A stretch of DNA of 64,000 nucleotides from Sinosporangium siamense (GTDB lineage Bacteria; Actinomycetota; Actinomycetes; Streptosporangiales; Streptosporangiaceae): assembly GCF_016863435.1 (NCBI RefSeq), contig NZ_BOOW01000032.1, forward strand, positions 1 through 64,000. The letters are read 5' to 3'. The notes under the pieces are model-generated. The model was not told where the DNA came from, made no database searches, and saw only the letters and a list, made by a program, of their open reading frames with translations. The position numbers were made by a program, and so were the translations under genes. This document shows positions 1-64,000 of the stretch, one piece after another; position 1 is the first letter of the stretch, and each line of letters starts with the position of its first letter.

Positions 1-422
1 AAGGCGAAGACCGCTCCAAGGGTCTTGATCATTTCGCAGCGGTTGCCGAAGATCTTCTCGTAGGACACCGGCCTGCCGCGCCATTGGCCCGTCAGACGCG
101 CGGTGTTGGGGATGTATTCGGTGGTGCACATAGCGTTGGGATCGACGTTGAGGGCCGCCGCGTTGCCGTTCACGCTGCGGAGCAGATCGCAGGCGGATTT
201 GGCGGTCGGATGGGTGCCCGCGTCGGGGTCGCAGGTGAGCGTGACGCCTCTCGGCGCGGGTCCGGGGATGCTGGGGGCGTTCAAGGTCTGCACGGTGATG
301 GACAGTTGGAGCACCGTCCCCGCCCCCTTGCCCGGCGGGGTCTCGTCCGACGCCGAGACCGGGGATGCCGCGGTCAGTGCGGCGCAGGCCAGCAGGGTGA
401 TCGTAAACATCCTCATGGACAT
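1..422 (-). CDS. SSI-family subtilisin inhibitor precursor (3' end cut by window)
   Basis: Small secreted serine-protease inhibitor of the Streptomyces subtilisin inhibitor (SSI) family. The N-terminus has a hydrophobic signal peptide ending near SPVSA. The mature part shows the SSI landmarks: TLTCDP with the first cysteine, a THPTAKSACD segment, the reactive loop MCTTEYIPN, GQWRGRPVSYEKIF and NRCEM, then a C-terminus GAVFA that would close with Phe and stop just outside the window. The four cysteines match the two family disulfides. SSI is cleaved at Met73-Val74; the aligned P1-P1' pair here is Thr-Glu. In-frame ATGs lie at 434, 422 and 410. I take 422, which has a GGGGA stretch upstream, but the start is not certain. 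Confidence 0.85.
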   Translation of the reverse strand, partial: MSMRMFTITLLACAALTAASPVSASDETPPGKGAGTVLQLSITVQTLNAPSIPGPAPRGVTLTCDPDAGTHPTAKSACDLLRSVNGNAAALNVDPNAMCTTEYIPNTARLTGQWRGRPVSYEKIFGNRCEMIKTLGAVFA

Positions 423-662
423 GGGATTCCCCATGTCGGTCCGGTGGGAGGTCAAGGACGGGTCAGGTTTGGGGGTTCCCCTCGTTGTCGCCGGAATTCT
501 CTCTCCCGCACCCATTCCTGGAATGTCTATAGCTCGAAAAATCAGCCGTGAACTCGCCGATCGAGCGAATTTTAAGCACAAGATCTACCTCAGCTGGGAC
601 CGTGTGTTGCGCGTAATGTCGTGAGCGTCATGTGCTCCGACGACGGCACTGGAAGGACCCAC

Positions 663-1481
663 ATGGGCGACGCGACTCCGGCAAGTCCTGAAGAGCCGGT
701 TCTGGTGAGAGTCGAGCGGTCGGTCGCGGTGATCACGCTCAACCGCCCACGTGTGCTCAACGCCGTCAACAGACCCATGGCGCACGGATACGCGAAAGCC
801 CTGCGCGCCGCCGACGCAGATCCCCGGGTGCGCGGCATCGTGGTGACCGGTGCCGGCCGGGGGTTCTGCTCGGGTGCGGACATGGCTGTGTTCAACGGGA
901 CACCCGATGAGATGCGGTCGTTCATGGTGCCGAGGGAGGAGATGCCACACCACGCGCTGCGGTTGAGCAAACCGGTCGTCGCCGCGGTGAACGGACCGGT
1001 CGCGGGCATCGGATTCGCCTACATGATGGGAAGCGACATTCGCTTCGCCGCCAAAGGCGCGACCATGTCGACCGTCTTTCCCCGGCTCGGGCTCGTCGCG
1101 GAATATGGCCTCTCGTGGCTCCTGCCCCGCCTGATCGGAGGGGCACGCGCCATGGAGCTGTTGCTCTCCGGCCGCACGATCGAGGCGGAGGAGGCGTTGC
1201 GCATCGGCCTTGTGCACCGCGTCTCCGAACCTGGCGAGGTGTTGTCCGACGCCCTCGATTACACCGCCGACCTCGTCGCGAACTGCGCACCCTCGTCGCT
1301 CGCCGTCATCAAAGAGCAGGTCTACGCCGACCTGGAAAGGCCCTTCGAGGCGGCGTTGGACGACGCGATCAGCCGCATGAACGCCTCCTTCGGCAACCCC
1401 GACCTGGCCGAGGCCATCGCGGCCCGGAAGGAGAAGCGCCCCCCGGCCTTCGCCGACCCGAAACCCACCTCGCAGGCATAG
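663..1481 (+). CDS. enoyl-CoA hydratase/isomerase family protein
   Basis: Crotonase-fold enzyme of 272 residues that acts on acyl-CoA thioesters, probably in fatty-acid or related acid degradation. Visible family marks are the early VAVITLNRP strand, the oxyanion-hole segment GRGFCSGADM, the second oxyanion region around FAYMMGSDIRFA, and the LVAEYGLSWLLPRLIG helix, whose Glu sits at a catalytic acidic position. The ATG at 663 has GGAAGGA a few bases upstream and is preferred over a GTG at 621. It stands alone, with repeats rather than a partner gene downstream, so its substrate cannot be inferred. Exact specificity in this superfamily is not readable from sequence. Confidence 0.88.
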   Translation: MGDATPASPEEPVLVRVERSVAVITLNRPRVLNAVNRPMAHGYAKALRAADADPRVRGIVVTGAGRGFCSGADMAVFNGTPDEMRSFMVPREEMPHHALRLSKPVVAAVNGPVAGIGFAYMMGSDIRFAAKGATMSTVFPRLGLVAEYGLSWLLPRLIGGARAMELLLSGRTIEAEEALRIGLVHRVSEPGEVLSDALDYTADLVANCAPSSLAVIKEQVYADLERPFEAALDDAISRMNASFGNPDLAEAIAARKEKRPPAFADPKPTSQA

Positions 1482-1510
1482 GGTGAAGCACACACGCGGG
1501 GTCCGCCGTT

Positions 1511-1614
1511 GTACGGCTCTGCCGTACAGCCAGGCCACGGTGTCGTCACCGTGCATTACACGGCTGTGCCGTACAGCCAGGCCACCGTGCATACACGGCT
1601 CTGCCGTACAGCTG
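1511..1614. repeat. three-copy palindromic repeat cluster
   Basis: Three imperfect copies follow the enoyl-CoA hydratase gene, at about 1511-1542, 1557-1588 and 1592-1614. Each contains ACGGCTSTGCCGTACAG. The first can fold as TACGGC-TCT-GCCGTA, and the first two also share CCAGGCCACSGTG. Related single copies occur elsewhere, for example near 4430, 9461, 17062 and 63843. They could act as terminators or be a REP-like dispersed repeat. No coding potential is seen in this stretch. Confidence 0.7.
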
Positions 1615-1673
1615 CGCATTTGCCAGGCGGCCTGTCTGCCGAACAGCCGATCGGGTCAAACTCCGAATGCCGG

Positions 1674-3173
1674 TCACAGGGCCTGGGGGCCGGTGGGGCC
1701 GACCTGCCAATGCATGTGGGAATGGTGGGCCTCGCGGCCGTTGGGGCTGCCGGGCTGGGAGTCGGGGTGGTCCGGCGTCATGATGCGGCTGCTTTCGCCG
1801 ATGGCGCTGGACAGACCCACCTGGCCGGGGCCATCGGTGATGTCCTGATATTCGCCGGCCACCCAGGCGTAGAGGTCGGCGAAGAAATCGCGGGCCAGCG
1901 GATCGACGCCGGGAAGGTCCGCCAGGCGATATCTGATTTTCCCCGACCCGGGTGGCCAGTCGGGGCGGCGTGCCGTGCTGGGATCGTGCAAGTCGGGGAC
2001 GCTGCGGTTCTTCCAGTCGTTGAACACCGTGAGATGGAACGGCAGGCCGTCAGCCGGATTCCGGCCGACGGCGCCGACGAAATCGGTGGCGCGGCCGTTG
2101 CCGTGGCAATCGGCCCTCCGCCTGTCACCGCTGATCCCCGCATGGTGCACCTCGGTCACCCCCCACTTCGTCGAGAGGTGTACGGCGAAGCGCACCAGAC
2201 CGACGACATGTCGAATGTCCAGGTGTTCAAGCGGCGTGGCGACCGGGCGATAGGAGGGCAGCCGCTTGTCGCCGAACGCCGTGGCCTTGAACGTCACCCC
2301 CGCCACGGTGGCCGGAACGGCGAACATGCCCTTCGGATCGGGGATGCGTGCCATGGGAGAGGGGGTCAACGTGATGCGCCCGGAAAGCGCGTGGTCGGCC
2401 GCCTCCGCCAGCGCCGATGTCTTGCTCAAATCGCGCACCGACGTGGAGGCACTGGGCGCCACCTCGGTCAACGCCCTGGTCAGCAGGTGGGCCAGCGCCG
2501 TGCCGGGGTGAATCGCCGACGGCCACAAGGCACCGTCGGCCAAGGCGTGGGCGAGTTCCGTCTGGCCGGCGTCGGCGTGGATGACAGCCAGTTCGCCGAG
2601 TGCCGCGGCCAGGCGCGGAGTGGACCGCACGCCGCGGCCGTGAAGCAGATGGGTGGCGGCGTCGACCAGGTTGCGGGCCAGCGTTTCCGGAATCGGCACG
2701 CCCGAGGTGATGAGCCGTGTGCCGCCGGAGCCGTCGGCGCCGACGACGGTCGCCGCCATCGTGTGCGCGAGCACCATGTTGACCAGGCGTTCGTCGGTGC
2801 CGCGCAAATCGACGCTCGGGCCGTTGGCGGCGGGTGGACACGGTCCGGGAATCTGGTCCCTGGCCGTGCATTCCTCGTCGAGAGCAGCCATAGTGCGGGA
2901 GCCGACGACACCGTCCACGGAACCGTCCGGCCCTTTGATGTCGCGCCGGGTTTTGTAGCCGAGGACCGCCGCCGTCGTCTCCCGCCCGTATCGGCCGTCT
3001 GCGCCGCCGGCCGACAGCGGCTCACCGAGGTCGATCAGCGCCTGCTGCACCAGGGCCACGAATTCACCGGCGACGCCCGGCGTCAGCCGCGCGTCCGCGT
3101 CGCCCGCCAGGCAGCGTTCCAACCGGTCGACACCCGCGAACCTCGCACTCGTCAATGGGCATGGCACGGTCAA
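1674..3173 (-). CDS. peptidoglycan-binding-like protein with M15-like metallopeptidase C-terminus
   Basis: Protein of 499 residues with no obvious signal peptide. Residues ~30-100 resemble a peptidoglycan-binding domain (FVALVQQALIDLGEPL, DGRYGRETTAAVLGYK, DGVVGSRTMAALD). The C-terminal ~160 residues contain VHHAGISGD, a Cys-His-Gly-Asn-Gly-Arg-Ala-Thr-Asp-Phe motif and HHSHMHWQVG, similar to the Zn-binding SxHxxGxAxD and HxH motifs of M15/VanY-like peptidases. The middle ~200 residues are not recognised. Start TTG at 3173 overlaps the upstream gene's stop (TTGA); a GTG at 3167 is an alternative. Coupling to the C2-like protein suggests joint function. Role in wall cleavage is inferred, not shown. 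Confidence 0.72.
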   Translation of the reverse strand: MTVPCPLTSARFAGVDRLERCLAGDADARLTPGVAGEFVALVQQALIDLGEPLSAGGADGRYGRETTAAVLGYKTRRDIKGPDGSVDGVVGSRTMAALDEECTARDQIPGPCPPAANGPSVDLRGTDERLVNMVLAHTMAATVVGADGSGGTRLITSGVPIPETLARNLVDAATHLLHGRGVRSTPRLAAALGELAVIHADAGQTELAHALADGALWPSAIHPGTALAHLLTRALTEVAPSASTSVRDLSKTSALAEAADHALSGRITLTPSPMARIPDPKGMFAVPATVAGVTFKATAFGDKRLPSYRPVATPLEHLDIRHVVGLVRFAVHLSTKWGVTEVHHAGISGDRRRADCHGNGRATDFVGAVGRNPADGLPFHLTVFNDWKNRSVPDLHDPSTARRPDWPPGSGKIRYRLADLPGVDPLARDFFADLYAWVAGEYQDITDGPGQVGLSSAIGESSRIMTPDHPDSQPGSPNGREAHHSHMHWQVGPTGPQAL

Positions 3174-3655
3174 TCGACCCGGTATTTGATGTAGTAGTAG
3201 GAGCTCTCGTCATCCGACTTGGCGAGTTTGACCAGCTCACCCCCGCCTCTTTCGGCTTCGAAAATGGTGATGGAGCCGAGGTGGTCGTCGCCGGAGCCGA
3301 TGTCGTGGTCCCACAGCGAGAGGTTTTGCGTGTGGGAGACGGGGATGCACAGTCCCGGTGCGACGGACTGGTCGGCCCGCATGTCCACGGTGGTATACCC
3401 GGGGGGCCAGATCGAGTGGTCGAGCTTCCCGGAGGTGTCGGCGGTGAGATAGAGATCGTCGGGATCGTCGTGGGCGCTGTCCATCGCTCTGGCGACACCG
3501 GGCAACCCCTTCACGAAGTCCGCCAGGGACCGCTCGCCGATCTCCTCGAGAAAGAACGCGGGGATGATGTCGCAGAGGGCCTGATTGACATCCGAGTCGG
3601 CACCGGTGCCCTGGCGGAGACACCAGATGGTTTCGATCGTCGCGGTCGCGGTCAT
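3170..3655 (-). CDS. hypothetical protein with C2-like calcium-binding motif
   Basis: Protein of 161 residues. The ATG at 3655 is preceded by a near-ideal GGGAGGAG. No family is certain, but the C-terminal third (LSLWDHDIGSGDDHLGSITI) has the spaced aspartates and D-x-LG pattern of C2-like Ca-binding beta-sandwiches, followed by a strand ending YYYIKYRVD. The N-terminal part mentions no known motif. There is no signal peptide. It precedes and overlaps the peptidoglycan-binding/M15-like gene by a few bases, so the two are very likely one operon. Its leader contains a seven-copy 16-bp tandem repeat. The function is unknown. Confidence 0.72.
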   Translation of the reverse strand: MTATATIETIWCLRQGTGADSDVNQALCDIIPAFFLEEIGERSLADFVKGLPGVARAMDSAHDDPDDLYLTADTSGKLDHSIWPPGYTTVDMRADQSVAPGLCIPVSHTQNLSLWDHDIGSGDDHLGSITIFEAERGGGELVKLAKSDDESSYYYIKYRVD

Positions 3656-3671
3656 CGCTCCTCCCCGAAGA

Positions 3672-3780
3672 CTCGCCGAACCAGTGCTCGCCGAACCAGT
3701 GCTCGCCGAAGACAGTGCTCGCCCAAAACAGTGCTCGCCCAAAACAGTGCTCGCCGAAAGCGGCGCTCGCCGAAAACAGC
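3672..3780. repeat. seven-unit ~16-bp tandem repeat in a leader region
   Basis: Units of 14-16 bp, consensus GCTCGCCGAAAACAGT on the plus strand, repeat seven times and end about 17 bases upstream of the ATG at 3655 (minus-strand gene). Two adjacent units (3717-3732 and 3733-3748) are identical, which points to recent slippage. The array occupies the place where promoter or 5' leader of the two-gene unit should be. Confidence 0.85.
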
Positions 3781-3875
3781 GGCGAACAGGCCGGAGAACT
3801 TAAAATTCGACGCTACGCCGCTGCTGCGGGAAAACGATGAGCACCCCTCCAAGCCCGGCTACATCTTCTTTTGCC

Positions 3876-4556
3876 TCAGGAGGTGTGGGGCCGGTGTTCC
3901 CCCGGTGTCACCAGGCCCACCTCATAAGCGGTGATCACGGCCTGGGCGCGGTCACGCACCCCCAGTTTGGCGAAGATGTCGCTCACCCGGTTCTTCACCG
4001 TCGACAGGGAAAGTCCGACCTCGTCGGCGATCTGCTGATTGGACAGGCCACGGGCGATCAAGGTGAGCACCGTCCGCTCGCGGTCGCTGAGCGCCGGCAG
4101 CGTGCCGGGCAGCTTAATGGGCGGCTCCGGGCGTGCGGGCCGCACAAACGTGCCGATGAGCCCGACCAGCAGCCGAGGGGCTACTACCGCCTCCCCCCGG
4201 TGGACGATCTTGATGCCTTCGACCAGTTCCTCGGGTGAGGCGTCCTTCGGCAGGAAGCCCGAGGCTCCGGCCCGGAGCGCGGACACCACATATTCCTCCA
4301 GGTCGAAGGTGCTCAACACCAGCACTTTCGTGTCCGGCAGTTCGGCGGTGATCCGTTTGGTGGCCTCGACGCCGTCCACGCCGGGCATGTGCAGGTCCAT
4401 CAGCACGACGTGGGGGCGCAATGCGTGGCTCTGCCGTACGGCGTCCTCACCGTCTGCCGCCTCCCCGACGGCGGTCAGGCCCGGCTCGGTGTCGAGCAGC
4501 ATGCGCAGGCCCGCGCGGACCAGCACGTGGTCGTCCACCAGTAGAACTTCGATCAC
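3876..4556 (-). CDS. NarL/LuxR-family response regulator
   Basis: Cytoplasmic two-component response regulator of 226 residues. The receiver domain (1-120) has the acidic pair DD at 8-9, the phospho-acceptor Asp54 in LMDLHMPG, the switch Thr/Ser in LVLSTFD and the conserved Lys in FLPKDAS. The C-terminal LuxR-type HTH shows LSDRERTVLTLIARGLSNQQIADEV in pieces, then STVKNRVSDIFAKLGVRDR. Its ATG overlaps the stop of the upstream kinase gene by four bases. That kinase has lost its catalytic part, so this regulator has no functional cognate kinase next to it. Confidence 0.95.
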   Translation of the reverse strand: MIEVLLVDDHVLVRAGLRMLLDTEPGLTAVGEAADGEDAVRQSHALRPHVVLMDLHMPGVDGVEATKRITAELPDTKVLVLSTFDLEEYVVSALRAGASGFLPKDASPEELVEGIKIVHRGEAVVAPRLLVGLIGTFVRPARPEPPIKLPGTLPALSDRERTVLTLIARGLSNQQIADEVGLSLSTVKNRVSDIFAKLGVRDRAQAVITAYEVGLVTPGEHRPHTS

Positions 4557-5083
4557 GTCTTCTCCAGCAGCGGAATATGGGCGTGTACGGCAAAGCCTTC
4601 GTCGGCGATCTGCTGCTCACGCCGGGTCGTCAGCTCCCGCCGCAGACTGATGATGTGCCCGGTGGCCACCGCCAGTGCCAGATTGAGCGCGGTGATCACC
4701 ATCGCAGCCTGCCCGGGGTCACCGAACGTGGCCGCATGCGTGCTCAGGCCTATCACGATCGAGAGCACGGTCATCACGACCGAGGTAAGGGTCGACGTAT
4801 AGCGGCCGACGCTGTAGAGGGCGACGAACAACGGGCCCACGGCGGTGTCCGAGTGCTCCATGGCCATGCCTGCCGTGTCGAACACGCCGATCACCACAAG
4901 CACCACGACCGGATGCCGCCGCCGCAGCGGCAGCATCGCCGACGAGAGCAGCGCGACCAGCGCGACGGACGCCGGCACGTTGACAGCCTGGAGGCCCCCC
5001 AATTCGGTCCAGAGCATCACCAACGCCAGCGCGGTGTCCTGCACGAGAGGCCGCTTCGCCGTCGTCAGCAGTCTCTTGAACAT
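4553..5083 (-). CDS. internally deleted sensor histidine kinase (membrane part only)
   Basis: Reading frame of 176 residues. Residues 1-150 look like the multi-helix membrane sensor of a NarL-type kinase (hydrophobic stretches near 15-27, 36-52, 58-72, 83-113, 126-147). The sequence then runs RRELTTRREQQIADE, which normally leads into the dimerisation helix, and jumps straight to GFAVHAHIPLLEKT, the usual last strand of the HATPase domain. The phospho-His helix and the N, G1 and G2 boxes are all missing, about 200 residues by family comparison. The frame and the ATGA overlap with the response regulator are preserved, which suggests a clean in-frame deletion. It could be decay or a retained signal-sensing remnant. 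Confidence 0.8.
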   Translation of the reverse strand: MFKRLLTTAKRPLVQDTALALVMLWTELGGLQAVNVPASVALVALLSSAMLPLRRRHPVVVLVVIGVFDTAGMAMEHSDTAVGPLFVALYSVGRYTSTLTSVVMTVLSIVIGLSTHAATFGDPGQAAMVITALNLALAVATGHIISLRRELTTRREQQIADEGFAVHAHIPLLEKT

Positions 5084-5169
5084 CCGGATGCCCCCAGCAA
5101 CACGGCTCCCCCAGCGAGCGCCCAGCAGTATGTCCCCCAAAGGACCATATGAGCGCACCCGGATCCTCG

Positions 5170-8037
5170 CTAGTGCAAGAGCCCCGACCTGCGGGCGACG
5201 GCGGCGGCCTCGCCTCGGGACGAGGCATGAAGTTTGGCAAGGATGTTGGAGACGTGCACGCTCACCGTCTTCGCGGAGATGAAGAGTTCCGCGGCGATGG
5301 CACGGTTGCTCATGCCGTTCGCCACGAGGCGGAGAACCTCCCTTTCGCGGCCGGTCAGGGCGTGGGCGTGCGTGCTCAACTCGTCGATCGTGGTGTGCAG
5401 CGGGCCGGCACGCAGGGTGGCCGCGATGTCGGCGGCACGGCGCAGACACGCGGCGGCTCGGACGCGGTCGCCCGTTGCGAGGAGATGAGTGGCGAAACGG
5501 GTGAGGGTATCGGCCAAGTGGTGAGGTTCGCGGGCCTCTTCCCAGGCGGTGACGGCCCGCTCCCAGACCGGGAGGTCCGCAGGGCCGGCGAGAGCGGTGA
5601 CGGTGGCGCTCCTGGCCAGTTGGAAGGGGCCGGCGGCGGGCAGGTTCCCGGCGGTCGCCATGAGGTCGGCGTGCAGGGCGAGGACCTGCGGGGCGGGGGC
5701 ACTCGCCACCGCGGCGTGTGCGCACGCCCGCATTCCCGAATAGAGGAGAGGCCACAGGTGCAGAGGATTGGCCAGTGGGCGGAAGGCGTTGAGCGCGTCA
5801 TGCGCGGCGGTGAGAGCGGCGGAATGATCGCCCGCAGCGAGATGCCGGTCGACCGTCACGCGGGCGAGGCTGATCCGGCCGAACCGGTCCAGCCGTACGG
5901 TGGCCAGCAGATCGGTGACCTCGTCCATAAGCGCAGTGGCCCGGTCGTGTTCACCGCGCCGCACGGCGATGTCGGCGAGGATGAGCAGCATTTCGCCGCG
6001 GTAAGGGGAGCGGTGGCCAGGGTGGAAATACCGTTCGGCGATCGCCGGGACCTCGTCCCACCGCCCCAGCGCGAGATGGGCCTCGGCCAGGTTGACGGCG
6101 ATGACCAGAGCGGAGGTGTGCAGATGGCCGAGCCGGACGGCGAGGGCGAGCCCCTCACGGGAGTGTTCCATCGACTCCTCATACCTCGCCTGCAAAGAGA
6201 GATCGCCGGCGTGGTTGATATACGTCCGCAGAATCCGCTCTGCCGAACGGCCTCGCTCGGCCATCAAGCGCGATTCCCGGTTGGCGCGTAGAGCGGCCAC
6301 GTGGTTTCCCCGCAGGGTTTCCCGGATGGCGATGGCGGTGAAGACGTCGGATTCCGCGGACCGGTCGCCATATTCCCTGGCCAGCCCGGCGGCCTCCCCG
6401 ATCATCCGCTGGGCGGCTTCTTTGTCGCCCGTCATCAGGAGTTCGCCGCCGAGCCGCGCGAGAATCGACGCGCGCACGGGGCCGGGTGACGGCACGAGTT
6501 TCTCCGCCGCCACGATGTCGTCGAGCATGCCGGGCACACCTCGCATCGTGCGCAGGCGGGCGCGGCTTATCAGCGCGAGCGCTCGCCGCTCCGGCTCGGA
6601 CTCCCCGTCGAGTATGGCGAGAGCCTCCTCGATGTGCGCCAGCCCGGTGTCCAGCTCCCCGCAGGCGAACGCGCTCTCCACGGCGAGTTCGAGCACCGCC
6701 GTGCGGTCGACACCGGTCCGCTCGGCGGCGTCCGGCACACGGTGCCACAGGTCAAGCACCATTTCCAGCATGTGCAGGCTCTCGCCGTACGCCGCGGCGG
6801 CAGCCGCCTCGCTCGCCGCCGCCCAGGCGGCGGGCAGGGCGCGCTCGTCGCCGTGGGCGCGTGACCAGTGGGTGGCGAGTTCGGCCATGGGCCGGGGGCC
6901 GGTGCTGAGGCGGGAGTCGCTTTCCAGGTGTTCGGCGTAGGTTCGGTGGAGGGCGCGGAGTTCCGCCGGGAGCAGGTCGTGGCGGACGGCTTCGCGGATG
7001 AGGGCGTGGCGGAACGCGTAGCCGTCGCCGTCGGGCACGAGGACATGGGTGGCCACGGCCTGCCGTACGACCTCCGACAGCTCCGGGTCGCGGAGTCCCG
7101 TGACCGCCGCGAGCAGGGTGTGGCCGACGCGGTCGCCGGCGACCGCCGCCGTGCGGAGGGTTCGCCGGGTGACCTCGGGCAACCGGTCGAGGTTGGCGAG
7201 CAGCAGGTCGCGCAGGGAGGCCGGCAGGTCGGGCGGCGGGGTGCCGTCGGGGCCGACCATGGCCTCCACGAACAGCGGGATGCCGGCGCTGCGGCTGTGC
7301 ACGAGCGCGGTGACCGCCGGGTCCGGGGAACGGCCGAGTATGCCGGAGAGTTGCGTGTGCACCTCGGCGGGCGTGAGCCGGGACAACTCGATGCGGCCCG
7401 CCGTCGCGATCCGGGTGAGCGCGGCGAGGATGCGGCGCATGGGATGGGTGCGGTGGAGTTCGTCCGAGCGGTAGGTCACCACGAGCATCACGGGCACCCG
7501 CCGCAGGTTGCGGGTGAGGAAGCTCAGCAGGTCGCGGGTGGAGTGGTCGGCCCAGTGGGCGTCCTCGATGACCAGGACGAGGGGTTGCCGGGCCGCGATG
7601 CGCTCCAGCAGGGCCAGCAGGTGCTCGAACAGCCGGGCGCGGGCGGTGTCCGAATCACGCGTCTCCGGCTCTTCTCCGAGTTCGGGGAGGATCCTGGCGA
7701 GATCGTGTGTGGCGTGCGGCGGGAGGAGATCGGTGAGGTGCTCGCGGGGGTAGTCGCGGAAATGTTCCCGCAGCGCGGCCGTGAAAGGCGCGTACGGCAG
7801 ACCGGTCGAGCCGAGCTCCAGACAGGCGCCTTTCAGGATGAGTACGGCGCCGCCGGGATTGTCGTCGTGTATCCGGGTGGCGAACTCCTCGATGAGGCGG
7901 GACTTGCCCACCCCGGCCTCTCCTCCGAGAAGCACCAGCTCAGGGCTGTTGTCGTGGATGCGGGCGAAAGCGGCGAGGAGTGCGGTGAGCTCGGCGTCGC
8001 GGCCGGCGAAGACGGGGCTGACCGTGCTCGGCCTCAT
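5170..8037 (-). CDS. LAL-type LuxR regulator with AAA/NACHT-like ATPase domain
   Basis: Large ATP-binding regulator of the LuxR family (955 residues). An N-terminal ATPase module opens with VFAGRDAELTALL, a Walker A GGEAGVGKS at about residues 38-46 and a Walker B VLVIEDAHWAD. A long alpha-helical, TPR-like middle (about 400-870) follows. The C-terminal HTH reads LTGREREVLRLVANGMSN, then ISAKTVSVHVSNILAKL. LAL proteins activate carbohydrate or secondary-metabolite genes, with the ATPase acting as ligand- or partner-gated switch. I start at the ATG at 8037 because the homologous core begins there; an open frame extends to 8163 and no strong ribosome site is visible. Target genes are unknown. 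Confidence 0.88.
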   Translation of the reverse strand: MRPSTVSPVFAGRDAELTALLAAFARIHDNSPELVLLGGEAGVGKSRLIEEFATRIHDDNPGGAVLILKGACLELGSTGLPYAPFTAALREHFRDYPREHLTDLLPPHATHDLARILPELGEEPETRDSDTARARLFEHLLALLERIAARQPLVLVIEDAHWADHSTRDLLSFLTRNLRRVPVMLVVTYRSDELHRTHPMRRILAALTRIATAGRIELSRLTPAEVHTQLSGILGRSPDPAVTALVHSRSAGIPLFVEAMVGPDGTPPPDLPASLRDLLLANLDRLPEVTRRTLRTAAVAGDRVGHTLLAAVTGLRDPELSEVVRQAVATHVLVPDGDGYAFRHALIREAVRHDLLPAELRALHRTYAEHLESDSRLSTGPRPMAELATHWSRAHGDERALPAAWAAASEAAAAAAYGESLHMLEMVLDLWHRVPDAAERTGVDRTAVLELAVESAFACGELDTGLAHIEEALAILDGESEPERRALALISRARLRTMRGVPGMLDDIVAAEKLVPSPGPVRASILARLGGELLMTGDKEAAQRMIGEAAGLAREYGDRSAESDVFTAIAIRETLRGNHVAALRANRESRLMAERGRSAERILRTYINHAGDLSLQARYEESMEHSREGLALAVRLGHLHTSALVIAVNLAEAHLALGRWDEVPAIAERYFHPGHRSPYRGEMLLILADIAVRRGEHDRATALMDEVTDLLATVRLDRFGRISLARVTVDRHLAAGDHSAALTAAHDALNAFRPLANPLHLWPLLYSGMRACAHAAVASAPAPQVLALHADLMATAGNLPAAGPFQLARSATVTALAGPADLPVWERAVTAWEEAREPHHLADTLTRFATHLLATGDRVRAAACLRRAADIAATLRAGPLHTTIDELSTHAHALTGREREVLRLVANGMSNRAIAAELFISAKTVSVHVSNILAKLHASSRGEAAAVARRSGLLH

Positions 8038-8617
8038 GGGTACATCATCACATTTGTCGGTCTGATGGTGCCTACCGCCACTCCGGGGCGGGAGGGCCGG
8101 ATGCGGAAGGGTATCCGTGAGGTGGGTGAATATTCGTAAGCTCGCGGTTTTTTCGTCACGCATCAGGTGGTCTTAATAGGCCTGGCTCTATTGAACACTG
8201 GTTCGATCGAGGCGGGCTCCGAATGTGAAGGTGTCGAGAAGTTGAATGTTGTACGACATATGCCGCCCGATATGCATGCCGGCTTTCAGGAAAGTCCGAG
8301 CCCTCCCCGATCCGCGCTCGCCGTGCCAGGTCAGAGGGGAGGCTCCCCATCCTGCGGACACAAGTTTCAAAACCTCACCCAAGGTGACCGCGCAAATGTG
8401 ATGCGATTCCAAGCTCGCAAGAACGCCGGGAATTCTTCCCCAACCGACTGCTAAGTCCGATTTTTAGAATCAGCATAGATCACACAACCCTATTGCCACC
8501 TGTAACCTGTCGGTTACCCACTCGGCAGCCCCGGCCCACAAAGTCCTCACTGCTTCACGCCACCCCATGTGAAAGCGCCGCCGATGACCTCCCACCGCCC
8601 CCAGAACGGAGGCCCCC
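8038..8617. other. 580-bp intergenic region, no confident gene
   Basis: This divergent gap between the LAL regulator and a methyltransferase is clearly less GC-rich than its surroundings. Short open frames exist on both strands (8167-8454 plus, 8188-8412 minus), but neither has a ribosome site or family resemblance. It presumably contains both promoters. The methyltransferase ribosome site GGAGG lies just before 8618. Confidence 0.6.
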
Positions 8618-9451
8618 ATGACCGGCACCCCTCCCACTCCTCCCTCAGGTAGCGAGTTCGATCCCACCAAACCAGACATAGCCCGCACATATCGGGCGCT
8701 CCAGCAGTGGGGAAAAAGGGATGCGTTGCCGGCGGATCGACATGCGGCGGCTGAGTTGATGCGGAAGATCCCCGGCGCCGACCAGGTGATGCAGGAGAAC
8801 AAAGCGGTTCTCGTACGGATGACCCGCTTCGCCGTCCGCCGGGGCCACACGCAGTTCGTGGACATCGGGGCGGGCACCCCGGCCACCTACGACGCTCGCT
8901 TGCCGGAGTTGCCCAATCTGATGGAGGTCGCCGCGGACATCCGCCCGGAGCGGCGCTGGGTCTCGGTGGATGTGAATCCGGTGGTCCTTGCCCACTTACG
9001 GGTGCTGGACCGGGACGGGGTGTCGACCCTGGAGGGCGACGTCCGCGATCTGGAAGGCATCTTCAACGACATCGAAGGCCAGAACCTGCTCGACCTGGGC
9101 AAGCCGGTGGTGGTCGTGCTCGGCGCGGTGATCCACTTTATCGACGATCATGAGGCCGCCAAGGTCGTGCCATACCTCATGCGGCGTCTCAGCCCAGGAA
9201 GCATGGTGTTGTTCACCCACGTCACCAGCACCGGGAGAGATCCCCAAATGGTCGCCGCGGGCAAAGCCGCATACGAAGCCCTGGTCGCACCCATCTGGGT
9301 CCGCAGCCAGGAGGAGATCGCCGTGCTGCTCGACGGGTTGACGCTGCATCCGCCGGGTCTGGTGCGCACAATCGCCTGGGATCCGGACGAGACCACCGAT
9401 CTCGCCAGCACCGAGGCGCCTCATTTCCTGGCCGCCGCCGGAGACTTCTGA
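8618..9451 (+). CDS. SAM-dependent methyltransferase, DUF574 (Methyltransf_19) family
   Basis: Protein of 277 residues of the actinobacterial S-adenosyl methyltransferase family formerly DUF574. Landmarks are KPDIARTYRALQQWGKRD near the start, the SAM loop FVDIGAGTPA, VSVDVNPVVLAHL, a DVRDLEGIF segment and VVVVLGAVIHFIDD. The ATG at 8618 has GGAGG six bases upstream. A second family member lies at 23928-24749. These genes are numerous in Streptomyces and relatives, often beside regulators, and their substrates are mostly unknown. A strong hairpin follows the stop. Confidence 0.9.
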   Translation: MTGTPPTPPSGSEFDPTKPDIARTYRALQQWGKRDALPADRHAAAELMRKIPGADQVMQENKAVLVRMTRFAVRRGHTQFVDIGAGTPATYDARLPELPNLMEVAADIRPERRWVSVDVNPVVLAHLRVLDRDGVSTLEGDVRDLEGIFNDIEGQNLLDLGKPVVVVLGAVIHFIDDHEAAKVVPYLMRRLSPGSMVLFTHVTSTGRDPQMVAAGKAAYEALVAPIWVRSQEEIAVLLDGLTLHPPGLVRTIAWDPDETTDLASTEAPHFLAAAGDF

Positions 9452-9460
9452 AGACCTGTC

Positions 9461-9495
9461 GTACGGCAGGCCGTGTTGTACGCGGCCTGCCGTAC
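9461..9495. terminator. perfect 12-bp inverted repeat after methyltransferase
   Basis: GTACGGCAGGCC at 9461-9472 pairs perfectly with GGCCTGCCGTAC at 9484-9495 around an 11-base loop, ten bases past the methyltransferase stop. No T run follows, as is common for actinobacterial terminators. The arm shares the TACGGC core of the repeats at 1511-1614. Confidence 0.65.
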
Positions 9496-9504
9496 CCCAA
9501 ACGT

Positions 9505-9675
9505 GTCAGGCATGAAGACCAGCCTGCCGACACTGTCGTCGGCGGCCACACGCACGACGGCCTTGGCGACGTCGTCGAAGCAGAGGCGTTCGCTGACCAG
9601 CGGCTTGAGGCTGCCGCAGGGGGCCATGGCGCTCAGTTCCCGGTGGTCCGCGAGGACCGGCCGCCCATCACGATC
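9505..9675 (-). pseudogene. C-terminal remnant of a zinc-type alcohol dehydrogenase/quinone reductase
   Basis: Minus-strand frame reading ADHRELSAMAP, then GSLKPLVSERLCFDDVAKAV and ADDSVGRLVFMPD. This is the usual end of medium-chain zinc or quinone dehydrogenases, where a G-x-L-x-P-x-(V/I) strand leads to a dimer segment and a final GRLV strand. No nucleotide-binding GxGxxG or catalytic domain lies upstream, where an unrelated gene ends at 9707. I read it as a truncated relic. The match is short, so confidence is moderate. Confidence 0.5.
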
Positions 9676-9706
9676 AGTCTGTGTCCGTTCGCAAAGGAAC
9701 TCAGCT

Positions 9707-10825
9707 TCAAATGTTCACCGAGTTTCCCGGTTCTTCTCCCCGATAGGACGCCGCGCGGAACATTGCCGTGAAAGCCCCTGTTCCGTGCCGCTGATCGAGC
9801 CAGCCGGAAAGGCTCGCGAGCGAACCGCTGACCATGGCTCGGACGATAAGGGTATGCAGGTCTTCAGCCGCACCTCTTCCGATCTCGCGGAGAAACGCGG
9901 TGTACCGGCTGCCTACGTCGCGTGCGTATGACCCCATGCTTGCCAAGTACGCGTCCGCCACAGTGCCCTGCGCGAGTCTGGACCGGACTTTGGGGTCGTG
10001 CAGGGTTGTGAGGTCAGAAAAGGACAGACGGTCGGTCGCATCCCGGAAGGCGTACAAATCCGGCCCATCTTTCGGTGCGACGATGCCACCCCGCTTAGCT
10101 GCTTGACGGGTTATGCGCTTGGCCTCCCGATCTGTTGCACCTTCCATGACAATCCCAAGGTTGCGGGTAGAACGTGTGCCATCCGCATCGGGAGCCGAGT
10201 AGGTGCGGCCGTCCAGGGTACGAGCGTTGATTCCGTATCGGCTCCGAACGATCTTCGTACCCCACAACCGATATTGCCGGTAAGTGCCGTAGTGCAGGCA
10301 GTCATGCGCGTAGGAGCGAAAAAGATCGAGTGCGACCAGATCCGGCGAGGTCGCCGAATCGGCGCTGAGGTCACCATATCGAGTGATGATCGCGCCCATT
10401 TGCAGGTGACGGTCACCCTGATTGGGATAGTGGAAGCCGCCCCACCCCTCCGACGACGACCGCACCCCGACCCAGACGCGATCGGTGGGCAGCACATCGC
10501 CGAGTCCAAGAGCCGCGTAGCGGCCCGCTAAGAGATCGACGCCGCAGGCGACGATCTCGGGCAGTCGCTCCGAAGCATCCAAGCTCAGCACCCACGGCAG
10601 GAGTGACACGGTGAGTTCGGGATGGGTTCTGTCTAGAGCCGCTGTGGCACGCAGACTCGCGAGCCGCTCATAAACGGCTGCCTGTTCTGTCGCGCTGCCC
10701 CTCACATGCTCGTTTGGGGCGAGCAGTGCCAGGGCACCCGGCAGGGTGACTAATCGCTCTTGCCGAGGATCAAAAGTCGATGCGACTCCTGTACACCTTC
10801 GGGAAGGTCGCTTGGTGCGAACCAC
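9707..10825 (-). CDS. hypothetical protein with HDxxH motif, downstream of Nudix gene
   Basis: I do not recognise this protein (up to 372 residues). It is soluble, mixed alpha/beta, with a possible metal-binding motif His-Asp-Cys-Leu-His in SYAHDCLHYGTYRQYRLWG, and a basic segment TDREAKRITRQAAKRGG. The 10825 GTG start overlaps the Nudix gene by 76 bases and would place a rare TTA codon in the overlap. A GTG at 10705 would give about 332 residues and no overlap, and may be the real start. With the Nudix gene it forms a minus-strand pair of noticeably lower GC than neighbouring operons, which hints at horizontal acquisition. Confidence 0.68.
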   Translation of the reverse strand: MVRTKRPSRRCTGVASTFDPRQERLVTLPGALALLAPNEHVRGSATEQAAVYERLASLRATAALDRTHPELTVSLLPWVLSLDASERLPEIVACGVDLLAGRYAALGLGDVLPTDRVWVGVRSSSEGWGGFHYPNQGDRHLQMGAIITRYGDLSADSATSPDLVALDLFRSYAHDCLHYGTYRQYRLWGTKIVRSRYGINARTLDGRTYSAPDADGTRSTRNLGIVMEGATDREAKRITRQAAKRGGIVAPKDGPDLYAFRDATDRLSFSDLTTLHDPKVRSRLAQGTVADAYLASMGSYARDVGSRYTAFLREIGRGAAEDLHTLIVRAMVSGSLASLSGWLDQRHGTGAFTAMFRAASYRGEEPGNSVNI

Positions 10826-11202
10826 CTAGCCTCCAGGATTTCAAAAGAATCCGTTTTGACCGTGCCGCCGATGAACGTGGCCTCATAGGCCACCTCCAAG
10901 CGCAGCTTGTAGCCGCTTTTGAGATTTGCAAGGTCGCCTACCTTGACGTTCAGGCCGGTCTCTTCATGCACTTCGCGAACGATAGTGTCCTCGAACCTCT
11001 CGCCCTTTATCGCGTATCCAGTCGGGAGCCCCCACGGCCGGTCCTCCGGCCACAGACGATGCCGAAGGAGGAGCACTCGCCCTTCCTCATCCCGCACGAT
11101 CCCGGTAACCCCCACCATGAACTTCGCGTGCGAGATCCACAGCACCCGCCACTGAATCGGCCCTCGAATGAGCCGCCACATCATTGCAATGAGCTTTTTC
11201 AC
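10750..11202 (-). CDS. Nudix hydrolase
   Basis: Protein of 150 residues with a textbook Nudix box at about residues 62-84: G, five residues, E, seven residues, then REVHEETGL. This loop binds the divalent metal for hydrolysis of nucleoside-diphosphate-linked compounds. The N-terminal 25 residues (KKLIAMMWRLIRGPIQWRVLW split by the start Met) are basic and hydrophobic and may associate with membrane. Codon use is less GC-biased than in most genes here. It lies directly upstream of the hypothetical gene ending at 9707. The specific substrate cannot be told from the box alone. Confidence 0.92.
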   Translation of the reverse strand: MKKLIAMMWRLIRGPIQWRVLWISHAKFMVGVTGIVRDEEGRVLLLRHRLWPEDRPWGLPTGYAIKGERFEDTIVREVHEETGLNVKVGDLANLKSGYKLRLEVAYEATFIGGTVKTDSFEILEARWFAPSDLPEGVQESHRLLILGKSD

Positions 11203-11769
11203 GGTGGTCCCCTTGCGATCCGATTGCCTCTGTCACGCCGACTTCCAGGTCTGAAGCCGGGCAACGGCGTAGATACGGCAATCATGGTCCGCGCCTGTGC
11301 GCATGTCCCGCATCACCGTGCCCTACATCACGTGCTCCCGCAATCGGAACGGCACAGATGACTACCTCGGCGTCATCGATGCAGCCACTGGGAAGGAGAT
11401 AATCCGGGCTGTGATTAAACAAGCTCGCTGACCAGCAGGTCAACCTCATCCACATTCGGATACGCGGTTCTCGGCAGCACACGCGCACATGCGCCCGGGC
11501 CGCCGAAGCCGAGATGTCGCTATCCGGTAGAACGAGAGTGCTTAAAAGTAATAAATAGTGGCAGCCCGGCGGCGTCGCGAGCGGCTCTAGGCTGAACTGA
11601 GATAGTTGTGCCGGATCGCGGGGGTGTTTCGCAAGGAGATTACCGCCTATGCCGGAGTGGCTCGCTCAGGATGACCTAGGTGGGGAACGCCTCCGCTGCC
11701 GCCCATACGGCAGATGTCGCAATGACGCTGACTATCGCGGAGCCCGGTGACCTAGCGTCCTGCGGCGCC
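11203..11769. other. 567-bp region with one possible short ORF
   Basis: Between the Nudix gene and the ABC ATPase gene (both minus strand) I find no established gene. Lower-GC sequence continues to about 11.6 kb. The only coding signal I would mention is the 33-codon frame at 11649-11750 on the plus strand. A minus frame at 11282-11488 has no start context or recognisable motif. Confidence 0.5.
11649..11750 (+). CDS. possible 33-residue protein
   Basis: Short frame starting MPEWLAQDD and ending DADYRGAR. It is listed because AAGGAG lies at 11633-11638, ten bases before the ATG, in an otherwise empty region. The product is charged, with two Cys, and has no membrane segment. It matches no family I know and may be chance. 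Confidence 0.25.
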   Translation: MPEWLAQDDLGGERLRCRPYGRCRNDADYRGAR

Positions 11770-12588
11770 TCAAGCGTGGGCCGACCACCGCCCGTTCCGG
11801 CGGGCGATACGCACCGGGTGGTCGAAACACTCACTCACCCGGTCCGTCGTCAGCACGTCGTCCACCGGCCCGGAATAGAGGTTGTGCCCGTCGCGGAGAA
11901 GGAGGGCGTGCGTGGTGCTGGCCGGCAGCTCCTCCAGGTGGTGGGTCACCAGCACAGTCGCGAGCGACGGGTGTTCGCCGCGCAGGGTGTCGAGGCTGGT
12001 GAGGAGGATTTCACGGGCGGCCAGGTCGAGTCCTGTGGCCGGTTCGTCGAGAAGCAGGAGCCGGGGCTCAGGCATGAGAGCCCGCGCGATAAGGGCGCGG
12101 CCGCGTTCCCCCTGGGAGAGGGTGGGCCAGCGTGCCTCCCGCCTGGCCTTCATGCCGAGCAGGTCGATGAGGCGATCCGCCCGTTCCTCCTGCTCGGGGG
12201 TGGGGGCCCAGCGGGGAACCATTTCGGTGGTGTTGGTCAGCCCGGTGAGCACGACATCGCGCACCTGCAGAGGCGATTCGAGGGGATGGCGGGGGTTGAT
12301 GTGGCCAAGGTAGCTGCGCAGTTCGCGCACGTCGACGCGGCCCAGCCGCCGCCCCAGCACCTCGACGGTGCCCCGGGTGGGGTGGGTGACGGCCCCGAGC
12401 AGGCTGAGCAGCGTGGTCTTGCCCGCGCCGTTGGGGCCGATCAACGCCCAGTGTTCGCCCCGCTCGACGATCAGGGAGATCGATTGAAGCAGATGCCGGC
12501 CGTCACGAACGATCGCTGCGTCCGCGACGTTGAGCACCGGACCACTGTCCGAGGGCCGCGAGATAACCATCTCGTGATTCTGCCGCAT
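11770..12588 (-). CDS. ABC transporter ATP-binding protein (orphan)
   Basis: Single nucleotide-binding domain of 272 residues. It shows Walker A GPNGAGKTT, a Q-loop region near GHINPRHPLE, the signature LSQGERGRALIARAL, Walker B LLLLDEPATGLD and the switch His in LVTHHLEEL. The tone of the sequence is that of YlmA/ModF-like ATPases that occur without membrane partners. No permease or binding protein lies on the same strand nearby. The ATG at 12588 lacks a clear ribosome site; an internal ATG at 12570 is possible. Its transport partner or a non-transport role remains open. Confidence 0.88.
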   Translation of the reverse strand: MRQNHEMVISRPSDSGPVLNVADAAIVRDGRHLLQSISLIVERGEHWALIGPNGAGKTTLLSLLGAVTHPTRGTVEVLGRRLGRVDVRELRSYLGHINPRHPLESPLQVRDVVLTGLTNTTEMVPRWAPTPEQEERADRLIDLLGMKARREARWPTLSQGERGRALIARALMPEPRLLLLDEPATGLDLAAREILLTSLDTLRGEHPSLATVLVTHHLEELPASTTHALLLRDGHNLYSGPVDDVLTTDRVSECFDHPVRIARRNGRWSAHA

Positions 12589-12764
12589 ATGGGGGAGTGC
12601 ACTTAACGAGAGCCAGGGGAGAGTCCGTACGGCGGAACCGCTGTGATCGGCGATTGTGCCGGAGGACTAGGCAGGGACCTCGGGTTTTGGCTGCGAGGTC
12701 AGTGAACGCGGGCCGTACGGCTTCTAGCGTCCGACTATTCCCGCTCCCTCCCCGAGGTGGTCTT

Positions 12765-14336
12765 GTGACTTCGTCCACCCTCAGGGCCGCCTTGGCCGCC
12801 CTGCTCCTCCTGCCCGTAGCGGCCTGCGCCGGATCCACAACGCAGAAGGGCTCGGCCGGCGGCACCGCCCGCGACACGCTGCGCTGGGCATCGGAGGGCT
12901 CAGCCAACAACCTCGACATCGCCCACGGGTTCAACGGTGCCTCCACGCTGATCCAGGCCGCGGTGCTCGACACCATGGTGGCCTTGGACAAACAGGGTGC
13001 GCCGGCGCCTCGCCTGGCCGAGTCGTGGACGCGGCCCGACCCCAAGACCTACCTGTTCAAGCTGCGCCAGGGGGTGAAGTTCAGCGACGGCACCCCGCTG
13101 ACCGCCGACGACGCGGCCTTCTCGCTGGCCAGGCACCTCGACCCGGTCGTGGCCTCGCAGGCGGCGGCCTACTTCACCTCGGTGAAGTCCGTCGAGCCGG
13201 TCGGCGCCGACCAGGTCAAGGTCACGATGAAGAAGCCGAACTCGGCGTTCCTCGCGCTGGCCGCCATCGCCTGGCAGGTCACACCGCGCAAACTCGCCGA
13301 AGCCCACCCCAAGGACCTCGGCAGTCCCGAGGTCGGCACGATCGGCACCGGCGCCTTCAAGGTGGACAAGTTCTCCATCACCTCCGGCATCGAACTCTCC
13401 CGGAACCCCCACCACTGGGGTGAGAAGCCCGCACTGAGCAAGGTCGAGATCAAGAACATCAGCGACCCGGAGACGCTGCGCCTCGCCCTCCAGTCCGGCG
13501 AGATGGACGCCACGCGCGATGTCAGCCCGCGCGAGGCCCGCAAGTGGAAGGGCATGGCGGGGGTGAAGCCGACGTTCTTCCCCGGCAACAACATCGCCTA
13601 CCTGTCCCTGGCCGTCGGCAACGGCCCGCTGAAGGACGTGCACGTGCGGCGGGCCATCGCCCACGCCGTCAACCGCAAGGCCATCGCGGACCTGATGACC
13701 CAGGGCAACGGGCAGCCCGCCGCCGTGGTGATGCCGCCACCGCAGGTCAGCGCGGTGTACGGCACCGCCGTACCGGCCTTCAAGGAATATCCGTACGACA
13801 TCGCCGCGGCCAAGGCCGAGCTGGCCAAGTCCGCGCACGCAGGCGGCTTCGAGATGAAGGTCGCCTACGGGTCGACCGGCGACAGCGGCACCGTGATGCA
13901 GGCCGTCGCCGCCGACCTGGCGAAGATCGGCATCAAGCTCACGCTGGAGCCCATGCCCGCCGACAAGTACATGAACAAGATGATGGAACACGACGGGCTC
14001 ACCGTGCAGTTCCACGAACTCGCCTACGGCACCCCGGACCCGGGTGAGCTCCTGCCGGACATGGTGGGCAGCGTCGCCGCCAAGCCGCAGGGCTTCAACT
14101 TCTCCGGCTACAGCTCCCCCGAGCTCGACGCCAAGTTGGAGGATCTCGCCGCCTCGGCCACCGACGAGGAGAAGAGGAAGCACGTCACCGACATGCTCAA
14201 CGACCTCGCCGAGCAGGTGCCCTACATCCCGCTTTATGCGACCAACAATGGCTTCGCGCTGAACGAGAAGTTCACCGCCGAAGTCCACACCTGGACGGAG
14301 AACATCTTCGCCGCCGTCCGGCCCGCCGGGAGTTGA
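12765..14336 (+). CDS. dipeptide/oligopeptide ABC transporter, substrate-binding lipoprotein
   Basis: Family 5 extracellular solute-binding lipoprotein of 523 residues. The leader ends in the lipobox VAAC, so Cys22 should be lipidated and hold the protein on the outer face of the membrane. Family marks are ESWTRPDPKTYLFKLRQG split over about residues 85-105, KFSDGTPLTADD, GTGAFKV and the C-terminal YIPLYATNN. GTG at 12765 is used because GAGGTGG precedes it and the signal peptide begins there. It is the first gene of a four-gene transporter operon (overlaps of four bases). The ligand is likely a peptide or N-acyl amino acid given the racemase gene downstream. Confidence 0.93.
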   Translation: MTSSTLRAALAALLLLPVAACAGSTTQKGSAGGTARDTLRWASEGSANNLDIAHGFNGASTLIQAAVLDTMVALDKQGAPAPRLAESWTRPDPKTYLFKLRQGVKFSDGTPLTADDAAFSLARHLDPVVASQAAAYFTSVKSVEPVGADQVKVTMKKPNSAFLALAAIAWQVTPRKLAEAHPKDLGSPEVGTIGTGAFKVDKFSITSGIELSRNPHHWGEKPALSKVEIKNISDPETLRLALQSGEMDATRDVSPREARKWKGMAGVKPTFFPGNNIAYLSLAVGNGPLKDVHVRRAIAHAVNRKAIADLMTQGNGQPAAVVMPPPQVSAVYGTAVPAFKEYPYDIAAAKAELAKSAHAGGFEMKVAYGSTGDSGTVMQAVAADLAKIGIKLTLEPMPADKYMNKMMEHDGLTVQFHELAYGTPDPGELLPDMVGSVAAKPQGFNFSGYSSPELDAKLEDLAASATDEEKRKHVTDMLNDLAEQVPYIPLYATNNGFALNEKFTAEVHTWTENIFAAVRPAGS

Positions 14337-15298
14337 CGGTGGCGATCCTCGCCTTCCTCGGCCGGCGCCTGCTGGCCGCGGTGCTGTTGCTCGGCGTGCT
14401 CTCGGTGCTCACCTTCGGCCTGCTCGCCGCCTCGCCGGGCGGGCCGGAGCAGGTGCTGCTCGGCGGACGCCCCTCCACTCCGGAGACCAGGGCCGCCATC
14501 CGCGCCGAGTATCACCTGGACGATCCGTTCCCGGTGAGATATGCCAGGTGGCTGGGCGACGTGCTGAGCGGTGACTTCGGCACGTCGATCGCCTATCGCG
14601 AGCCCGTCGTCAACATCATCGCCGAACGACTGCCGATCACCGCCGGCCTCGCGGCTTATGCCGTGGTCATCACCGTGGTGGTGGGGGTGCCGCTCGGACT
14701 GATCGCCGCGATCCGGCGGGGCGGCACGCTCGACCAGGGCATCACGGCCACGTCCCTGATCGCGCTCGCGATCCCGTCGTTCGCGCTGAGCATCCTGCTG
14801 TTGTACGGCTTCGCCGTCGCCCTCGGCTGGTTCCCCGTCTTCGGCGTCGGCGAGACGCCGATGGAACGCATCGTGCATCTGACGCTGCCCGCCGTCGCGC
14901 TCGCGAGCGCGCAGACGGCGATCGTGGTGCGGCAGATGCGGGCCGCCGCGCTCGACCTCGACCAGCAGGACTTCATGACGTTCGCCAAGGCCAGGGGGCT
15001 GGCCCGGCCGACCGTCTGGATCGCTTACGCGCTGCGCAACGCCGCGCTGCCCGTGCTGACCGTGGGCGGGCTCATCCTCGCCGCGAACCTCACCGGGGCG
15101 CTCTTCGTCGAGCAGGCGTTCGGGCTGCACGGCCTCGGCTCGCTGCTCGTCGGCGCCGTCGGGCAGAAGGACATCCCCATCGTGCAGATGCTCGTCCTGC
15201 TCAGCGGCGCGATCGTGGTCGTGGTGAACCTGCTGATCGACCTGGCCTACCTGGCGGTCGACCCGCGGGTGAGATACGGCGCGATGGAGGCCGCATGA
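14333..15298 (+). CDS. dipeptide-type ABC transporter permease (DppB-like)
   Basis: Membrane permease of 321 residues with about six helices. The N-terminal FLGRRLLAAVLLL helix, the DPFPVRYARWLGDVLSGDFG loop typical of DppB/OppB, and the EAA-type coupling loop AKARGLARPTVWIAYALRNA are visible. It starts with TTG at 14333, overlapping the binding-protein stop (TTGA); GTG at 14339 is an alternative. It pairs with the next permease to form the channel. Confidence 0.93.
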   Translation: MTVAILAFLGRRLLAAVLLLGVLSVLTFGLLAASPGGPEQVLLGGRPSTPETRAAIRAEYHLDDPFPVRYARWLGDVLSGDFGTSIAYREPVVNIIAERLPITAGLAAYAVVITVVVGVPLGLIAAIRRGGTLDQGITATSLIALAIPSFALSILLLYGFAVALGWFPVFGVGETPMERIVHLTLPAVALASAQTAIVVRQMRAAALDLDQQDFMTFAKARGLARPTVWIAYALRNAALPVLTVGGLILAANLTGALFVEQAFGLHGLGSLLVGAVGQKDIPIVQMLVLLSGAIVVVVNLLIDLAYLAVDPRVRYGAMEAA

Positions 15299-16089
15299 GA
15301 GCCGTACTGATCACCGTCCTGGCGCTCGCCGGCCTCGCCGCACTGGTCGGCGACGCCGTCGCGCCCCACGATCCCGCCGCACAGAACCTCGTGCTCGGTG
15401 CCGTCGGACCGAGCGCCGACCACTGGCTCGGCACCGACGAACTCGGCCGGGACGTGTTGTCCCGGCTGCTGGCCGGCGCCGGAAGCGCGCTGTTCTGGCC
15501 GGTTCTGGTCGCCGTCGGCACCACTCTGCTCAGCACCGCTCTCGGGCTTTACGCGGGATATCGCGGCGGCTGGGTCGACTCGCTCATGATGCGCGTCGCC
15601 GACCTCGCCATCGCGATGCCCGGCATGCTCGTGCTGATCGTGCTCGTCGGCGTGATCGGCGGGGGGTACGGCTGGGCCGTGCTGGCCATGGCCGTGTTGT
15701 TCACGCCCGGCGACATCCGCGTCGTGCGCAGCCTCACCCTGGCGCAGCGCCAGATGGCTTACGCCGAGGCGGCTTACACGCTGGGACTGCGCCCCTCGCG
15801 CATCATGTTCCGCCACCTGCTGCCGAACCTCGCCCCGACCGTCGTCGCGAGCGCCCTGCTCAGCTTCGTGGCCGCCCTGGTCTCCCTGGCCGGGTTGTCC
15901 TTCCTCGGCATCGGCCTGCCCGCCGGCACCCCCGACTGGGGGCTGATGATCGAGGAGAACCGCGGGCTGCTCGACCTCAACCCGCTGGCCTCCATCGCGC
16001 CCGCGGCCCTCATCACCGTGGTCGCCTCGGCGGCGACGCTGCTGGGCGACCGGCTGTTCGAAACCATGTCCGAGGGAGGCGCGAGGTGA
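15295..16089 (+). CDS. dipeptide-type ABC transporter permease (DppC-like)
   Basis: Second permease, 264 residues. It has the DppC/OppC marks HWLGTDELGRDVLSRLLAG after the first helix and the coupling loop AAYTLGLRPSRIMFRHLLPN, then GLSFLGIGLPAGTPDWG. The ATG overlaps the preceding stop by four bases (ATGA). It is somewhat short for the family because the cytosolic N-terminal extension is absent. It should heterodimerise with the preceding permease. Confidence 0.93.
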   Translation: MRAVLITVLALAGLAALVGDAVAPHDPAAQNLVLGAVGPSADHWLGTDELGRDVLSRLLAGAGSALFWPVLVAVGTTLLSTALGLYAGYRGGWVDSLMMRVADLAIAMPGMLVLIVLVGVIGGGYGWAVLAMAVLFTPGDIRVVRSLTLAQRQMAYAEAAYTLGLRPSRIMFRHLLPNLAPTVVASALLSFVAALVSLAGLSFLGIGLPAGTPDWGLMIEENRGLLDLNPLASIAPAALITVVASAATLLGDRLFETMSEGGAR

Positions 16090-17846
16090 CCCTCCTCACC
16101 GTGACCGGCCTGACCATCACCGGCCGGCACCTGCTCGTCGACGACGTCGACCTGACCGTCGCGGCGGGGGAGACCCTGGGGCTCGTCGGCGAGTCCGGCA
16201 GCGGCAAGTCGCTCACCGCCCGTGCCGTCGCCGGACTCCTCCCCAAAGGGCTGACGGCCACCGGCTCCGTCCTCCTGGGCGACGGTGCCGGCATGCAGTT
16301 GATCGGTGCGCGGGAGCGTGTGCTGCGCTCGGTGCGCGGCAACCGGATCTCGCTGCTCATGCAGGACCCCTTCACGATGCTCAACCCCCTGCGCACCGCG
16401 GGCCTGCACATCGCCGAGTCCCTGCCGAAGCGCCCCCGCGGCGGCACCCTGCGGGAGGAGGTCGTGCGCCGCCTCGCCGAAGTCGGCATCGACGACCCCG
16501 CCGTAGCCGACCGCTACCCGTTCCAGCTCTCCGGCGGCATGCGGCAGCGCGTCGCCATGGCGGCGGCCCTGGCCGGCGACCCCGAACTGCTGATCGCCGA
16601 CGAACCCACCACCGCCCTCGACGCCACCACGCAGCACGAGATCCTCATGCTGCTGCGCAAACTCCAGGAGGCACGCGGCATGGGGGTCGTGCTGATCACG
16701 CACGACCTGCGAGTGGCGTTCGAACTCTGCGACCGCGTCTCGGTCATGTACGCCGGCCGCATCGTCGAACGCGGCCCCGGCGCGCACGTGGCCAAGGAAC
16801 CCGCCCACCCCTACACCTCGGGGTTGCTCGCCGCGCTGCCGTCGGTGACGCGGACCCTGCCCGTGCTCACCGGCATCCCCGGCAACGTGCCGCCGGCGGC
16901 GGAGGTGACCGAGGTGTGCGCCTTCGCCGCTCGCTGCGGCCAGGCCACCGCCGAGTGCACCAAGGCCAGGCCGGTCCTGCGCGAGCTCGGCGCGGGCCGG
17001 CACACCGCCTGCCTGCACGAGGTGCGGCCAAGGAACGATCACGCCCCCGAGCCGGCTCCCGCCGTACAGACCTCAAGGCCGTTTTTTACGGCAGAGCCCG
17101 GTGAGCCTCTCCTCCGGATCGAGGACCTGCGCAAGGCGTATGGCACGCACGTCGCGCTCGGCGGTGTCGCCCTTGAGGTGCGGGCGGGGGAGAGCGTGGG
17201 CGTCGTCGGGGAGTCCGGGTCCGGCAAGACCACCCTGTCCCGCTGCGTCCTCGGCCTGGTCACTCCCGACGGCGGCCGTATCGAGCTCGCCGGGGAGGAC
17301 ATCACCCCGCGCGGGAGGCGCACCCGCGCCGCCCGGGCGCACCGCCTGGTGCAGTGCGTCTTCCAGGACCCCTCGACCTCGCTCAACCCCGCGCTGACCG
17401 TCGGTTCCACCCTGGCCGAGGCGGCGGCGCAGGGCCCGGCCGAGGGGCGGTTGTCCGTCGCCGACCTGCTTGACCTGGTAGGTCTGCCCGCGGCGTATGC
17501 CGTCCGGAAGCCCCGTGCGCTCTCGGGCGGCGAACGGCAGCGGGTGGCCATCGCGCGGGCTCTCGCCGTACGCCCCGCGTTGCTGATCTGCGACGAGCCG
17601 GTGGCGTCGCTGGACGTGTCGGTGCAGGCGCACGTGCTGGAACTGCTGCGCGGGGTGAGCCGGGATCTCGGCACGAGCCTGCTGTTCATCACCCACGATC
17701 TCGCGGTGGTCAGGCAGATCGCCGAACGCATGGTGGTGCTCTTCAAGGGGGCGGTGGTGGAGTCGGGGGAGACGGCGGGACTGCTCGACCGGCCGCGGCA
17801 CGACTACACGAGGAGACTGGTGGCCTCTGTGCCCCCGACCCCCTGA
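16086..17846 (+). CDS. fused two-domain ABC ATPase for peptide transporter (DppDF-like)
   Basis: Two complete nucleotide-binding domains in one 586-residue chain, replacing the usual separate DppD and DppF. Domain 1 has GESGSGKS, signature LSGGMRQRVAMAAAL and LLIADEPTTALD, followed by the oligopeptide C-terminal motif with CAFAARCGQATAEC (possible Fe-S-like cysteines of this family). Domain 2 (from about residue 340) has [24 protein letters not shown] and LLICDEPVASLD. It begins in a four-base overlap with the permease gene and ends the operon. Confidence 0.94.
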   Translation: MTLLTVTGLTITGRHLLVDDVDLTVAAGETLGLVGESGSGKSLTARAVAGLLPKGLTATGSVLLGDGAGMQLIGARERVLRSVRGNRISLLMQDPFTMLNPLRTAGLHIAESLPKRPRGGTLREEVVRRLAEVGIDDPAVADRYPFQLSGGMRQRVAMAAALAGDPELLIADEPTTALDATTQHEILMLLRKLQEARGMGVVLITHDLRVAFELCDRVSVMYAGRIVERGPGAHVAKEPAHPYTSGLLAALPSVTRTLPVLTGIPGNVPPAAEVTEVCAFAARCGQATAECTKARPVLRELGAGRHTACLHEVRPRNDHAPEPAPAVQTSRPFFTAEPGEPLLRIEDLRKAYGTHVALGGVALEVRAGESVGVVGESGSGKTTLSRCVLGLVTPDGGRIELAGEDITPRGRRTRAARAHRLVQCVFQDPSTSLNPALTVGSTLAEAAAQGPAEGRLSVADLLDLVGLPAAYAVRKPRALSGGERQRVAIARALAVRPALLICDEPVASLDVSVQAHVLELLRGVSRDLGTSLLFITHDLAVVRQIAERMVVLFKGAVVESGETAGLLDRPRHDYTRRLVASVPPTP

Positions 17847-17979
17847 TCAAGCGAGCGCTACAGCATTTCGTACTGGTTTGTAATACTTCAGTGTCTAGTG
17901 GGCGAAGTGCCAGAGTAGAGAGCCTTACCGATATGGACGACCAGCCGCGCCGCTCAGCCGCGCACCCTGTGAGGGTGTC

Positions 17980-19545
17980 ATGACCGTGCGCGGGCGTGTC
18001 ACCCTCGGCGTGCTGATCGACAGCCTCGGGCCCGACGTGGTGCGGGTGCTCTCCCTGCCGCGCGGCAGGGAGACACCGGTGGGCGCGCCCGTGATCTACG
18101 ACCCCGAGGACACCGCCAAGAACCTCGGCGACGCGGTGCTGCTGGTCGCCGGCCGTCCGTCGGCCGAGCTGCTGGCCCGGGCCGGTGAGGCCGGTGTCGC
18201 GGTGGTCGTGGTCAAACCCGGCGCCTGCGACACCGACGCCCTGGCGGAGGCCGCCCGCGCCGCGGGCACCGCGCTGCTGGCCGCCACCCCCGACATGTCG
18301 TGGGGCCAGCTCTACACCCTCGTCGACGCCCTGCTGGCCCTCGTCGCCCCCGCCGAGGACCTCAGCGCCTCCCCGGCCGCCGACCTGTTCGCGCTGGCCA
18401 ACCAGGTGGCGATCCGCGTCGGCGGGGCCGTCGCCATCGAGGATCTCGCGATGCGGGTGCTGGCCTACTCGACCGTCGAGGGCCAGCAGATCGACGAACT
18501 GCGCCGCGAGGGCATCCTCGGCCGCCGGGTGCCCGAGCATCCCACCAACACCGAGGAGTACACCGCGGTGCTCCGCGCCGACGGCGCGGTGTGGAGTTAT
18601 CAGCCGATCGAGTTCTTCCCCCGCCTCGCCATCGCCGTCCGCGCGCACAACGAGGCCCTCGGCACCATCTGGGCCGTGCAGGCGGAGACCCCGCTCGCCC
18701 CGGACGCCGCGGAGATCCTCGCCGAGGCCGCCCGCGCCGCCGCGCCGCACCTCGCGAAGATCAACCTTGCCGCCGACGAGGCCCGCCGCCACCGCGACGA
18801 ATGCGTCGGCAGGCTGCTGCGCGGCATCGGCCCGATCAGGGAGCTCGCCACCTCCTTCGGGCTGCTGCCCGACGAACCGCTGTCGGTCGTCACCGTGGGG
18901 TCCCACAGGCGCCCGGCGGACACCTTCGCCGCCACCCACACCGGCGACCTGCTGCGCACGGCGTACACCTCCTACCGCATCCGCGCGGCGGCGGGCGCGG
19001 TCGACGGGCACGCTTATGCGATCGTGGCCGCCGACGCCGCCCTCCCGCTGCTGCGCCGAGTCACGGCCGACACGCTCGACCGGGCCGCCGACCGGCTGGG
19101 CGGGCATTGGCGGGCCGGCGTCAGCCGTACCGTCTCCTCGGTCGCGCTGCTCCCTACGGCGGCGCGGCAGGCGGAGGAGGCGCTGCGCACCCTCTGCGGC
19201 CCCTTCGCCACAGCACGGGTCGCCGGGCACGAGGAATTGTCGGCCACGATGTTCCTCATGGACGTCGACGCCGCCGTGCGCGGCAAACAGTCGATGTACG
19301 GCGAGCCGCTGCGCCTTATCGCCGAGCACGACCTGAAGCACGGCACCGACTACATCCGCAGCCTGCGGGTCTGGATCGCGCTCCACTTCGACGTGCCGAG
19401 GGCGGCAGAAAGCCTGTCGCTGCACCCCAATACGCTGCGCTACCGGCTGCGGCGGATCGGCGAGATGATCGACCTCGACGACCCGGACACGCGTCTGGTG
19501 CTCGCGCTCCAGTTGCGGCTCAACGACGCCGCGGGCATCGATTAG
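17980..19545 (+). CDS. PucR-family transcriptional regulator
   Basis: Regulator of 521 residues. The N-terminal PucR-like domain (about 8-125) begins VTLGVLIDSLG and contains VVVVKPGACD. A GAF-like middle includes VAIEDLAMRVLAYST. The C-terminal PucR HTH region has AAESLSLHPNTLRYRLRRIGEMIDLD in segments, then DTRLVLALQLRL. Family members respond to purine, amino-acid or amide metabolites. It sits between the transporter and the racemase gene, with a 133-bp promoter-sized gap before it, so it probably controls this locus. The ATG at 17980 follows GAGGGTG. Confidence 0.92.
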   Translation: MTVRGRVTLGVLIDSLGPDVVRVLSLPRGRETPVGAPVIYDPEDTAKNLGDAVLLVAGRPSAELLARAGEAGVAVVVVKPGACDTDALAEAARAAGTALLAATPDMSWGQLYTLVDALLALVAPAEDLSASPAADLFALANQVAIRVGGAVAIEDLAMRVLAYSTVEGQQIDELRREGILGRRVPEHPTNTEEYTAVLRADGAVWSYQPIEFFPRLAIAVRAHNEALGTIWAVQAETPLAPDAAEILAEAARAAAPHLAKINLAADEARRHRDECVGRLLRGIGPIRELATSFGLLPDEPLSVVTVGSHRRPADTFAATHTGDLLRTAYTSYRIRAAAGAVDGHAYAIVAADAALPLLRRVTADTLDRAADRLGGHWRAGVSRTVSSVALLPTAARQAEEALRTLCGPFATARVAGHEELSATMFLMDVDAAVRGKQSMYGEPLRLIAEHDLKHGTDYIRSLRVWIALHFDVPRAAESLSLHPNTLRYRLRRIGEMIDLDDPDTRLVLALQLRLNDAAGID

Positions 19546-19626
19546 CAGCGGCGCCACAAAAGGCGGCGGCCGAAGTTCGGCGTTTTCGCCAAGGCGGCGC
19601 CTCGTCGTCGGCGACATGCTGTGGGC

Positions 19627-20457
19627 ATGGTCGAACTCCTCGCCTCGGCTGCCGCCGGGGTCAGCATCCGATCCCTCCGCGGAACGCCCGGCCTCCAGGC
19701 CGCCGACCGGCTTCTGCGGCGCGTCTGGAACATCCAGCCGGGGGAGGATCCGCCGATGGCCCTGGACGTCATGTGCGCGCTGGCCCACACCGGCGGCTAC
19801 ATCGGCGGCGCCTACCTCGGGGACCGGTTGGCCGGGGTGTCCGCCGGGTGGCTCGCGGCGGGCGGGACCCTGCACTCGCACGTGGCCGGCGTGGCGCCCG
19901 AGGCACAGGGGAGGGGGGTCGGCAACCTGCTGAAGGCGCACCAGCGGGAGTGGGCCGCCGAACGCGGGCTCACCGCCATCTCGTGGACCTTCGACCCGCT
20001 GGTACGGCGCAACGCCTACTTCAACCTGGTCAAGTTGCGGGCCTTCGCCGTGGACTATCTCCCCGACTTCTACGGGCCGATGAGCGACGGCATCAACGAC
20101 GGCGACGTCTCCGACCGGCTCCTCGTGCGCTGGCCGGTGGTTCCCGCCAGTGGCGGCGTCTCAGGCGGCGCCTCGGGCGGCGCCTCGGGTGGCGTCTCGG
20201 GTGGCGACGAGCTGCTCGCCGGCTCCGAGGTGATCGTGGACGAGGCGGGAGCCGTACTCAGTGCCGGGAACGCGCCGCTGCTGCGCTGCGCCACCCCCGC
20301 CGATGTGGAGGGGCTGCGCCGGGACGACCCCGCGGCGGCCAGGCGATGGCGGGCGGCGCTCGGCACCGCGCTGAGCGGGGCGCTCACCGGCGGCTATCGG
20401 ATCACTGGCTTCACCCGCTCGGGGTGGTATTTGCTTGCACGTGGAGATGTGTCATGA
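19627..20457 (+). CDS. GNAT-like acetyltransferase (COG3375-type)
   Basis: Protein of 276 residues with a single GNAT fold in its N-terminal half. The acetyl-CoA pyrophosphate loop reads VAPEAQGRGVGNLLKAHQ, followed by LTAISWTFDPLVRRNAYFNLVKL and a conserved tail VDYLPDFYGPMSDGINDG typical of the COG3375 group often found beside OSBS/racemase genes. A Gly-Ser linker encoded by a 12-bp repeat interrupts the C-terminal half. GTG at 19621 is an alternative start. It ends in a four-base overlap with the racemase gene, so the two enzymes are co-translated and may act on the same N-acyl amino acid. Confidence 0.85.
   Translation: MVELLASAAAGVSIRSLRGTPGLQAADRLLRRVWNIQPGEDPPMALDVMCALAHTGGYIGGAYLGDRLAGVSAGWLAAGGTLHSHVAGVAPEAQGRGVGNLLKAHQREWAAERGLTAISWTFDPLVRRNAYFNLVKLRAFAVDYLPDFYGPMSDGINDGDVSDRLLVRWPVVPASGGVSGGASGGASGGVSGGDELLAGSEVIVDEAGAVLSAGNAPLLRCATPADVEGLRRDDPAAARRWRAALGTALSGALTGGYRITGFTRSGWYLLARGDVS
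20152..20208 (+). repeat. 12-bp in-frame microsatellite encoding Gly-Gly-Val/Ala-Ser
   Basis: Four full units of the form GGYGGCGYCTCR plus a partial fifth unit within the GNAT-like gene. They encode (Gly-Gly-Val/Ala-Ser)x4-Gly-Gly-Asp. Because the period is a multiple of three, gain or loss of units changes linker length without a frameshift. Confidence 0.9.
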
Positions 20458-21563
20458 AACTTCAGGGTGTGGAACTCCGCACGGTCGCCCTTCCGCTCGT
20501 CACCCCCTTCCGCACCTCGCTCGGCACCCAGACCACACGTAACGCGCTGCTCGTGCGTGTGGCCACCGACGAGGGCGAGGGATACGGCGAGTGCGTCGCC
20601 GAGGACGAGCCGACCTACTGCCCGGAATACCTGGAGGGCGCGGCCGACGTGATCCGCCGCTTCTTCCTGCCCGCGCTGTTCGCCCGGGGCGACCTCGACC
20701 CCGCGGCGGTCGCCCCCGCGCTGCGCCACCTGCGCGGCCACGTGATGGCCAAGTCCGCCGTCGAGATGGCGGTCCTCGACGCCTGGCTCACCGCCCGCGG
20801 CGTCTCCCTCGCCACCCACCTCGGCGCGGTACGGCGAAGCCTCGCGGTCGGCGTCTCCGTGGGAATCGCCGAGACCCTCGACGACCTATTGGACACGGTC
20901 GACAAGCACCTCACCACGGGATACGCCCGGATCAAGCTCAAGATCGAGCCGGGCTGGGACCTCGCGCCTGTGCGGGCCGTGCGGGAGACCTTCGGCGCCG
21001 ACATCATGCTGACGGTCGACGCCAACACGGCCTACGAGGCGGGCGACATCCCGCACCTGGCCAAACTCGACGCCTACGGGCTCACCCTCATCGAGCAGCC
21101 CTTCGATCCCGACGACCTGGAGGCCCACGAGCGGTTCGCCGCCCGGATCGGCACCCCCGTGTGCCTGGACGAGAGCATCACCTCGGTGCGTGACGCCGCC
21201 GAGGCCATCCGGCGCAAGGCGTGCTCCATCATCAACATCAAGCCCGGTCGGGTCGGCGGATATCTGGAGGCACGCCGCATCCACGACCTCGCTCAGGCGA
21301 ACGGGGTGCCGGTGTGGTGCGGGGGGATGCTGGAGACGGGGCTCGGGCGCGCGGCCAACCTGGCCCTGGCCGCTCTGCCGGGGTTCACGCTCCCAGGGGA
21401 CATCTCGGCGACGGCACGTTATTACGAGAAGGACATCACCGCACCGTTCGTCCTGGTGGACGGTCGGCTGGACGTGCCGGCCGGGCCGGGGCTGGGGATC
21501 ACCCCGTTGCCCGACAACCTTCAGGAACTCACCACAAATGTGGAGTGGATTCCCGGCCGCTGA
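20454..21563 (+). CDS. N-acylamino-acid racemase / o-succinylbenzoate synthase (enolase superfamily)
   Basis: Enzyme of 369 residues that matches the Amycolatopsis NAAAR/OSBS enzyme through its length. The catalytic set falls at the same numbers I recall for that enzyme: Lys161 and Lys163 (KLK), metal ligands Asp189, Glu214 and Asp239, and Lys263 in NIKPGRVGG. It should racemise N-acyl amino acids, and may also make o-succinylbenzoate; the two activities overlap in this family. No other menaquinone gene is nearby, while a peptide transporter, PucR regulator and GNAT gene are, which favours amino-acid use. ATG at 20454 overlaps the GNAT stop. Confidence 0.9.
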   Translation: MKLQGVELRTVALPLVTPFRTSLGTQTTRNALLVRVATDEGEGYGECVAEDEPTYCPEYLEGAADVIRRFFLPALFARGDLDPAAVAPALRHLRGHVMAKSAVEMAVLDAWLTARGVSLATHLGAVRRSLAVGVSVGIAETLDDLLDTVDKHLTTGYARIKLKIEPGWDLAPVRAVRETFGADIMLTVDANTAYEAGDIPHLAKLDAYGLTLIEQPFDPDDLEAHERFAARIGTPVCLDESITSVRDAAEAIRRKACSIINIKPGRVGGYLEARRIHDLAQANGVPVWCGGMLETGLGRAANLALAALPGFTLPGDISATARYYEKDITAPFVLVDGRLDVPAGPGLGITPLPDNLQELTTNVEWIPGR

Positions 21564-22088
21564 CAGCGTTTGCGTCTGGAACTGCCGTGCAGCAGGGCAT
21601 CGCCCGTGGCGGAGCGGTCTTCAACCGGCTCGAAGGCGCGTGGTGTCACGACGCGGCAGGATTCCCTTTAGTCTTCCGCCCCCCGGTGATCCTGCTGCAC
21701 TGAAAGTCCTTTTGGTCGTCTGCCCCCGGTGATCCTCCCGCGCTGATCTCCGGGGGCAGGGCTTCGGTCTCCGCCACCCCGGCGGTCCCTCTCCGTGGGC
21801 CCCGAGTGGCGAAGGCGGGCTCCGGCCCGCGGCGGGTGGTTCGGCGAGGTCGCACAATCCGTGCCTCCGGGCCACCCGCCGCCGGACCGCGAACCGGGAC
21901 CGGCTCGTCACCTGTGCACCGGTGACGAGCCGGATCACCCGGGCGACCCGCGTCCGATCGGCCACTCCCCAGTGCCGACACTCCGCCGTGGCACCGCGGC
22001 GGTTCTTGTGCGGCGATGGGGCCGGCAAGAAGGGCCGAGGCTATTCGGCGGTGGCGGTCCGGGTCGCCCGGGTGAGCTTTTCCACCCT
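21564..22088. other. 525-bp convergent intergenic region
   Basis: It lies between the racemase gene and the end of the gas-vesicle pair. I see no convincing gene; the long open frames on both strands are a result of high GC. Two copies of CCCCGGTGATCCTSCYGCRCTGA occur at about 21679 and 21726, 47 bases apart. Any terminators for both flanking operons should be here. Confidence 0.5.
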
Positions 22089-23078
22089 CTATGACCAGGC
22101 GCCGACCCCCTGCCTCGGCACCGTGACGAAGTCGTAGGGCGCCAAGGGGCCGAGCAAGCGCAAGTGAATGCGTCCCGACCACTTCGCGGCGAACTCGTCC
22201 ACCACCTGCTTCACCTCGGGCAGCCTGTGGTTCTCCACCAGCAGGGCCGCGTGGACGGCGTCCTGCTCATGCGTGGCCTCCCGCTCGACGAGCGAGACGC
22301 ACAGCGGAGCGAGGATGCCCAGCAGCGCCTGCGTGTGCGTGGCACGCTTGGTCATCAGCGCGTGATAGACGATCTCGCCGAGCCTGATGCGTTCCGCCCG
22401 GGTCGTGGCATCCGGGGTGCCGTGGATCTGCTCACGCAGCTGAACCGCCTCGGGGGTCTCGTCGAGAACCTCCTGCAGCACGGCGTGTTCCACGAAGCGG
22501 CCCTTGACCACAAACTCCGTGCGCCCCCGCAGCTCCGTGAGCGCGGTGAAGAACTCGTCGTGGTGAGGCGCCAGCAGTTCGTCGACGATGTCCAGCGGGC
22601 TGCGCATCACCGCGCCGAACCGCAGCGGCAGCACCGGAACCTGGATCGAGGTCTCGTCCAGCAGGCGCTCGTGGGCCAGCAGGTCGTCCGGCGTGCCGAT
22701 CGGGCGTTCGAGCTCGATCTCACTCACCAGGGCGCCGATCTGGCTGTGCCGTACGATGCCCACCCGGCCGCGGGCGGCGGGGGCGATCTGCACCTGTGAG
22801 GGCACGATCCCGTAGACGTAGCACGCCGTGCCCGGGTTGATCAGTGAGCCTTCCTCGGCGGTGCGCGGCGTCTCCTCCGGCCGGTCGAAGGTCCGGTCGG
22901 TCAGGCCGGGATCGGGCAGGGTGGGGTCGGGGACGGGGGATCCGCCCGTCTGGCCGGAGGGACGGGGCTGGTTGGGCACGTCGAAGGATCCGAGGTCGTG
23001 CCTGTGGGTCGAACCGCTGACGTTCGGGTCGTATTGGGGCGAACCGCTGACGTTCGGCTCCTGTGCCGGACCGGTCAT
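22089..23078 (-). CDS. gas vesicle protein GvpL/GvpF family with long Pro/Gly-rich N-terminus
   Basis: Protein of 329 residues. From about residue 85 it follows the GvpL/GvpF family: CYVYGIVPS, the central DLLAHERLLDE, VLPLRFGAVM and the C-terminal GRIHLRLLGPLAPYDFV. GvpF/L proteins are minor shell or assembly factors of gas vesicles. The first ~80 residues are an unusual, probably disordered extension rich in Pro, Gly and Ser, with PNVSGS repeated twice. Its ATG overlaps the preceding GvpA/J-like stop by four bases. No gvpK, gvpG, gvpN or gvpO homologue is near. Confidence 0.88.
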   Translation of the reverse strand: MTGPAQEPNVSGSPQYDPNVSGSTHRHDLGSFDVPNQPRPSGQTGGSPVPDPTLPDPGLTDRTFDRPEETPRTAEEGSLINPGTACYVYGIVPSQVQIAPAARGRVGIVRHSQIGALVSEIELERPIGTPDDLLAHERLLDETSIQVPVLPLRFGAVMRSPLDIVDELLAPHHDEFFTALTELRGRTEFVVKGRFVEHAVLQEVLDETPEAVQLREQIHGTPDATTRAERIRLGEIVYHALMTKRATHTQALLGILAPLCVSLVEREATHEQDAVHAALLVENHRLPEVKQVVDEFAAKWSGRIHLRLLGPLAPYDFVTVPRQGVGAWS

Positions 23079-23437
23079 CGCAATCCCCCCTCACGCCTTT
23101 GCGCCGCGTCCCTCTCGCGGTCGGACTCGTCGGTGTCGATGTTGAAGAACTCGCGCACCTTCTGCCCGACGGTTTCGAACATGCTTTGGTCGTCGTTCCC
23201 GGTCTCGTTCATGTCGTGGGCGTCGCCCAGCCGGTCCACGGCGTCGGCGAGGCGCAGGTAGGTGGCCTCGCCGCCTTCGGAACCGGTGACGGGGACCAGC
23301 AGGTCGACACCGATGAGCGACCGCCTGACGTACGTGTCGATGGTGAGTCCCTTGACGAGAACCGTGTCGATCACGTCGGCCGGTCCCGGCAGGGACGGTC
23401 GCTCGGCCACTGTGCTGATGGTGGGCCGTTCGGTCAT
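23075..23437 (-). CDS. GvpA/GvpJ-like gas vesicle structural protein
   Basis: Protein of 120 residues. The core ADVIDTVLVKGLTIDTY and VRRSLIGVDLLVPV match the helix-strand signature of GvpA/GvpJ/GvpS proteins (usual form VIDRILDKGIVIDAWVR...VGIELL). The substitutions of Lys/Asp and a more charged C-terminal tail (NIDTDESDRERDAAQRRE) make it closer to the accessory J/S type than to the main shell protein. ATG at 23437 has GAGGAGGGAAAG upstream. It overlaps the GvpL/F gene, so both are co-translated. Confidence 0.78.
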   Translation of the reverse strand: MTERPTISTVAERPSLPGPADVIDTVLVKGLTIDTYVRRSLIGVDLLVPVTGSEGGEATYLRLADAVDRLGDAHDMNETGNDDQSMFETVGQKVREFFNIDTDESDRERDAAQRREGGLR

Positions 23438-23927
23438 TCTTTCCCTCCTCGTCATCCTCCTCGTTGTCACGCGAGCCGATAAATGACGTCATCTTCACGG
23501 CCGCCGCCCGACCGCCCCGGGCCGGGTCGTGCGACCTGGGACGCACGATCCGGCCGGCGCGGCGTCTCGGCCGTCCTCCGGAGGAAGACCGAGGCCCGAA
23601 CGGCTCCGCGCAGCCCTACCCGCACCTAAGGGGAGGAAACGCATCTCGTGCCTTGCCGGGGTGTCCCCTGTCCCGGCTCGGTCTGCTCGATCGAGGGGAA
23701 CGGGACAGGTCGGCCGGGGGAGGCCGCCTGTGGAAGGGGCGGCCTTCTTGGGAGACGACGCAGTTCCGCAACTGGGGGTTACGGGTACTTGTGGTGTGGT
23801 TTGACCAATTTTGTAGGCCTGAGGGGTGGGTTTCGCAACCAGAAAGTCATCCGAAAGGAGGTATTTCCGCAACTTGTGCTCGACTTATGATCACGAGCAG
23901 TGCTCGGAACGGCTGGAGGGGGCCCTC
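23438..23927. other. 490-bp divergent intergenic region
   Basis: Separates the gas-vesicle pair (minus) from a methyltransferase gene (plus). It should contain both promoters. Short frames on both strands (for example 23495-23872 minus) have no ribosome site or family match. GC content drops between about 23760 and 23900, as expected for a promoter. Confidence 0.5.
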
Positions 23928-24749
23928 GTGGTTGATAAAGCGGATATGTCCGGCAAAGCGGACAGATGGGCGAACAGTATCGACACAACCCGGCCGAGCA
24001 TCGCCCGCGCATATGACGTCGTACTCCGAGGCAAGGACAACTTCGAGGTCGACCGCGCCTTCGTCGCCGAGATCGCGAAAGTGGTTCCGGAGATCTTCGA
24101 CGTCGCGACCTACAACCGCCAGATCCTGGGCCGCGGCGTACGCTTCATGAGCAGCGCGGGAATCGACCAGTTCCTCGACCTCGGCTCGGGCCTGCCGACC
24201 ATCGAGAACACCCACCAGGTCGCCCAGCGAGCGAGACCCGGCTCACGCGTCGTCTACGTCGACAACGACCCGATGGTGCTCGCTCACGGACGCGTCTTCC
24301 TGGAGGAGAACGACGACACCGCCGTCGTCACCTCCGACCTTCGTGAGCCCGCCGCCATCCTGAACGACGAGGCGGTGCGGCGCCTCATCGACTTCGACCG
24401 CCCCGTGGGCGTCATGCTCGTCGGCATCCTGCACCACCTCCACGACAGCGAGGACCCGAAGGGCATCGTCGAGGCATACATGGCCGCCGTGCCACCGGGC
24501 AGCCACCTGTTCATCACCCACTTCTGCGCGTCCAGCCAGGACTCCCGCGACGCGGAGGAGAAATACCTCGCCCTGCTCGGCACCGGCCGCTTCCGCACCC
24601 CGGAGGAGATCACGGCCTACTTCGACGGCTTCGACCTCCTCGACCCCGGCGTCGTGCCCCTCCCCCTCTGGCGCCCGGACACCCCGGTGCAGGGTGAACT
24701 GACCGTCGGCCACCGCCTGATGTACGGCGGCATCGCCAAAAAGCCCTGA
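23928..24749 (+). CDS. SAM-dependent methyltransferase, DUF574 (Methyltransf_19) family
   Basis: Second member of the family in this window (273 residues). It has the full N-terminal motif DTTRPSIARAYDVVLRGKDNF, the SAM site FLDLGSGLPT, VVYVDNDPMVLAHG, SDLREPAAIL and GVMLVGILHHLHD. I place the start at GTG 23928, which has GGAGG eight bases upstream; the open frame reaches back to 23826 without a ribosome site. It is closer to the family consensus than the copy at 8618. A weak hairpin with a TACGGCA arm follows the stop. The substrate is unknown. Confidence 0.9.
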   Translation: MVDKADMSGKADRWANSIDTTRPSIARAYDVVLRGKDNFEVDRAFVAEIAKVVPEIFDVATYNRQILGRGVRFMSSAGIDQFLDLGSGLPTIENTHQVAQRARPGSRVVYVDNDPMVLAHGRVFLEENDDTAVVTSDLREPAAILNDEAVRRLIDFDRPVGVMLVGILHHLHDSEDPKGIVEAYMAAVPPGSHLFITHFCASSQDSRDAEEKYLALLGTGRFRTPEEITAYFDGFDLLDPGVVPLPLWRPDTPVQGELTVGHRLMYGGIAKKP

Positions 24750-24913
24750 GAGTACGGCAAAGCCACACGTCGTGCCGTGACTCGCGAGATGGCCGGCATC
24801 CTCATGGAGAGGTGGCGGAAAGAGCGGCACCGCCGCCACCTTCGGTTCCCTGATGCGCATCTCCCGCGAACCGGCGACCAAGAGGACACAGGCAATGGCC
24901 GCCGAAGCGGTCT

Positions 24914-25633
24914 CTAGAGCCAGTCGCTCTCCGGAGTCGCGGCCCGCAGCACGGCCGATGCGTCCGAGGTGATCGGATCGCCGTGCGGCACGCAGACGAT
25001 TTCGGGGTCAAGATCCACGAGACGGCGGAAGGAGGCGACGGCGTGGTCCCGGTCGATGTTGAAGGGCCCCAGTATCGCCCGCCCCTCCGCGGTGGCGATG
25101 ATGTCGCCCGGGAACAACAGGGCGCTGCCGGGCAGGTGCAACGCGATGCTGCCCAGCGTGTGCCCGGGAACATGGACCACATGAACGGGTTCGCCCCATC
25201 CGTCGAGCGAGTCACCGTCGTGGAGCTCGACATCCACCGGGACATACTTGAGCGGCGGCGAGTCGGCCTTCGCCCACCCCTCGGTGATCCGCCGGTGCAG
25301 CTCATCCTCCGCCGGTGTGTAGGCGGGCGTCGGCTCAGGCACGTCCCCCCTGATCACCGGCGCGTCCAGCACCCCGGCGAAAACCCGCGCCCCCGTGACC
25401 GCCACCAGATCCGCGGCGGCCCCGGCATGATCGATGTGCGAGTGCGTCAACACGATCTGCCGCAAGTCCTCCGGCCCCGCGTCGAGTTGCGTGAGCGCGT
25501 CGAGCACGGCGATGGCCGACCCGGGCACCCCCGTGTCCACGACCGCATATCCATCGGCCAGCCGCTTGAAATAGACATGCCCCACAGGCATCGGCAACTG
25601 CCAGACAGTGGACGTGATCTGCGTTAGAGCCAT
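24914..25633 (-). CDS. MBL-fold metallo-hydrolase
   Basis: Metallo-beta-lactamase-fold enzyme of 239 residues with the dinuclear metal motif THSHIDHAG (His64, His66, Asp68, His69), the later His in VPGHTLGS, the bridging Asp in LFPGDII and a final His in VPHGDPI. The layout is that of glyoxalase II-like or lactonase-like hydrolases. There is no signal peptide, so it acts in the cytoplasm. It is flanked by gaps and is probably a single-gene unit. The natural substrate cannot be inferred. Confidence 0.9.
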   Translation of the reverse strand: MALTQITSTVWQLPMPVGHVYFKRLADGYAVVDTGVPGSAIAVLDALTQLDAGPEDLRQIVLTHSHIDHAGAAADLVAVTGARVFAGVLDAPVIRGDVPEPTPAYTPAEDELHRRITEGWAKADSPPLKYVPVDVELHDGDSLDGWGEPVHVVHVPGHTLGSIALHLPGSALLFPGDIIATAEGRAILGPFNIDRDHAVASFRRLVDLDPEIVCVPHGDPITSDASAVLRAATPESDWL

Positions 25634-25853
25634 ATGCCGACGCTAACCAACACGGCCCCCGGAGCCCGACAGCCCGGGTTAAGCGTTCGGTGAAATGTGT
25701 AAGCGCCCGATCAACCCCGCTGCTTCGCTCGCGCGATGTGCAGCAGCGCCTCACGCGCCCGCCGCGCGTCCGTCGTTCCGGCTTCGCCGTACTCCGGAGA
25801 AGCACGCGATCATCATGGCGGACCGCATGCCGGAGATCCGGGGGTGGGGTGGG

Positions 25854-27086
25854 CTATTCGGCTTCGAGTGCCATGGCGTGGTGCCTCGGTAGCACGACGA
25901 CGACGCTGAGGCCGCCGTCGGGGCGGGGGTAGGCGTCGACCTTGCCGCCGTGGGCCGCGGCGACCGAGCGCACGATGGAAAGGCCGAGGCCGACGCCTTT
26001 GGCGGTGTAGAGGCGGTCGGTGTTGAGGCGGCGGAAAGGCTCGAAGAGGCCGGGCACGTCGTAGGGCGCGATGAGGGGGCCGCTGTTGTCGACCCGCACC
26101 TCGACCTGGTCCTCCGAGAGCACCCGGCTCACGACGCGGACGAAGCCCTGATCGCGCACATTGTGGCGGATGCCGTTCTCCACGAGGTTTTGCACGAGGC
26201 GTTCGAGGAGGACGGGGTCGCCCAGTGTGAGGGCCTCGCCGGGCGACTCGTAAAGCGTCACGCTCACTTTGCCCGCCTCGGCGGCGGCGTGCGCGATCAC
26301 GTGTGTGGTGACGTCGGCCAGGTCGACGGGCGCACGTTCGCCGAGTTCGTTCTCGGAGCGGGCGAGCAGCAAAAGCCCGTCGATCAGCCGCTCGTGCCGG
26401 GCGTTGATCTCCATGAGGGTCTCGCCGAGCTGCACCAGGTCAGGTGAGGCGGTCCTGCGGTGCATGGCGACCTCGACCAGGGCGCGGCTGAGGGTGAGCG
26501 GGGTGCGCAGCTCGTGGGAGGCGTTGGCGACGAACCGGCGCTGACCGTCGAAGGCGTGGCTGAGCCGCTGGATCATGGTGTCGAAGGTGTCGGCGAGCTC
26601 CTTCACCTCGTCGTTGACGCCGGTCAGGGCGATGCGTTCGTGGAGGCTGCGGTCGGCCGCCATCGCGATGCGGCGGGCGGTGTCGGTGACCCGGTGCAGG
26701 GGTGCGAGCACCCGCCCGGCGATCAGCCAGCCGAGACCCACGGCGACCGCGCTGACGATCACAAGGGCGATGCCGCCCTGGGTGAGGACCGCGTTCGCGG
26801 TGTCGGTGCGTGCCGTCTCCTGCTTGCGGGCGAGAACCCTGGTGCTCTCGGGGCCAGAGAGCAGGCCCTTGTCGATGTTGAGATGAGGGTCGGAGATGCG
26901 CATCGGACCGGACGGACCGGCGGTCTGCACGAAACTGATCAGGTCGGGAATGCGCGCCCCGACCATGAGATAGGTGGCCCCGATCATCACCAGTCCCGAG
27001 GCGACGAACAACGTGCCGTAGACCAAGGTGAGCCGCAGCCGCAGGGTGGGCCGCAGGAGGCGGCGGCGGGGGCGGGCTCTGCTCAT
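25854..27086 (-). CDS. sensor histidine kinase (OmpR/EnvZ class)
   Basis: Membrane kinase of 410 residues. Helices at about 20-42 and 101-122 enclose a short extracellular sensor of ~60 residues. A HAMP domain follows, then the H-box FVANASHELRTPL with phospho-acceptor His191, the N-box LVQNLVENGIRHN, a G1-like VRVDNSGPLI (Asn-Ser-Gly in place of the usual Asn-Gly-Pro-Gly order) and GVGLGLSIVRSVAAAHGG. Its ATG overlaps the response-regulator stop by four bases. It faces away from a MacB-type exporter operon, its likely target. Confidence 0.93.
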   Translation of the reverse strand: MSRARPRRRLLRPTLRLRLTLVYGTLFVASGLVMIGATYLMVGARIPDLISFVQTAGPSGPMRISDPHLNIDKGLLSGPESTRVLARKQETARTDTANAVLTQGGIALVIVSAVAVGLGWLIAGRVLAPLHRVTDTARRIAMAADRSLHERIALTGVNDEVKELADTFDTMIQRLSHAFDGQRRFVANASHELRTPLTLSRALVEVAMHRRTASPDLVQLGETLMEINARHERLIDGLLLLARSENELGERAPVDLADVTTHVIAHAAAEAGKVSVTLYESPGEALTLGDPVLLERLVQNLVENGIRHNVRDQGFVRVVSRVLSEDQVEVRVDNSGPLIAPYDVPGLFEPFRRLNTDRLYTAKGVGLGLSIVRSVAAAHGGKVDAYPRPDGGLSVVVVLPRHHAMALEAE

Positions 27087-27739
27087 GGGATACGGTAGCC
27101 GACGCCGATGAGCGTTTCGATGAGCGGCGGATCCCCGAGCTTGCGGCGCAGCTTCAGCACGGTGATGCGCACGGCGGCGGTGAAGGGGTCGGCGTTCTCG
27201 TCCCACACCTTCTCCAGGAGGTGCTCGCTGGAGACGGCGGCGCCGTCGGCACGCATCAGCTCGGCCAGCACGCCGAACTCCTTCTTCGACAGGTGGATAT
27301 AGCGCCCGGCCCGGAAGACCTCCCGCCGGGCGAGATCCACGATCAGGTCGCCCCGGCGCACGACGGGGGGTACGGCGGGGCGGGATCGCCGGCCGAGCGC
27401 CTGCACGCGGGCCGCGAGCTCGGGGAAGGCGAACGGCTTGGTCAGATAGTCGTCGGCGCCGATCGACAACCCGGTCACCCGGTCGTCGACCTCGCCGGAG
27501 GCGGTGAGCATGAGCACCCTGGCGGGCGCCTCGGAGGCGATGAGCGAACGGCACACGTCGTCGCCGTGGACCCCGGGCAGGTCGCGGTCGAGCACCACCA
27601 CGTCGTAGTCGTTGATGCCGAGGCGGCTGAGCGCCTCGTCGCCGTCGAGCGCCACGTCGACCGCGTGGGCCTCCTCGCGCAGCCACTCGGCGATGGCGGC
27701 GGCCAGCAAGGGCTCGTCCTCGACTACCAGCACCCTCAT
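27083..27739 (-). CDS. OmpR-family response regulator
   Basis: Regulator of 218 residues. The receiver domain has Glu-Asp at 7-8, phospho-acceptor Asp51 in VVLDRDLPG, Thr in LMLTASG and Lys in YLTKPFAF. The C-terminal winged helix ends with VRITVLKLRRKLGD and LIGVGYRIP. The gene precedes its kinase in one operon and is divergent from the lipoprotein/exporter operon starting at 27973. The 233-bp gap between them should hold its own promoter and the operator it binds. Confidence 0.95.
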   Translation of the reverse strand: MRVLVVEDEPLLAAAIAEWLREEAHAVDVALDGDEALSRLGINDYDVVVLDRDLPGVHGDDVCRSLIASEAPARVLMLTASGEVDDRVTGLSIGADDYLTKPFAFPELAARVQALGRRSRPAVPPVVRRGDLIVDLARREVFRAGRYIHLSKKEFGVLAELMRADGAAVSSEHLLEKVWDENADPFTAAVRITVLKLRRKLGDPPLIETLIGVGYRIP

Positions 27740-27972
27740 TGTCGCCCCTTTTCCCCGTTTGCCCCACGCGATCTTGCGGACCTGCGGCAGCCACCCCGTG
27801 TACCGCCCCGCATATGGTGCCTCACCTCGCGTTTCGCCGCTGTTAAGCCCGGCCCTGGCCGAGATTCAGGCCAGGCTCCCGGCGCGGAAACACTGGGGAA
27901 ACCTCCCGCCTAGTTGACTCCCGGCTAGTGGTGCGGCGTCCGCCGTACCACTTTCTGCGAGGAGGACGAACG

Positions 27973-28509
27973 ATGCAACGGCGATTCCTCAAGTGGGCCG
28001 CCGCGATGCCGGTGGCCGCGGTGGTGTTGCTGGCCTCGGGGTGCGGCTCGGAACCGACGAACACCGGGGTGGCCTCGGCGGGCGGCGGCACCACCGCCAC
28101 GTCGGGCGCGGCGCCCGCCGCCGCCGCGAGCCTGAGCCCGCATGAGCGGGGGCTCAAGTTCGCCCAATGTATGCGGGAGAACGGCGTGCCGATGGACGAT
28201 CCGGAGCCCGGCGGCGGCATCAGGCTGAACGTCCAGGGCATCGAAAGGTCCACCGTGGAGGCCGCGCAGCAGAAGTGCCAGGAGTTCGCGCCGCAGGGCG
28301 GCCAGGGCGGTGGCCCCGGCGGCAACCCCCAGATGGCGGAGAACCTGGCGAAGATGGCCAAGTGCATGCGTGACAACGGCGTCGAGGCGTTCCCCGACCC
28401 CGAGGGCGGGATGATGCGCATCACCCCCGAGATCGGAGAGGACCCCGACTTCCCCGCGGCGCAGAAGAAGTGCGAGGCGAACCTGCCGCAGCGCGCTCCC
28501 GGCTCCTGA
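27973..28509 (+). CDS. Cys-containing secreted lipoprotein of exporter operon
   Basis: Lipoprotein of 178 residues with a signal peptide ending LLASGC (lipidated Cys24). The mature part has two similar units, each with CMRENGVPMDDP or CMRDNGVEAFPDP followed about 40 residues later by KKCxxF or KKCEAN, a repeated Cys-Met-Arg-x-Asn-Gly-Val pattern. Such proteins are common as the first gene of actinobacterial MacAB-like operons next to an OmpR two-component system. A GGAGGA site precedes the ATG. They may bind a metal or the exported compound, but the role is not established. Confidence 0.85.
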   Translation: MQRRFLKWAAAMPVAAVVLLASGCGSEPTNTGVASAGGGTTATSGAAPAAAASLSPHERGLKFAQCMRENGVPMDDPEPGGGIRLNVQGIERSTVEAAQQKCQEFAPQGGQGGGPGGNPQMAENLAKMAKCMRDNGVEAFPDPEGGMMRITPEIGEDPDFPAAQKKCEANLPQRAPGS

Positions 28510-29641
28510 TGGGAACGCCCGTGACGAACAAGGAGATCGGCGGGGCACCCGCCGAGCCGCACGGAAGGCGGGCCCGCCCCAAGGGCCGGCGGGGATGGCT
28601 CGCCGCCGCAGCGGCGGCGGTCGTGGTGGCGGTCGCCGCGGGCACCGTCTACGCCCTCGGCCTGGGCGGGAGCGAGGAGGCCGCCGGCAACGCGACCCCG
28701 CTGCCGCCGGCGACCGCCCAGATCACCAAGGAGACCCTGCGCGACACCCAGACCCTGGACGGCGAGCTCGGGTACGGCCCCACCACCGCGGCGATCAGCC
28801 GCATCAACGGCACCGTGACCTGGCTGCCCGACAGCGGCGACGTGATCAGACGGGGGCGTTCGCTCTACCGGATCGACGACAAGCCGATCGTGTTGATGTA
28901 CGGCACGCTGACGGCCTACCGGGACCTCGCGCCCGGGGTCGAGGGGCGTGACGTCAAGCAGCTGGAGAGCAACCTCAAGGCGCTCGGCTACAGCGGATTC
29001 ACGGTGGACGACGAGTACGACTGGGAGACCGCCGAGGCGGTCCAGGAGTGGCAGGAGGATCGCGGCCTGGAAGAGACGGGCCGGGTGGAACTCGGCCGGG
29101 TCGTCTTCCGGCCCGGCGCGGTGCGGGCCGAAGGCGTGGAGGCCGTGGTGGGCCAGCCCGCCCAGCAGGGGCGGACGCTGTTCACCTACACCGGCACCAA
29201 GCGGGTCATCACCGTCGTGATGGACGTCGACGACCAGCGGATGGCCAAGAAGAACGCGAAGGTCCAGATCGAGTTGCCAGACGGCAAGGAGGTCAAGGGC
29301 AAGATCGACGAGGTCTACACCGTGATCGAGGCGGCCGACGGCAGCCCCGACTCCGAGGACGAGACGAAGATCGAAGCCATCGTCTCGATGACGAACGGAA
29401 AGGCGGCGGCGGGGCTCGACGCGGCGGCGGTGGACGTCGTCTTCACGGCCTCCACGAAGAAGAACGTACTGACTGTGCCGATCTCGGCGCTGGTCGCCCT
29501 GTCCGAGGGGGGATACGGCGTCGAGGTGGTAGCCGGGGGAACCAGTCGTTTCGTTCCGGTGAAGACGGGGTTGTTCGCCGACGGCAAGGTCGAGGTCACC
29601 GGCGAGGGTCTCGCCGAGGGCATGACCGTGGGAATGCCGCA

Positions 29642-29645
<4 letters not shown>
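28509..29645 (+). CDS. MacA/HlyD-like efflux adaptor with peptidoglycan-binding domain
   Basis: Adaptor of 378 residues anchored by one N-terminal helix (about 29-51). The first extracytoplasmic part resembles a membrane-fusion-protein barrel. A peptidoglycan-binding domain (about 140-185: [31 protein letters not shown]) is inserted, followed by more barrel-type strands ending [20 protein letters not shown]. This arrangement links the exporter to the cell wall in Gram-positives. The ATG overlaps the lipoprotein stop (TGATG); GTG at 28521 is an alternative. Confidence 0.88.
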
Positions 29646-30345
<700 letters not shown>

Positions 30346-30346
<1 letters not shown>

Positions 30347-31560
30347 TGGCCGCACTTCCACGCCCCCGGCTGTCCCCGCCCCGCATGCGGATGCGCGACA
30401 TCGTGCGGGTGGGCGGCATCGGGTTGCGCACCCGGCCGATGCGGGCGTTTCTGTCGGGGCTCGGCATCGCCATCGGCATCGCGGCGATGATCTCCGTGGT
30501 GGGCATCTCGTCCTCGTCGCAGGCCCAGCTCGACCGGCAACTCGCCGCGCTCGGCACCAACGTGCTCAGCGTCACCCCCGGCACGACGATGTTCGGGGAA
30601 CAGGCCAAGCTGCCCGTCGAGTCCGAGGCGATGATCGACCGGATCGGCCCCGTCACCGACGTGACGGCGGTCGGCAAGCTGTCCGACGACAAGGTCTATC
30701 GCTCCGACAGGATCCCGGTCGCCGAGACCGGCGGCATGGCGCCCTTCGCGGCCCGGGTCAACCTGCCCGACGTCATCGGCGCCACCGTGCGCAGCGGCAC
30801 CTGGCTCAACGGGGCGACCGCCAAATATCCCGCGGTCGTACTCGGCGCGACCGCCGCGAAGCGGCTCGGCATCACCGGGGCGCACCCGGACCAGAGCATC
30901 CTCATCGGGAAGACGTTCTTCACCGTCGTCGGTGTGCTCGACGAGGTCGCCCTGGCCCCCGAGCTCGACTCGGCGGCGCTGATCGGGTGGGAGGCGGCGG
31001 CGACCTACCTGGGCTTCGACGGCCACTCGACGAAGGTCTACACGCGGTCGCAGGAACAGCACGTGGAGAGCGTCAGGGACGTCCTGGCCGCCACCGCCAA
31101 CCCGCAGGCGCCCAACGAGGTCGACGTGTCCCGCCCCTCCGACGCGCTGACCGCCAAACGCGCCGCCGGCGAGGCCTTCACCGGCCTCCTGCTGGGGCTC
31201 GGCGCGGTCGCGCTCCTCGTGGGCGGGGTGGGCGTCGCCAACACCATGGTCATCTCGGTGCTGGAACGCCGTGCCGAGATCGGTCTGCGCCGCGCCCTCG
31301 GGGCCACGCGGGGGCAGGTCCGCACGCAGTTCCTGGCCGAGTCGCTGCTGCTGTCGGCCATGGGCGGGCTCGGCGGGGTGCTCCTCGGGGCCGTGGTCAC
31401 GGTCGGGTACTCCGTCTACCAGGGCTGGCCGTTCTCCGTGCCGACCTGGGCGATCGCGGGGGGCCTCGCCGCCACGCTCTTCATCGGCGGCCTCGCCGGG
31501 CTCTACCCGGCGGTGCGCGCGTCCCGGCTGTCTCCTACCGAGGCGCTGACAGCCCCTTGA
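30346..31560 (+). CDS. MacB/FtsX-type ABC transporter permease
   Basis: Permease of 404 residues with the MacB topology: helix 1 (about 33-55), a large extracytoplasmic domain (~60-270) starting SQAQLDRQLAALGTNVLSV, then three C-terminal helices with ERRAEIGLRRALGATRGQV between the second and third. The C-terminal YPAVRASRLSPTEAL is the family signature. I use ATG 30346; GTG at 30343 is an alternative. It closes the exporter operon. Confidence 0.94.
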
Positions 31561-31630
31561 CGGGCCGACCTGGGAGAGGATGTCTGGGGGGACGTCCTTT
31601 CTCAGGTCGGTCCAGGCTTTTATCCGCTTC

Positions 31631-31669
31631 CGGTACGGCGGAAGCCGGGAAGGCGGTACGGCGGAAGCC
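31631..31669. repeat. 16-bp direct repeat upstream of pentapeptide gene
   Basis: CGGTACGGCGGAAGCC occurs at 31631-31646 and again at 31654-31669. It lies in the 222-bp gap between the exporter permease and the pentapeptide-repeat gene and contains the TACGGC core seen in other repeats of the window. It may be part of a regulatory region. Confidence 0.6.
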
Positions 31670-31782
31670 AGGCTGGACGTGGCCCTCCCCTTGTCCGTAG
31701 GCGACCATCGGAAGAGAGCCACCTTGTGGGAGGTGAGGCTCTACGATGAGGAAATCGAACGTGGCATCGAATGGGAGGGCTC

Positions 31783-32403
31783 ATGGCCGAACGCCTGCAC
31801 GGAGTGCCGAGGCCCGAGACCGTGACGACCGTCTCCCATGAGGACTGGGACGTCGAGGACCTGTCGGGGCAGCGCCACGAGCACGTGGCCTTCGACGACG
31901 TCAGCATGATCGAGGCGGTGAGCACGGGGGCGGTCTTCTACGAGTGCACGTTCAGAAACGTGCGGTTCAACGCCTCCGAGCACAACGACACGGCTTTCCT
32001 CAACTGCACGTTCAAGCGGTGCAGCTTCTTCGACGCCGCCTTCACCGGGTGCAAGGTCGTCGGCAGCATGTTCGACGGGTGCACGTTCGACCTGCTCAAG
32101 GTGACCGGGGGCGACTGGTCGCTCGTGTCCCTGCGGGGCGCGCCGCTAGGCAGTGCGACGTTCACCGGGGTGCGCATGCGCGAGGCCGACCTCAGCGGAG
32201 TGCGCGGCGAAGGGGCGACGTTCCGCGACGTGGACCTCGGCGGCGCCCTGCTGCACGGCGCCGACCTCACCGGCGCCGACCTGCGCGGAAGCGACCTGTC
32301 CTCCCTCGACCCCCTAGCCGCGCGCCTCAAGGGCGCCAAGATCGACACCCTCCAGGCCACCGTGATCGCGAGCGCGCTGGGGTTTGAGGTTCTGCCTTCC
32401 TGA
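31783..32403 (+). CDS. pentapeptide-repeat protein
   Basis: Protein of 206 residues. From about residue 40 to 190 it consists of five-residue repeats of the A(D/N)LxX type, for example FYECTFRNVRF, LLHGADLTGADLRGSDLSS, with Cys or Phe at the centre of earlier rungs. These fold as a right-handed quadrilateral beta-helix; the Qnr/MfpA branch mimics DNA and protects gyrase, but most members are uncharacterised. ATG at 31783 has GGGAGG close upstream. No signal peptide, so it is cytoplasmic. It is a single-gene unit. Confidence 0.88.
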   Translation: MAERLHGVPRPETVTTVSHEDWDVEDLSGQRHEHVAFDDVSMIEAVSTGAVFYECTFRNVRFNASEHNDTAFLNCTFKRCSFFDAAFTGCKVVGSMFDGCTFDLLKVTGGDWSLVSLRGAPLGSATFTGVRMREADLSGVRGEGATFRDVDLGGALLHGADLTGADLRGSDLSSLDPLAARLKGAKIDTLQATVIASALGFEVLPS

Positions 32404-32538
32404 GGTCACGCGCTCCCGCCTCCAGGCCACTCAGGCCGGCCTGGACTTCCAACCCCCGTAACCCCGCCGATCAAGTCTCTCTGCCGGGCACGAATAGCGG
32501 GAAGCCGGCGGCCTCGGCCTTGTGGAAGACTCCCGTGC

Positions 32539-32721
32539 GTGGACCGTTGCAGCGGTGGCGGCCGTCGCGTGACCACCGACCGGATCGAGGCAGCGTTGGG
32601 GACGGCGATCCTGCTGGCCGAACATCTCGGCTACAAGGAGCTGGTCCGCGACGTCGAGCTCCAGCTCCACCGGCACAACCTGACGATCCCCGGCGATCAG
32701 TCCGCTGCCGACACCGAGTGA
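32539..32721 (+). CDS. small hypothetical protein
   Basis: Frame of 60 codons (GTG 32539), or 50 from GTG 32569. The C-terminal part (TDRIEAALGTAILLAEHLGYKELV and RDVELQLHRHNL) would form an amphipathic helix pair with good codon bias, so it is probably coding. No family is recognised. It stands alone between the pentapeptide gene and the secreted paralogues. Confidence 0.42.
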   Translation: MDRCSGGGRRVTTDRIEAALGTAILLAEHLGYKELVRDVELQLHRHNLTIPGDQSAADTE

Positions 32722-32878
32722 CCCGCTTCTTAACCGGGGAGCCAGGGACAATTATCGATGCTGTTAGCCAAACGTCCTTATCGGCGGATCAAGGTGGCTT
32801 TGCCGTAAAAAATAGTAAATATGAGTTGTGTGTGATCAGCGGTGTGACCTGCGGGGATTTCTTTATTACGGCAAGGGC

Positions 32879-32912
32879 CTGAAAAATGGCCAGTCATCCG
32901 GCAGACTTCACG
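32879..32912 (+). promoter_or_regulatory. upstream block shared by two paralogous secreted-protein genes (copy 1)
   Basis: CTGAAAAATG at 32879-32888 and ACTTCACG at 32905-32912, 26 bases apart start to start. The identical pair with identical spacing recurs at 33793-33826 before the second paralogue. It lies 115 bases before the GTG start. I read it as a conserved promoter or operator element copied with the gene. Confidence 0.55.
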
Positions 32913-32993
32913 GGCGCGGGCACTGAGTGCATTTCCCCACTCGCCAATCCTTCCTTTATGCCCGTTATTCGTAGATGCTGGAGGCATTCAACC

Positions 32994-33575
32994 GTGAACG
33001 CTGCCAAGGTGCTGCTCGTGACACCTGCCCTGGTCCTCGGGCTTCTCGCCCCGGCGGCATCCGCCACCGCCGATTCCCGGCTCACGGGCAAGCCCGCCGC
33101 CCCCCGTTGCGTGCCGCCGAAGGTCGCGCCGCAGTCCGAGGAGGACCGTCCGCCGCTGGGGCACGACGCGGTCAAGGGTTTCCGGGTCGGCCACCTGCCG
33201 AAGGGCTTCAGCCTCGGCATGCCGACGTCCGGGGGTAAGGGTGCGGTCAAGGAGTACGGCTACGCCTGGACGGACGGGCGTCCCGACGCCGACCCGCTGC
33301 GCAGGGCGATGTGGTTGCGGGTGGTGTGCTGGTCCAAGGCCGCGACGTTGGGCCATCTCAAGAGGCTTCCGGTCACGCTCGGGCCGCTGGCGAAGGGGGT
33401 GCGGGGTGTGACCGTCGGCGGGCGGAAGGTGTGGACGAAGGTGGGCGGCGGTGCTCTCGGGCCGGGGCGGTATGTCGGGTGGCTGGACCGTCCCGGGCGG
33501 GTGGTGACGTTGATGGTGAGTCCGGCGCTGGAGCGTGAACTGCCCGCCATCGTCAAGGGGATCGTGGCGAAGTAG
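32994..33575 (+). CDS. secreted hypothetical protein (tandem paralogue 1)
   Basis: Protein of 193 residues with an N-terminal signal peptide ending near ASATA. The mature part has two Cys (CVPPK, VVCW), a motif LPKGFSLG, an aromatic EYGYAWTDGR, then WLRVVCW, LKRLPVTLGPL and GPGRYVGWLDRPG, ending RELPAIVKGIVAK. The same order of motifs occurs in the next gene (33895-34509). No known family. GGAGG at 32980 supports GTG 32994. It is presumably an extracellular small beta-rich protein. Confidence 0.82.
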   Translation: MNAAKVLLVTPALVLGLLAPAASATADSRLTGKPAAPRCVPPKVAPQSEEDRPPLGHDAVKGFRVGHLPKGFSLGMPTSGGKGAVKEYGYAWTDGRPDADPLRRAMWLRVVCWSKAATLGHLKRLPVTLGPLAKGVRGVTVGGRKVWTKVGGGALGPGRYVGWLDRPGRVVTLMVSPALERELPAIVKGIVAK

Positions 33576-33587
33576 CCGCAGGAGCCG

Positions 33588-33620
33588 ACGCCGCCGCCGT
33601 CCTGGGGACGGGGGCGGCGT
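33588..33620 (+). terminator. GC hairpin after paralogue 1
   Basis: Arms of 13 bases (33588-33600 and 33608-33620) pair with one mismatch around a seven-base loop, 12 bases after the stop of the preceding gene. There is no U tract. It likely ends transcription or stabilises the mRNA between the two paralogues. Confidence 0.6.
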
Positions 33621-33792
33621 TGTGGTGTTACGGGCCTGATGAGGTTCCCATAAGCCTTCCCGCTCGCCGATATCGTGCATCACCTGCAATATCGTGAAAG
33701 GGGTTGATAAGAAGAGCAGAGCGATTTGAGCATGCCTTAAGATTCCCGCCGGATGGGACATTTCCTGATTTTCTGTGAAACACTCGATAGGG

Positions 33793-33826
33793 CTGAAAAA
33801 TGCTGTCTAATGGTGCACACTTCACG
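33793..33826 (+). promoter_or_regulatory. upstream block shared by two paralogous secreted-protein genes (copy 2)
   Basis: CTGAAAAATG at 33793-33802 and ACTTCACG at 33819-33826, with the same 26-base offset as copy 1 at 32879. A related GATTTTCTG stretch also precedes both. It lies 102 bases before the GTG start at 33895. Confidence 0.55.
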
Positions 33827-33894
33827 ATTACCGGTGGTGGGCAGCGGGCGTCGTATGTCCACCACCGCTCATAATCGATCATGGAGGAAACACC

Positions 33895-34509
33895 GTGAAG
33901 GCTGCCAAATCCCTGCTTGTGGCTCCCGGCCTCCTGCTGGGGCTGGTCGTCGCCCCGCAGGCATCCGCGACCGGCGCCGGCAGCACGGCCGAGTCGGCAG
34001 AGGCCGCCGTCGCGGCCTGCTCGGCGAAGGCGTTCCCCCGAGGCGCCGCGGCCAAGCTGGACAAGCCGGCTAAGGGCGCGGCCGCAGCCGTGCCGGGTGT
34101 CACGCTCCGCTACATGCCGAAGGGCTTCACCCACGGCAAGGCCTCATGGACGAAGGCGGCGGGCGTGAAGACCTACGGCTACACGTGGAAGGGCGGCGAC
34201 AAGAACACCCACAGCCGCCGCGACGCCGACACCGACCGGGACCTGTGGGTGCGCGTGATCTGCTGGCCAGGTGGCAAGAAGCTGACCGACCTCAGGAGGC
34301 TTCCCGTCACCGCGGGCAAGTTCACCAAGAACTCCGGCTACATCACGATCGGCAAGCAGAAGGTGGCTGTCACGGAGACCAGCGGAGCCCTCGGTGTGGG
34401 CCGCATGGTCGGCTGGGTGGCGCGTCCCGGCGTGATCGTCACTGTGAAGGCGAGTGGTTCCCTGGCCCGCGAGCTCCCGCACATCGTGCAGAGCGTCCGC
34501 GTGAGCTAG
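33895..34509 (+). CDS. secreted hypothetical protein (tandem paralogue 2)
   Basis: Protein of 204 residues with a signal peptide ending QASAT. It shares with the preceding gene the motifs MPKGFTHG, TYGYTWKGGD, LWVRVICWPGG, LRRLPVTAGKF, GVGRMVGWVARPG and RELPHIVQSV, at similar spacing, so the two arose by duplication. Two Cys (AACSAK and VICW) are conserved. A GGAGG precedes the GTG start. Function unknown. Confidence 0.82.
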   Translation: MKAAKSLLVAPGLLLGLVVAPQASATGAGSTAESAEAAVAACSAKAFPRGAAAKLDKPAKGAAAAVPGVTLRYMPKGFTHGKASWTKAAGVKTYGYTWKGGDKNTHSRRDADTDRDLWVRVICWPGGKKLTDLRRLPVTAGKFTKNSGYITIGKQKVAVTETSGALGVGRMVGWVARPGVIVTVKASGSLARELPHIVQSVRVS

Positions 34510-34676
34510 CGCAGGACCACTCGCCCCGCTCCGCCGCCGCCCGCGCCACCCCCCAGCCGTCCACCTCGCTCCGCAGCCCCCCGCGCGTGCGAACCGGACG
34601 AGCCCCGCGCGGGCGGCGGCGAGCCACTCCTCCAGCTCGGCTGGAGAACGCCGCCAGGCCCCGACCGGCAGCCTGG

Positions 34677-35870
34677 TCAGCCCAGGTCCGCCGCCGCCAC
34701 GTAGCCCGCGAGCATCGCGAGGGCGACGTCCCGCACCGCCTCGTCGCCGGGCAGGAAACGCCCGCTGTGGAGCCTGGCCTGCGGGCCGCCGTCCACCCCG
34801 ACGAACATCATCAACCCCGGCAAAGCCTCCGCCAGATAGGAGAAGTCGTCCGCCCCGAACGACGTCAGCGGCCGGGATACCGTCAACCCCAAAGCCGTAA
34901 GAAACGTGCCCGCACGGGTGGCGAGTGCATGGTCGTTGTCGAGGACCGGTTCGCCGCGGGTGATCTCCACCGTGGCGCGGCAGTTGTGGGCGCGGGCGAC
35001 CAGATCGGCCACCTCACCGAGCCGGGTGTGCACCTGGTCGCGGATGGAGGGGCGCATCGACCGCAGGGTGCCGCTCGCGCGGGCCTCGTCGGGCACCACG
35101 TTGGGGGCGCTGCCCGCCGACAGCGTGGACACGCCGAGCACCGCCGAGCTGGTCGGGTCGACGTCACGGCTGACCACGTGTTGCAGCGCCACCACCACAT
35201 GGGCGAGCGCGAGCACGGGGTCGCTCGTCAGATGCGGATAGGCGGCGTGACCACCCCGCCCCCTCACCACCAGGTGGAACTCGTCGGCGGCGGCGTTGAC
35301 CGTGCCGGGGGTGGCGGCCACCTGCCCCCGCGCCAGGGTCGGCTGCACGTGGGCGCCGACGATCGAGGTGATCTCGTGGTCGCGCAGCAGCGGCGACTCG
35401 GCGATGTCACGCGCCCCCGACGGATAGGTCTCCTCCCGCGGCTGCAACATCGCGACCAGCGGCACGGTCCCGGGGGTCGCGTGTACGGCACGGCACAGCG
35501 CGACCAGTGCCGCGAGATGCACGTCATGCCCGCAGGCGTGCATGCGGCCTGGCCGGTTCGACGCCCACGGCACGCCGGTCTCCTCGGTGACGGCGAGCGC
35601 GTCGAGTTCGCCCCGCACGCCCACGGCCGGGCCCGGGCCGCCGACGCGAGCGAGCGCGCCGGTGCCGCCGACGGGGTCGACCGTGCCGGCGACGCCGGCG
35701 AGCTCGGCGAGGAGCAGGTCACGTGTGGGCCCCTCCGCACCGGACAGGTCGGGCGCGGCGTGCAGCCTGTGCCGGAGCCCGACCGCCGCGGGCAGCTCAC
35801 GCTCCAGAGCCGAACGCAGGGACGCCAGCAGGGTCGTTCCCCCCTCCACGGACGCGGCGGTCGCGGTCAT
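34677..35870 (-). CDS. M20D amidohydrolase (IAA-amino-acid hydrolase/hippuricase-like)
   Basis: Metallo-amidase of 397 residues that should cleave N-acyl amino acids or similar amides. The metal-site motif GRMHACGHDVHLA has Cys113 and His115; the first motif is GELDALAVTEETG, then QPREETYPSGA, VGAHVQPTLARGQVA and HSGRFLPGDEAV. The small dimerisation domain lies at about 175-285. Its ATG overlaps the amidohydrolase stop by four bases, and it is the last gene of a three-gene minus operon with a glutamine-synthetase-like gene. Confidence 0.92.
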   Translation of the reverse strand: MTATAASVEGGTTLLASLRSALERELPAAVGLRHRLHAAPDLSGAEGPTRDLLLAELAGVAGTVDPVGGTGALARVGGPGPAVGVRGELDALAVTEETGVPWASNRPGRMHACGHDVHLAALVALCRAVHATPGTVPLVAMLQPREETYPSGARDIAESPLLRDHEITSIVGAHVQPTLARGQVAATPGTVNAAADEFHLVVRGRGGHAAYPHLTSDPVLALAHVVVALQHVVSRDVDPTSSAVLGVSTLSAGSAPNVVPDEARASGTLRSMRPSIRDQVHTRLGEVADLVARAHNCRATVEITRGEPVLDNDHALATRAGTFLTALGLTVSRPLTSFGADDFSYLAEALPGLMMFVGVDGGPQARLHSGRFLPGDEAVRDVALAMLAGYVAAADLG

Positions 35871-37003
35871 GCCGCGCCCTCCAGCCGGTAGACGCGCGAC
35901 GCGTTCTCCACGCCGATCACGACGGCTACACGCACCGCGTCGGCCTCGGTCCACTCACCGGCGTCGACCCAGCCCCGCAGCACCCTGGCCAGCCCGCGCC
36001 GGAACAGGTGCGCCCCCAGCATGTGCAGCTCGGCCGGCCCCCACGCATCGGACGAGAAAAGCACCTTGGCGAACGGCGCGAGCTCCAGCGACTCGGCGAT
36101 CAGCGCGTCTGACCGGCTCCCGGTGTAGTTGATCCCGAGTCCGACGTCGAAGTAGACGTGCGGGAACACCTGCGCCAGATATCCGGCGTTGCGCTGATAG
36201 GGATAGCAGTGCAACAGCATGACGTCGACGCCGTGCGGCTCGACCAGCTTGAGCCACCGGGTCAGCAGCAGCGGGTCACAGTGGTGCAGCTCGACGTCCG
36301 GGTCACCGTACCCGGTGTGCAGTTGCAGCGGCAGGCCACGCTCGACCCCCGCCCACAGGCCGAACCGGAGCAGCGTGGGGTCGTCCACGCGGGTGCTCCC
36401 GCTGGCGAGCCACCGGCCCGCCGCCTCGACGACCTCCCGCTCGGCAGGCGGCGCGGGGTCGAAGGCGAAACCGTGCCTGTAGGCCACGATGCTCTTGAGC
36501 CCGATGGCCCCGGCGCTCTGTACGGCGAGAGCCTCCCGGAACCGGTCGGGAAAGCCGGCCGCCGAGACACCGGAGGCGGCGACGTCCTCCATGACCTTCT
36601 CGATGCGCACCACCTCGTGCGCGGGCCGCGCCGAGACCTCCGCCATGCCGGCCGGGCCGAGCACATCGTCCCCGCGGTAGCCGGTCTCGATCAGCCACCT
36701 GCCGGTGCCGGAGGCCGCGAGCAGCCGCCGGTTGACCTCGGCCGGGCCGAGGTCGGCGCGGCGGGCGAGGTAGTCCTCGGGGGAGGCGTGCGCGGGAAGG
36801 CCGAGCACGGGGGAGCACCAGCGGCGGATGGCGAAGCCGATCTGCGAGTCGAACTGGGTCATGAATTCCGGGATGGGCCGGTCGGACTCGGTCACCAGGG
36901 TCTCGAAATCGACGCGGCCGAGCGGGCCGGTCCAGGCGCCGTGCACGTGGTGGTCGACCAGGGGGAGGCCGGCGATGGTGCTTTCCAGCACGTCAGTAGA
37001 CAC
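35867..37003 (-). CDS. amidohydrolase-2 family hydrolase (FluG N-terminal-like)
   Basis: TIM-barrel metal hydrolase of 378 residues. It opens LVDHHVHGAW with the HxH ligand pair, has QLHTGYGDPDVELHHCDP, LLHCYPYQRNAGYLAQ, VYFDVGLG and FSSDAWGPAELH with the late Asp. Fungal FluG and its bacterial relatives carry this domain fused to a glutamine-synthetase domain; here the two are separate neighbouring genes that overlap by eleven bases. GTG at 37003 is taken; a GTG at 36991 is possible. The likely job is to hydrolyse the gamma-glutamylated or related amide made by its partner. Confidence 0.88.
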   Translation of the reverse strand: MSTDVLESTIAGLPLVDHHVHGAWTGPLGRVDFETLVTESDRPIPEFMTQFDSQIGFAIRRWCSPVLGLPAHASPEDYLARRADLGPAEVNRRLLAASGTGRWLIETGYRGDDVLGPAGMAEVSARPAHEVVRIEKVMEDVAASGVSAAGFPDRFREALAVQSAGAIGLKSIVAYRHGFAFDPAPPAEREVVEAAGRWLASGSTRVDDPTLLRFGLWAGVERGLPLQLHTGYGDPDVELHHCDPLLLTRWLKLVEPHGVDVMLLHCYPYQRNAGYLAQVFPHVYFDVGLGINYTGSRSDALIAESLELAPFAKVLFSSDAWGPAELHMLGAHLFRRGLARVLRGWVDAGEWTEADAVRVAVVIGVENASRVYRLEGAA

Positions 37004-38282
37004 CGGCCACCTTCTCGCAGAGCTCGGCCGCGGTGAGGCCGGAGACGGCGGCCAGCTCGGCCTGCCGTACCACCGTGAACGTGTCGATCAGCTCGCCGGG
37101 GAACCAGCTTCGCGCGACGTCGTCGGCCTTGAGGGCGTCGAGAGCCTCGGTGAGGCTGCCCGGGATGGAGGGTTCGCCGGCGAGGTCGGCCTCCGTGGCC
37201 GCTTCCGGCCACACGTGGGCCGGTTCGCCCGCGGCCAGGCCCGCGAGACCGGCCTTGACCAGCACCCCGAGCACCAGCCACGGGTTGGCCGTCGCGTCGG
37301 CCGCGCGGTATTCGAGGTGGAGCTGCCCCGCAGGGTCGGCGCCGCCGATGCCCACGGTGGGCGCGATGCGCAGGAGCGCCTCGCGGTTGCGGTCCGCCAG
37401 GAACGCGCCCCCGACGCTCCACCGGTGCGGGGTGAGCCGCAGGTAGGAGACCGGGCTGGGCGCGGTGAGGGCGACGACGGCGCCCGCGTGGCGCAGGATG
37501 CCGGCGGCGAACTTCGCGGCGAGGGGGGACAGGCGGCCGGGAGCGCCGGCGTCGTACATCACGGGCTCGCCCTCGGCGTCGTATAGCGAGAAGTGCACGT
37601 GCACGCCGTTGCCAACCCCCGCCGGGTCGGCGATCGGCGTGAAACTCACCGGCAGGCCGCGGCGTGCGGCGAGGTCGCGCACAAGCTCGCGCAGCAGGAT
37701 GGCGCGGTCTGCGGCGACCAGGGCGGGCGCGGGGCACAGGGTGACCTCGAACTGCCCCGGGCCGTATTCCGGCAGCCAGCACTCGGGCTCGAACCCGGCG
37801 GCGGTGAGCGCGTCGACGAGGTCGCGGCCGAAGGGCTCGGCGGCACGCAGCCGCTGAAACGAGAACGGGGGATGCCCACTTTGACCGCCGAGGAGAAACT
37901 CGTGCTCGAACGAGGCGCGCACGTGGAGCCCGGTGGCGGCGCGGAGCTCCTCGAGCGCGCCGATGAGGAAGGCGCGGGGGCAGCCGGGCCACGGGGTGCC
38001 GTCGAGGCCGGTCTGCCCGGCGAGGTAGACGCGGGTGCCGGGCGTGTCGCCGTCGGCGGGGATGTCGAGGGAGGCCGCCGGGTCGGGCAGCAGCCGCAGG
38101 TCGCCCACCGAGCCGAAGCCGTGGCCGTCGGCGATGGCGCCGAAGCCGGTCATCGCGAGGTTGGCGGGCACCCATCCGACGCCGGTGCGCAGCACCTGGT
38201 CGTGCCGTGCCGCCGGGACGCTCCGGCCGCGCACCTGCGCCGCGAGGTCGCACGTCGCGACGAAGACGGTGTCGCTCGTCAT
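36993..38282 (-). CDS. glutamine synthetase-family amide ligase (FluG C-terminal-like)
   Basis: ATP-dependent gamma-glutamyl ligase fold, 429 residues. It carries ASFEHEFLL, PGQFEVTL, GNGVHVHFSLYD (ATP-site His), the PHRW glutamate-binding loop with NREALLRI and LEYRAADATANPW. The usual N-terminal Asp-rich latch region is diverged and the adenylylation Tyr loop is absent, so this is not the housekeeping GlnA. Relatives join glutamate to amines such as putrescine, ethanolamine or anilines. It heads the minus operon, divergent from an ABC transporter operon. Confidence 0.9.
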   Translation of the reverse strand: MTSDTVFVATCDLAAQVRGRSVPAARHDQVLRTGVGWVPANLAMTGFGAIADGHGFGSVGDLRLLPDPAASLDIPADGDTPGTRVYLAGQTGLDGTPWPGCPRAFLIGALEELRAATGLHVRASFEHEFLLGGQSGHPPFSFQRLRAAEPFGRDLVDALTAAGFEPECWLPEYGPGQFEVTLCPAPALVAADRAILLRELVRDLAARRGLPVSFTPIADPAGVGNGVHVHFSLYDAEGEPVMYDAGAPGRLSPLAAKFAAGILRHAGAVVALTAPSPVSYLRLTPHRWSVGGAFLADRNREALLRIAPTVGIGGADPAGQLHLEYRAADATANPWLVLGVLVKAGLAGLAAGEPAHVWPEAATEADLAGEPSIPGSLTEALDALKADDVARSWFPGELIDTFTVVRQAELAAVSGLTAAELCEKVAGVY

Positions 38283-38314
38283 CGGGGTCCTTTCCGGATG
38301 CAGTGCCGCTCAGG

Positions 38315-38340
38315 ATGAAACATCTGATTCAGGTGTCTCA
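38315..38340. promoter_or_regulatory. candidate RpiR operator between divergent operons
   Basis: TGAAACA (38315-38321) and TGTCTCA (38334-38340) form an inverted repeat with one mismatch and a 12-base spacer, 33 bases upstream of the ligase ATG (38282). A GAAACAT also occurs at about 38357. RpiR/MurR-type proteins often bind TGAAA-type inverted repeats, and an RpiR gene ends the opposite operon. The rest of the 359-bp gap has no gene. Confidence 0.45.
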
Positions 38341-38641
38341 TTGCTGAGTCGCGCCGAAACATATCATGCACCCGATCGGCCGACGGGCCGCTACGGGGAG
38401 TGGTCGGTGCGGCAGGGCGGGGATGTGCCGTCGGAAGCGGGGCGGAACGCGTCTTCCGAGATCACAGCCGTGCCGCTCGGCTAGCGTAAGCAACAAACCT
38501 TTAATAGGTCTAGCCCTTGCGCTTATCTGCAACGTACATTTCAATCGTTCCAGTGACAGACCGTGGTGAGCTCCCGCGGTTGCCTGCGCGTGCCCCCCGC
38601 CGCGCCGGATCGACATCCCCCGACGCAGAGAGATCTTCACC

Positions 38642-39946
38642 ATGGCCCCATCGCCGTCGGCGTCCGGAAGGACGCGACCACCCGCACGCACCCTCACCGC
38701 CCTTGTCCTCGCCGCCGTCGGGGCCTTGAGCGCCTGCTCCTCGTCCTCCTCCACCACCTCCACGGCGGGCGCGGAAGGCGGGGGCAAGGTCCTGGAGATC
38801 GGCCTGCTCGCCCCGCTGACCGGCCCATCCGCCTCCGACGGGCTCGGCATGAAGCAGGGCGCCGAGCTGGCCATCAAGCAGATCAACGATGCGGGCGGCG
38901 TCGCGGGCCACACGTTCAAGCTGAACACGGTCGACGTGCAGGGCCAGTCGAACGACGCGGTCACCAAGGGCGTGCAGACCCTCACCGACAACGAGAACGT
39001 GAAGGCCGTGGTCACGGGCTACGCCTCGACCTCCAACTTCGAGATCGACGAGTTCGCGGCGGCCGAGAAGCTCTACCTCATCGGCGGCAACACCGCCCAG
39101 ACCCAGGGCATCATCCAGAAGAACCCCGCGAAATACCCCACCGTCTGGTCGATCACCCCCAACTACGACGCGTACGGCACGGAGCCCGTCGACCTGGCCG
39201 ACAAATGGGCGGCCGAGGGCCTCTGGAAGCCGCGGAACAAGACCGCTTTCATCGTGCGCTCCGACAACCCCTACAGCGAGAGCATCGCCGACGGGCTCGT
39301 CAAGCAGTTCACGGCCAAGGGCTGGAAGATCGCCGGCCAGGAGAAGGTGCCGTTCGGCCCGGTGAACGACTGGGGCACGGTCATGGCGAAGATCCGCTCC
39401 GCCGACCCCGACTTCATCGTGAACACCGACTACCAGGTGGCCAACGAGGCCAGCTTCATGCAGCAGTTCCTGCAGAACCCCACCAAGTCCCTGGTCTTCC
39501 TGCAATACGGACCCAACCAGCCGCAGTTCTTCGAGCTCATGAAGAAGCAGGCCGACGGCGTGCTCTTCAACAACCTCGCCGGTCTCGTGCCCGCCGAGAA
39601 CTACGAGCCCGCGATGAAGCTGCAGCAGGACTGGAAGGCCGCCTACGGCACCGACGCCGTCGACCCGCAGGGTGCGGTGACCTACGCCGAGGTCAAGCTC
39701 TACGCCGAGGCACTCGCCAAGGTGGGCGACCCCGACGACGTCGCCGGCATCGGCGCCTACATCGGCAAGAGCGACACCCAGCAGGCCACCGGCCGCGTCG
39801 TCTTCGACCAGGCCACCCACCTGGCCAAGCAGGGCGACGACTTCGTGCCGCTCCAGTCCTTCCAGTTCCAGGACCAGAAGAAGGTGCTGATCGCTCCGGA
39901 CAAGTACAAGTCCGGCACCTTCCGGCTGCCCCCATGGATGAAATGA
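38642..39946 (+). CDS. LIV-type ABC transporter substrate-binding lipoprotein
   Basis: Branched-chain-amino-acid-type periplasmic-binding lipoprotein of 434 residues. The lipobox LSAC gives a lipidated Cys32. Family marks are IGLLAPLTGPSASDG, MKQGAELAIKQINDAGG and AVVTGYASTSNFEIDEFA. The family also carries urea, amides and aromatic acids, so Leu/Ile/Val is not proven. It is the first of six genes that end with an M20 hydrolase. The ATG lacks a strong ribosome site. Confidence 0.92.
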   Translation: MAPSPSASGRTRPPARTLTALVLAAVGALSACSSSSSTTSTAGAEGGGKVLEIGLLAPLTGPSASDGLGMKQGAELAIKQINDAGGVAGHTFKLNTVDVQGQSNDAVTKGVQTLTDNENVKAVVTGYASTSNFEIDEFAAAEKLYLIGGNTAQTQGIIQKNPAKYPTVWSITPNYDAYGTEPVDLADKWAAEGLWKPRNKTAFIVRSDNPYSESIADGLVKQFTAKGWKIAGQEKVPFGPVNDWGTVMAKIRSADPDFIVNTDYQVANEASFMQQFLQNPTKSLVFLQYGPNQPQFFELMKKQADGVLFNNLAGLVPAENYEPAMKLQQDWKAAYGTDAVDPQGAVTYAEVKLYAEALAKVGDPDDVAGIGAYIGKSDTQQATGRVVFDQATHLAKQGDDFVPLQSFQFQDQKKVLIAPDKYKSGTFRLPPWMK

Positions 39947-40683
39947 CGTCCTCCGTGATCCTCGCGACCGACGAGGTCAGCAAGTCCTTCGGCAGCCTCA
40001 AGGCGGTCGACGGCGTCTCCATCGACGTGCGCCACGGCGAGGTCTTCGGCCTCGCCGGGCCCAACGGCGCCGGCAAGAGCACGCTGTTCAACCTCCTCAC
40101 CGGCCTGCCGATCCGCCCCGACTCCGGCCGGGTGCTATTCAACGGCGTCGAGATCCAGCGCCGCTCACCACGCTGGATCGCCAAAGCCGGACTGAAACGC
40201 ACCTTTCAGACCGAGGCCGTCTTCGAGTCCCTGACCGTGCGGGACAACCTGCGCGTCGGCTCCGCCTACGGCAGCCCCGGCCGCCCCGCACGCTGGAACA
40301 ACGCCCGCTGCGAGGCGGCCCTGGCCGCGGTCGAACTCGGCTGCGACCCTGACCGCCCCGCCGCCGGCCTCTCCCTGCTCGACCGCAAACGGCTCATGAT
40401 CGCCTGCGCCATGGTCAGCGAGCCCGCCGTACTCCTGCTTGACGAGCCCGCCGCCGGCCTCGACCCCGCCGACCAGGAGGCCCTCATCCGCCTGCTCACC
40501 ACGATCCACGCCGGCGGCACCACCATGGTGATCATCGAGCACGTGTTGTCGGTGTTGTCGGCCCTCGCCTCCCGCATGGCCGTGCTCGACAGCGGCCGCG
40601 TCATCGTGACCGGCCGCCCGCAGGACGTGCTCGCCGACCCCCGCGTGGTCGAGGCCTACCTCGGACCGGGAGCCGCCCGATGA
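39943..40683 (+). CDS. LIV-type ABC transporter ATPase (LivG-like)
   Basis: ATPase of 246 residues. Walker A GPNGAGKST, the LivG-type GLKRTFQTEAVFESLTV Q-loop, and LLLLDEPAAGLDPAD are present; the signature is weak (LSLLDRKRLMIACAM instead of LSGGQ), a known feature of LivG proteins that lack the second Gly. ATG 39943 overlaps the binding-protein stop; an ATG at 39934 is possible. Confidence 0.93.
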   Translation: MTSSVILATDEVSKSFGSLKAVDGVSIDVRHGEVFGLAGPNGAGKSTLFNLLTGLPIRPDSGRVLFNGVEIQRRSPRWIAKAGLKRTFQTEAVFESLTVRDNLRVGSAYGSPGRPARWNNARCEAALAAVELGCDPDRPAAGLSLLDRKRLMIACAMVSEPAVLLLDEPAAGLDPADQEALIRLLTTIHAGGTTMVIIEHVLSVLSALASRMAVLDSGRVIVTGRPQDVLADPRVVEAYLGPGAAR

Positions 40684-41411
40684 ACGCCCTGCTCACCGTG
40701 GACAAGGTGGTCGCCGGCTACGGCCGCTCGGGCGTGCTGCGCGGCATCTCGCTGACCGTCGGCCCGGCCGAGTCCCTCGGCCTGCTCGGGCCCAACGGCC
40801 ACGGCAAGACCACCCTGCTTCGGTGCGTGTCCGGCCTGCACCGCCCCACCTCCGGCACCATCGCCTTCGCCGGCCGCGACGCCCGCGGCGACACCCCAGG
40901 CGACCTGGTACGGCGGGGCCTCGTGCACGTGCCGCAGGGATCACGCCTGTTCCCCCAGTTGTCCGTGGAGGAGGCACTGCGGCTGGCCGGCACCGCGAGC
41001 GGGCACGGCAAAACCTGGCGCGACGGCATCGCCCAGGTCTTCGACGTCTTCCCCCGGCTCAAGGAACGCCGCCGCCAGCTCACCGGCACACTCAGCGGCG
41101 GCGAACGCCAGATGGCCGGCCTCGGCATGGGCCTCATGGCCCGCCCGAAACTGCTGATCCTCGACGAACCTACCCTCGGCCTCTCGCCCAAGGTCAAGCA
41201 CGAGCTGAGCGAGTGCCTGGTCCGGGTGCGCGGCGAGGTCCCAGCGATGATCCTGGTCGACGGCGACATGGACCTCGTGCTCGACCTGACCGACCGCTAC
41301 CACGTCGTCCTCCACGGCGATGTGGTGCACAGCGGCGACTCCGACACGAGCCGCACCCGCGACGAGATGATGTCGCTCTTCCTTGGAGGCACCGCCGATG
41401 AGCGGAATTAG
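40680..41411 (+). CDS. LIV-type ABC transporter ATPase (LivF-like)
   Basis: ATPase of 243 residues. Walker A is GPNGHGKTT (His in place of the usual Ala), the signature LSGGERQMAGLGMGL, Walker B LLILDEPTLGLSP. The switch His is replaced: the segment reads ILVDGDMDLVLD where LivF normally has EQN..AL. This may slow hydrolysis or be compensated by LivG. The ATG overlaps the previous stop by four bases. Confidence 0.92.
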   Translation: MNALLTVDKVVAGYGRSGVLRGISLTVGPAESLGLLGPNGHGKTTLLRCVSGLHRPTSGTIAFAGRDARGDTPGDLVRRGLVHVPQGSRLFPQLSVEEALRLAGTASGHGKTWRDGIAQVFDVFPRLKERRRQLTGTLSGGERQMAGLGMGLMARPKLLILDEPTLGLSPKVKHELSECLVRVRGEVPAMILVDGDMDLVLDLTDRYHVVLHGDVVHSGDSDTSRTRDEMMSLFLGGTADERN

Positions 41412-42273
41412 CGTGATCCTGATGAGCACGCTCGTCCTCGGCGGGCTCTACCTGCTCATGGCGGCGGGACTGACACTGATCTGGTCGACGTTGCGCGTCT
41501 TCAACTTCGGCCACGGCGCCCTGCTGATGTTCGGCTCCTACCTCACCTGGAGCCTGCTCAACCAGGCCGGGCTGCCGCTCGTCGTCTCCATCCTGGGCGC
41601 CGTGCTCGCCATGGCGCTGATCGGCGCGGCATATGAGTTCCTGCTGGTCAGCCCGTTCATCAAACGGCCAGGCGGCGACATGACGGTGATGGTCGCCACC
41701 CTCGCCGCCACGATGCTGCTGCAAAGCGGCGCCCAGCTCATCTGGGGGCCCGAGATCAAGCAGCTGCCGCAGCTCGGCTCGGCCCGCATCGAGATCGCGG
41801 GCGCGGTGGCGCAGGGCACGCAGCTCGTCACCATCGTCCTGGCGCCGCTGCTCGTGGGAGTGCTCGCCTACGTGCTCAAACGGTCAAGCGTCGGCCTCGC
41901 CGTACGCGCCCTGGAGCAGAACCGGGACCACGCGCAGCTGCTCGGCATCGCGCCGCGCCGCGTCTACCTGGCGGTCGTCATGATCGCGGTGGGGCTCGCG
42001 ACGGTGGCGGGGGCGCTGCTCGGCAGCATGCAGTTCATCTCACCCGCGATGGGCGCCGATCCGCTGCTGCGGGCCTTCGTCGTGCTGGCGTTCGGCGGGG
42101 CGGGCAGCCTGCCCGGCACCATCGCCGGGGCATATGCCATCGGCCTCCTCGAAGCCGTCACCACCTATCACTTCGGGCTCTCGTGGAGTCCGGTGCTCGT
42201 CTTCCTGGCGATGATCGTGATCATGCTGGTGCGGCCCGAGGGCCTGCTGCGCAGCCGGGTGAGGGCCGCATGA
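41398..42273 (+). CDS. LIV-type ABC transporter permease (LivH-like)
   Basis: Permease of 291 residues with eight or so helices. It has the LivH marks AAGLTLIWSTLRVFNFGHGALLMFG in two halves, VRALEQNRDHAQLLGIAPRRVYL and GGAGSLPGTIAGAYAIGL. ATG 41398 has GGAGG upstream inside the end of the LivF-like gene. It forms the channel with the next product. Confidence 0.94.
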   Translation: MSGISVILMSTLVLGGLYLLMAAGLTLIWSTLRVFNFGHGALLMFGSYLTWSLLNQAGLPLVVSILGAVLAMALIGAAYEFLLVSPFIKRPGGDMTVMVATLAATMLLQSGAQLIWGPEIKQLPQLGSARIEIAGAVAQGTQLVTIVLAPLLVGVLAYVLKRSSVGLAVRALEQNRDHAQLLGIAPRRVYLAVVMIAVGLATVAGALLGSMQFISPAMGADPLLRAFVVLAFGGAGSLPGTIAGAYAIGLLEAVTTYHFGLSWSPVLVFLAMIVIMLVRPEGLLRSRVRAA

Positions 42274-43238
42274 GAGCGCTCACCTGGGCCTCCTGGCCCG
42301 CCTTCGCCGTCGTCCTCGTGGTCCTGCCGCTGGTCTTCACCGATCCGGCGGCCAGGCTGCTGCTGATCCTGATGGCGATGTACGGCATGCTCGCGATGAG
42401 CTGGAACCTCACCTTGGGGTTCGCCGGCATCTTCAACTTCGCGCAGATCGGCTTCTTCGGCATCGGGGCCTACACCACGGGCATCCTGGTCACCAAGACC
42501 GGCGTCGAGCCCTGGCTCGCCATACCGATCTCCGGCGTCTCGGCGGTGCTGGCGTCCCTGGTGGCCTTCCTCCCCGTGCTCCGCCTCCGCGGCATCTACG
42601 TGGGCCTGGCCACCTATGTCTTCTCCCAGCTCTGCATCTATCTCGTGCTCGGCCAGGCCGGGCTCACCGGCGGCTCCAACGGCATCGTCGGTATCCCGCG
42701 GCTCACCCTCGGCGACACCAGCCTGCGGGCCGACGGGCGCATCGGCTATTACTACCTCGCCGCGGCGCTGCTGTTCGCGACCGTCGTGCTCGTCCGGCTG
42801 ATCGTCAACTCCACCCTCGGCAAGTCGCTGCTGGCAATCCGCGACAACGAGACCCTCGCCGTCAGCCGCGGCGTCTCCCGCGTGCGCCAGCACCTGATCG
42901 TCTTCATGGCCGGCGCGGCGGTCGCGGGTGTCGCGGGCAGCTTCAACGCCTTCCTCAACGGAGTCGTCAGCACCGACATCTTCGGCTTCGGCTACCTCAC
43001 CCTGCTTCTCAGCATGATCTTTCTCGGTGGCAGCGGCAGCGTCTACGGCCCCCTCATCGGAGCCGTCGTCGTCACCCTCGTGTCCGACTACCTCAGGGAC
43101 GCCGGAGCCTGGCGCGACATCGTCATCGCCGCGCTCATCCTCGTCGTGCTCTGGATCGCCCCCAAGGGCCTGGCCGGCCTGAGCCGCCAGGCACTCGACC
43201 GGTGGGGCCGCCCCACCTCAGCAAGGGAGACATCGTGA
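42270..43238 (+). CDS. LIV-type ABC transporter permease (LivM-like)
   Basis: Permease of 322 residues. It has the LivM motifs SWNLTLGFAGIFNFAQIGFFGIGAY in pieces, the GLTGGSNGIVGIP loop, IRDNETLAVSRGVSRVRQHLIVF and FLGGSGSVYGPLIGA. The ATG overlaps the LivH-like stop (ATGA). It is followed directly by the M20 hydrolase gene, whose GTG overlaps its stop. Confidence 0.94.
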   Translation: MRALTWASWPAFAVVLVVLPLVFTDPAARLLLILMAMYGMLAMSWNLTLGFAGIFNFAQIGFFGIGAYTTGILVTKTGVEPWLAIPISGVSAVLASLVAFLPVLRLRGIYVGLATYVFSQLCIYLVLGQAGLTGGSNGIVGIPRLTLGDTSLRADGRIGYYYLAAALLFATVVLVRLIVNSTLGKSLLAIRDNETLAVSRGVSRVRQHLIVFMAGAAVAGVAGSFNAFLNGVVSTDIFGFGYLTLLLSMIFLGGSGSVYGPLIGAVVVTLVSDYLRDAGAWRDIVIAALILVVLWIAPKGLAGLSRQALDRWGRPTSARETS

Positions 43239-44560
43239 CAACGGACCCCAATGTCGTCGCCCGCGTCCTCGACGAAGTCGACCGCCTCACCGACCGGCTC
43301 GTCACCTCCCTCACGGACGCCATCGCCGTGCCGAGCATCAACCCGAAATATCCCGGTCAGGAATACGACAAGGTCGTCGGCGCAGAAGCCGATGCCAGCG
43401 CCCTCATGGCCGACCTTTACCGCGAAGCCGGCGCGGACGTCTCCCACGTGGTGGTCGAGAAGGGCCGCGACAACGCCTGCGGCATCGTGCGCGGCGCGGG
43501 CGGCGGCCGGTCGCTGCTGCTCAACGGCCACGTCGACGTCGTGCCGCCCGGCAAGCGGCACCTGTGGCAGAGCGACCCCTTCGCGGCCCGCGTCACCGAC
43601 ACCGCCGTGGTCGGCCGCGGTGCCACCGACATGAAAGGCGGTCTCGTCGCCGCCGCCTACGGCGCGCTCGCCCTCCGCCGCGCCGGCGTCACCCTCGCCG
43701 GCGACCTCGTGCTCCAGGCCGTCGTCGGCGAGGAGGTCGGCGACCACGAAGCGGGCACCACCGCCGTGCTGGAAGCCGGCTACACCGCCGACGCCGCCAT
43801 CGTCTGCGAACCCACCGGCGCCGCCGGCACCCTGCCCGCCGCCGTGCCCGTCACCCCCGGGCTGCTGTGGTTCAGCATCAGCCTCGAAGGCAAAACCGCC
43901 CACTCCGGCCTGCGCGGCCTGACGGTGCACCCCACCCTCGAAGGCGACAGCCTCGGCGTCAACACCGTCGACAAATTCTGGATCGTCTATCAGGCGCTGC
44001 GCGGCCTCGAAGACGAATGGGCACGCCACAACCGGCATCCGCTTTTCCCGCCCGGCTATTTCAACCTGCTGCCAGGTGTGCTGCGGGCCAATCCTTCGGG
44101 CATCTTCGTGCCGTTCTTCCTGGCCGACGAGCTAACGGTCGAATATTGCGTCTACCACCACCCGGGGCGCTCCAACGAGGAGGTCATCGCGGAGATCGAG
44201 GAGCGCGTGCGCATCGCCTGCCAGGGCGACCCGTGGTTGCGGGAGCACCCTCCGGTGTTCGAGTGGAAACTGCTCTGGCCGCCGTATTCCCTTCCCGAGG
44301 GCGCGCCGCTTGAGGCGCACCTGCTCGACGCCCACACCACCGCCACCAGGGGAGAGGCGCCGCTGCGCAGCGGCTTCCTCGGCGTGTGCGACCTCACGTG
44401 GATGGACCGCAAGGGCATCGGCGGTCTCGCGTATGGCCCCGGCGTCGGCTACACCGCTCATGCGGAGAATGAATATGTGGAGATCGCCCAGCTTGTCCAG
44501 GCGGCCAAGACATATGCGCTGACCGCGATCAACTGGTGCGGGCTCTCCGGTGACTCCTGA
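43235..44560 (+). CDS. M20-family deacylase (ArgE/DapE-like)
   Basis: Zinc amidase of 441 residues. Metal and catalytic motifs are LLNGHVDVVPPG, GRGATDMKGGLV, VVGEEVGDHEAG and IVCEPTG, all in the ArgE/DapE order; the late His is in GYTAHAENEYV. The dimerisation domain is longer than in ArgE. GTG 43235 overlaps the permease stop, so hydrolase and transporter are co-translated. The likely role is to release an amino acid or amine from the imported N-acyl compound. Confidence 0.92.
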   Translation: MTTDPNVVARVLDEVDRLTDRLVTSLTDAIAVPSINPKYPGQEYDKVVGAEADASALMADLYREAGADVSHVVVEKGRDNACGIVRGAGGGRSLLLNGHVDVVPPGKRHLWQSDPFAARVTDTAVVGRGATDMKGGLVAAAYGALALRRAGVTLAGDLVLQAVVGEEVGDHEAGTTAVLEAGYTADAAIVCEPTGAAGTLPAAVPVTPGLLWFSISLEGKTAHSGLRGLTVHPTLEGDSLGVNTVDKFWIVYQALRGLEDEWARHNRHPLFPPGYFNLLPGVLRANPSGIFVPFFLADELTVEYCVYHHPGRSNEEVIAEIEERVRIACQGDPWLREHPPVFEWKLLWPPYSLPEGAPLEAHLLDAHTTATRGEAPLRSGFLGVCDLTWMDRKGIGGLAYGPGVGYTAHAENEYVEIAQLVQAAKTYALTAINWCGLSGDS

Positions 44561-44573
44561 CACCGCGAAGTCC

Positions 44574-44599
44574 GGGCGCGGGCCATGGGGTCCGCGCCC
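44574..44599 (+). terminator. hairpin between M20 gene and RpiR gene
   Basis: GGGCGCGG (44574-44581) pairs with CCGCGCCC (44592-44599) across a ten-base loop, 13 bases after the M20 stop. It may separate the transporter operon from the RpiR gene, which then has its own promoter in the remaining ~90 bases. Confidence 0.45.
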
Positions 44600-44691
44600 A
44601 GTGGATCATGTCTCCGGACCTGCGGTGAGATGGCAGGATCGGGGCGAGAGCAAACGCCGCCGCCGCGGCCTGCGGTCGCGAAGGAGGCACC

Positions 44692-45666
44692 GTGGTCACC
44701 ACGCCTGAGCCGAGTGGCGCCGTGCCTTCGCCGGCGGACGGGGCGCCTTCCCCCGCGAACGCGGCCGGGACATCGCCCGAGCCGCGGACCGTCGCCGCCC
44801 AATTGCGCGACATCCTTCCCAAACTTCCCAAGGCCGAGCAGCGCGTCGCCCGCGCCCTCCTCGCCGGATATCCCACCGCCGGCCTCGAACCCCTCGCCAC
44901 CGTCGCCGGCCTCGCCCAGACCAGCCCCGCCACCGTGCTCCGCCTCGCCTACCGCCTCGGCTTCGAGGGCTACCCGGAGCTCCAGCAGACCCTCAAACGC
45001 GAGACCCAGCAGCGCTACTCTTCCCCGATAGCGCAATACGGCGAAGCCCCGGCCTTGGACGGCGGCGTCATCGCCCGCTCCCGCGCCGTCCTCCTCAACG
45101 CCACCGCCCAGACCTTCGACCAACTCCCCGAAGGGGAGCTCCTCAAGGCCGCCGCGCTCATCGCCGACCCCACCCGCCGCATCTCGGCCGCCGGGGGCCG
45201 CTTCAGCGGCATGCTCGCCCAATATCTCGTCGCCCACCTGCACCAACTGCGCCCCGGCACAGCCCACATCCCCGGCTCCAGCGCCGACCACGCCGCCTAT
45301 CTGCTCGACGCGGGCCGCCGCGACGTGCTCGTCGTCTTCGACTACCGCCGCTACCAGCGGGAAACCATCACCTTCGCCCGCGAGGCGAGCGCACGCAACG
45401 CCAAGATCATCCTTTTCACCGACCCCTGGCTCTCCCCGGCCGCCGCCGTCGCGGACGTCGTGCTGCCCGCCCAGGTGACCTCACCCTCACCCTTCGACTC
45501 CCTCACCCCGGCCTTGGCGGTGATCGAGGCCCTGATCGCGGCCGTGGTCGAGGAGCTCGGCGAGGCGGGCCGGGAGCGGGTCGCCGAATACGACCAGCTG
45601 GCAGACGACGTGCTCCGTGAGGACGGCGACCTGTTCCCTTCGGCGGTGGGCAAGCAGGTCAAGTGA
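44692..45666 (+). CDS. RpiR/MurR-family transcriptional regulator
   Basis: Regulator of 324 residues with an N-terminal HTH_6 domain (about 35-110: KLPKAEQRVARALLAGYP, LAQTSPATVLRLAYRLGFEGYPELQ) and a C-terminal SIS domain (about 140-275: ISAAGGRFSGMLAQYL, DVLVVFDYRRYQRET, IILFTDPWLSP). SIS domains usually bind phosphosugars, but RpiR proteins also regulate amine and amide catabolism. AAGGAGG lies a few bases before the GTG start. It probably controls the two adjacent divergent operons. Confidence 0.92.
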   Translation: MVTTPEPSGAVPSPADGAPSPANAAGTSPEPRTVAAQLRDILPKLPKAEQRVARALLAGYPTAGLEPLATVAGLAQTSPATVLRLAYRLGFEGYPELQQTLKRETQQRYSSPIAQYGEAPALDGGVIARSRAVLLNATAQTFDQLPEGELLKAAALIADPTRRISAAGGRFSGMLAQYLVAHLHQLRPGTAHIPGSSADHAAYLLDAGRRDVLVVFDYRRYQRETITFAREASARNAKIILFTDPWLSPAAAVADVVLPAQVTSPSPFDSLTPALAVIEALIAAVVEELGEAGRERVAEYDQLADDVLREDGDLFPSAVGKQVK

Positions 45667-45996
45667 ATCCCGGCCGGCAATGTTAACGCGGTGAGACCGT
45701 TCCATCACCGGCCGGCGCGGAGGCGGCCTGAATCCCGGATCGGGGGTGGAACGCCGCCGCGGGGATGTGGCATCGCCGCGTCCTGCCGGGCCAGTGGATT
45801 CGTTGATTAATCGAGGCGACCGGCTTCGCCCGGCGCCGGGAATCGATATTCGGAATTTATTGTCGAAGGCCTTTTTAAACGGTCCACGACTTGAAACGGT
45901 GATACGTTTAATCCACGATTCTGCGCATGACTTGTGAAGATCATTGTGCAGTGTCGTCGAGGGCGGTCCGATCCCGCTCGCGCTGAAGGAGTTCGT
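45667..45996. other. 330-bp leader before the subtilase cluster
   Basis: No gene is evident. The second half (about 45785-45950) drops sharply in GC with TTATTGTCG- and TTTTTAAAC-like stretches, a likely promoter for the subtilase cluster. CCGGCCGGC-type inverted repeats near 45671 and 45710 may end the RpiR transcript. Confidence 0.55.
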
Positions 45997-48900
45997 GTGC
46001 CGCACACCCCCCGGCGGTGGCGAACGATCCTGACGGGATCCGCTGTCGCTTTTACAATTCTGCTTCCCCCGGGGACGGCGAACGCCGTGCCGCCGCCCGG
46101 CCCGCAAAAGATCGACCAGGCTCTCCTGGCCGACTTGAGCAAAGGTGGTAAGACCCGCTTCCTGGTGCGCATGAAAGGCGGCGCGGACCTTGGCGCCGCG
46201 CGAAACACCGCCACCAAGGCCGGCAAAGGCGCGCGGGTTTATCAGGCCAAGACCGCGGCTGCCGCCTCGTCTCAGGCGAAGCTGCGCAGCCTTCTCAGCG
46301 GGCGCAAGGCGGACTTCACGCCCCTGTGGATCGTCAATGCGGTGCGGGTGGCGGGCGACGCCGGCCTGGCCGGCGAGATCGCCAAGCTTCCCGAGGTCGA
46401 GCGGATCGAGCCCGATTCGGTGCTGGAGAAGCCCCGGGGGAGGACCGCCGGACGGCCCGCCACGACACAGGCACAGGTCAACGGGGTCGAGTGGAACATC
46501 GACCGCATAGGCGCCCCCCAGGTGTGGAGCGAGTTCGGCACGCGGGGGGAGGGCGTCGTCGTCGGGAGCATCAGCTCCCTCGTGCAGTTCGACCATCCGG
46601 CGGTCGCGGCGCAATATCGCGGCAAGAAGGCCGACGGAAGTGTGGACCACAACTACAACAGGGTCGACTTCGGGGAATGCGGCAACACGAACTCCCCGGT
46701 GCCGTCCCGGTGCACCAACGTCACGTCCCTGGGCACCCCGCATATGGGGGTGATGGTCGGCGGCACGGCCACCGATCAGATCGGTGTCGCCCCCGGCGCG
46801 AAATGGATCAACGCCGCGGGGTGCGAGGGCACATACTGCTACACGAGCACCCTGCTGGAGGCGGGGCAGTGGATGCTCGCCCCCACCGACCTGCAGGGCC
46901 GCAACCCCCGCCCCGATCTGGCCCCCGACATCGTCAGCAACTCCTGGGGGCTGCCCGCGGGCCATCGACCCGGCGGCGGGCCCGGCTACAACCGGTTCTA
47001 CAAGGAGATCGTCGACGCGTGGGTGGCGGCGGGCATCTTCCCCGCACTCGACATCGGCCTCAACTCGCGTGACTACGAGTGCGGCTCCAGTTACTCCCCC
47101 GGGCAATACACGGGCGGCTACGCCGCGGGAGCGTTCGGCCCCGACAATGTGGTTCCTCCCGCGGTCGGCCGCGGTCCCGGGGAGGACGGCGCGGCCAAGC
47201 CCGACATCGCGGCACCCGGGGTCGGCGTACGGTCGGCCCAACTCGGCGGTGGTTATCGCACATGGGCGGACACCTCCCTGGCCGCCGCACACGTGGCGGG
47301 CACCGTGGCGCTGATGTGGTCGGCCGCTCCCAGCCTCTACCGGGACATCCCCGCCACCCGCGCCCTGCTCGACCGCACCGCGATCGACGCCGAGGACACC
47401 AGCTGCGGCGGCACGGCGGCCAAGAACAACGTCTACGGCGAAGGCCGCCTCTCCGCCTACGCCGCCGTGCGCGACGCCCCACGCAGCGCCGTCGGCGCCC
47501 TCGGCGGCACGGTCGCCTCGGGCGGCGCGAAGGTCGCCGAAGCCCTGGTCACAGTGGGGAACCGTACGACTGTCACCGCGGCGGACGGCACCTATCGGTT
47601 CCCCCGGCTCGCGGTGGGCACACATCGGGTCATCGTGAAGAAGGCCGGATACGCGGAGGCGGGCGCGGGCGTCACCGTCACCGCGGGCGCGACGGTCACG
47701 CACGATGTGGAACTGCCGCCCGCGGCGGCCCGCACCGTCTCGGGAGTGGTCGGCCTGGAAGGCGTGCCCCAGGCGGGTGCGACGGTGCACCTGGCGGACA
47801 CCCCGGTGAGCGCCGTCACCGACGCGGCCGGGGCATATCGGCTCTCCGTGGCCGACGGCGAGCACCGGCTGAAGGTCACCGTGCCCGGCGCGACATGTGC
47901 CGGCTCGGCGACGGTGCCGATCACGGTGGCCGGGGACCTGACGAAGGACATCGCCCTGCCACGCCGTACCGACGACTTCGGCTATGTCTGTGTGAGCGGC
48001 ACGGAGCCGTATGTCGCCGGCACCGAGCGGCAGGCGGGTGCACCTAACGCGGCGCCGGTGGTGACGTTGCCGTTCGAATTCCCCTTCTACACAGGCTCCT
48101 ACCGTAAGGCGACGCTTTCCTCCTCCGGTTTCTTGATCTTCGGGGAGCAGCCGGCGTTCTATTCGGTGGGAGGAAACGATCGTATTCCCACCAAACTCAT
48201 TAGCTATCCCGCGATCTATCCCTTCTGGGATGACCTCGTGGTGGACGGTCAAGGCGGGATTTATACCGCCAGGGTGGGAACTGCCCCTGAGCGTAGTTAC
48301 ATCGTGGAGTGGCGCAATGTCGCCATCAGGGCCGATCTCACGAAACGTATCTCGTTTTCGCTGATCCTCGGAGAGAACGGCTCGATCGGTTTCCGCTACC
48401 GGGGCACCGCGGGCGGTCTCGCCGGTGGAGGCAGTGCGACGGTCGGCATGGAGGGGATGAGCACCATCCACTCCAACGGCTTCAAGGCCGGAGACAACAA
48501 GTCGTTCCTTTACTCCTACAACAAGCCGGTGCTCGCCGACGGCCGGAGCCTGACGTTCACCTCGGCAGGGCACGGGCTGATCGGCGGCACCGTCTCCAAC
48601 GCCAACGACGGCCGCCCGCTGGCCGGGGCCACCGTCAAGATCGGTGACACCGTCACGGTCACCACCTCGGAGGACGGCGCCTACGCCGCCTACGCACCAC
48701 CCGGCGAACAGCAGGTCACCGTATCCATGGAGCAATACGGCACGGTGACCCGGCGGGCCACCGTCGCCGTCGGCGAGCGCACGCCCCTGCACGTCCCCCT
48801 GGTGACCGGCAGGGTGAGCGCCGACAGGAGTTCGGTGGAGGTCGTCGTCCCCGGTGGGCAGACCCGCGCCGGCACGTTCACCCTCAGCAACCTGGGCACG

Positions 48901-49608
48901 GCGGCGAGCGCCTTCACCGTGGAGCACGACCGGACTCTGGGGTGGCTGAGCGTCTCCCCGGCGAGCGGCGAACTCGCCCCGGGCGCGTCCGCCACGATCA
49001 CGGTCACGGGCAGCGCCGCGGGCCTGCAACCTGGCTCCTTCCGTACAGGCGAACTGGTGGTGACCTCCGCCAGCGCACGGAACCCGAAGATCCGCATCCC
49101 GGTGACCGCCGTCGTGCCGGGGCAGCGGATCGCCGTCGACGCGGGCGGCACCCGTGAGGTCACGGACGCGCTGGGGGACAGGTGGAGCGCCGACCGCGCC
49201 TACACCCCGGGCGGCTACGGATATATGGGAGCCCAGAGCGGCACACACACCGCCACCGGCACGATCCGCGGCACAGGCGAGCAGGAGCTGTTCAAAACCG
49301 CACGCGAATCGCTGCTGGAGTATCGCTTCGACAACCTGCCCAACGGCATCTACACGGTCGAGCTCGGCTTCGCCGAGACACGCGACAGGCGTCCGGGCGA
49401 GCGGATCTTCAGCGTCACCGCCGAAGGAGAACTCGCCGTCCCCATCCTCGACCTGGCCCAGGACGTCGGTGCCGGCACCGCCACCACCAGGACTTACACC
49501 GTGAAGGTCGCCGACGGCCAGCTCAACGTGCGTTTCGCCGCGCAACGCGGCGGCCCCGTCGTCAACGCCGTTCGTGTCACCGAGCGGCCCGACAAGACCA
49601 CCCCTTAG
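45997..49608 (+). CDS. subtilase-family pseudoprotease with malectin-like C-terminus (copy 1)
   Basis: Secreted protein of 1203 residues, first of three tandem homologues. Order: signal peptide 1-30, I9-like propeptide ~53-142, S8 fold ~165-480, two carboxypeptidase-regulatory-like beta-sandwiches ~495-660, a NIDO-like domain ~690-860, a third regulatory-like domain ~870-945, a BACON/Ig-like domain ~950-1040 and a malectin-like domain ~1047-1203. In the S8 part the catalytic Asp is Ser193 (SISSLV), the His is Leu245 (TSLGTPHMG), the oxyanion Asn is Leu355 (DIGLNS); only Ser427 (ADTSLAA) remains. It should have no subtilisin-type activity, yet the frame is intact. GTG 45997 follows AAGGAG. Confidence 0.93.
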   Translation: MPHTPRRWRTILTGSAVAFTILLPPGTANAVPPPGPQKIDQALLADLSKGGKTRFLVRMKGGADLGAARNTATKAGKGARVYQAKTAAAASSQAKLRSLLSGRKADFTPLWIVNAVRVAGDAGLAGEIAKLPEVERIEPDSVLEKPRGRTAGRPATTQAQVNGVEWNIDRIGAPQVWSEFGTRGEGVVVGSISSLVQFDHPAVAAQYRGKKADGSVDHNYNRVDFGECGNTNSPVPSRCTNVTSLGTPHMGVMVGGTATDQIGVAPGAKWINAAGCEGTYCYTSTLLEAGQWMLAPTDLQGRNPRPDLAPDIVSNSWGLPAGHRPGGGPGYNRFYKEIVDAWVAAGIFPALDIGLNSRDYECGSSYSPGQYTGGYAAGAFGPDNVVPPAVGRGPGEDGAAKPDIAAPGVGVRSAQLGGGYRTWADTSLAAAHVAGTVALMWSAAPSLYRDIPATRALLDRTAIDAEDTSCGGTAAKNNVYGEGRLSAYAAVRDAPRSAVGALGGTVASGGAKVAEALVTVGNRTTVTAADGTYRFPRLAVGTHRVIVKKAGYAEAGAGVTVTAGATVTHDVELPPAAARTVSGVVGLEGVPQAGATVHLADTPVSAVTDAAGAYRLSVADGEHRLKVTVPGATCAGSATVPITVAGDLTKDIALPRRTDDFGYVCVSGTEPYVAGTERQAGAPNAAPVVTLPFEFPFYTGSYRKATLSSSGFLIFGEQPAFYSVGGNDRIPTKLISYPAIYPFWDDLVVDGQGGIYTARVGTAPERSYIVEWRNVAIRADLTKRISFSLILGENGSIGFRYRGTAGGLAGGGSATVGMEGMSTIHSNGFKAGDNKSFLYSYNKPVLADGRSLTFTSAGHGLIGGTVSNANDGRPLAGATVKIGDTVTVTTSEDGAYAAYAPPGEQQVTVSMEQYGTVTRRATVAVGERTPLHVPLVTGRVSADRSSVEVVVPGGQTRAGTFTLSNLGTAASAFTVEHDRTLGWLSVSPASGELAPGASATITVTGSAAGLQPGSFRTGELVVTSASARNPKIRIPVTAVVPGQRIAVDAGGTREVTDALGDRWSADRAYTPGGYGYMGAQSGTHTATGTIRGTGEQELFKTARESLLEYRFDNLPNGIYTVELGFAETRDRRPGERIFSVTAEGELAVPILDLAQDVGAGTATTRTYTVKVADGQLNVRFAAQRGGPVVNAVRVTERPDKTTP

Positions 49609-49617
49609 ACGAGCCCG

Positions 49618-49646
49618 CGGCCTCGCCCATGCTGTGAGCGAGGCCG
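49618..49646 (+). terminator. 9-bp stem between subtilase copies 1 and 2
   Basis: CGGCCTCGC at 49618-49626 pairs perfectly with GCGAGGCCG at 49638-49646 over an 11-base loop, directly after the copy 1 stop. A T run (49669-49673) follows at some distance, just ahead of the AAAGGAG of copy 2. It may act as partial terminator or processing site. Confidence 0.6.
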
Positions 49647-49685
49647 TGGCGGGACACCCTCCCCCTTTTTAAAGGAGACCACGAC

Positions 49686-52600
49686 GTGCCACGCTTTCCC
49701 AGGCGTTGGCGAACGGCCGTGATCGGCACCGCCGCTGTCTTAGCGCTGTCGCTTCAGTACGGTGTCGCCCAGGCCGCACCCCAACCGGGCAAGATCGACA
49801 GCGCCCTGTCGGCGGCTCTCGGCCAAGGGCCTGCGACGTTCCTCGTCCATCTGAAAGGCGGCGCCGATCTCAGCACGGCGGCCAAAGCCGCCACCAAGGA
49901 CGACAAGGCCACACAGGTCTTCAAGGCGAAGACCACCCACGCCACACGTTCCCAGGCGGGTCTTCGCGACCTGCTCCGCAGTACGAAAGCGACGTTCACC
50001 CCGTTCTGGATCGTCAACGCGGTCAAGGTGACGGGCGACGCCGGCCTGGCCGCCTCGATCGCCAAGCTGCCGGAGGTCGAGCGGATCGAGCCCGACCGGG
50101 TCATCCCCCTGTGGCAACCGCTGAAAGGCAGGCAGCAGCCGAAGGTCGCCGGGGTCGAATGGAACCTCGACCGCATCGGCGCCCCGCGCGTCTGGAGTGA
50201 GTACGGCACACGCGGCGAAGGCGTGGTCGTCGCGAACATCGACAGCGGCGTGGAGTTCGACCACCCCGCGCTGGCCGCGCAATACCGGGGGAGGAAGACC
50301 GGCGGCGCCGTCGACCACACCTACAACTGGTTCGACGCGACCGCCGAATGCGCGGGCGGGACACCATGTGACGCCAACGGCCACGGCACCCACACGATGG
50401 GCACGATGGTCGGCGCGTCGGGTGCCGACACCGTCGGCGTCGCTCCCGGCGCCAAGTGGATGGCGGCCAAAGCATGCGGTCTGAGGAGCTGTGAGATGAC
50501 CGCCCTGCTCGCCGCGGGGCAGTGGCTGATCGCGCCCACGGACCGGGACGGGCTCAATCCGCGCCCCGATCTGGCACCCGACATCGTGAACAACTCGTGG
50601 TCGGGCCCCACCGGTGACCCCTGGTATAGGTCCGTGGTCGACGCCTGGGTCGCCGCCGGGATCTTCCCCGCGTTCGCCAACGGCAACTCGGGCCCGGGGT
50701 GCTACAGCACCGGCTCTCCGGGACACGAGGCCGGCGCCTACAGCACGGGTGCATTTGACCTCAACAACCAGATCGCGGGCTTCTCCAGCCGGGGTCCCGG
50801 GGCCGACGGTCAGGTCAAGCCCGACATCGCCGCGCCAGGGGTGGATGTGCGTTCGTCCACACCTGGAGGTGGTTATGGACTCATGTCCGGCACCTCCATG
50901 GCCTCGCCCCACGTAGCCGGCACCGTGGCGCTGATGTGGTCGGCCTCTCCGGGGCTGAAAGGTGATGTCGGCACCACCAAGGGGCTGCTGGACCGGACCG
51001 CCGTGGACGTCGGCGACACCACATGCGGTGGCACCGCGACCAAGAACGGGGTCTGGGGAGAGGGCCGCCTCGACGCCTACGCCGCGGTGCGCGGCGCGCC
51101 CGGCGGAGAGGTCGGCGGCATCTCGGGCACGATCACCTCGGGTGGTGCACCGCTTGAGCTGGTGACCGTCACATTCGCCGGTCCCCTGGACCGGACCGTC
51201 GTCACCGGCAAGGACGGCACCTACACCCTGCCGCGCCTGCTCGCCGGCGACTATCGGGTCGGTGTGCGCCGAGCCGGATATAGCCAGGCCACCGCGACCG
51301 TCACCGTCACGGCCGGCCGTACCTCCGTGCACGACGTGGCGCTCACCGCCCAGCCTGTGCACACGGTGTCGGGGGTGGTCGCCACCGACATGGGACCCGA
51401 GGCGGGGGTCACGGTCAACGTGGCCGGCACCACGACAAGTGCCGTCACCGACGCCGCGGGGCGCTACAGCCTCTCGGTGGAGGGAGGCGAGCACAAACTT
51501 CGCGTCACTCCGCGCGTCGCCCGCTGTGCGGCGTCCATCACGGTGCCCATCTCGGTGCCGGTCACGGTGAACGGGGAGGTGAGCAAGGACATCACCGTGC
51601 CTCGCCGTACCGACTCCTTTGGATATGGGTGTGCCGTCGGCACCGACAGGTCCTTCCCTTCGGGGACTAACCGGCTTCCGGTCACTGTGCATGGGCAGCC
51701 CTCGGCGCCGTTCTCGCTGCCCTTCCGGTTCCCCTTCTACGACCAGGCCTACAGCGGGGGTCAGATCGGCTTCAACGGCTGGATGAGCTTCGCCGGCAAC
51801 GGAGGATGGCGTGATTCCGCGCTTCCTTCACCCGGCGCGCCCAATGCTGCGATCTATCCACTGTGGGATGAGTTCCAAATGGACGAACGATCCGGGGTGT
51901 ACACCGCGCTCCAGGGGAGCGCGCCCAGCCGGACGTTCATCGTGGAATGGCGCGACCTCTACTTCCACGCGGATCCGAGCAAGCGCGTGTCGTTCTCGGC
52001 GCTGCTCGGGGAGAACGGCTCGATCCGCTTCCACTATCGCGGCATCACCACCGGCGTCTCCACCGGAATCACCGGGACCGTGGGCATCGAGAACGCCGAC
52101 GGCACCGGCGCCTTCCAGTTCTCCCACAACCAGGTGGCGCTCGCCGACGGCCAGACCCTGACCATCACCCCTGGCCGGCACGGGCTGCTCACCGGCACCG
52201 TCACCGACGCGGGCGACGGCAAACCCGTGGCGGGAGCCACCGTGAAGGCCGGCGACGCCATACTCACGACCGGGGAGGACGGGACCTACCTCGGCTACGC
52301 CCCCGTGGGCGACCAGCGAGTCGAGATCTCACGTGAGCACTACGGCACGACCACGCAGAACGCCACGGTGAGCCTCGGAGCCTGGACCCGCCTCGACGCG
52401 TCCCTGGTCACCGGCAGTGTGAGCGCCTCTGTGCGCGAGATCGACCTGACGCCGCCGACCGGCACCGCGGCGAGCCGCACCGTCACCCTCACCAACGTCG
52501 GCACGTCCGCTGCCGCCTTCACGGTCACCACCGCACCGGCCCGGGGCTGGCTCACCGCGACACCAGCGAACGGGCAGGTCGCCCCCGGCGCGTCGGTGGA

Positions 52601-53213
52601 CGTGACGGTCGGCGTCAGCAGCGCCGGAGTGCAGCCCGGCACCTATCGCACCGGGAAAGTGGTGGTGCGATCGGCCAGCGGCCGGGCTCCGCAGGTGGAG
52701 ATTCCGGTGACCATGGCGGTGCCCAAGTGGCAGACGGCGGTCGACGCGGGTGGCACACGCGAGATCGCCGACTCCTACGGTGACCGCTGGGTGGCCGACC
52801 GCGCCTATAGCCCGGGTGGTTACGGCTACATGGGAACACGAACCAAGGCCCTCACCACCACCAGGACGATTCGCGGCACCCGGGACGAGGCGCTGTTCAA
52901 GACCGCCCGCGAGGCGATGACCGAATATCGCTTCGACAACGTGCCTGTGGGCGTCTACACGGTCGAACTCGGCTTCGCCGAGACACGTACGGCACCGCCG
53001 GGCCGCCACGTCTTCGACGTCCTGGCCGAGGGACGGCTGGCCATGCCCATGCTCGACATCGCGCAGGAGGCCGGCGCCGACACCGCGACGGTGCGGCGCT
53101 ACACCGTGAAGGTCGCCGACGGTCAGCTCAACCTGCGCTTCACCGCCCGCACCGGCACACCCATCGTGAACACCATCCGGATCACCGAGCGGCCCGACAA
53201 GACCGCCCCGTAG
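49686..53213 (+). CDS. secreted subtilisin-like protease with malectin-like C-terminus (copy 2)
   Basis: Secreted S8 protease of 1175 residues with the same layout as copy 1. The signal peptide ends GVAQA; the I9-like propeptide (~51-139) ends VERIEPDRV. The complete active site is visible: Asp186 in NIDSGV, His233 in NGHGTHTMG, Asn334 in NGNSGPG and Ser404 in SGTSMASPHVAG. Downstream are regulatory-like beta-sandwiches, a NIDO-like region (IYPLWDEFQMD, FIVEWRDLYFH), a BACON-like domain (WLTATPANGQVAPG) and the malectin-like end (VDAGGTREIADSYGDRW). Malectin-like domains bind glucans or other sugars, so it may be held on walls or polysaccharide. GTG start behind AAAGGAG. Confidence 0.95.
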   Translation: MPRFPRRWRTAVIGTAAVLALSLQYGVAQAAPQPGKIDSALSAALGQGPATFLVHLKGGADLSTAAKAATKDDKATQVFKAKTTHATRSQAGLRDLLRSTKATFTPFWIVNAVKVTGDAGLAASIAKLPEVERIEPDRVIPLWQPLKGRQQPKVAGVEWNLDRIGAPRVWSEYGTRGEGVVVANIDSGVEFDHPALAAQYRGRKTGGAVDHTYNWFDATAECAGGTPCDANGHGTHTMGTMVGASGADTVGVAPGAKWMAAKACGLRSCEMTALLAAGQWLIAPTDRDGLNPRPDLAPDIVNNSWSGPTGDPWYRSVVDAWVAAGIFPAFANGNSGPGCYSTGSPGHEAGAYSTGAFDLNNQIAGFSSRGPGADGQVKPDIAAPGVDVRSSTPGGGYGLMSGTSMASPHVAGTVALMWSASPGLKGDVGTTKGLLDRTAVDVGDTTCGGTATKNGVWGEGRLDAYAAVRGAPGGEVGGISGTITSGGAPLELVTVTFAGPLDRTVVTGKDGTYTLPRLLAGDYRVGVRRAGYSQATATVTVTAGRTSVHDVALTAQPVHTVSGVVATDMGPEAGVTVNVAGTTTSAVTDAAGRYSLSVEGGEHKLRVTPRVARCAASITVPISVPVTVNGEVSKDITVPRRTDSFGYGCAVGTDRSFPSGTNRLPVTVHGQPSAPFSLPFRFPFYDQAYSGGQIGFNGWMSFAGNGGWRDSALPSPGAPNAAIYPLWDEFQMDERSGVYTALQGSAPSRTFIVEWRDLYFHADPSKRVSFSALLGENGSIRFHYRGITTGVSTGITGTVGIENADGTGAFQFSHNQVALADGQTLTITPGRHGLLTGTVTDAGDGKPVAGATVKAGDAILTTGEDGTYLGYAPVGDQRVEISREHYGTTTQNATVSLGAWTRLDASLVTGSVSASVREIDLTPPTGTAASRTVTLTNVGTSAAAFTVTTAPARGWLTATPANGQVAPGASVDVTVGVSSAGVQPGTYRTGKVVVRSASGRAPQVEIPVTMAVPKWQTAVDAGGTREIADSYGDRWVADRAYSPGGYGYMGTRTKALTTTRTIRGTRDEALFKTAREAMTEYRFDNVPVGVYTVELGFAETRTAPPGRHVFDVLAEGRLAMPMLDIAQEAGADTATVRRYTVKVADGQLNLRFTARTGTPIVNTIRITERPDKTAP

Positions 53214-53216
53214 ACC

Positions 53217-53247
53217 GGTGGGTCCGGGGGCTTGCCCCGGACCCACC
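53217..53247 (+). terminator. perfect 13-bp stem between subtilase copies 2 and 3
   Basis: GGTGGGTCCGGGG (53217-53229) pairs perfectly with CCCCGGACCCACC (53235-53247) around a five-base loop, four bases after the copy 2 stop. There is no U run. It should terminate or strongly attenuate transcription into copy 3, or protect the upstream message. Confidence 0.75.
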
Positions 53248-53278
53248 TGCGGTCCGTCGCGCGCCAAGGAGATTGTCC

Positions 53279-56200
53279 ATGTCACGCTTTCTTCGACGGT
53301 GGCGAGCGGTGCTCGTGGTCGCACTCGCCGCCGTCACCTTCCTCACCCCCCACGCGGTGGCCCAGGCCGCGCCCGACCCGGCCACGGGCAAGATCGATAC
53401 GGCACTGGCCGCCAAACTGGCCAAAGGCTCCGTCTCCTTCCTCGTGCACCTGAAAGGCGAGGCCGATCTCCGTGCGGCGACCGCCGGCGCCACGACGAAG
53501 GCCGACAAGGCGACGCGGGTCTTCACCGCCAAGACGGCACACGCCGAGACCACCCAGCGCACCTTGCGGACCCTGCTCACCACGCGCAAGGCGGAGTTCA
53601 CCCCCTTCTGGATCGTCAACACGGTCAAAGTCACTGGTGACGCCGACCTGGCGGCCGACATCGCGGCCCTGCCCGAGGTGCGGCGTGTCGAACTCGATCG
53701 CACCATCCCCGCGCCGAAGGCGGCACCGGGCGAGCGGATGCCCAAGGTCAACGCCGTCGAGTGGAACATCGACCGCGTCGGCGCCCCGCGCGTGTGGAGT
53801 GAGTACGGCACACGCGGCGAAGGCATCGTCGTCGCCAACATCGACAGCGGCGTGCAGGTCGACCATCCCGCCCTCGCCGCGCAATATCGGGGCCGGAAGG
53901 CCGACGGCACCGTCGACGACAACTACAACTGGTTCGACGTCCGCCGGCATTGCCGGACGAGCTCTCCCTGCGACCTCAACGGCCACGGCACCCACACGAT
54001 GGGCATCATGGTGGGCGACTCCATCGGCGTGGCGCCGGGAGCGAAATGGATCGCGGCCAACGCCTGCTCGTGGGGGTGCGACTGGAGCGCGCTGCTAGAG
54101 GCCGGACAGTGGATGGTCGCCCCGACCGACCTCAACGGGCGAAATCCCCGCCCCGACCTCGCGCCCCACATCGTCAACAACTCGTGGAGCTCTCTGGAGT
54201 TCCACACCTTCTACACCCAGGTGGTCGCCACCTGGGTGTCCGCCGGAATCTTCCCCGTGTTCAGCCAGGGCAACGCCGGGCCGAAGTGCAACACCGGCGG
54301 ATCCCCGTCGGCCGACCCCAACGTCTACAGCGTCGGCGCGTTCGACGCCGGCAACCGGATCGCGGAGTCCTCCAGCCGCGGAGTGGGGGACCGCGGCGAG
54401 ATCAAGCCCGATGGCGCCGCACCGGGCGTCAATGTGCGCTCGTCCGTGCCGGGGAGCGAATATCACGTATTGTCCGGCACCTCGATGGCGGCGCCCCACG
54501 CCGCGGGCATCGTCGCGCTGCTGTGGTCCGCCGCACCGGGCCTGAGCAGGGATATCCCCGGCACCCGAGACATGCTCGCCCGCAACGCGATCGACGTCGA
54601 CGACACCTCATGCGGCGGCACCGCGGCCAGGAACAACGTATGGGGCGAGGGGCGCCTCGACGCCAACCGCCTGCTGTCGGACGCCCCCACCGGCCCGACC
54701 GGCGGCCTCGCCGGCACCGTCACCTCGGGCGGCACCCCAGTCGCCCAAGCGGAGATCACTGTCACCGGGCCCCTGAACCGCACGCTGGTGACGGGGGCGA
54801 ACGGCGCCTTCGCTCTGCCGTACCTCAAGACCGGCACCTATCAGGTCGCGGTCCGGGCCCTCGGGTACGGCGAAGCCACCGCATCCATCACCGTGGCGGC
54901 CGATCAGACGCACAGGCACGAGGTGTCGCTCCAGGCGCTGGCCACACATCCTGTGACGGGAACCGCCACGGCCGAGGGGGGAGGACCGGAGGCAGGGGCG
55001 GTGGTGAGCGTGACCGGAACCTCGGCGAGCACGGTCACCGATGCGGCGGGACGCTATCGGCTGGCGATGCCGGTGGGGGACTTCGAACTGCGGGTCACCC
55101 CGCGGCGCCAGAGTTGTGCGGGACCGGTGTCGGTGCCGGTCGCGGTGCGGGCGGCGACGGTGCAGGACATCACGGTGCCCCGTCGTCTCGACGCGTTCGG
55201 CTACAGCTGTGTGAGCGGGCGTGAGCCCTATGTCGCGGGGACCAGCAAGGTCACGTTCGCGAGCGAATTTCTGGGCGCACCGGTGGAGCTGCCGTTTCCG
55301 ATCGTGCACTATGGCGAGACCTATTACGGGAAAGCCTGGGTCCACGGCGGCGGCTGGTTGAGCTTCGTCGGCCATGGCGGTGGCGATGAGAATCGTCCAC
55401 TGCCCTACCCGGGAGAGCCCAACGGGTCGATCATGCCCTTCTGGGACGCGCTGAAGGTAGACGACAGCGCCGGTGTCTACACCGCTACCGTCGGCACGGC
55501 TCCCAAACGGTTCTTCGTGGTGGAATGGCGCAACGTCGCCTTCGCGGCGGACCGTAGCAAGCGGGTCTCGTTCTCCGCGCTCATCGGTGAGGACAGCTCG
55601 ATCAGCTTCCGCTATCGCGGTGTCACCCACGACATGGCCACCGCCGGCGGCGCCACCATCGGCATCGAGAACGGCAAAGGCGACGGGGCCTTTCAATACT
55701 CGTTCGACACGGGTTCCCTTACCGACGGGCAGAGCCTGACCTTCTCCACCGACCGCCATGGCTTTCTCAGCGGCACGGTCACCGACGCCAACGACGGCAG
55801 CCCCCTCGCGGGAGCCACGGTGAAGGTGGGTGAGGTGACGACCAGGACAATCGACGACGGCACTTACATCGCACAGGTGCCCGTCGGAGATCAGCAGGTC
55901 ACGATGTCGAAGGAGAACTACGGTTCCCTCACCCAGCCCGCGACCGTCAGCGCCCGGGCTCACGCATATCTCGACGCGGCTCTGATCACCGGGAAAATCA
56001 GTGCCTCCGCCCCGGAACTCGACCTGGTGATGCCGGCGGACGCCACCCGGACGGGCACACTCGTGCTCACCAACACGGGCACGTCCCGCGCCGCCTACAG
56101 CCTTCAGGTCCCGCAGAGCCAGGAGTGGCTGAGCGTGTCACCGGCGGCCGGCGAACTCGCCCCCGGCGCCTCGGCCACGGTGACCGTCACCGCGCGAAGC

Positions 56201-56791
56201 ACCGGCCTGCCCGCCGGGGCGGTGCGCACCGAGCGTGTGCTGCTGCGCTCGGCCAGTGGCCGCGTGCCGGAGATGAGCATTCCCGTGACCATGGTGATTC
56301 CCAGGGTGCGCATCGCCCTGGACGCCGGAAGCCCCCGAGAGACGGTCGACTCTCTTGGGGAGCGGTGGAGCGCCGACCGTGCCCACACGGCGGGCGGCAG
56401 CGGCTACCTCGCTCCGCGGAACAGGACCCGGACCACCTCCCGGGCCATCAAGGACACCGCCGACCAGGAGCTGTTCAGGACCGCTCGCGAGTCGATGTCG
56501 GAGTATCGCTTCGACAATCTGCCGGTCGGGTTCTACACGGTCGAACTCGGCTTCGCCGAAACCGGCTGGGCGCGTCCGGAACAGCGGGTCGTCGACGTTT
56601 ATGCCGAGGGGGAGATCGCTGTACCGGCCCTGGATCTCGCTCAGGAGGTGGGGATCCGTACCGCTACCGTTCGTAGCTATACGGTGAAGGTTTTGGACGG
56701 TCAACTCAATATGCGGTTCACCGCTCGTAAGGGAAGGCCGATTCTCAGTTCCATCCGGGTCTCGGAGCGGCCTGACAAGCTTACTCCGTAG
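53279..56791 (+). CDS. secreted subtilisin-like protease with malectin-like C-terminus (copy 3)
   Basis: Secreted S8 protease of 1170 residues, close in layout to copy 2. The ATG at 53279 has AAGGAG seven bases upstream. The signal peptide ends AVAQA. The active site is complete: Asp189 (NIDSGV), His236 (NGHGTHTMG), Asn332 (QGNAGPK) and Ser402 (SGTSMAAPHAAG). Copy-specific Cys pairs (HCRTSSPC, NACSWGC) flank the fold. The C-terminal domains follow the same order, with SLGERWSADRAHTAGG opening the malectin-like end and RPDKLTP at the terminus, which recurs as RPDKTxP in copies 1 and 2. A strong terminator follows. Confidence 0.95.
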   Translation: MSRFLRRWRAVLVVALAAVTFLTPHAVAQAAPDPATGKIDTALAAKLAKGSVSFLVHLKGEADLRAATAGATTKADKATRVFTAKTAHAETTQRTLRTLLTTRKAEFTPFWIVNTVKVTGDADLAADIAALPEVRRVELDRTIPAPKAAPGERMPKVNAVEWNIDRVGAPRVWSEYGTRGEGIVVANIDSGVQVDHPALAAQYRGRKADGTVDDNYNWFDVRRHCRTSSPCDLNGHGTHTMGIMVGDSIGVAPGAKWIAANACSWGCDWSALLEAGQWMVAPTDLNGRNPRPDLAPHIVNNSWSSLEFHTFYTQVVATWVSAGIFPVFSQGNAGPKCNTGGSPSADPNVYSVGAFDAGNRIAESSSRGVGDRGEIKPDGAAPGVNVRSSVPGSEYHVLSGTSMAAPHAAGIVALLWSAAPGLSRDIPGTRDMLARNAIDVDDTSCGGTAARNNVWGEGRLDANRLLSDAPTGPTGGLAGTVTSGGTPVAQAEITVTGPLNRTLVTGANGAFALPYLKTGTYQVAVRALGYGEATASITVAADQTHRHEVSLQALATHPVTGTATAEGGGPEAGAVVSVTGTSASTVTDAAGRYRLAMPVGDFELRVTPRRQSCAGPVSVPVAVRAATVQDITVPRRLDAFGYSCVSGREPYVAGTSKVTFASEFLGAPVELPFPIVHYGETYYGKAWVHGGGWLSFVGHGGGDENRPLPYPGEPNGSIMPFWDALKVDDSAGVYTATVGTAPKRFFVVEWRNVAFAADRSKRVSFSALIGEDSSISFRYRGVTHDMATAGGATIGIENGKGDGAFQYSFDTGSLTDGQSLTFSTDRHGFLSGTVTDANDGSPLAGATVKVGEVTTRTIDDGTYIAQVPVGDQQVTMSKENYGSLTQPATVSARAHAYLDAALITGKISASAPELDLVMPADATRTGTLVLTNTGTSRAAYSLQVPQSQEWLSVSPAAGELAPGASATVTVTARSTGLPAGAVRTERVLLRSASGRVPEMSIPVTMVIPRVRIALDAGSPRETVDSLGERWSADRAHTAGGSGYLAPRNRTRTTSRAIKDTADQELFRTARESMSEYRFDNLPVGFYTVELGFAETGWARPEQRVVDVYAEGEIAVPALDLAQEVGIRTATVRSYTVKVLDGQLNMRFTARKGRPILSSIRVSERPDKLTP

Positions 56792-56820
56792 CCTCTCCGC
56801 CGGCCTGCGACCGAGCACGG

Positions 56821-56861
56821 AAACCGTCCCTCCGGCAGCCGATATGCCGGAGGGACGGTTT
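56821..56861. terminator. strong 17-bp stem terminator after subtilase copy 3
   Basis: Arms of 17 bases (56821-56837 and 56845-56861) pair perfectly around a seven-base loop. The plus-strand arm ends GGTTTGTT and the opposite strand also ends in T, so it can serve both the subtilase cluster and the convergent carbonic anhydrase gene. Confidence 0.85.
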
Positions 56862-56882
56862 GTTAAGTGGACTTTGATGCGA

Positions 56883-57689
56883 CTATGGAGTTTCGGAGAA
56901 GGTGGGGGTCGCGGCGGTGAGGGGCTTGGCGTTGAATTGGGGGCCGGACCATCTGCTTCTGAGCATGGTCAGAGTGGTGGGGGTGATTGTCTGCCGCTGC
57001 TTGAAGATGACGAACTGCACCGGATACCAATAGTCGGAGCCGCCATGAGTCTCAGGTGTCGTCTTCGATCCGACATAGCGCCACGAACCCGCCTGTGCAG
57101 GGGACGCCGGCTGTGTGGGAATCAGTCCGCGCAGGTTGACGTTCCTGTTGATTGCGGGGTCGCATTCGTTGGGCGGCGTGACCAGCAGGTCGTCATGTGC
57201 GGAGTTGGTGGGGCTCGGGGAGTTGTTGACGTCGAGGAGCACCACGAGGACGAGAAGGTCGTGTGCTCCGCCGGGGCCCTGGTGCAAGAGGTGTGCTTCG
57301 ACAGCCGGGTAATCGGGCTGGTTGTCCTGCTTGTGTTCGCCCTTGGCGTGATAGTGGATGTTCTTGAGCTCGTAAGTGTTTCCGTTCCAGCTGACCTGGC
57401 GCTCGGAAACGGGGAAGCTCACTGGAACGCCCCGGATATCCTCTTCAAAGTGAGTGGAGAGGCACGTCCCCTTGTTCTCGTGGGTGACGTCGAAGGTCCT
57501 GTTGCCGGTGGCATAATTGACATAGAGCGTGTCCGTGCTGGTGCCGCCGGCCGGGGTCGTGTCAATTTCCACGGGGCTGACGTTGAGATATGCGAAAGAG
57601 GAAGCAGTGGTGGTGGTTGGCGCGACCGTTAAGGCTGCGGTGAGGGCGAGGAGAGCACCTATCGCCATGGGGACGCGTTTGGGAGCCAT
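56883..57689 (-). CDS. secreted alpha-carbonic anhydrase family protein
   Basis: Protein of 268 residues with a signal peptide ending near TTTTA. It follows the alpha-CA plan: SPVEIDT near the mature start, Zn ligands His112 and His114 in NIHYHAKGEH and His133 in VEAHLLHQ, and the late WRYVGSKTTPETHGG, which corresponds to the conserved YRYxGSLTTPPC with its catalytic-site Thr. The usual Cys of that motif is Thr here. It should hydrate CO2 outside the cell, though the deviations leave room for a binding role. GC is lower than in the neighbouring cluster. Overlapping palindromes lie ~150 bp upstream. Confidence 0.85.
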   Translation of the reverse strand: MAPKRVPMAIGALLALTAALTVAPTTTTASSFAYLNVSPVEIDTTPAGGTSTDTLYVNYATGNRTFDVTHENKGTCLSTHFEEDIRGVPVSFPVSERQVSWNGNTYELKNIHYHAKGEHKQDNQPDYPAVEAHLLHQGPGGAHDLLVLVVLLDVNNSPSPTNSAHDDLLVTPPNECDPAINRNVNLRGLIPTQPASPAQAGSWRYVGSKTTPETHGGSDYWYPVQFVIFKQRQTITPTTLTMLRSRWSGPQFNAKPLTAATPTFSETP

Positions 57690-57832
57690 TGCAGCCCTTT
57701 CCTGATGAAGGCGCTTTCTTGGAAAGCGCCGACGAAAGTGCGGAATCGGAGTGGGATCAGGGAGATGACGGCTGCGGTCGACCGACGATATGCACGTTAA
57801 TTCTCGGATGTCCCAATGTCTATTGGTGGTAG

Positions 57833-57866
57833 ATGTCCTATTTAGGACATGTCCTATAGAGGACGT
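57833..57866. promoter_or_regulatory. two overlapping palindromes, candidate operator
   Basis: ATGTCCTA-TT-TAGGACAT (57833-57850) runs into ATGTCCTATAGAGGACGT (57849-57866), giving two GTCCTA...AGGAC sites; their junction forms a third perfect palindrome TAGGACATGTCCTA (57843-57856). They lie 145-177 bases upstream of the carbonic anhydrase ATG in a low-GC, 330-bp gap that holds no gene. The form suggests binding of two dimers of a TetR- or GntR-like regulator. Confidence 0.7.
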
Positions 57867-58019
57867 GGTAAAGTGACGGATACATCACGCTGGGTGATGT
57901 TGGAAGCCTGAATTTCCGGATAGGGGAAATTTGGTCGGACATAAAGGGTTTTAGTTCACCCTGGGCGGCGGTCCGTATTCACTCGCCGAGTGTGATCGGC
58001 TCTCACGCACTGTCACGAT

Positions 58020-58322
58020 TTATGGAAGCGTGTGGGAGCGAGTCCACAAGTGCATCTCCTCGCTCCGCCGATCGGCACTGCCGGCTCGGCTGAACCGTTC
58101 GCGAAGGAGCTCGGCGTGCCGATCCGCCGAGGCGAGAGCGCTCGTCCGGTCCTTGGCCACGGCGGAGATCAGGCCGTGGACAGCGGAGTCGAACGGCTCC
58201 TCGGTCGTTGGGGCGGCAGCCGGCACGAGAAGGCCCGCCGGAACGGTCGGCCAGGCGTTCGCGCGGGTGAGAGGCAACGAGGCCTGGGGGCGCTGTTCGC
58301 GTAGGCGGAGGCCGCCGGCCAC
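58020..58322 (-). CDS. hypothetical protein or gene fragment
   Basis: Frame of 100 residues from GTG 58322. The frame stays open and protein-like for ~27 further codons upstream (TTPVSLPEISWAAARGHVAI) without a start codon, up to a TAG, so this may be the 3' end of a larger disrupted gene. The central part (FDSAVHGLISAVAKDR, ASADRHAELLRERF) looks helical. No family recognised. No ribosome site at 58322. Confidence 0.38.
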   Translation of the reverse strand: MAGGLRLREQRPQASLPLTRANAWPTVPAGLLVPAAAPTTEEPFDSAVHGLISAVAKDRTSALASADRHAELLRERFSRAGSADRRSEEMHLWTRSHTLP

Positions 58323-58425
58323 TCCCCGGATCAGGCAGTCGATCGCGACGTGGCCGCGCGCGGCGGCCCAGCTGATCTCCGGGAGGCTTACCGGGGTGGT
58401 CTAACTCGCTCTGACCGGTGGTGGG

Positions 58426-58845
58426 TCACGGGCGGTGGATCTGTGCGGGGGCGCGGTATGAAGGGGCCATTCCCAGGGCCACACACCACAGGTCGCCGCA
58501 GCGGGCCACTACGAGGATCTCCGAGTAGGCACCCTTGGTGCCCTTGCCGCGCAGGCGGGCGGAGACCCCGTCGGGGGTCGCGTCGCTGGTGAGGTCAGCG
58601 GAGGTGATGGCGATGTTCTGGCCTCCGTGGGTGGCGAGCCTGCGGGCTATGTCTGACTCCGCGTCGTTGCCGGGGGGAGCCAGTTGCCGGAGGGCATGCG
58701 GGTCGCGAGCGTTGAGGCCGGCGACGTATGCGTCCACGGCGGCCTTGGCGGTGGGGCGTCCCGACGGGTCGGACTGTGTGCATCCGCCGAGCAAGGCCAG
58801 GGTGAGCAGGCCTAGGGCCATCCATCGCAGATCTATATGGTTCAT
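58426..58845 (-). CDS. small secreted lipoprotein
   Basis: Lipoprotein of 139 residues from ATG 58845: MNHIDLRW, a hydrophobic stretch and lipobox LLGGC with lipidated Cys20. The mature region begins TQSDPSGRPT and has an NTF2/DUF4878-like opening (AKAAVDAYVAGLNARDPHAL) then alternating strands, with two late Cys in ARCGDLWCVALG that may pair. The longer frame to 58923 adds no signal. Function unknown. Confidence 0.78.
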   Translation of the reverse strand: MNHIDLRWMALGLLTLALLGGCTQSDPSGRPTAKAAVDAYVAGLNARDPHALRQLAPPGNDAESDIARRLATHGGQNIAITSADLTSDATPDGVSARLRGKGTKGAYSEILVVARCGDLWCVALGMAPSYRAPAQIHRP

Positions 58846-59395
58846 GAGGGTAGCCCCATTCGCGCAAGTATGTAACAACGGGTGGAATTGTTTCCACCGG
58901 GTTACATCGCCTGTTGCGAGCAACCCTCATACTATGCCGTGTTGAGCCGGACTCAGAATCCTGCGGGTGCTGACCGGTCGCCGAATGGAGCCTTGTGTGC
59001 GCTGAGCGTGAATTTCGGCACGGTTGGTGATCGCGAGAATACGGCTAAGGGCTTGTTGTGAGTGGCGGCCGGGGTGATGCTTGAAATGCAGACTGCCAGT
59101 GTATCTGCAGGTGGCTGCGTGTATGCTGATCGATTGGGCCCATGGTGCCGTCTTGGTCGATGTCGAATTGCAACATATCGAACGAGCACTCCCTTTGAAG
59201 GGGCTGTCGGCACCTGGGGAGTGGAAAACATGCCAAACTTGTGGGCTCGATGCCGTAGTTGAAAACGGAGCAACGTTCCCATGATGGGAGGGTGATTGTG
59301 GACGGCCTCCGCGATAAAGGCCCCCGTCTTGTGTGTGGCCGGTCGCTTTACCGCATCCCCCGCCGAAATTCGGGCCGTTCGCAGTGGGAGGCTCG
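58846..59395. other. 550-bp region without confident gene
   Basis: Lower in GC than the surroundings (around 59000-59300). Overlapping open frames occur on both strands, e.g. 59081-59284 plus and 58927-59460 minus, but none has a ribosome site, typical codon bias or family marks. It could hold a decayed gene. Confidence 0.5.
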
Positions 59396-60565
59396 TTAAA
59401 CCACGGCTGCCATGCCGCGTGCCTTGATCGGGACGCAGACCGCGACCACCGTCCCCTCACCAGGTGCGCTGTCCACGGTCGCCGTGCCGCCCATGGCCTT
59501 GGCGCGTTCGTGAATCGCGCGCAAGCCGTACCCCCTGTTGCGTCCGGGGCGAGGGCGGGTGGGGTCGAAGCCGATGCCGTTGTCGCAGATGTCGAGGGTG
59601 ACGGTGTCGGGGAGGTAGGTGAGGGTGATGACGACGGTGGTGGCGTGGGCGTGTTCGACGGTGTTGGCGAGGGCGCCTTGGGCGATGCGGAGGAGTTCGG
59701 TTTCGGTGGCCGGGTCGAGGGGGTTCGGGGTGCCTTCGATTCTCAGTTTGGCCTGCGGGTGGATTTTGCGGATCGCGTCGGGGAGGGAGCGGCCGTCGAG
59801 GGCGGGCGGGGTGAGGTCGTGCACGAAACGGCGGGCCTCGGCGAGGTTCTCCCGGGCCGCCGCCGCGGCCTGGCGCACGTGGGCACGGGCCTTTTCTGGG
59901 GAGTCCGCCCATTCCTGATCGGCGGCGCTGAGCAGCATGTGCATGCTGGACAGGCCCTGGGCGAGCGTGTCGTGGATTTCACGGGACAGGCGCACACGCT
60001 CCTGGAGCATGCCCGCGGCGCGTTCGGATTCGGCCAGGGCGTCCTGGGCGCGGATCAGGTCGTCGATGAGCTGTTGCCGGCGGGCGTTCTCACGGTCGAG
60101 ACGGCGATAGTTGAACATGCTCATGACGGCTATCGCCACAGGCGCCAAAGCGGGACTGGGATCCCAGTTGCTTCTCGCGTTGATCTCGCTGACCACCGCG
60201 GCGACCAGCGTGAGATAGGCCACCACGGGGATGGCATATTTCATGGGAAGCACGTTCCACGCCACGAAGAACAGCGGCACGGCGCACCAGCTGAAACACG
60301 CGGTGTCGGTGCTGAGCGCGGTGAAGTTGGCCACCAGCGCGCCCAGCCAGACCCACCGCTGCCATCCGGGCTTCGCCCACAACATCCCCATCAGGTAGAC
60401 CACGGCGAACAGCACGACCAGCGCAGCCTTGTACGCCGGGATGGCGCCGTTCATCGCCGTCACCCGCGCGATCGACGCCGCCAAGGTGGCGAAGAATCCC
60501 AGGTGCACCAGGCGTTCGAAGTTCATTTCGAAGATCGCTGGCCGTCGCAGAGAAATGACGCTCAT
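59396..60565 (-). CDS. NarL-type sensor histidine kinase
   Basis: Kinase of 389 residues. Membrane sensor 1-150 with about five helices and little extracellular sequence, a short coiled coil (~156-190), then the HisKA_3 H-box VRLSREIHDTLAQGL with phospho-acceptor His198, N-box AQGALANTVEHAHA, G1 CDNGIGFDP and G2 GYGLRAIHERAKAMGG. It resembles DesK/LiaS-type sensors. The probable partner is the NarL regulator at 61877-62500; both have the same 16-bp palindrome upstream. A DoxX gene lies between them on the other strand. Confidence 0.93.
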   Translation of the reverse strand: MSVISLRRPAIFEMNFERLVHLGFFATLAASIARVTAMNGAIPAYKAALVVLFAVVYLMGMLWAKPGWQRWVWLGALVANFTALSTDTACFSWCAVPLFFVAWNVLPMKYAIPVVAYLTLVAAVVSEINARSNWDPSPALAPVAIAVMSMFNYRRLDRENARRQQLIDDLIRAQDALAESERAAGMLQERVRLSREIHDTLAQGLSSMHMLLSAADQEWADSPEKARAHVRQAAAAARENLAEARRFVHDLTPPALDGRSLPDAIRKIHPQAKLRIEGTPNPLDPATETELLRIAQGALANTVEHAHATTVVITLTYLPDTVTLDICDNGIGFDPTRPRPGRNRGYGLRAIHERAKAMGGTATVDSAPGEGTVVAVCVPIKARGMAAVV

Positions 60566-60628
60566 GCTGCTCCTGGCTTTCCGTGGGTTTCCTCAAGTAT
60601 TGCCTAGCGGCATCGGCGGGAAAGCGGG

Positions 60629-60644
60629 TCATCCTTTCGGATGA
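60629..60644. promoter_or_regulatory. 16-bp palindrome TCATCC-N4-GGATGA, copy 1
   Basis: TCATCC-TTTC-GGATGA in the divergent gap between the kinase gene (starts 60565, minus) and doxX-like gene (starts 60862, plus). A further TCATCC half-site lies at 60652-60657. The same palindrome with a nearly identical centre occurs before the response-regulator gene at 62535-62550. Confidence 0.75.
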
Positions 60645-60861
60645 TTGCCGGTCATCCGTCCTTGCGAACCGCCGGGCGCGCCCGCCGGAGAGGCTGGAGC
60701 CGACACACCAGAACAACTCCCGGGCCGTGCCCCCCGCCGGCCCGGGGGAGCAACCGGGCCCACTCCGGCGTGCGGCTGGGCGGACCGACCTCCTGCCCAG
60801 CCGCACAGCTCCTCCCGGGATCCAAAGACCCGGAAGGCGAGCACAGATGAGGAGAGAACAG

Positions 60862-61290
60862 ATGCTCGACCAGGCGCGCCCTTACGCATTGCTCATCGGC
60901 CGAGTGACGGTGGGAGTGGTCTTCCTCGTCCACGGTCTGCAGAAGTTCCTCGACAACGGCATCTCCGGGGTCACCGCGTTCTTCACCCAGATGGGCGTGC
61001 CCCTCCCGAGCCTGGCGGCCCCCGCCGTCGCCACCCTTGAGGTCGTCGGCGGCATCGCTCTCATCGTGGGCGCCGGGCTTCCCTTCGTGGGGGTGCTGCT
61101 CGCGCTGCAAATGCTCGGCGCGATTTTCTTCGTGCACGGCGGCAACGGGTTCATCGTGGCGGACGGCGGTTACGAGTTCGTCCTCACCCTCGCCGCGGCC
61201 AGCCTCATGATCGCTTTCAGCGGCGGCGGGGCGTTCGCCGTCGACAACATCTGGCAGCGCAAGCGCACCAGCGCACACGTGACGGCCTAG
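60862..61290 (+). CDS. DoxX-family membrane protein
   Basis: Four-helix membrane protein of 142 residues. The first helix carries the family's LLIGRVTVGVVFLVHGLQKF; later helices show FFTQMGVPLP, LEVVGGIALIVGAGLPF and MLGAIFFVHGGNGF. The start is ATG 60862, which has GAGGAGA upstream; an ATG at 60847 is further from it. DoxX proteins are linked to redox and thiol stress in mycobacteria, but the mechanism is unclear. The gene lies between kinase and regulator and shares the palindrome-bearing promoter region. Confidence 0.9.
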   Translation: MLDQARPYALLIGRVTVGVVFLVHGLQKFLDNGISGVTAFFTQMGVPLPSLAAPAVATLEVVGGIALIVGAGLPFVGVLLALQMLGAIFFVHGGNGFIVADGGYEFVLTLAAASLMIAFSGGGAFAVDNIWQRKRTSAHVTA

Positions 61291-61379
61291 GCCCCACGGG
61301 AGCGGCGCCCCACGACCCGGCTTCGCCGTACATAGGGGTCTCGTGGGTGGAGACGAATGCCACGCGAGACCTTCGCGCC

Positions 61380-61411
61380 AAGCCCCCGCGCAATTACGAG
61401 CGCGAGGGCTT
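61380..61411. terminator. 12-bp stem between doxX-like gene and convergent ORF
   Basis: AAGCCCCCGCGC (61380-61391) pairs with GCGCGAGGGCTT (61400-61411) with one mismatch and an eight-base loop. It lies eight bases past the stop of the minus frame 61419-61781 and 90 bases past the DoxX stop, so it can end both transcripts. Confidence 0.65.
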
Positions 61412-61418
61412 GGAGTGT

Positions 61419-61781
61419 TCAGAGGGTGTTGTTCACACGGTCGGGAAGCTGGGCGAGAAACTCGGTGAGCGCGTCCGCCGATCCCATTTCCACAGGCTGT
61501 GGATAAACCTGTCGGTTCAGCATGGGGTCGCTGACATGCAGATCGGATATGTGGAGGAAACGGTAGGGGAACGGATCGGGTGCCGGAGTCAGGGTGAACG
61601 TCACGATGTCCTCGGTCGCGCGGACATACCCCGCATCCACCACCCGCGACGCATCGCTGAGCGCGCCCGCCATTCCGGAGAACACCTTGCGCAACACTTC
61701 CGGCGGGCCGTCGTCGGGGGAGACCTCGTCGAGCAATTGCCGTTCGGCGGGGAGGGACTGGCGGGCGAGGCGCACTTTCAA
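61419..61781 (-). CDS. hypothetical protein downstream of response regulator
   Basis: Frame of 120 residues (TTG 61781). Its protein-like sequence (KVFSGMAGALSDASRVVDAGYV, VTFTLTPAPDPFPYRFLHI) stays open to the regulator's stop without another start codon, so the true start is unclear. It contains LHISDLHVSD, which resembles the first motif of metallophosphoesterases, but none of the later motifs follow. A hairpin just after the stop supports a real gene end. Probably co-transcribed with the regulator. Confidence 0.45.
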   Translation of the reverse strand: MKVRLARQSLPAERQLLDEVSPDDGPPEVLRKVFSGMAGALSDASRVVDAGYVRATEDIVTFTLTPAPDPFPYRFLHISDLHVSDPMLNRQVYPQPVEMGSADALTEFLAQLPDRVNNTL

Positions 61782-61876
61782 ATCCGAAAACCGCGCATCC
61801 CCGGGAACTGGCAGAACCGGATCACCGATCCCACCGAACTCCCCGACCGGTCCGCCGGCTCCGTGTCCGCCGGTTG

Positions 61877-62500
61877 TCAGCTGAGGCGGATCAGCCGGCG
61901 GTCCACCGCGCAGCGCACGGCCGCCGTACGGCTGTCGACCCCGAGCTTGTCGTAGACATGCGCGAGGTGGGTTTTGACCGTCGCCTCACTGATGAACATC
62001 GCCTTGCTGATCTCGCGATTGGATTTCCCCGCCGCGAGCAGCTCCAGAATCTCGATCTCCCGCCCACTGAGCGCGAGTTGCGGACTGCGGTAGCGCTGCA
62101 CCAGCCGGGAGGCGACCGGCGGGGAAAGCGCGGTCTCCCCGGTGGCGGCGGTGCGGAGAGCGGCGAACAGTTCCTCGGGCGGCGACTCCTTGAGAAGATA
62201 ACCGCTCACCCCCGCCTCCATCGCCCGCAGGATGTCGGCGTCGGAGTCATAGGTGGTCAGCACAACCACCTTGGGGGCGTCCGGGAGAGCCATGATGCGC
62301 CGGGTGGCCTCCAGGCCGTCGATTCCGCCGCCCATTTGAATGTCCATCAGGACGAGGTCCGGCGTTAGCCATGCGGCCTGCCGTACGGCTTCCTCCCCGT
62401 CCGCCGCCTCCCCGATCACGGTGAACTCGCCCTGCGCCGACAACATCGCCGCGAGGCCGGCGCGGACAACCGGGTGGTCGTCGACCAGGAGGATTCTCAT
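61877..62500 (-). CDS. NarL/LuxR-family response regulator
   Basis: Regulator of 207 residues. Receiver: DD at 7-8, phospho-acceptor Asp53 in VLMDIQMGGG, Thr in VVLTTYDSD, Lys in YLLKESPP. HTH: LSGREIEILELLAAGKSN, then ISEATVKTHLAHVYDKLGVDSR. ATG 62500 is used because the receiver begins MRILLVDDHP; upstream open frame to 62656 is ignored. The palindrome at 62535-62550, 35-50 bases upstream, recurs before the kinase gene, so the regulator may control both its own gene and the kinase/DoxX region. Confidence 0.93.
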   Translation of the reverse strand: MRILLVDDHPVVRAGLAAMLSAQGEFTVIGEAADGEEAVRQAAWLTPDLVLMDIQMGGGIDGLEATRRIMALPDAPKVVVLTTYDSDADILRAMEAGVSGYLLKESPPEELFAALRTAATGETALSPPVASRLVQRYRSPQLALSGREIEILELLAAGKSNREISKAMFISEATVKTHLAHVYDKLGVDSRTAAVRCAVDRRLIRLS

Positions 62501-62534
62501 ACAGCCTTCGTAACATCGCCTGCTGCCATCGGCG

Positions 62535-62550
62535 TCATCCATTCGGATGA
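62535..62550. promoter_or_regulatory. 16-bp palindrome TCATCC-N4-GGATGA, copy 2
   Basis: TCATCC-ATTC-GGATGA, 35 bases upstream of the response-regulator ATG. It differs from copy 1 (60629-60644) in a single spacer base. The rest of the 320-bp gap up to 62820 has no gene. Confidence 0.75.
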
Positions 62551-62820
62551 GCGAGCCCGCGGGGGCGCCCAGACGGCAGGTCGTCGGGCATCCTCCGTCT
62601 TCGCAAAGACGACCCCTCCGAACCCTGCCCCTGAACCCGTTCCCGCTCGCGCGCATGTGCGCGCCGAGCCTTCACCGGCGGAAAACAGCAGGCCAGAGCG
62701 GCTGCGGAGAGGTGGCCCGAGCTGCCGGTCCGAGTCTTGGGAGCGATTTCCCCACCGGAAATCACAGGTGCTAATAGCGTGACCCACGGAAATCGTTCCT
62801 TCCCGTGAGAGGACACACGC

Positions 62821-63060
62821 ATGGACGAGCGCGTTCTCCGCGCCGCCGCGGAAGGCGGGGACATCGCGTCGATGCTCGCCCTGGCCGCGCTTCTTGAGGA
62901 GCGCACCTCCGGCGATTACGACGAGGAGGAGGAGCTCTACGCGGAAATCGAGATGTGGCTCCGGCGGGCTGCGGCCGAGGGGGATCTCCGCGCGAAGGCC
63001 GAGCTCGGCTCCTGCACCCCGGGGTGGGAAAAATGCAGATTGCCGTCGCAGGCACGGTGA
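62821..63060 (+). CDS. small Sel1/TPR-like protein
   Basis: Protein of 79 residues. RVLRAAAEGGDIASMLALAAL and MWLRRAAAEGDLRAKAELG are two Sel1-like helix pairs with the usual A-A-E-G-D-x-x-A-x-x-x-L-A pattern. The last ~15 residues (SCTPGWEKCRLPSQAR) break the pattern at an inverted repeat, which suggests the gene has been shortened from a longer repeat protein. Start ATG 62821 follows a GAGAGGA-type ribosome site. Function unknown. Confidence 0.62.
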   Translation: MDERVLRAAAEGGDIASMLALAALLEERTSGDYDEEEELYAEIEMWLRRAAAEGDLRAKAELGSCTPGWEKCRLPSQAR

Positions 63061-63073
63061 GTTTTCCCACCCC
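63021..63073. terminator. 12-bp inverted repeat at end of Sel1-like gene
   Basis: GGGGTGGGAAAA (63021-63032) and TTTTCCCACCCC (63062-63073) are perfect complements 29 bases apart. The first arm lies inside the Sel1-like frame and the second just before the stop of the convergent MarR gene. It can act as bidirectional terminator, or mark the ends of an excised or inserted segment. Confidence 0.5.
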
Positions 63074-63104
63074 GAATGTACGGGCTTATGAAAGCAAGCT
63101 GGGA

Positions 63105-63710
63105 TCAGCCGGGGCGGCGCCCGCTTTTCCGCGGTGGCACGGGCCGGATGCTGCGGAGATGCTCACGGCGCTTCTCCCCGCGCTCCTCCAGATGGGTGAT
63201 GATGCGGCGCAGCGTGTCGGCGAGCCGTAGCGACTCCTCAGCCTCGAGTTGTTCGACGACGAACGCCTCCTCCTCGTTGAATTCAGGAAAGAGACGCTCC
63301 ATAAGCGCGACCCCCTCGGGGGTGAGTCTGAGCAGCGCCAGCCTGCCGTCCTCGGGGTGTTGTGAACGGACGGCCAGGCCGCGGGACTCCAAAGTCTTGA
63401 TGATGCCGGTGAGCGTGCCTTTGGAGATGCCCACCTCCGCCGCCACGTGCCGAGTCTCGATTTCCTCCCAGATCCATATCACCCATAGCACGACAAACGC
63501 CGTCCACGTGAGGTCGGCGGAGCGTAGTGCGGAGTTCTCCAAGTGTTGTCTGACCGCCGCAGCCGCTCTGTGCAGGTTCGAAACGGCCACAAGCGCCTCA
63601 CGCTTGATCGGGATCGGGCCGAGGCGGCGATCAACCGCGGCCTCGGTCTCCGTCAGAGAGTAGTGCGAGGGCACATCTGCTCCTCGGTCCGAGTGTTGTG
63701 CACTGCTCAT
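63105..63710 (-). CDS. MarR-family transcriptional regulator
   Basis: Regulator of 201 residues. A winged HTH at about 85-150 (RHVAAEVGISKGTLTGIIKTLESRGLAVRS in pieces, EDGRLALLRLTPEG with the wing Asp-Arg) is flanked by dimerisation helices, with an N-terminal extension of ~40 residues and a basic tail. MarR proteins typically repress a nearby gene and respond to small phenolic or oxidative ligands. ATG 63710 follows AAGGAA. Divergent from the fragment at the window's right edge, which may have been its target. Confidence 0.9.
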   Translation of the reverse strand: MSSAQHSDRGADVPSHYSLTETEAAVDRRLGPIPIKREALVAVSNLHRAAAAVRQHLENSALRSADLTWTAFVVLWVIWIWEEIETRHVAAEVGISKGTLTGIIKTLESRGLAVRSQHPEDGRLALLRLTPEGVALMERLFPEFNEEEAFVVEQLEAEESLRLADTLRRIITHLEERGEKRREHLRSIRPVPPRKSGRRPG

Positions 63711-63828
63711 CAGTATTCCTTAAGCGGGAAATCTTCCGCCTTCACTCGGAGGATGAAACACGCCCAACGGGCATTCGTGTGATGCCAATCGCGTTCTTGA
63801 TCCACCTTGCACATCTCAAACCCGGAAC

Positions 63829-64000
63829 GTGAGGGAACGGCGGGTACGGCACAGCCAGGCGGGCCGCCCCTTCGAAACGCCTAAAGCCCCTGCGCGGTAC
63901 GGCTATCGCCCGGCCAAGGCCGCCATGCTCCCCATGTCGCTTCCCGCCGCGCTCGACGCCTTCGAGGCGGACGGCGACCTGCTGGAGATTCTCGGCAAGC
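63829..64000 (+). pseudogene. C-terminal glutamine-synthetase-like fragment, runs off the window
   Basis: From about 63925 the plus frame reads MLPMSLPAALDAFEAD then GDLLEILGK, the motif of the C-terminal helix of glutamine-synthetase-family enzymes (LP.SL..ALDAFEAD..L...LG). No catalytic domain lies upstream, where the frame is open only to GTG 63829 and contains TACGGC repeats. So either the gene is a truncated relic or a new start has been used. The 3' end is outside the window. Confidence 0.42.

Follow-up and report, generated by a model that had tools for sequence, protein, structure and literature searches.

Subtilase homologues without catalytic residues are kept under selection in Sinosporangium, and the first gene of a cluster is usually one of them

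The window, a 64,000-nucleotide stretch of contig NZ_BOOW01000032.1 from the actinobacterium Sinosporangium siamense, carries three tandem subtilase homologues, of which the first (copy 1) has lost most of the active-site residues that copies 2 and 3 possess, and the question raised by this locus is what such a protein may be kept for. No description of inactive malectin-tailed actinobacterial subtilases was found among the matches listed in a literature search and, as far as we are aware, detailed accounts of bacterial pseudoproteases that occur with active paralogues come mainly from work on the Csp proteins. The genes, domains and sites of the cluster are the following:

45986..45991, + strand: ribosome binding site AAGGAG, five bases 5' of the copy 1 start (sequence)
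45997..49608, + strand: copy 1, predicted secreted subtilase homologue of 1203 aa without catalytic Asp, catalytic His and oxyanion Asn (sequence, Pfam, alignment)
46546..47445, + strand: Peptidase_S8 domain, copy 1 residues 184-483 (Pfam, AlphaFold2, VIA)
46573..46575, + strand: Ser193 at the catalytic Asp position (alignment)
46729..46731, + strand: Leu245 at the catalytic His position (alignment)
46951..46980, + strand: clade-specific insertion 3' of the S1-site strand, about residues 319-328 (alignment)
47059..47061, + strand: Leu355 at the oxyanion Asn position (alignment)
47275..47277, + strand: Ser427 retained at the catalytic Ser position (alignment)
48580..48801, + strand: CarboxypepD_reg domain, the best-matching of copy 1's three stretches (Pfam)
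49129..49563, + strand: malectin domain of copy 1 (Pfam, 76.4 bits)
49609..49685, + strand: gap between copies 1 and 2 with GC-rich hairpin (MFE -35.2 kcal/mol, z -3.8; the folded segment includes the stop codon)
49686..53213, + strand: copy 2, intact D186/H233/N334/S404 (Pfam, alignment)
53214..53278, + strand: gap between copies 2 and 3 with GC-rich hairpin (MFE -37.9 kcal/mol, z -3.4)
53279..56791, + strand: copy 3, start ATG 53279, intact D189/H236/N332/S402 (Pfam, alignment)

The frame of copy 1 runs for 1203 codons from a GTG start at 45997 to a stop ending at 49608, and the full-length frame and ribosome site reported in the initial annotation hold at their coordinates, with no internal stop. 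AAGGAG-like sequence also precedes most listed starts of the family. Alignment with 60 relatives places S193/L245/L355/S427 at the catalytic Asp, catalytic His, oxyanion Asn and catalytic Ser sites (D/H/N/S) of copy 1 and intact residues in copies 2 and 3, exactly as first read; the subtilisin residue frame was verified by comparing copy 2 with Tk-subtilisin. An active S8 serine peptidase possesses the Asp-His-Ser triad and the oxyanion Asn, and copy 1 lacks this set. The Peptidase_S8 profile (PF00082, cut-off 21.8 bits) is nevertheless covered from 1 to 288 of its 288 positions by copy 1, at 78.7 bits, compared with 148.5 for copy 2 and 133.7 for copy 3. The tails of the three copies are alike, each with three CarboxypepD_reg stretches, an Ig-like/BACON match and malectin in Pfam. 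The AlphaFold2 model of copy 1 residues 31-502 (pLDDT 85.1, pTM 0.90) predicts an intact subtilisin fold with propeptide, and its best VIA match is unautoprocessed pro-subtilisin E (Z 39.0, rmsd 2.7, 342 residues).

Three points go beyond the initial annotation: genes like copy 1 are numerous, catalytic loss in its clade is old, and the lead gene of a cluster is usually non-catalytic. Twenty long family members are found in the S. siamense genome and 13 in that of its congener Sinosporangium album. At least one of D/H/N/S is lost in 19 of these 33 and a triad residue in 18; outside the genus, at least one is lost in 1 of 124 complete S8 domains sampled, these being from loci similar to copy 1 (the best 30 per search, or the matches listed in one scan), a few of which may belong to S8 proteins beyond the copy 1 family. 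Copies with frames below 800 aa, seven incomplete domains and one duplicate were dropped, and L096 and L097 of S. album were omitted from one analysis. All four residues are intact in the alignment of the 28 best matches from other genera (28/28). The sole change in one S. siamense gene, C57, is Asn to Asp at the oxyanion site; since the proprotein convertase PC2 is active with Asp at this site, C57 is counted as possibly active. Tail matches examined in the six genomes searched are family members, broken copies or fragments, C59 of S. album being a presumed fragment. Neither the C14 gene nor its partner in S. album has a full tail, indicating that malectin is not needed in every case.

The clade of copy 1 contains eight genes, four per species, all inactive and all with an insertion of 6 to 9 residues beside the former S1 site; the W-to-W stretch measures 23-26 residues in all eight and 16-19 in the other 53 rows. 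It is supported at 100/99 in the S8 tree and by an SH-aLRT of 99 in the tail tree. As both species share the inactive state and the insertion, catalytic loss is older than the species split. The residues at D/H/N/S across the clade are SLLS, GFPS, GYLW, SAYH, TPFP, AGFG, GNSD and GNLD, the equivalent of Ser427 being retained in copy 1 and its S. album sister. Sister pairs between the two species are resolved for copy 2 (100/94), copy 3 (100/97) and copy 1 (96/66). In the family as a whole, loss of catalysis takes six changes on the tree, and the losses, as reconstructed from sequence, are several and independent.

Selection on a non-catalytic role, argued initially from the intact frame, is borne out between the species. 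Codon models for S. siamense against S. album give an omega of 0.03 for the S8 domain of the copy 1 pair, of which only the order of magnitude can be used as dS is saturated, and 0.07-0.29 for three less saturated inactive pairs; these values lie far below 1, in contrast to the dN/dS near 1 with stop codons that the initial annotation had named as refuting its view, and neutral drift is rejected. For a further clade pair, GYLW/SAYH, dS is beyond use. Simulated neutral drift at 0.25 substitutions per site produces a mean of 8-12 stop codons, and copy 1 has none. Clade members retain a mean of 115.75 of the 142 S8 positions at which 95% or more of the active members carry the same residue. Changes at family-invariant positions affect 10 of 23 that lie within 5 residues of the catalytic sites versus 10 of 119 far from them (p=1.2e-4), and 7 of 19 versus 10 of 119 once the four catalytic columns are removed (p=0.0026). 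Pairwise identity near and far from the former active site is 0.42 and 0.65 in the clade, and 0.73 and 0.66 among active members; the former active-site segments are now more variable than the rest of the S8 domain. Copy 1 is a pseudoprotease under selection, its catalytic residues lost, its frame intact and its sequence under purifying selection, and a reading of it as a recent pseudogene is ruled out by the clade-wide loss, the low omega and the absence of stops.

The order of copies 1, 2 and 3, inactive-active-active, is also present in S. album, and no flanking genes are common to the two clusters in the stretches compared; flanking genes are common to the C12 cluster and the S. album C44 cluster. 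Counted solely by position, non-catalytic genes make up 13 of the 17 that are first or solitary and 6 of the 17 that are internal (p 0.037), a count that treats genes as independent and ignores relatedness. When leads are assigned by the promoter model described below, 12 of 15 are non-catalytic versus 7 of 19 other genes (p 0.017), a count biased by the building of that model from 11 inactive leads; among the leads not used in building it, 1 of 4 is non-catalytic. The lead-position claim therefore rests on the weaker count by position. Of the eight multi-gene clusters led by a non-catalytic gene, six include at least one intact sibling. In the other two, GYLW-DYSW in S. siamense and SAYH-DRDS-DNDA in S. 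album, no member is intact, and five non-catalytic genes stand alone, so that an active neighbour is not always present. The triad is kept in four lead genes (C44, C12:175249, C12:179181 and the oxyanion variant C57). In one lead gene, from S. album, the signal peptide and tail are present without propeptide and S8 domain, from which it follows that catalysis is dispensable at the lead position.

Most lead genes are further characterized by a promoter-like element, represented upstream of copy 1 by these features:

45870..45950, + strand: promoter-like region conserved upstream of lead genes of the copy 1 family (model R1, 68.1 bits, E 4.1e-18)
45880..45896, + strand: CGGTCCA box followed by -35-like TTGAAA at 45891-45896 (exact pattern match)
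45914..45919, + strand: putative -10-like CACGAT, 17 bases 3' of TTGAAA (3/6 consensus bases)

R1 is a sequence-only model from 11 sequences, copy 1 among them, with E calculated for the genome. Its matches in the genome at E up to 1 all lie upstream of family genes (13/13, one of these broken), the broken C13 copy still bears the element, and most lead genes are marked by it. The CGGTCCA pattern has seven exact matches in 8.86 Mb, all upstream of inactive family members, four of which had served to write the pattern. Family genes bearing the strict box are inactive in 11 of 11 cases, eight of these eleven being sequences from which the pattern was written, and the other long members in 8 of 22. 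The reversed-pattern control gave 1 match in the 8.86 Mb, then 0 and, in eight other genomes, 5; two S. album matches and one in another genome show no alignment beyond the motif and look like chance. A search of the eight other genomes found no family gene preceded by the strict box. The CCAC[CG]AT core is conserved in alignments A3 and A4, and the promoter core is identified at E <1e-6 in 7 of 10 other genomes, in five of six genera, being weak or absent in the genus in which Nonomuraea is placed. A role of the CGGTCCA box as a switch between active and inactive genes is too strong a reading, as the core promoter also occurs at active genes. A sigma-70 and terminator scan of the window gave one promoter-like match, inside copy 1, and missed the candidate promoter.

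The mostly intact frames of the dead genes, together with leads that are usually dead and often followed by working siblings, suggest a non-cutting partner or binding role. The reading tentatively preferred here, with a probability of about 0.42 (0.45 before clusters lacking an intact member and solitary non-catalytic genes were considered), is that copy 1 acts in its cluster as a lead subunit that does not cleave. This reading builds on the computed catalytic loss, selection, cluster order, lead position and promoter-like element. Expressed from a promoter particular to the family and presumably in one transcript with its siblings, copy 1 would be produced first, would fold with its propeptide into a form unable to cut, and would be exported along with active copies 2 and 3. 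The repeat/Ig/malectin tail common to the siblings may hold the same extracellular target or assembly, and the S8 domain, probably with its propeptide uncleaved, may serve as a rigid platform that contacts or regulates them. The hairpin between copies 1 and 2 is a possible partial terminator or mRNA stabiliser; strong gap hairpins could end transcription, and a single operon is an assumption.

Other explanations share part of this evidence. Alternative catalysis, in which copy 1 would work through different residues or by a different chemistry, is highly improbable: Ser427 persists in copy 1 and its sister, but the four catalytic positions differ widely inside the clade, where no Asp, His or Cys has newly become fixed and the fixed residues specific to the clade are G190, P394, R449 and K476. 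An alternative triad, which the initial annotation had named as grounds for abandoning its view, is ruled out by the lack of fixed replacement residues. Passive birth and death, in which a young, fast-duplicating family contains many copies that are just losing function, is improbable. The frame-broken copy at G000:C13 is a true recent pseudogene, C12:171632 (truncated or on a long branch, like S. album C44:359064) is likely another, and two clusters have no intact member; these fit a few copies. For copy 1 this explanation is disfavoured by the length of the frames, the low omega of four inactive pairs, shared insertion, ancient loss and conserved promoter-like element, although the broken C13 copy has the last as well.

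Any of the roles initially offered (decoy, chaperone or regulator, binding protein) may apply, with an active-site decoy weakened. Proteinaceous subtilisin inhibitors of the SSI type bind the substrate groove, and copy 1, with its overall fold retained in the model, might absorb them and shield copies 2 and 3. SSI-type genes are present in both genomes, one at the start of the copy 1 contig, so that dismissal of the decoy for absence of inhibitors is untenable. It is improbable for other reasons: in all eight clade members the groove region has lost conserved residues and acquired the insertion, variability is highest in the columns near the catalytic sites, and the S. album lead without S8 is incapable of such a role. 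Csp-like signalling, in which copy 1 would bind a small or polymeric signal and switch on or restrain the active copies through S8-S8 contact, is unlikely, though a locus of CspC/CspA pseudoproteases with active CspB offers the same cluster logic by analogy. The score of copy 1 with the CspBA model (NF040809, cut-off 1250) is 24.1 bits, and the CspC model (NF040808) is not listed for it; the domain layout differs, ligand and partner are hypothetical, and the CspC-CspA complex is reported to exclude CspB (PMC12880746). A bolder and rather unlikely proposal is that a secreted protease has given rise in Sinosporangium to a diversified system of recognition. Its lead pseudoproteases, no longer constrained by catalysis, would use the variable former active-site surface and its new loop as a changeable binding face for proteins of self, matrix, prey or substrate, which they would then pass to the active siblings encoded downstream.

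A free-living soil genus has, in two species, 33 long paralogues of which 18-19 lack catalytic residues, mostly with intact frames. The natural series of active, oxyanion-variant, triad-less and S8-deleted members provides a test of why a non-cutting protease fold is kept.

Among known systems, Vpr of Bacillus (PDB 8jmw) forms enzymatically active fibrils and illustrates a subtilase able to build extracellular structure (PMC10657474). It has a secreted S8 fold near the copy 1 model (VIA Z 36.4); fibrils are seen for Vpr, whereas copy 1 is known here from its sequence and predicted model. A 2008 prokaryote survey counted 42 inactive proteins among 966 serine protease homologues of five families in 91 genomes (PMC2605481) and may include tandem cases; Sinosporangium differs in that inactivity extends across a lineage within a single family and the cluster order is conserved. 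Orthologues in other genera, such as L100 of Nonomuraea aurantiaca, resemble copy 1 in length (best-match frames mostly 1170-1235 aa) and, in four such genomes searched, in combining S8 with the same tail; they differ in their intact residues and the lack of the strict box. CspC and CspA of Clostridioides difficile are subtilase pseudoproteases encoded in a locus with active CspB and acting as a signalling heterodimer; the CspC propeptide is uncleaved, and relatives in Clostridiaceae and Lachnospiraceae are predicted to be active (PMC12880746; PMC6636752). Copy 1 resembles them in its subtilase fold, lost triad, predicted retention of the propeptide and intact paralogues encoded alongside, here downstream and likewise in S. 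album. The Csp proteins, which belong to the spore and carry a jelly-roll insert, contrast with the predicted secreted Sinosporangium proteins with CarboxypepD_reg/Ig/malectin tails, more than half of whose family is inactive and which possess a family-specific promoter-like element.

Three subtilase paralogues lie in tandem in the window, with gaps of 77 bases between copies 1 and 2 and 65 bases between copies 2 and 3:

45997-49608, plus strand: copy 1, a subtilase homologue with an open frame of 1203 residues and a signal peptide judged by eye
49609-49685: GC-rich hairpin in the gap between copies 1 and 2
49686-53213, plus strand: copy 2
53214-53278: GC-rich hairpin in the gap between copies 2 and 3
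53279-56791, plus strand: copy 3

A minus-strand gene at 56883-57689, facing the cluster, encodes a protein with a weak match to eukaryotic-type carbonic anhydrases (31.9 bits), and a gene for an SSI-type subtilisin inhibitor lies on the same contig at 42-266 (minus strand). In an alignment with 60 relatives, copy 1 has Ser193 in place of the catalytic Asp, Leu245 in place of the His and Leu355 in place of the oxyanion Asn, and retains the Ser as Ser427, which agrees to the residue with the initial annotation; the catalytic residues of copies 2 and 3 are intact. Besides S8, copy 1 possesses three CarboxypepD_reg stretches, an Ig-like segment and a malectin domain. Residues 31-502 were modelled by AlphaFold2 (61 sequences) with a mean pLDDT of 85.1 and a pTM of 0.90, confidence being low at both ends, in the post-propeptide linker, in an insertion and at model residues 443-449. 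Among solved structures, the model comes closest to pro-subtilisin E in its unprocessed form (Z 39.0) and to pro-Tk-subtilisin. By analogy with CspC, whose propeptide remains uncleaved (PMC6636752), copy 1 probably retains its own. Copy 1 is very probably (about 0.93) a pseudoprotease maintained by selection.

A search with the first 503 residues of copy 1 gave 26 places in the S. siamense genome and 14 in that of Sinosporangium album, counts that include fragments and one distant subtilase, and 1 to 7 places per genome in 29 genomes of other genera (E<=1e-60, every candidate scored). Members with frames of at least 800 amino acids number 20 and 13, respectively, and 11 and 8 of these have lost at least one of D/H/N/S; the inactive total is 18/33 once an oxyanion-only variant on contig C57 (L015, G000:C57:44422-48516) is excluded. 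This variant, in which the triad is intact and the oxyanion Asn is replaced by Asp, is possibly still active. Outside the genus, all four residues are intact in 28 of 28 best matches and in 95 of 96 further complete and unique S8 domains (104 rows minus 7 incomplete and 1 duplicate). The sole inactive case, a full-length gene of Streptomyces albipurpureus (L098:5896-9597) with GGMG at the Asp, His, Asn and Ser positions, has no second family copy within 6 kb on either side and is an independent loss.

In an S8 tree built without the catalytic windows, copy 1 groups with seven other inactive copies in a clade to which each species contributes four (support 100/99), and the whole tree requires six state changes, five of them forced by well-supported branches. 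The S. album partners of the three copies lie in the same order on one contig (C6); the copy 2 and copy 3 pairs are supported at 100/94 and 100/97, and the copy 1 pair, less firmly, at 96/66. The clade reappears in a quick tree of the C-terminal tails (SH-aLRT 99), as do the pairings of copy 2 (95) and copy 3 (91); the pairing of copy 1 is not resolved there. An insertion of 6-9 residues after the S1-site strand is found in 8/8 clade members and in none of the 53 other alignment rows.

All eight clade genes share an upstream box together with -35-like (TTGAAA) and -10-like core elements. An exact pattern drawn up from these regions occurs seven times in S. siamense, each time upstream of an inactive family gene, and three of the matches (GATF, DNHL and GGTS) are independent of the pattern's making; four of six S. 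album matches lie at inactive family genes, all four of them pattern sources. The two other S. album matches and one in eight further genomes show no alignment outside the motif and look like chance. The reversed pattern matched once in S. siamense, never in S. album and five times in the eight further genomes. A sequence-only promoter model, built from 11 inactive leads and scored on 150 of about 900-1400 candidates per genome, matched 13 places in S. siamense and 5 in S. album at E up to 1, all at family genes, including a broken copy on contig C13. In 7 of 10 other genomes it matched, again among the 150 candidates scored, a single place below E 1e-6, before the active family gene; two weaker matches (G009, E 0.054; G230, E 0.59) are not at family genes. 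The core promoter thus appears to be an ancestral feature peculiar to this family; in its strict form, the box is a variant of Sinosporangium. GC-rich hairpins (z of -2 or lower), which may stabilise transcripts or partly terminate them, occur in 12/17 gaps between cluster members, both gaps here included.

Non-catalytic genes make up 13 of 17 leads, defined as having no same-strand family gene ending within 200 bases upstream, and 6 of 17 internal genes (Fisher two-sided p 0.037, with C57 counted as active and kinship ignored). Leads assigned by the promoter model give 12/15, and other genes 7/19; because that model was made from inactive leads, the argument rests on the position count instead. 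Of the 13 non-catalytic leads, five stand alone and eight open a cluster of several genes. An intact member is present in six of these clusters and absent from two, GYLW-DYSW and SAYH-DRDS-DNDA. One S. album lead lacks both the propeptide and the S8 domain:

L083:15902-17998, minus strand (C44:368901-371000): S8-less lead gene, its signal peptide (by eye) joined directly to the repeat/malectin tail

Another S. album place, G001:C59:180301-180930, matches the tail at 44% identity with one in-frame TGA.

Lead position, cluster order, the shared tail and the S8-less lead favour a putative role for copy 1 as a non-cleaving subunit, which would bind or organise while its siblings cut. This reading is preferred, tentatively and at somewhat less than even odds, and confidence in it was lowered slightly by the two clusters without an intact member. 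A switch like that of the Csp proteins ranks below it and is rather unlikely. A decoy for inhibitors is less likely again. Passive decay also ranks below the subunit reading and is improbable, if slightly less so than a decoy. Hidden catalysis in copy 1 is very improbable.

Pairwise maximum-likelihood codon models (custom script) bear on the dN/dS comparison suggested in the initial annotation: the S8 domains of copy 1 and its S. album partner give an omega of 0.031, well under 1, with dS saturated at 6.9 (2 delta lnL of 250 against omega 1). Three other inactive pairs between species give 0.129 (dS 1.5), 0.293 (dS 0.26) and 0.072 (dS 1.8), and two inactive paralogues within one genome 0.051; dS of the GYLW/SAYH pair is too large for use. 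Intact pairs range from 0.002 to 0.061 between species (four pairs, dS saturated in some) and give 0.119 and 0.038 within genomes. The copy 1 pair shares 68% of its amino acids in S8 and 64% in the tail, similar to the copy 2 pair (70% and 63%). Within the clade of eight, pairwise identity is 0.42 near the catalytic sites versus 0.65 in the remaining S8, as expected if the fold is maintained and catalysis is not, and active members show the opposite trend (0.73 versus 0.66). Under simulated neutral drift, 8-12 stop codons arise by the time each site has taken 0.25 substitutions. Real decay in S. siamense is represented by the frame-broken copy L085 (G000:C13:199701-203589), in which the promoter-like element is still there (50.8 bits).

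Among the matches listed in open-access literature, none described a clustered family of secreted actinobacterial subtilases in which half the members are inactive. Pseudoproteases with the subtilase fold were known before from the Csp proteins, and one survey (PMC2605481) counts 42 inactive members among 966 prokaryotic serine protease homologues from five families and 91 genomes.
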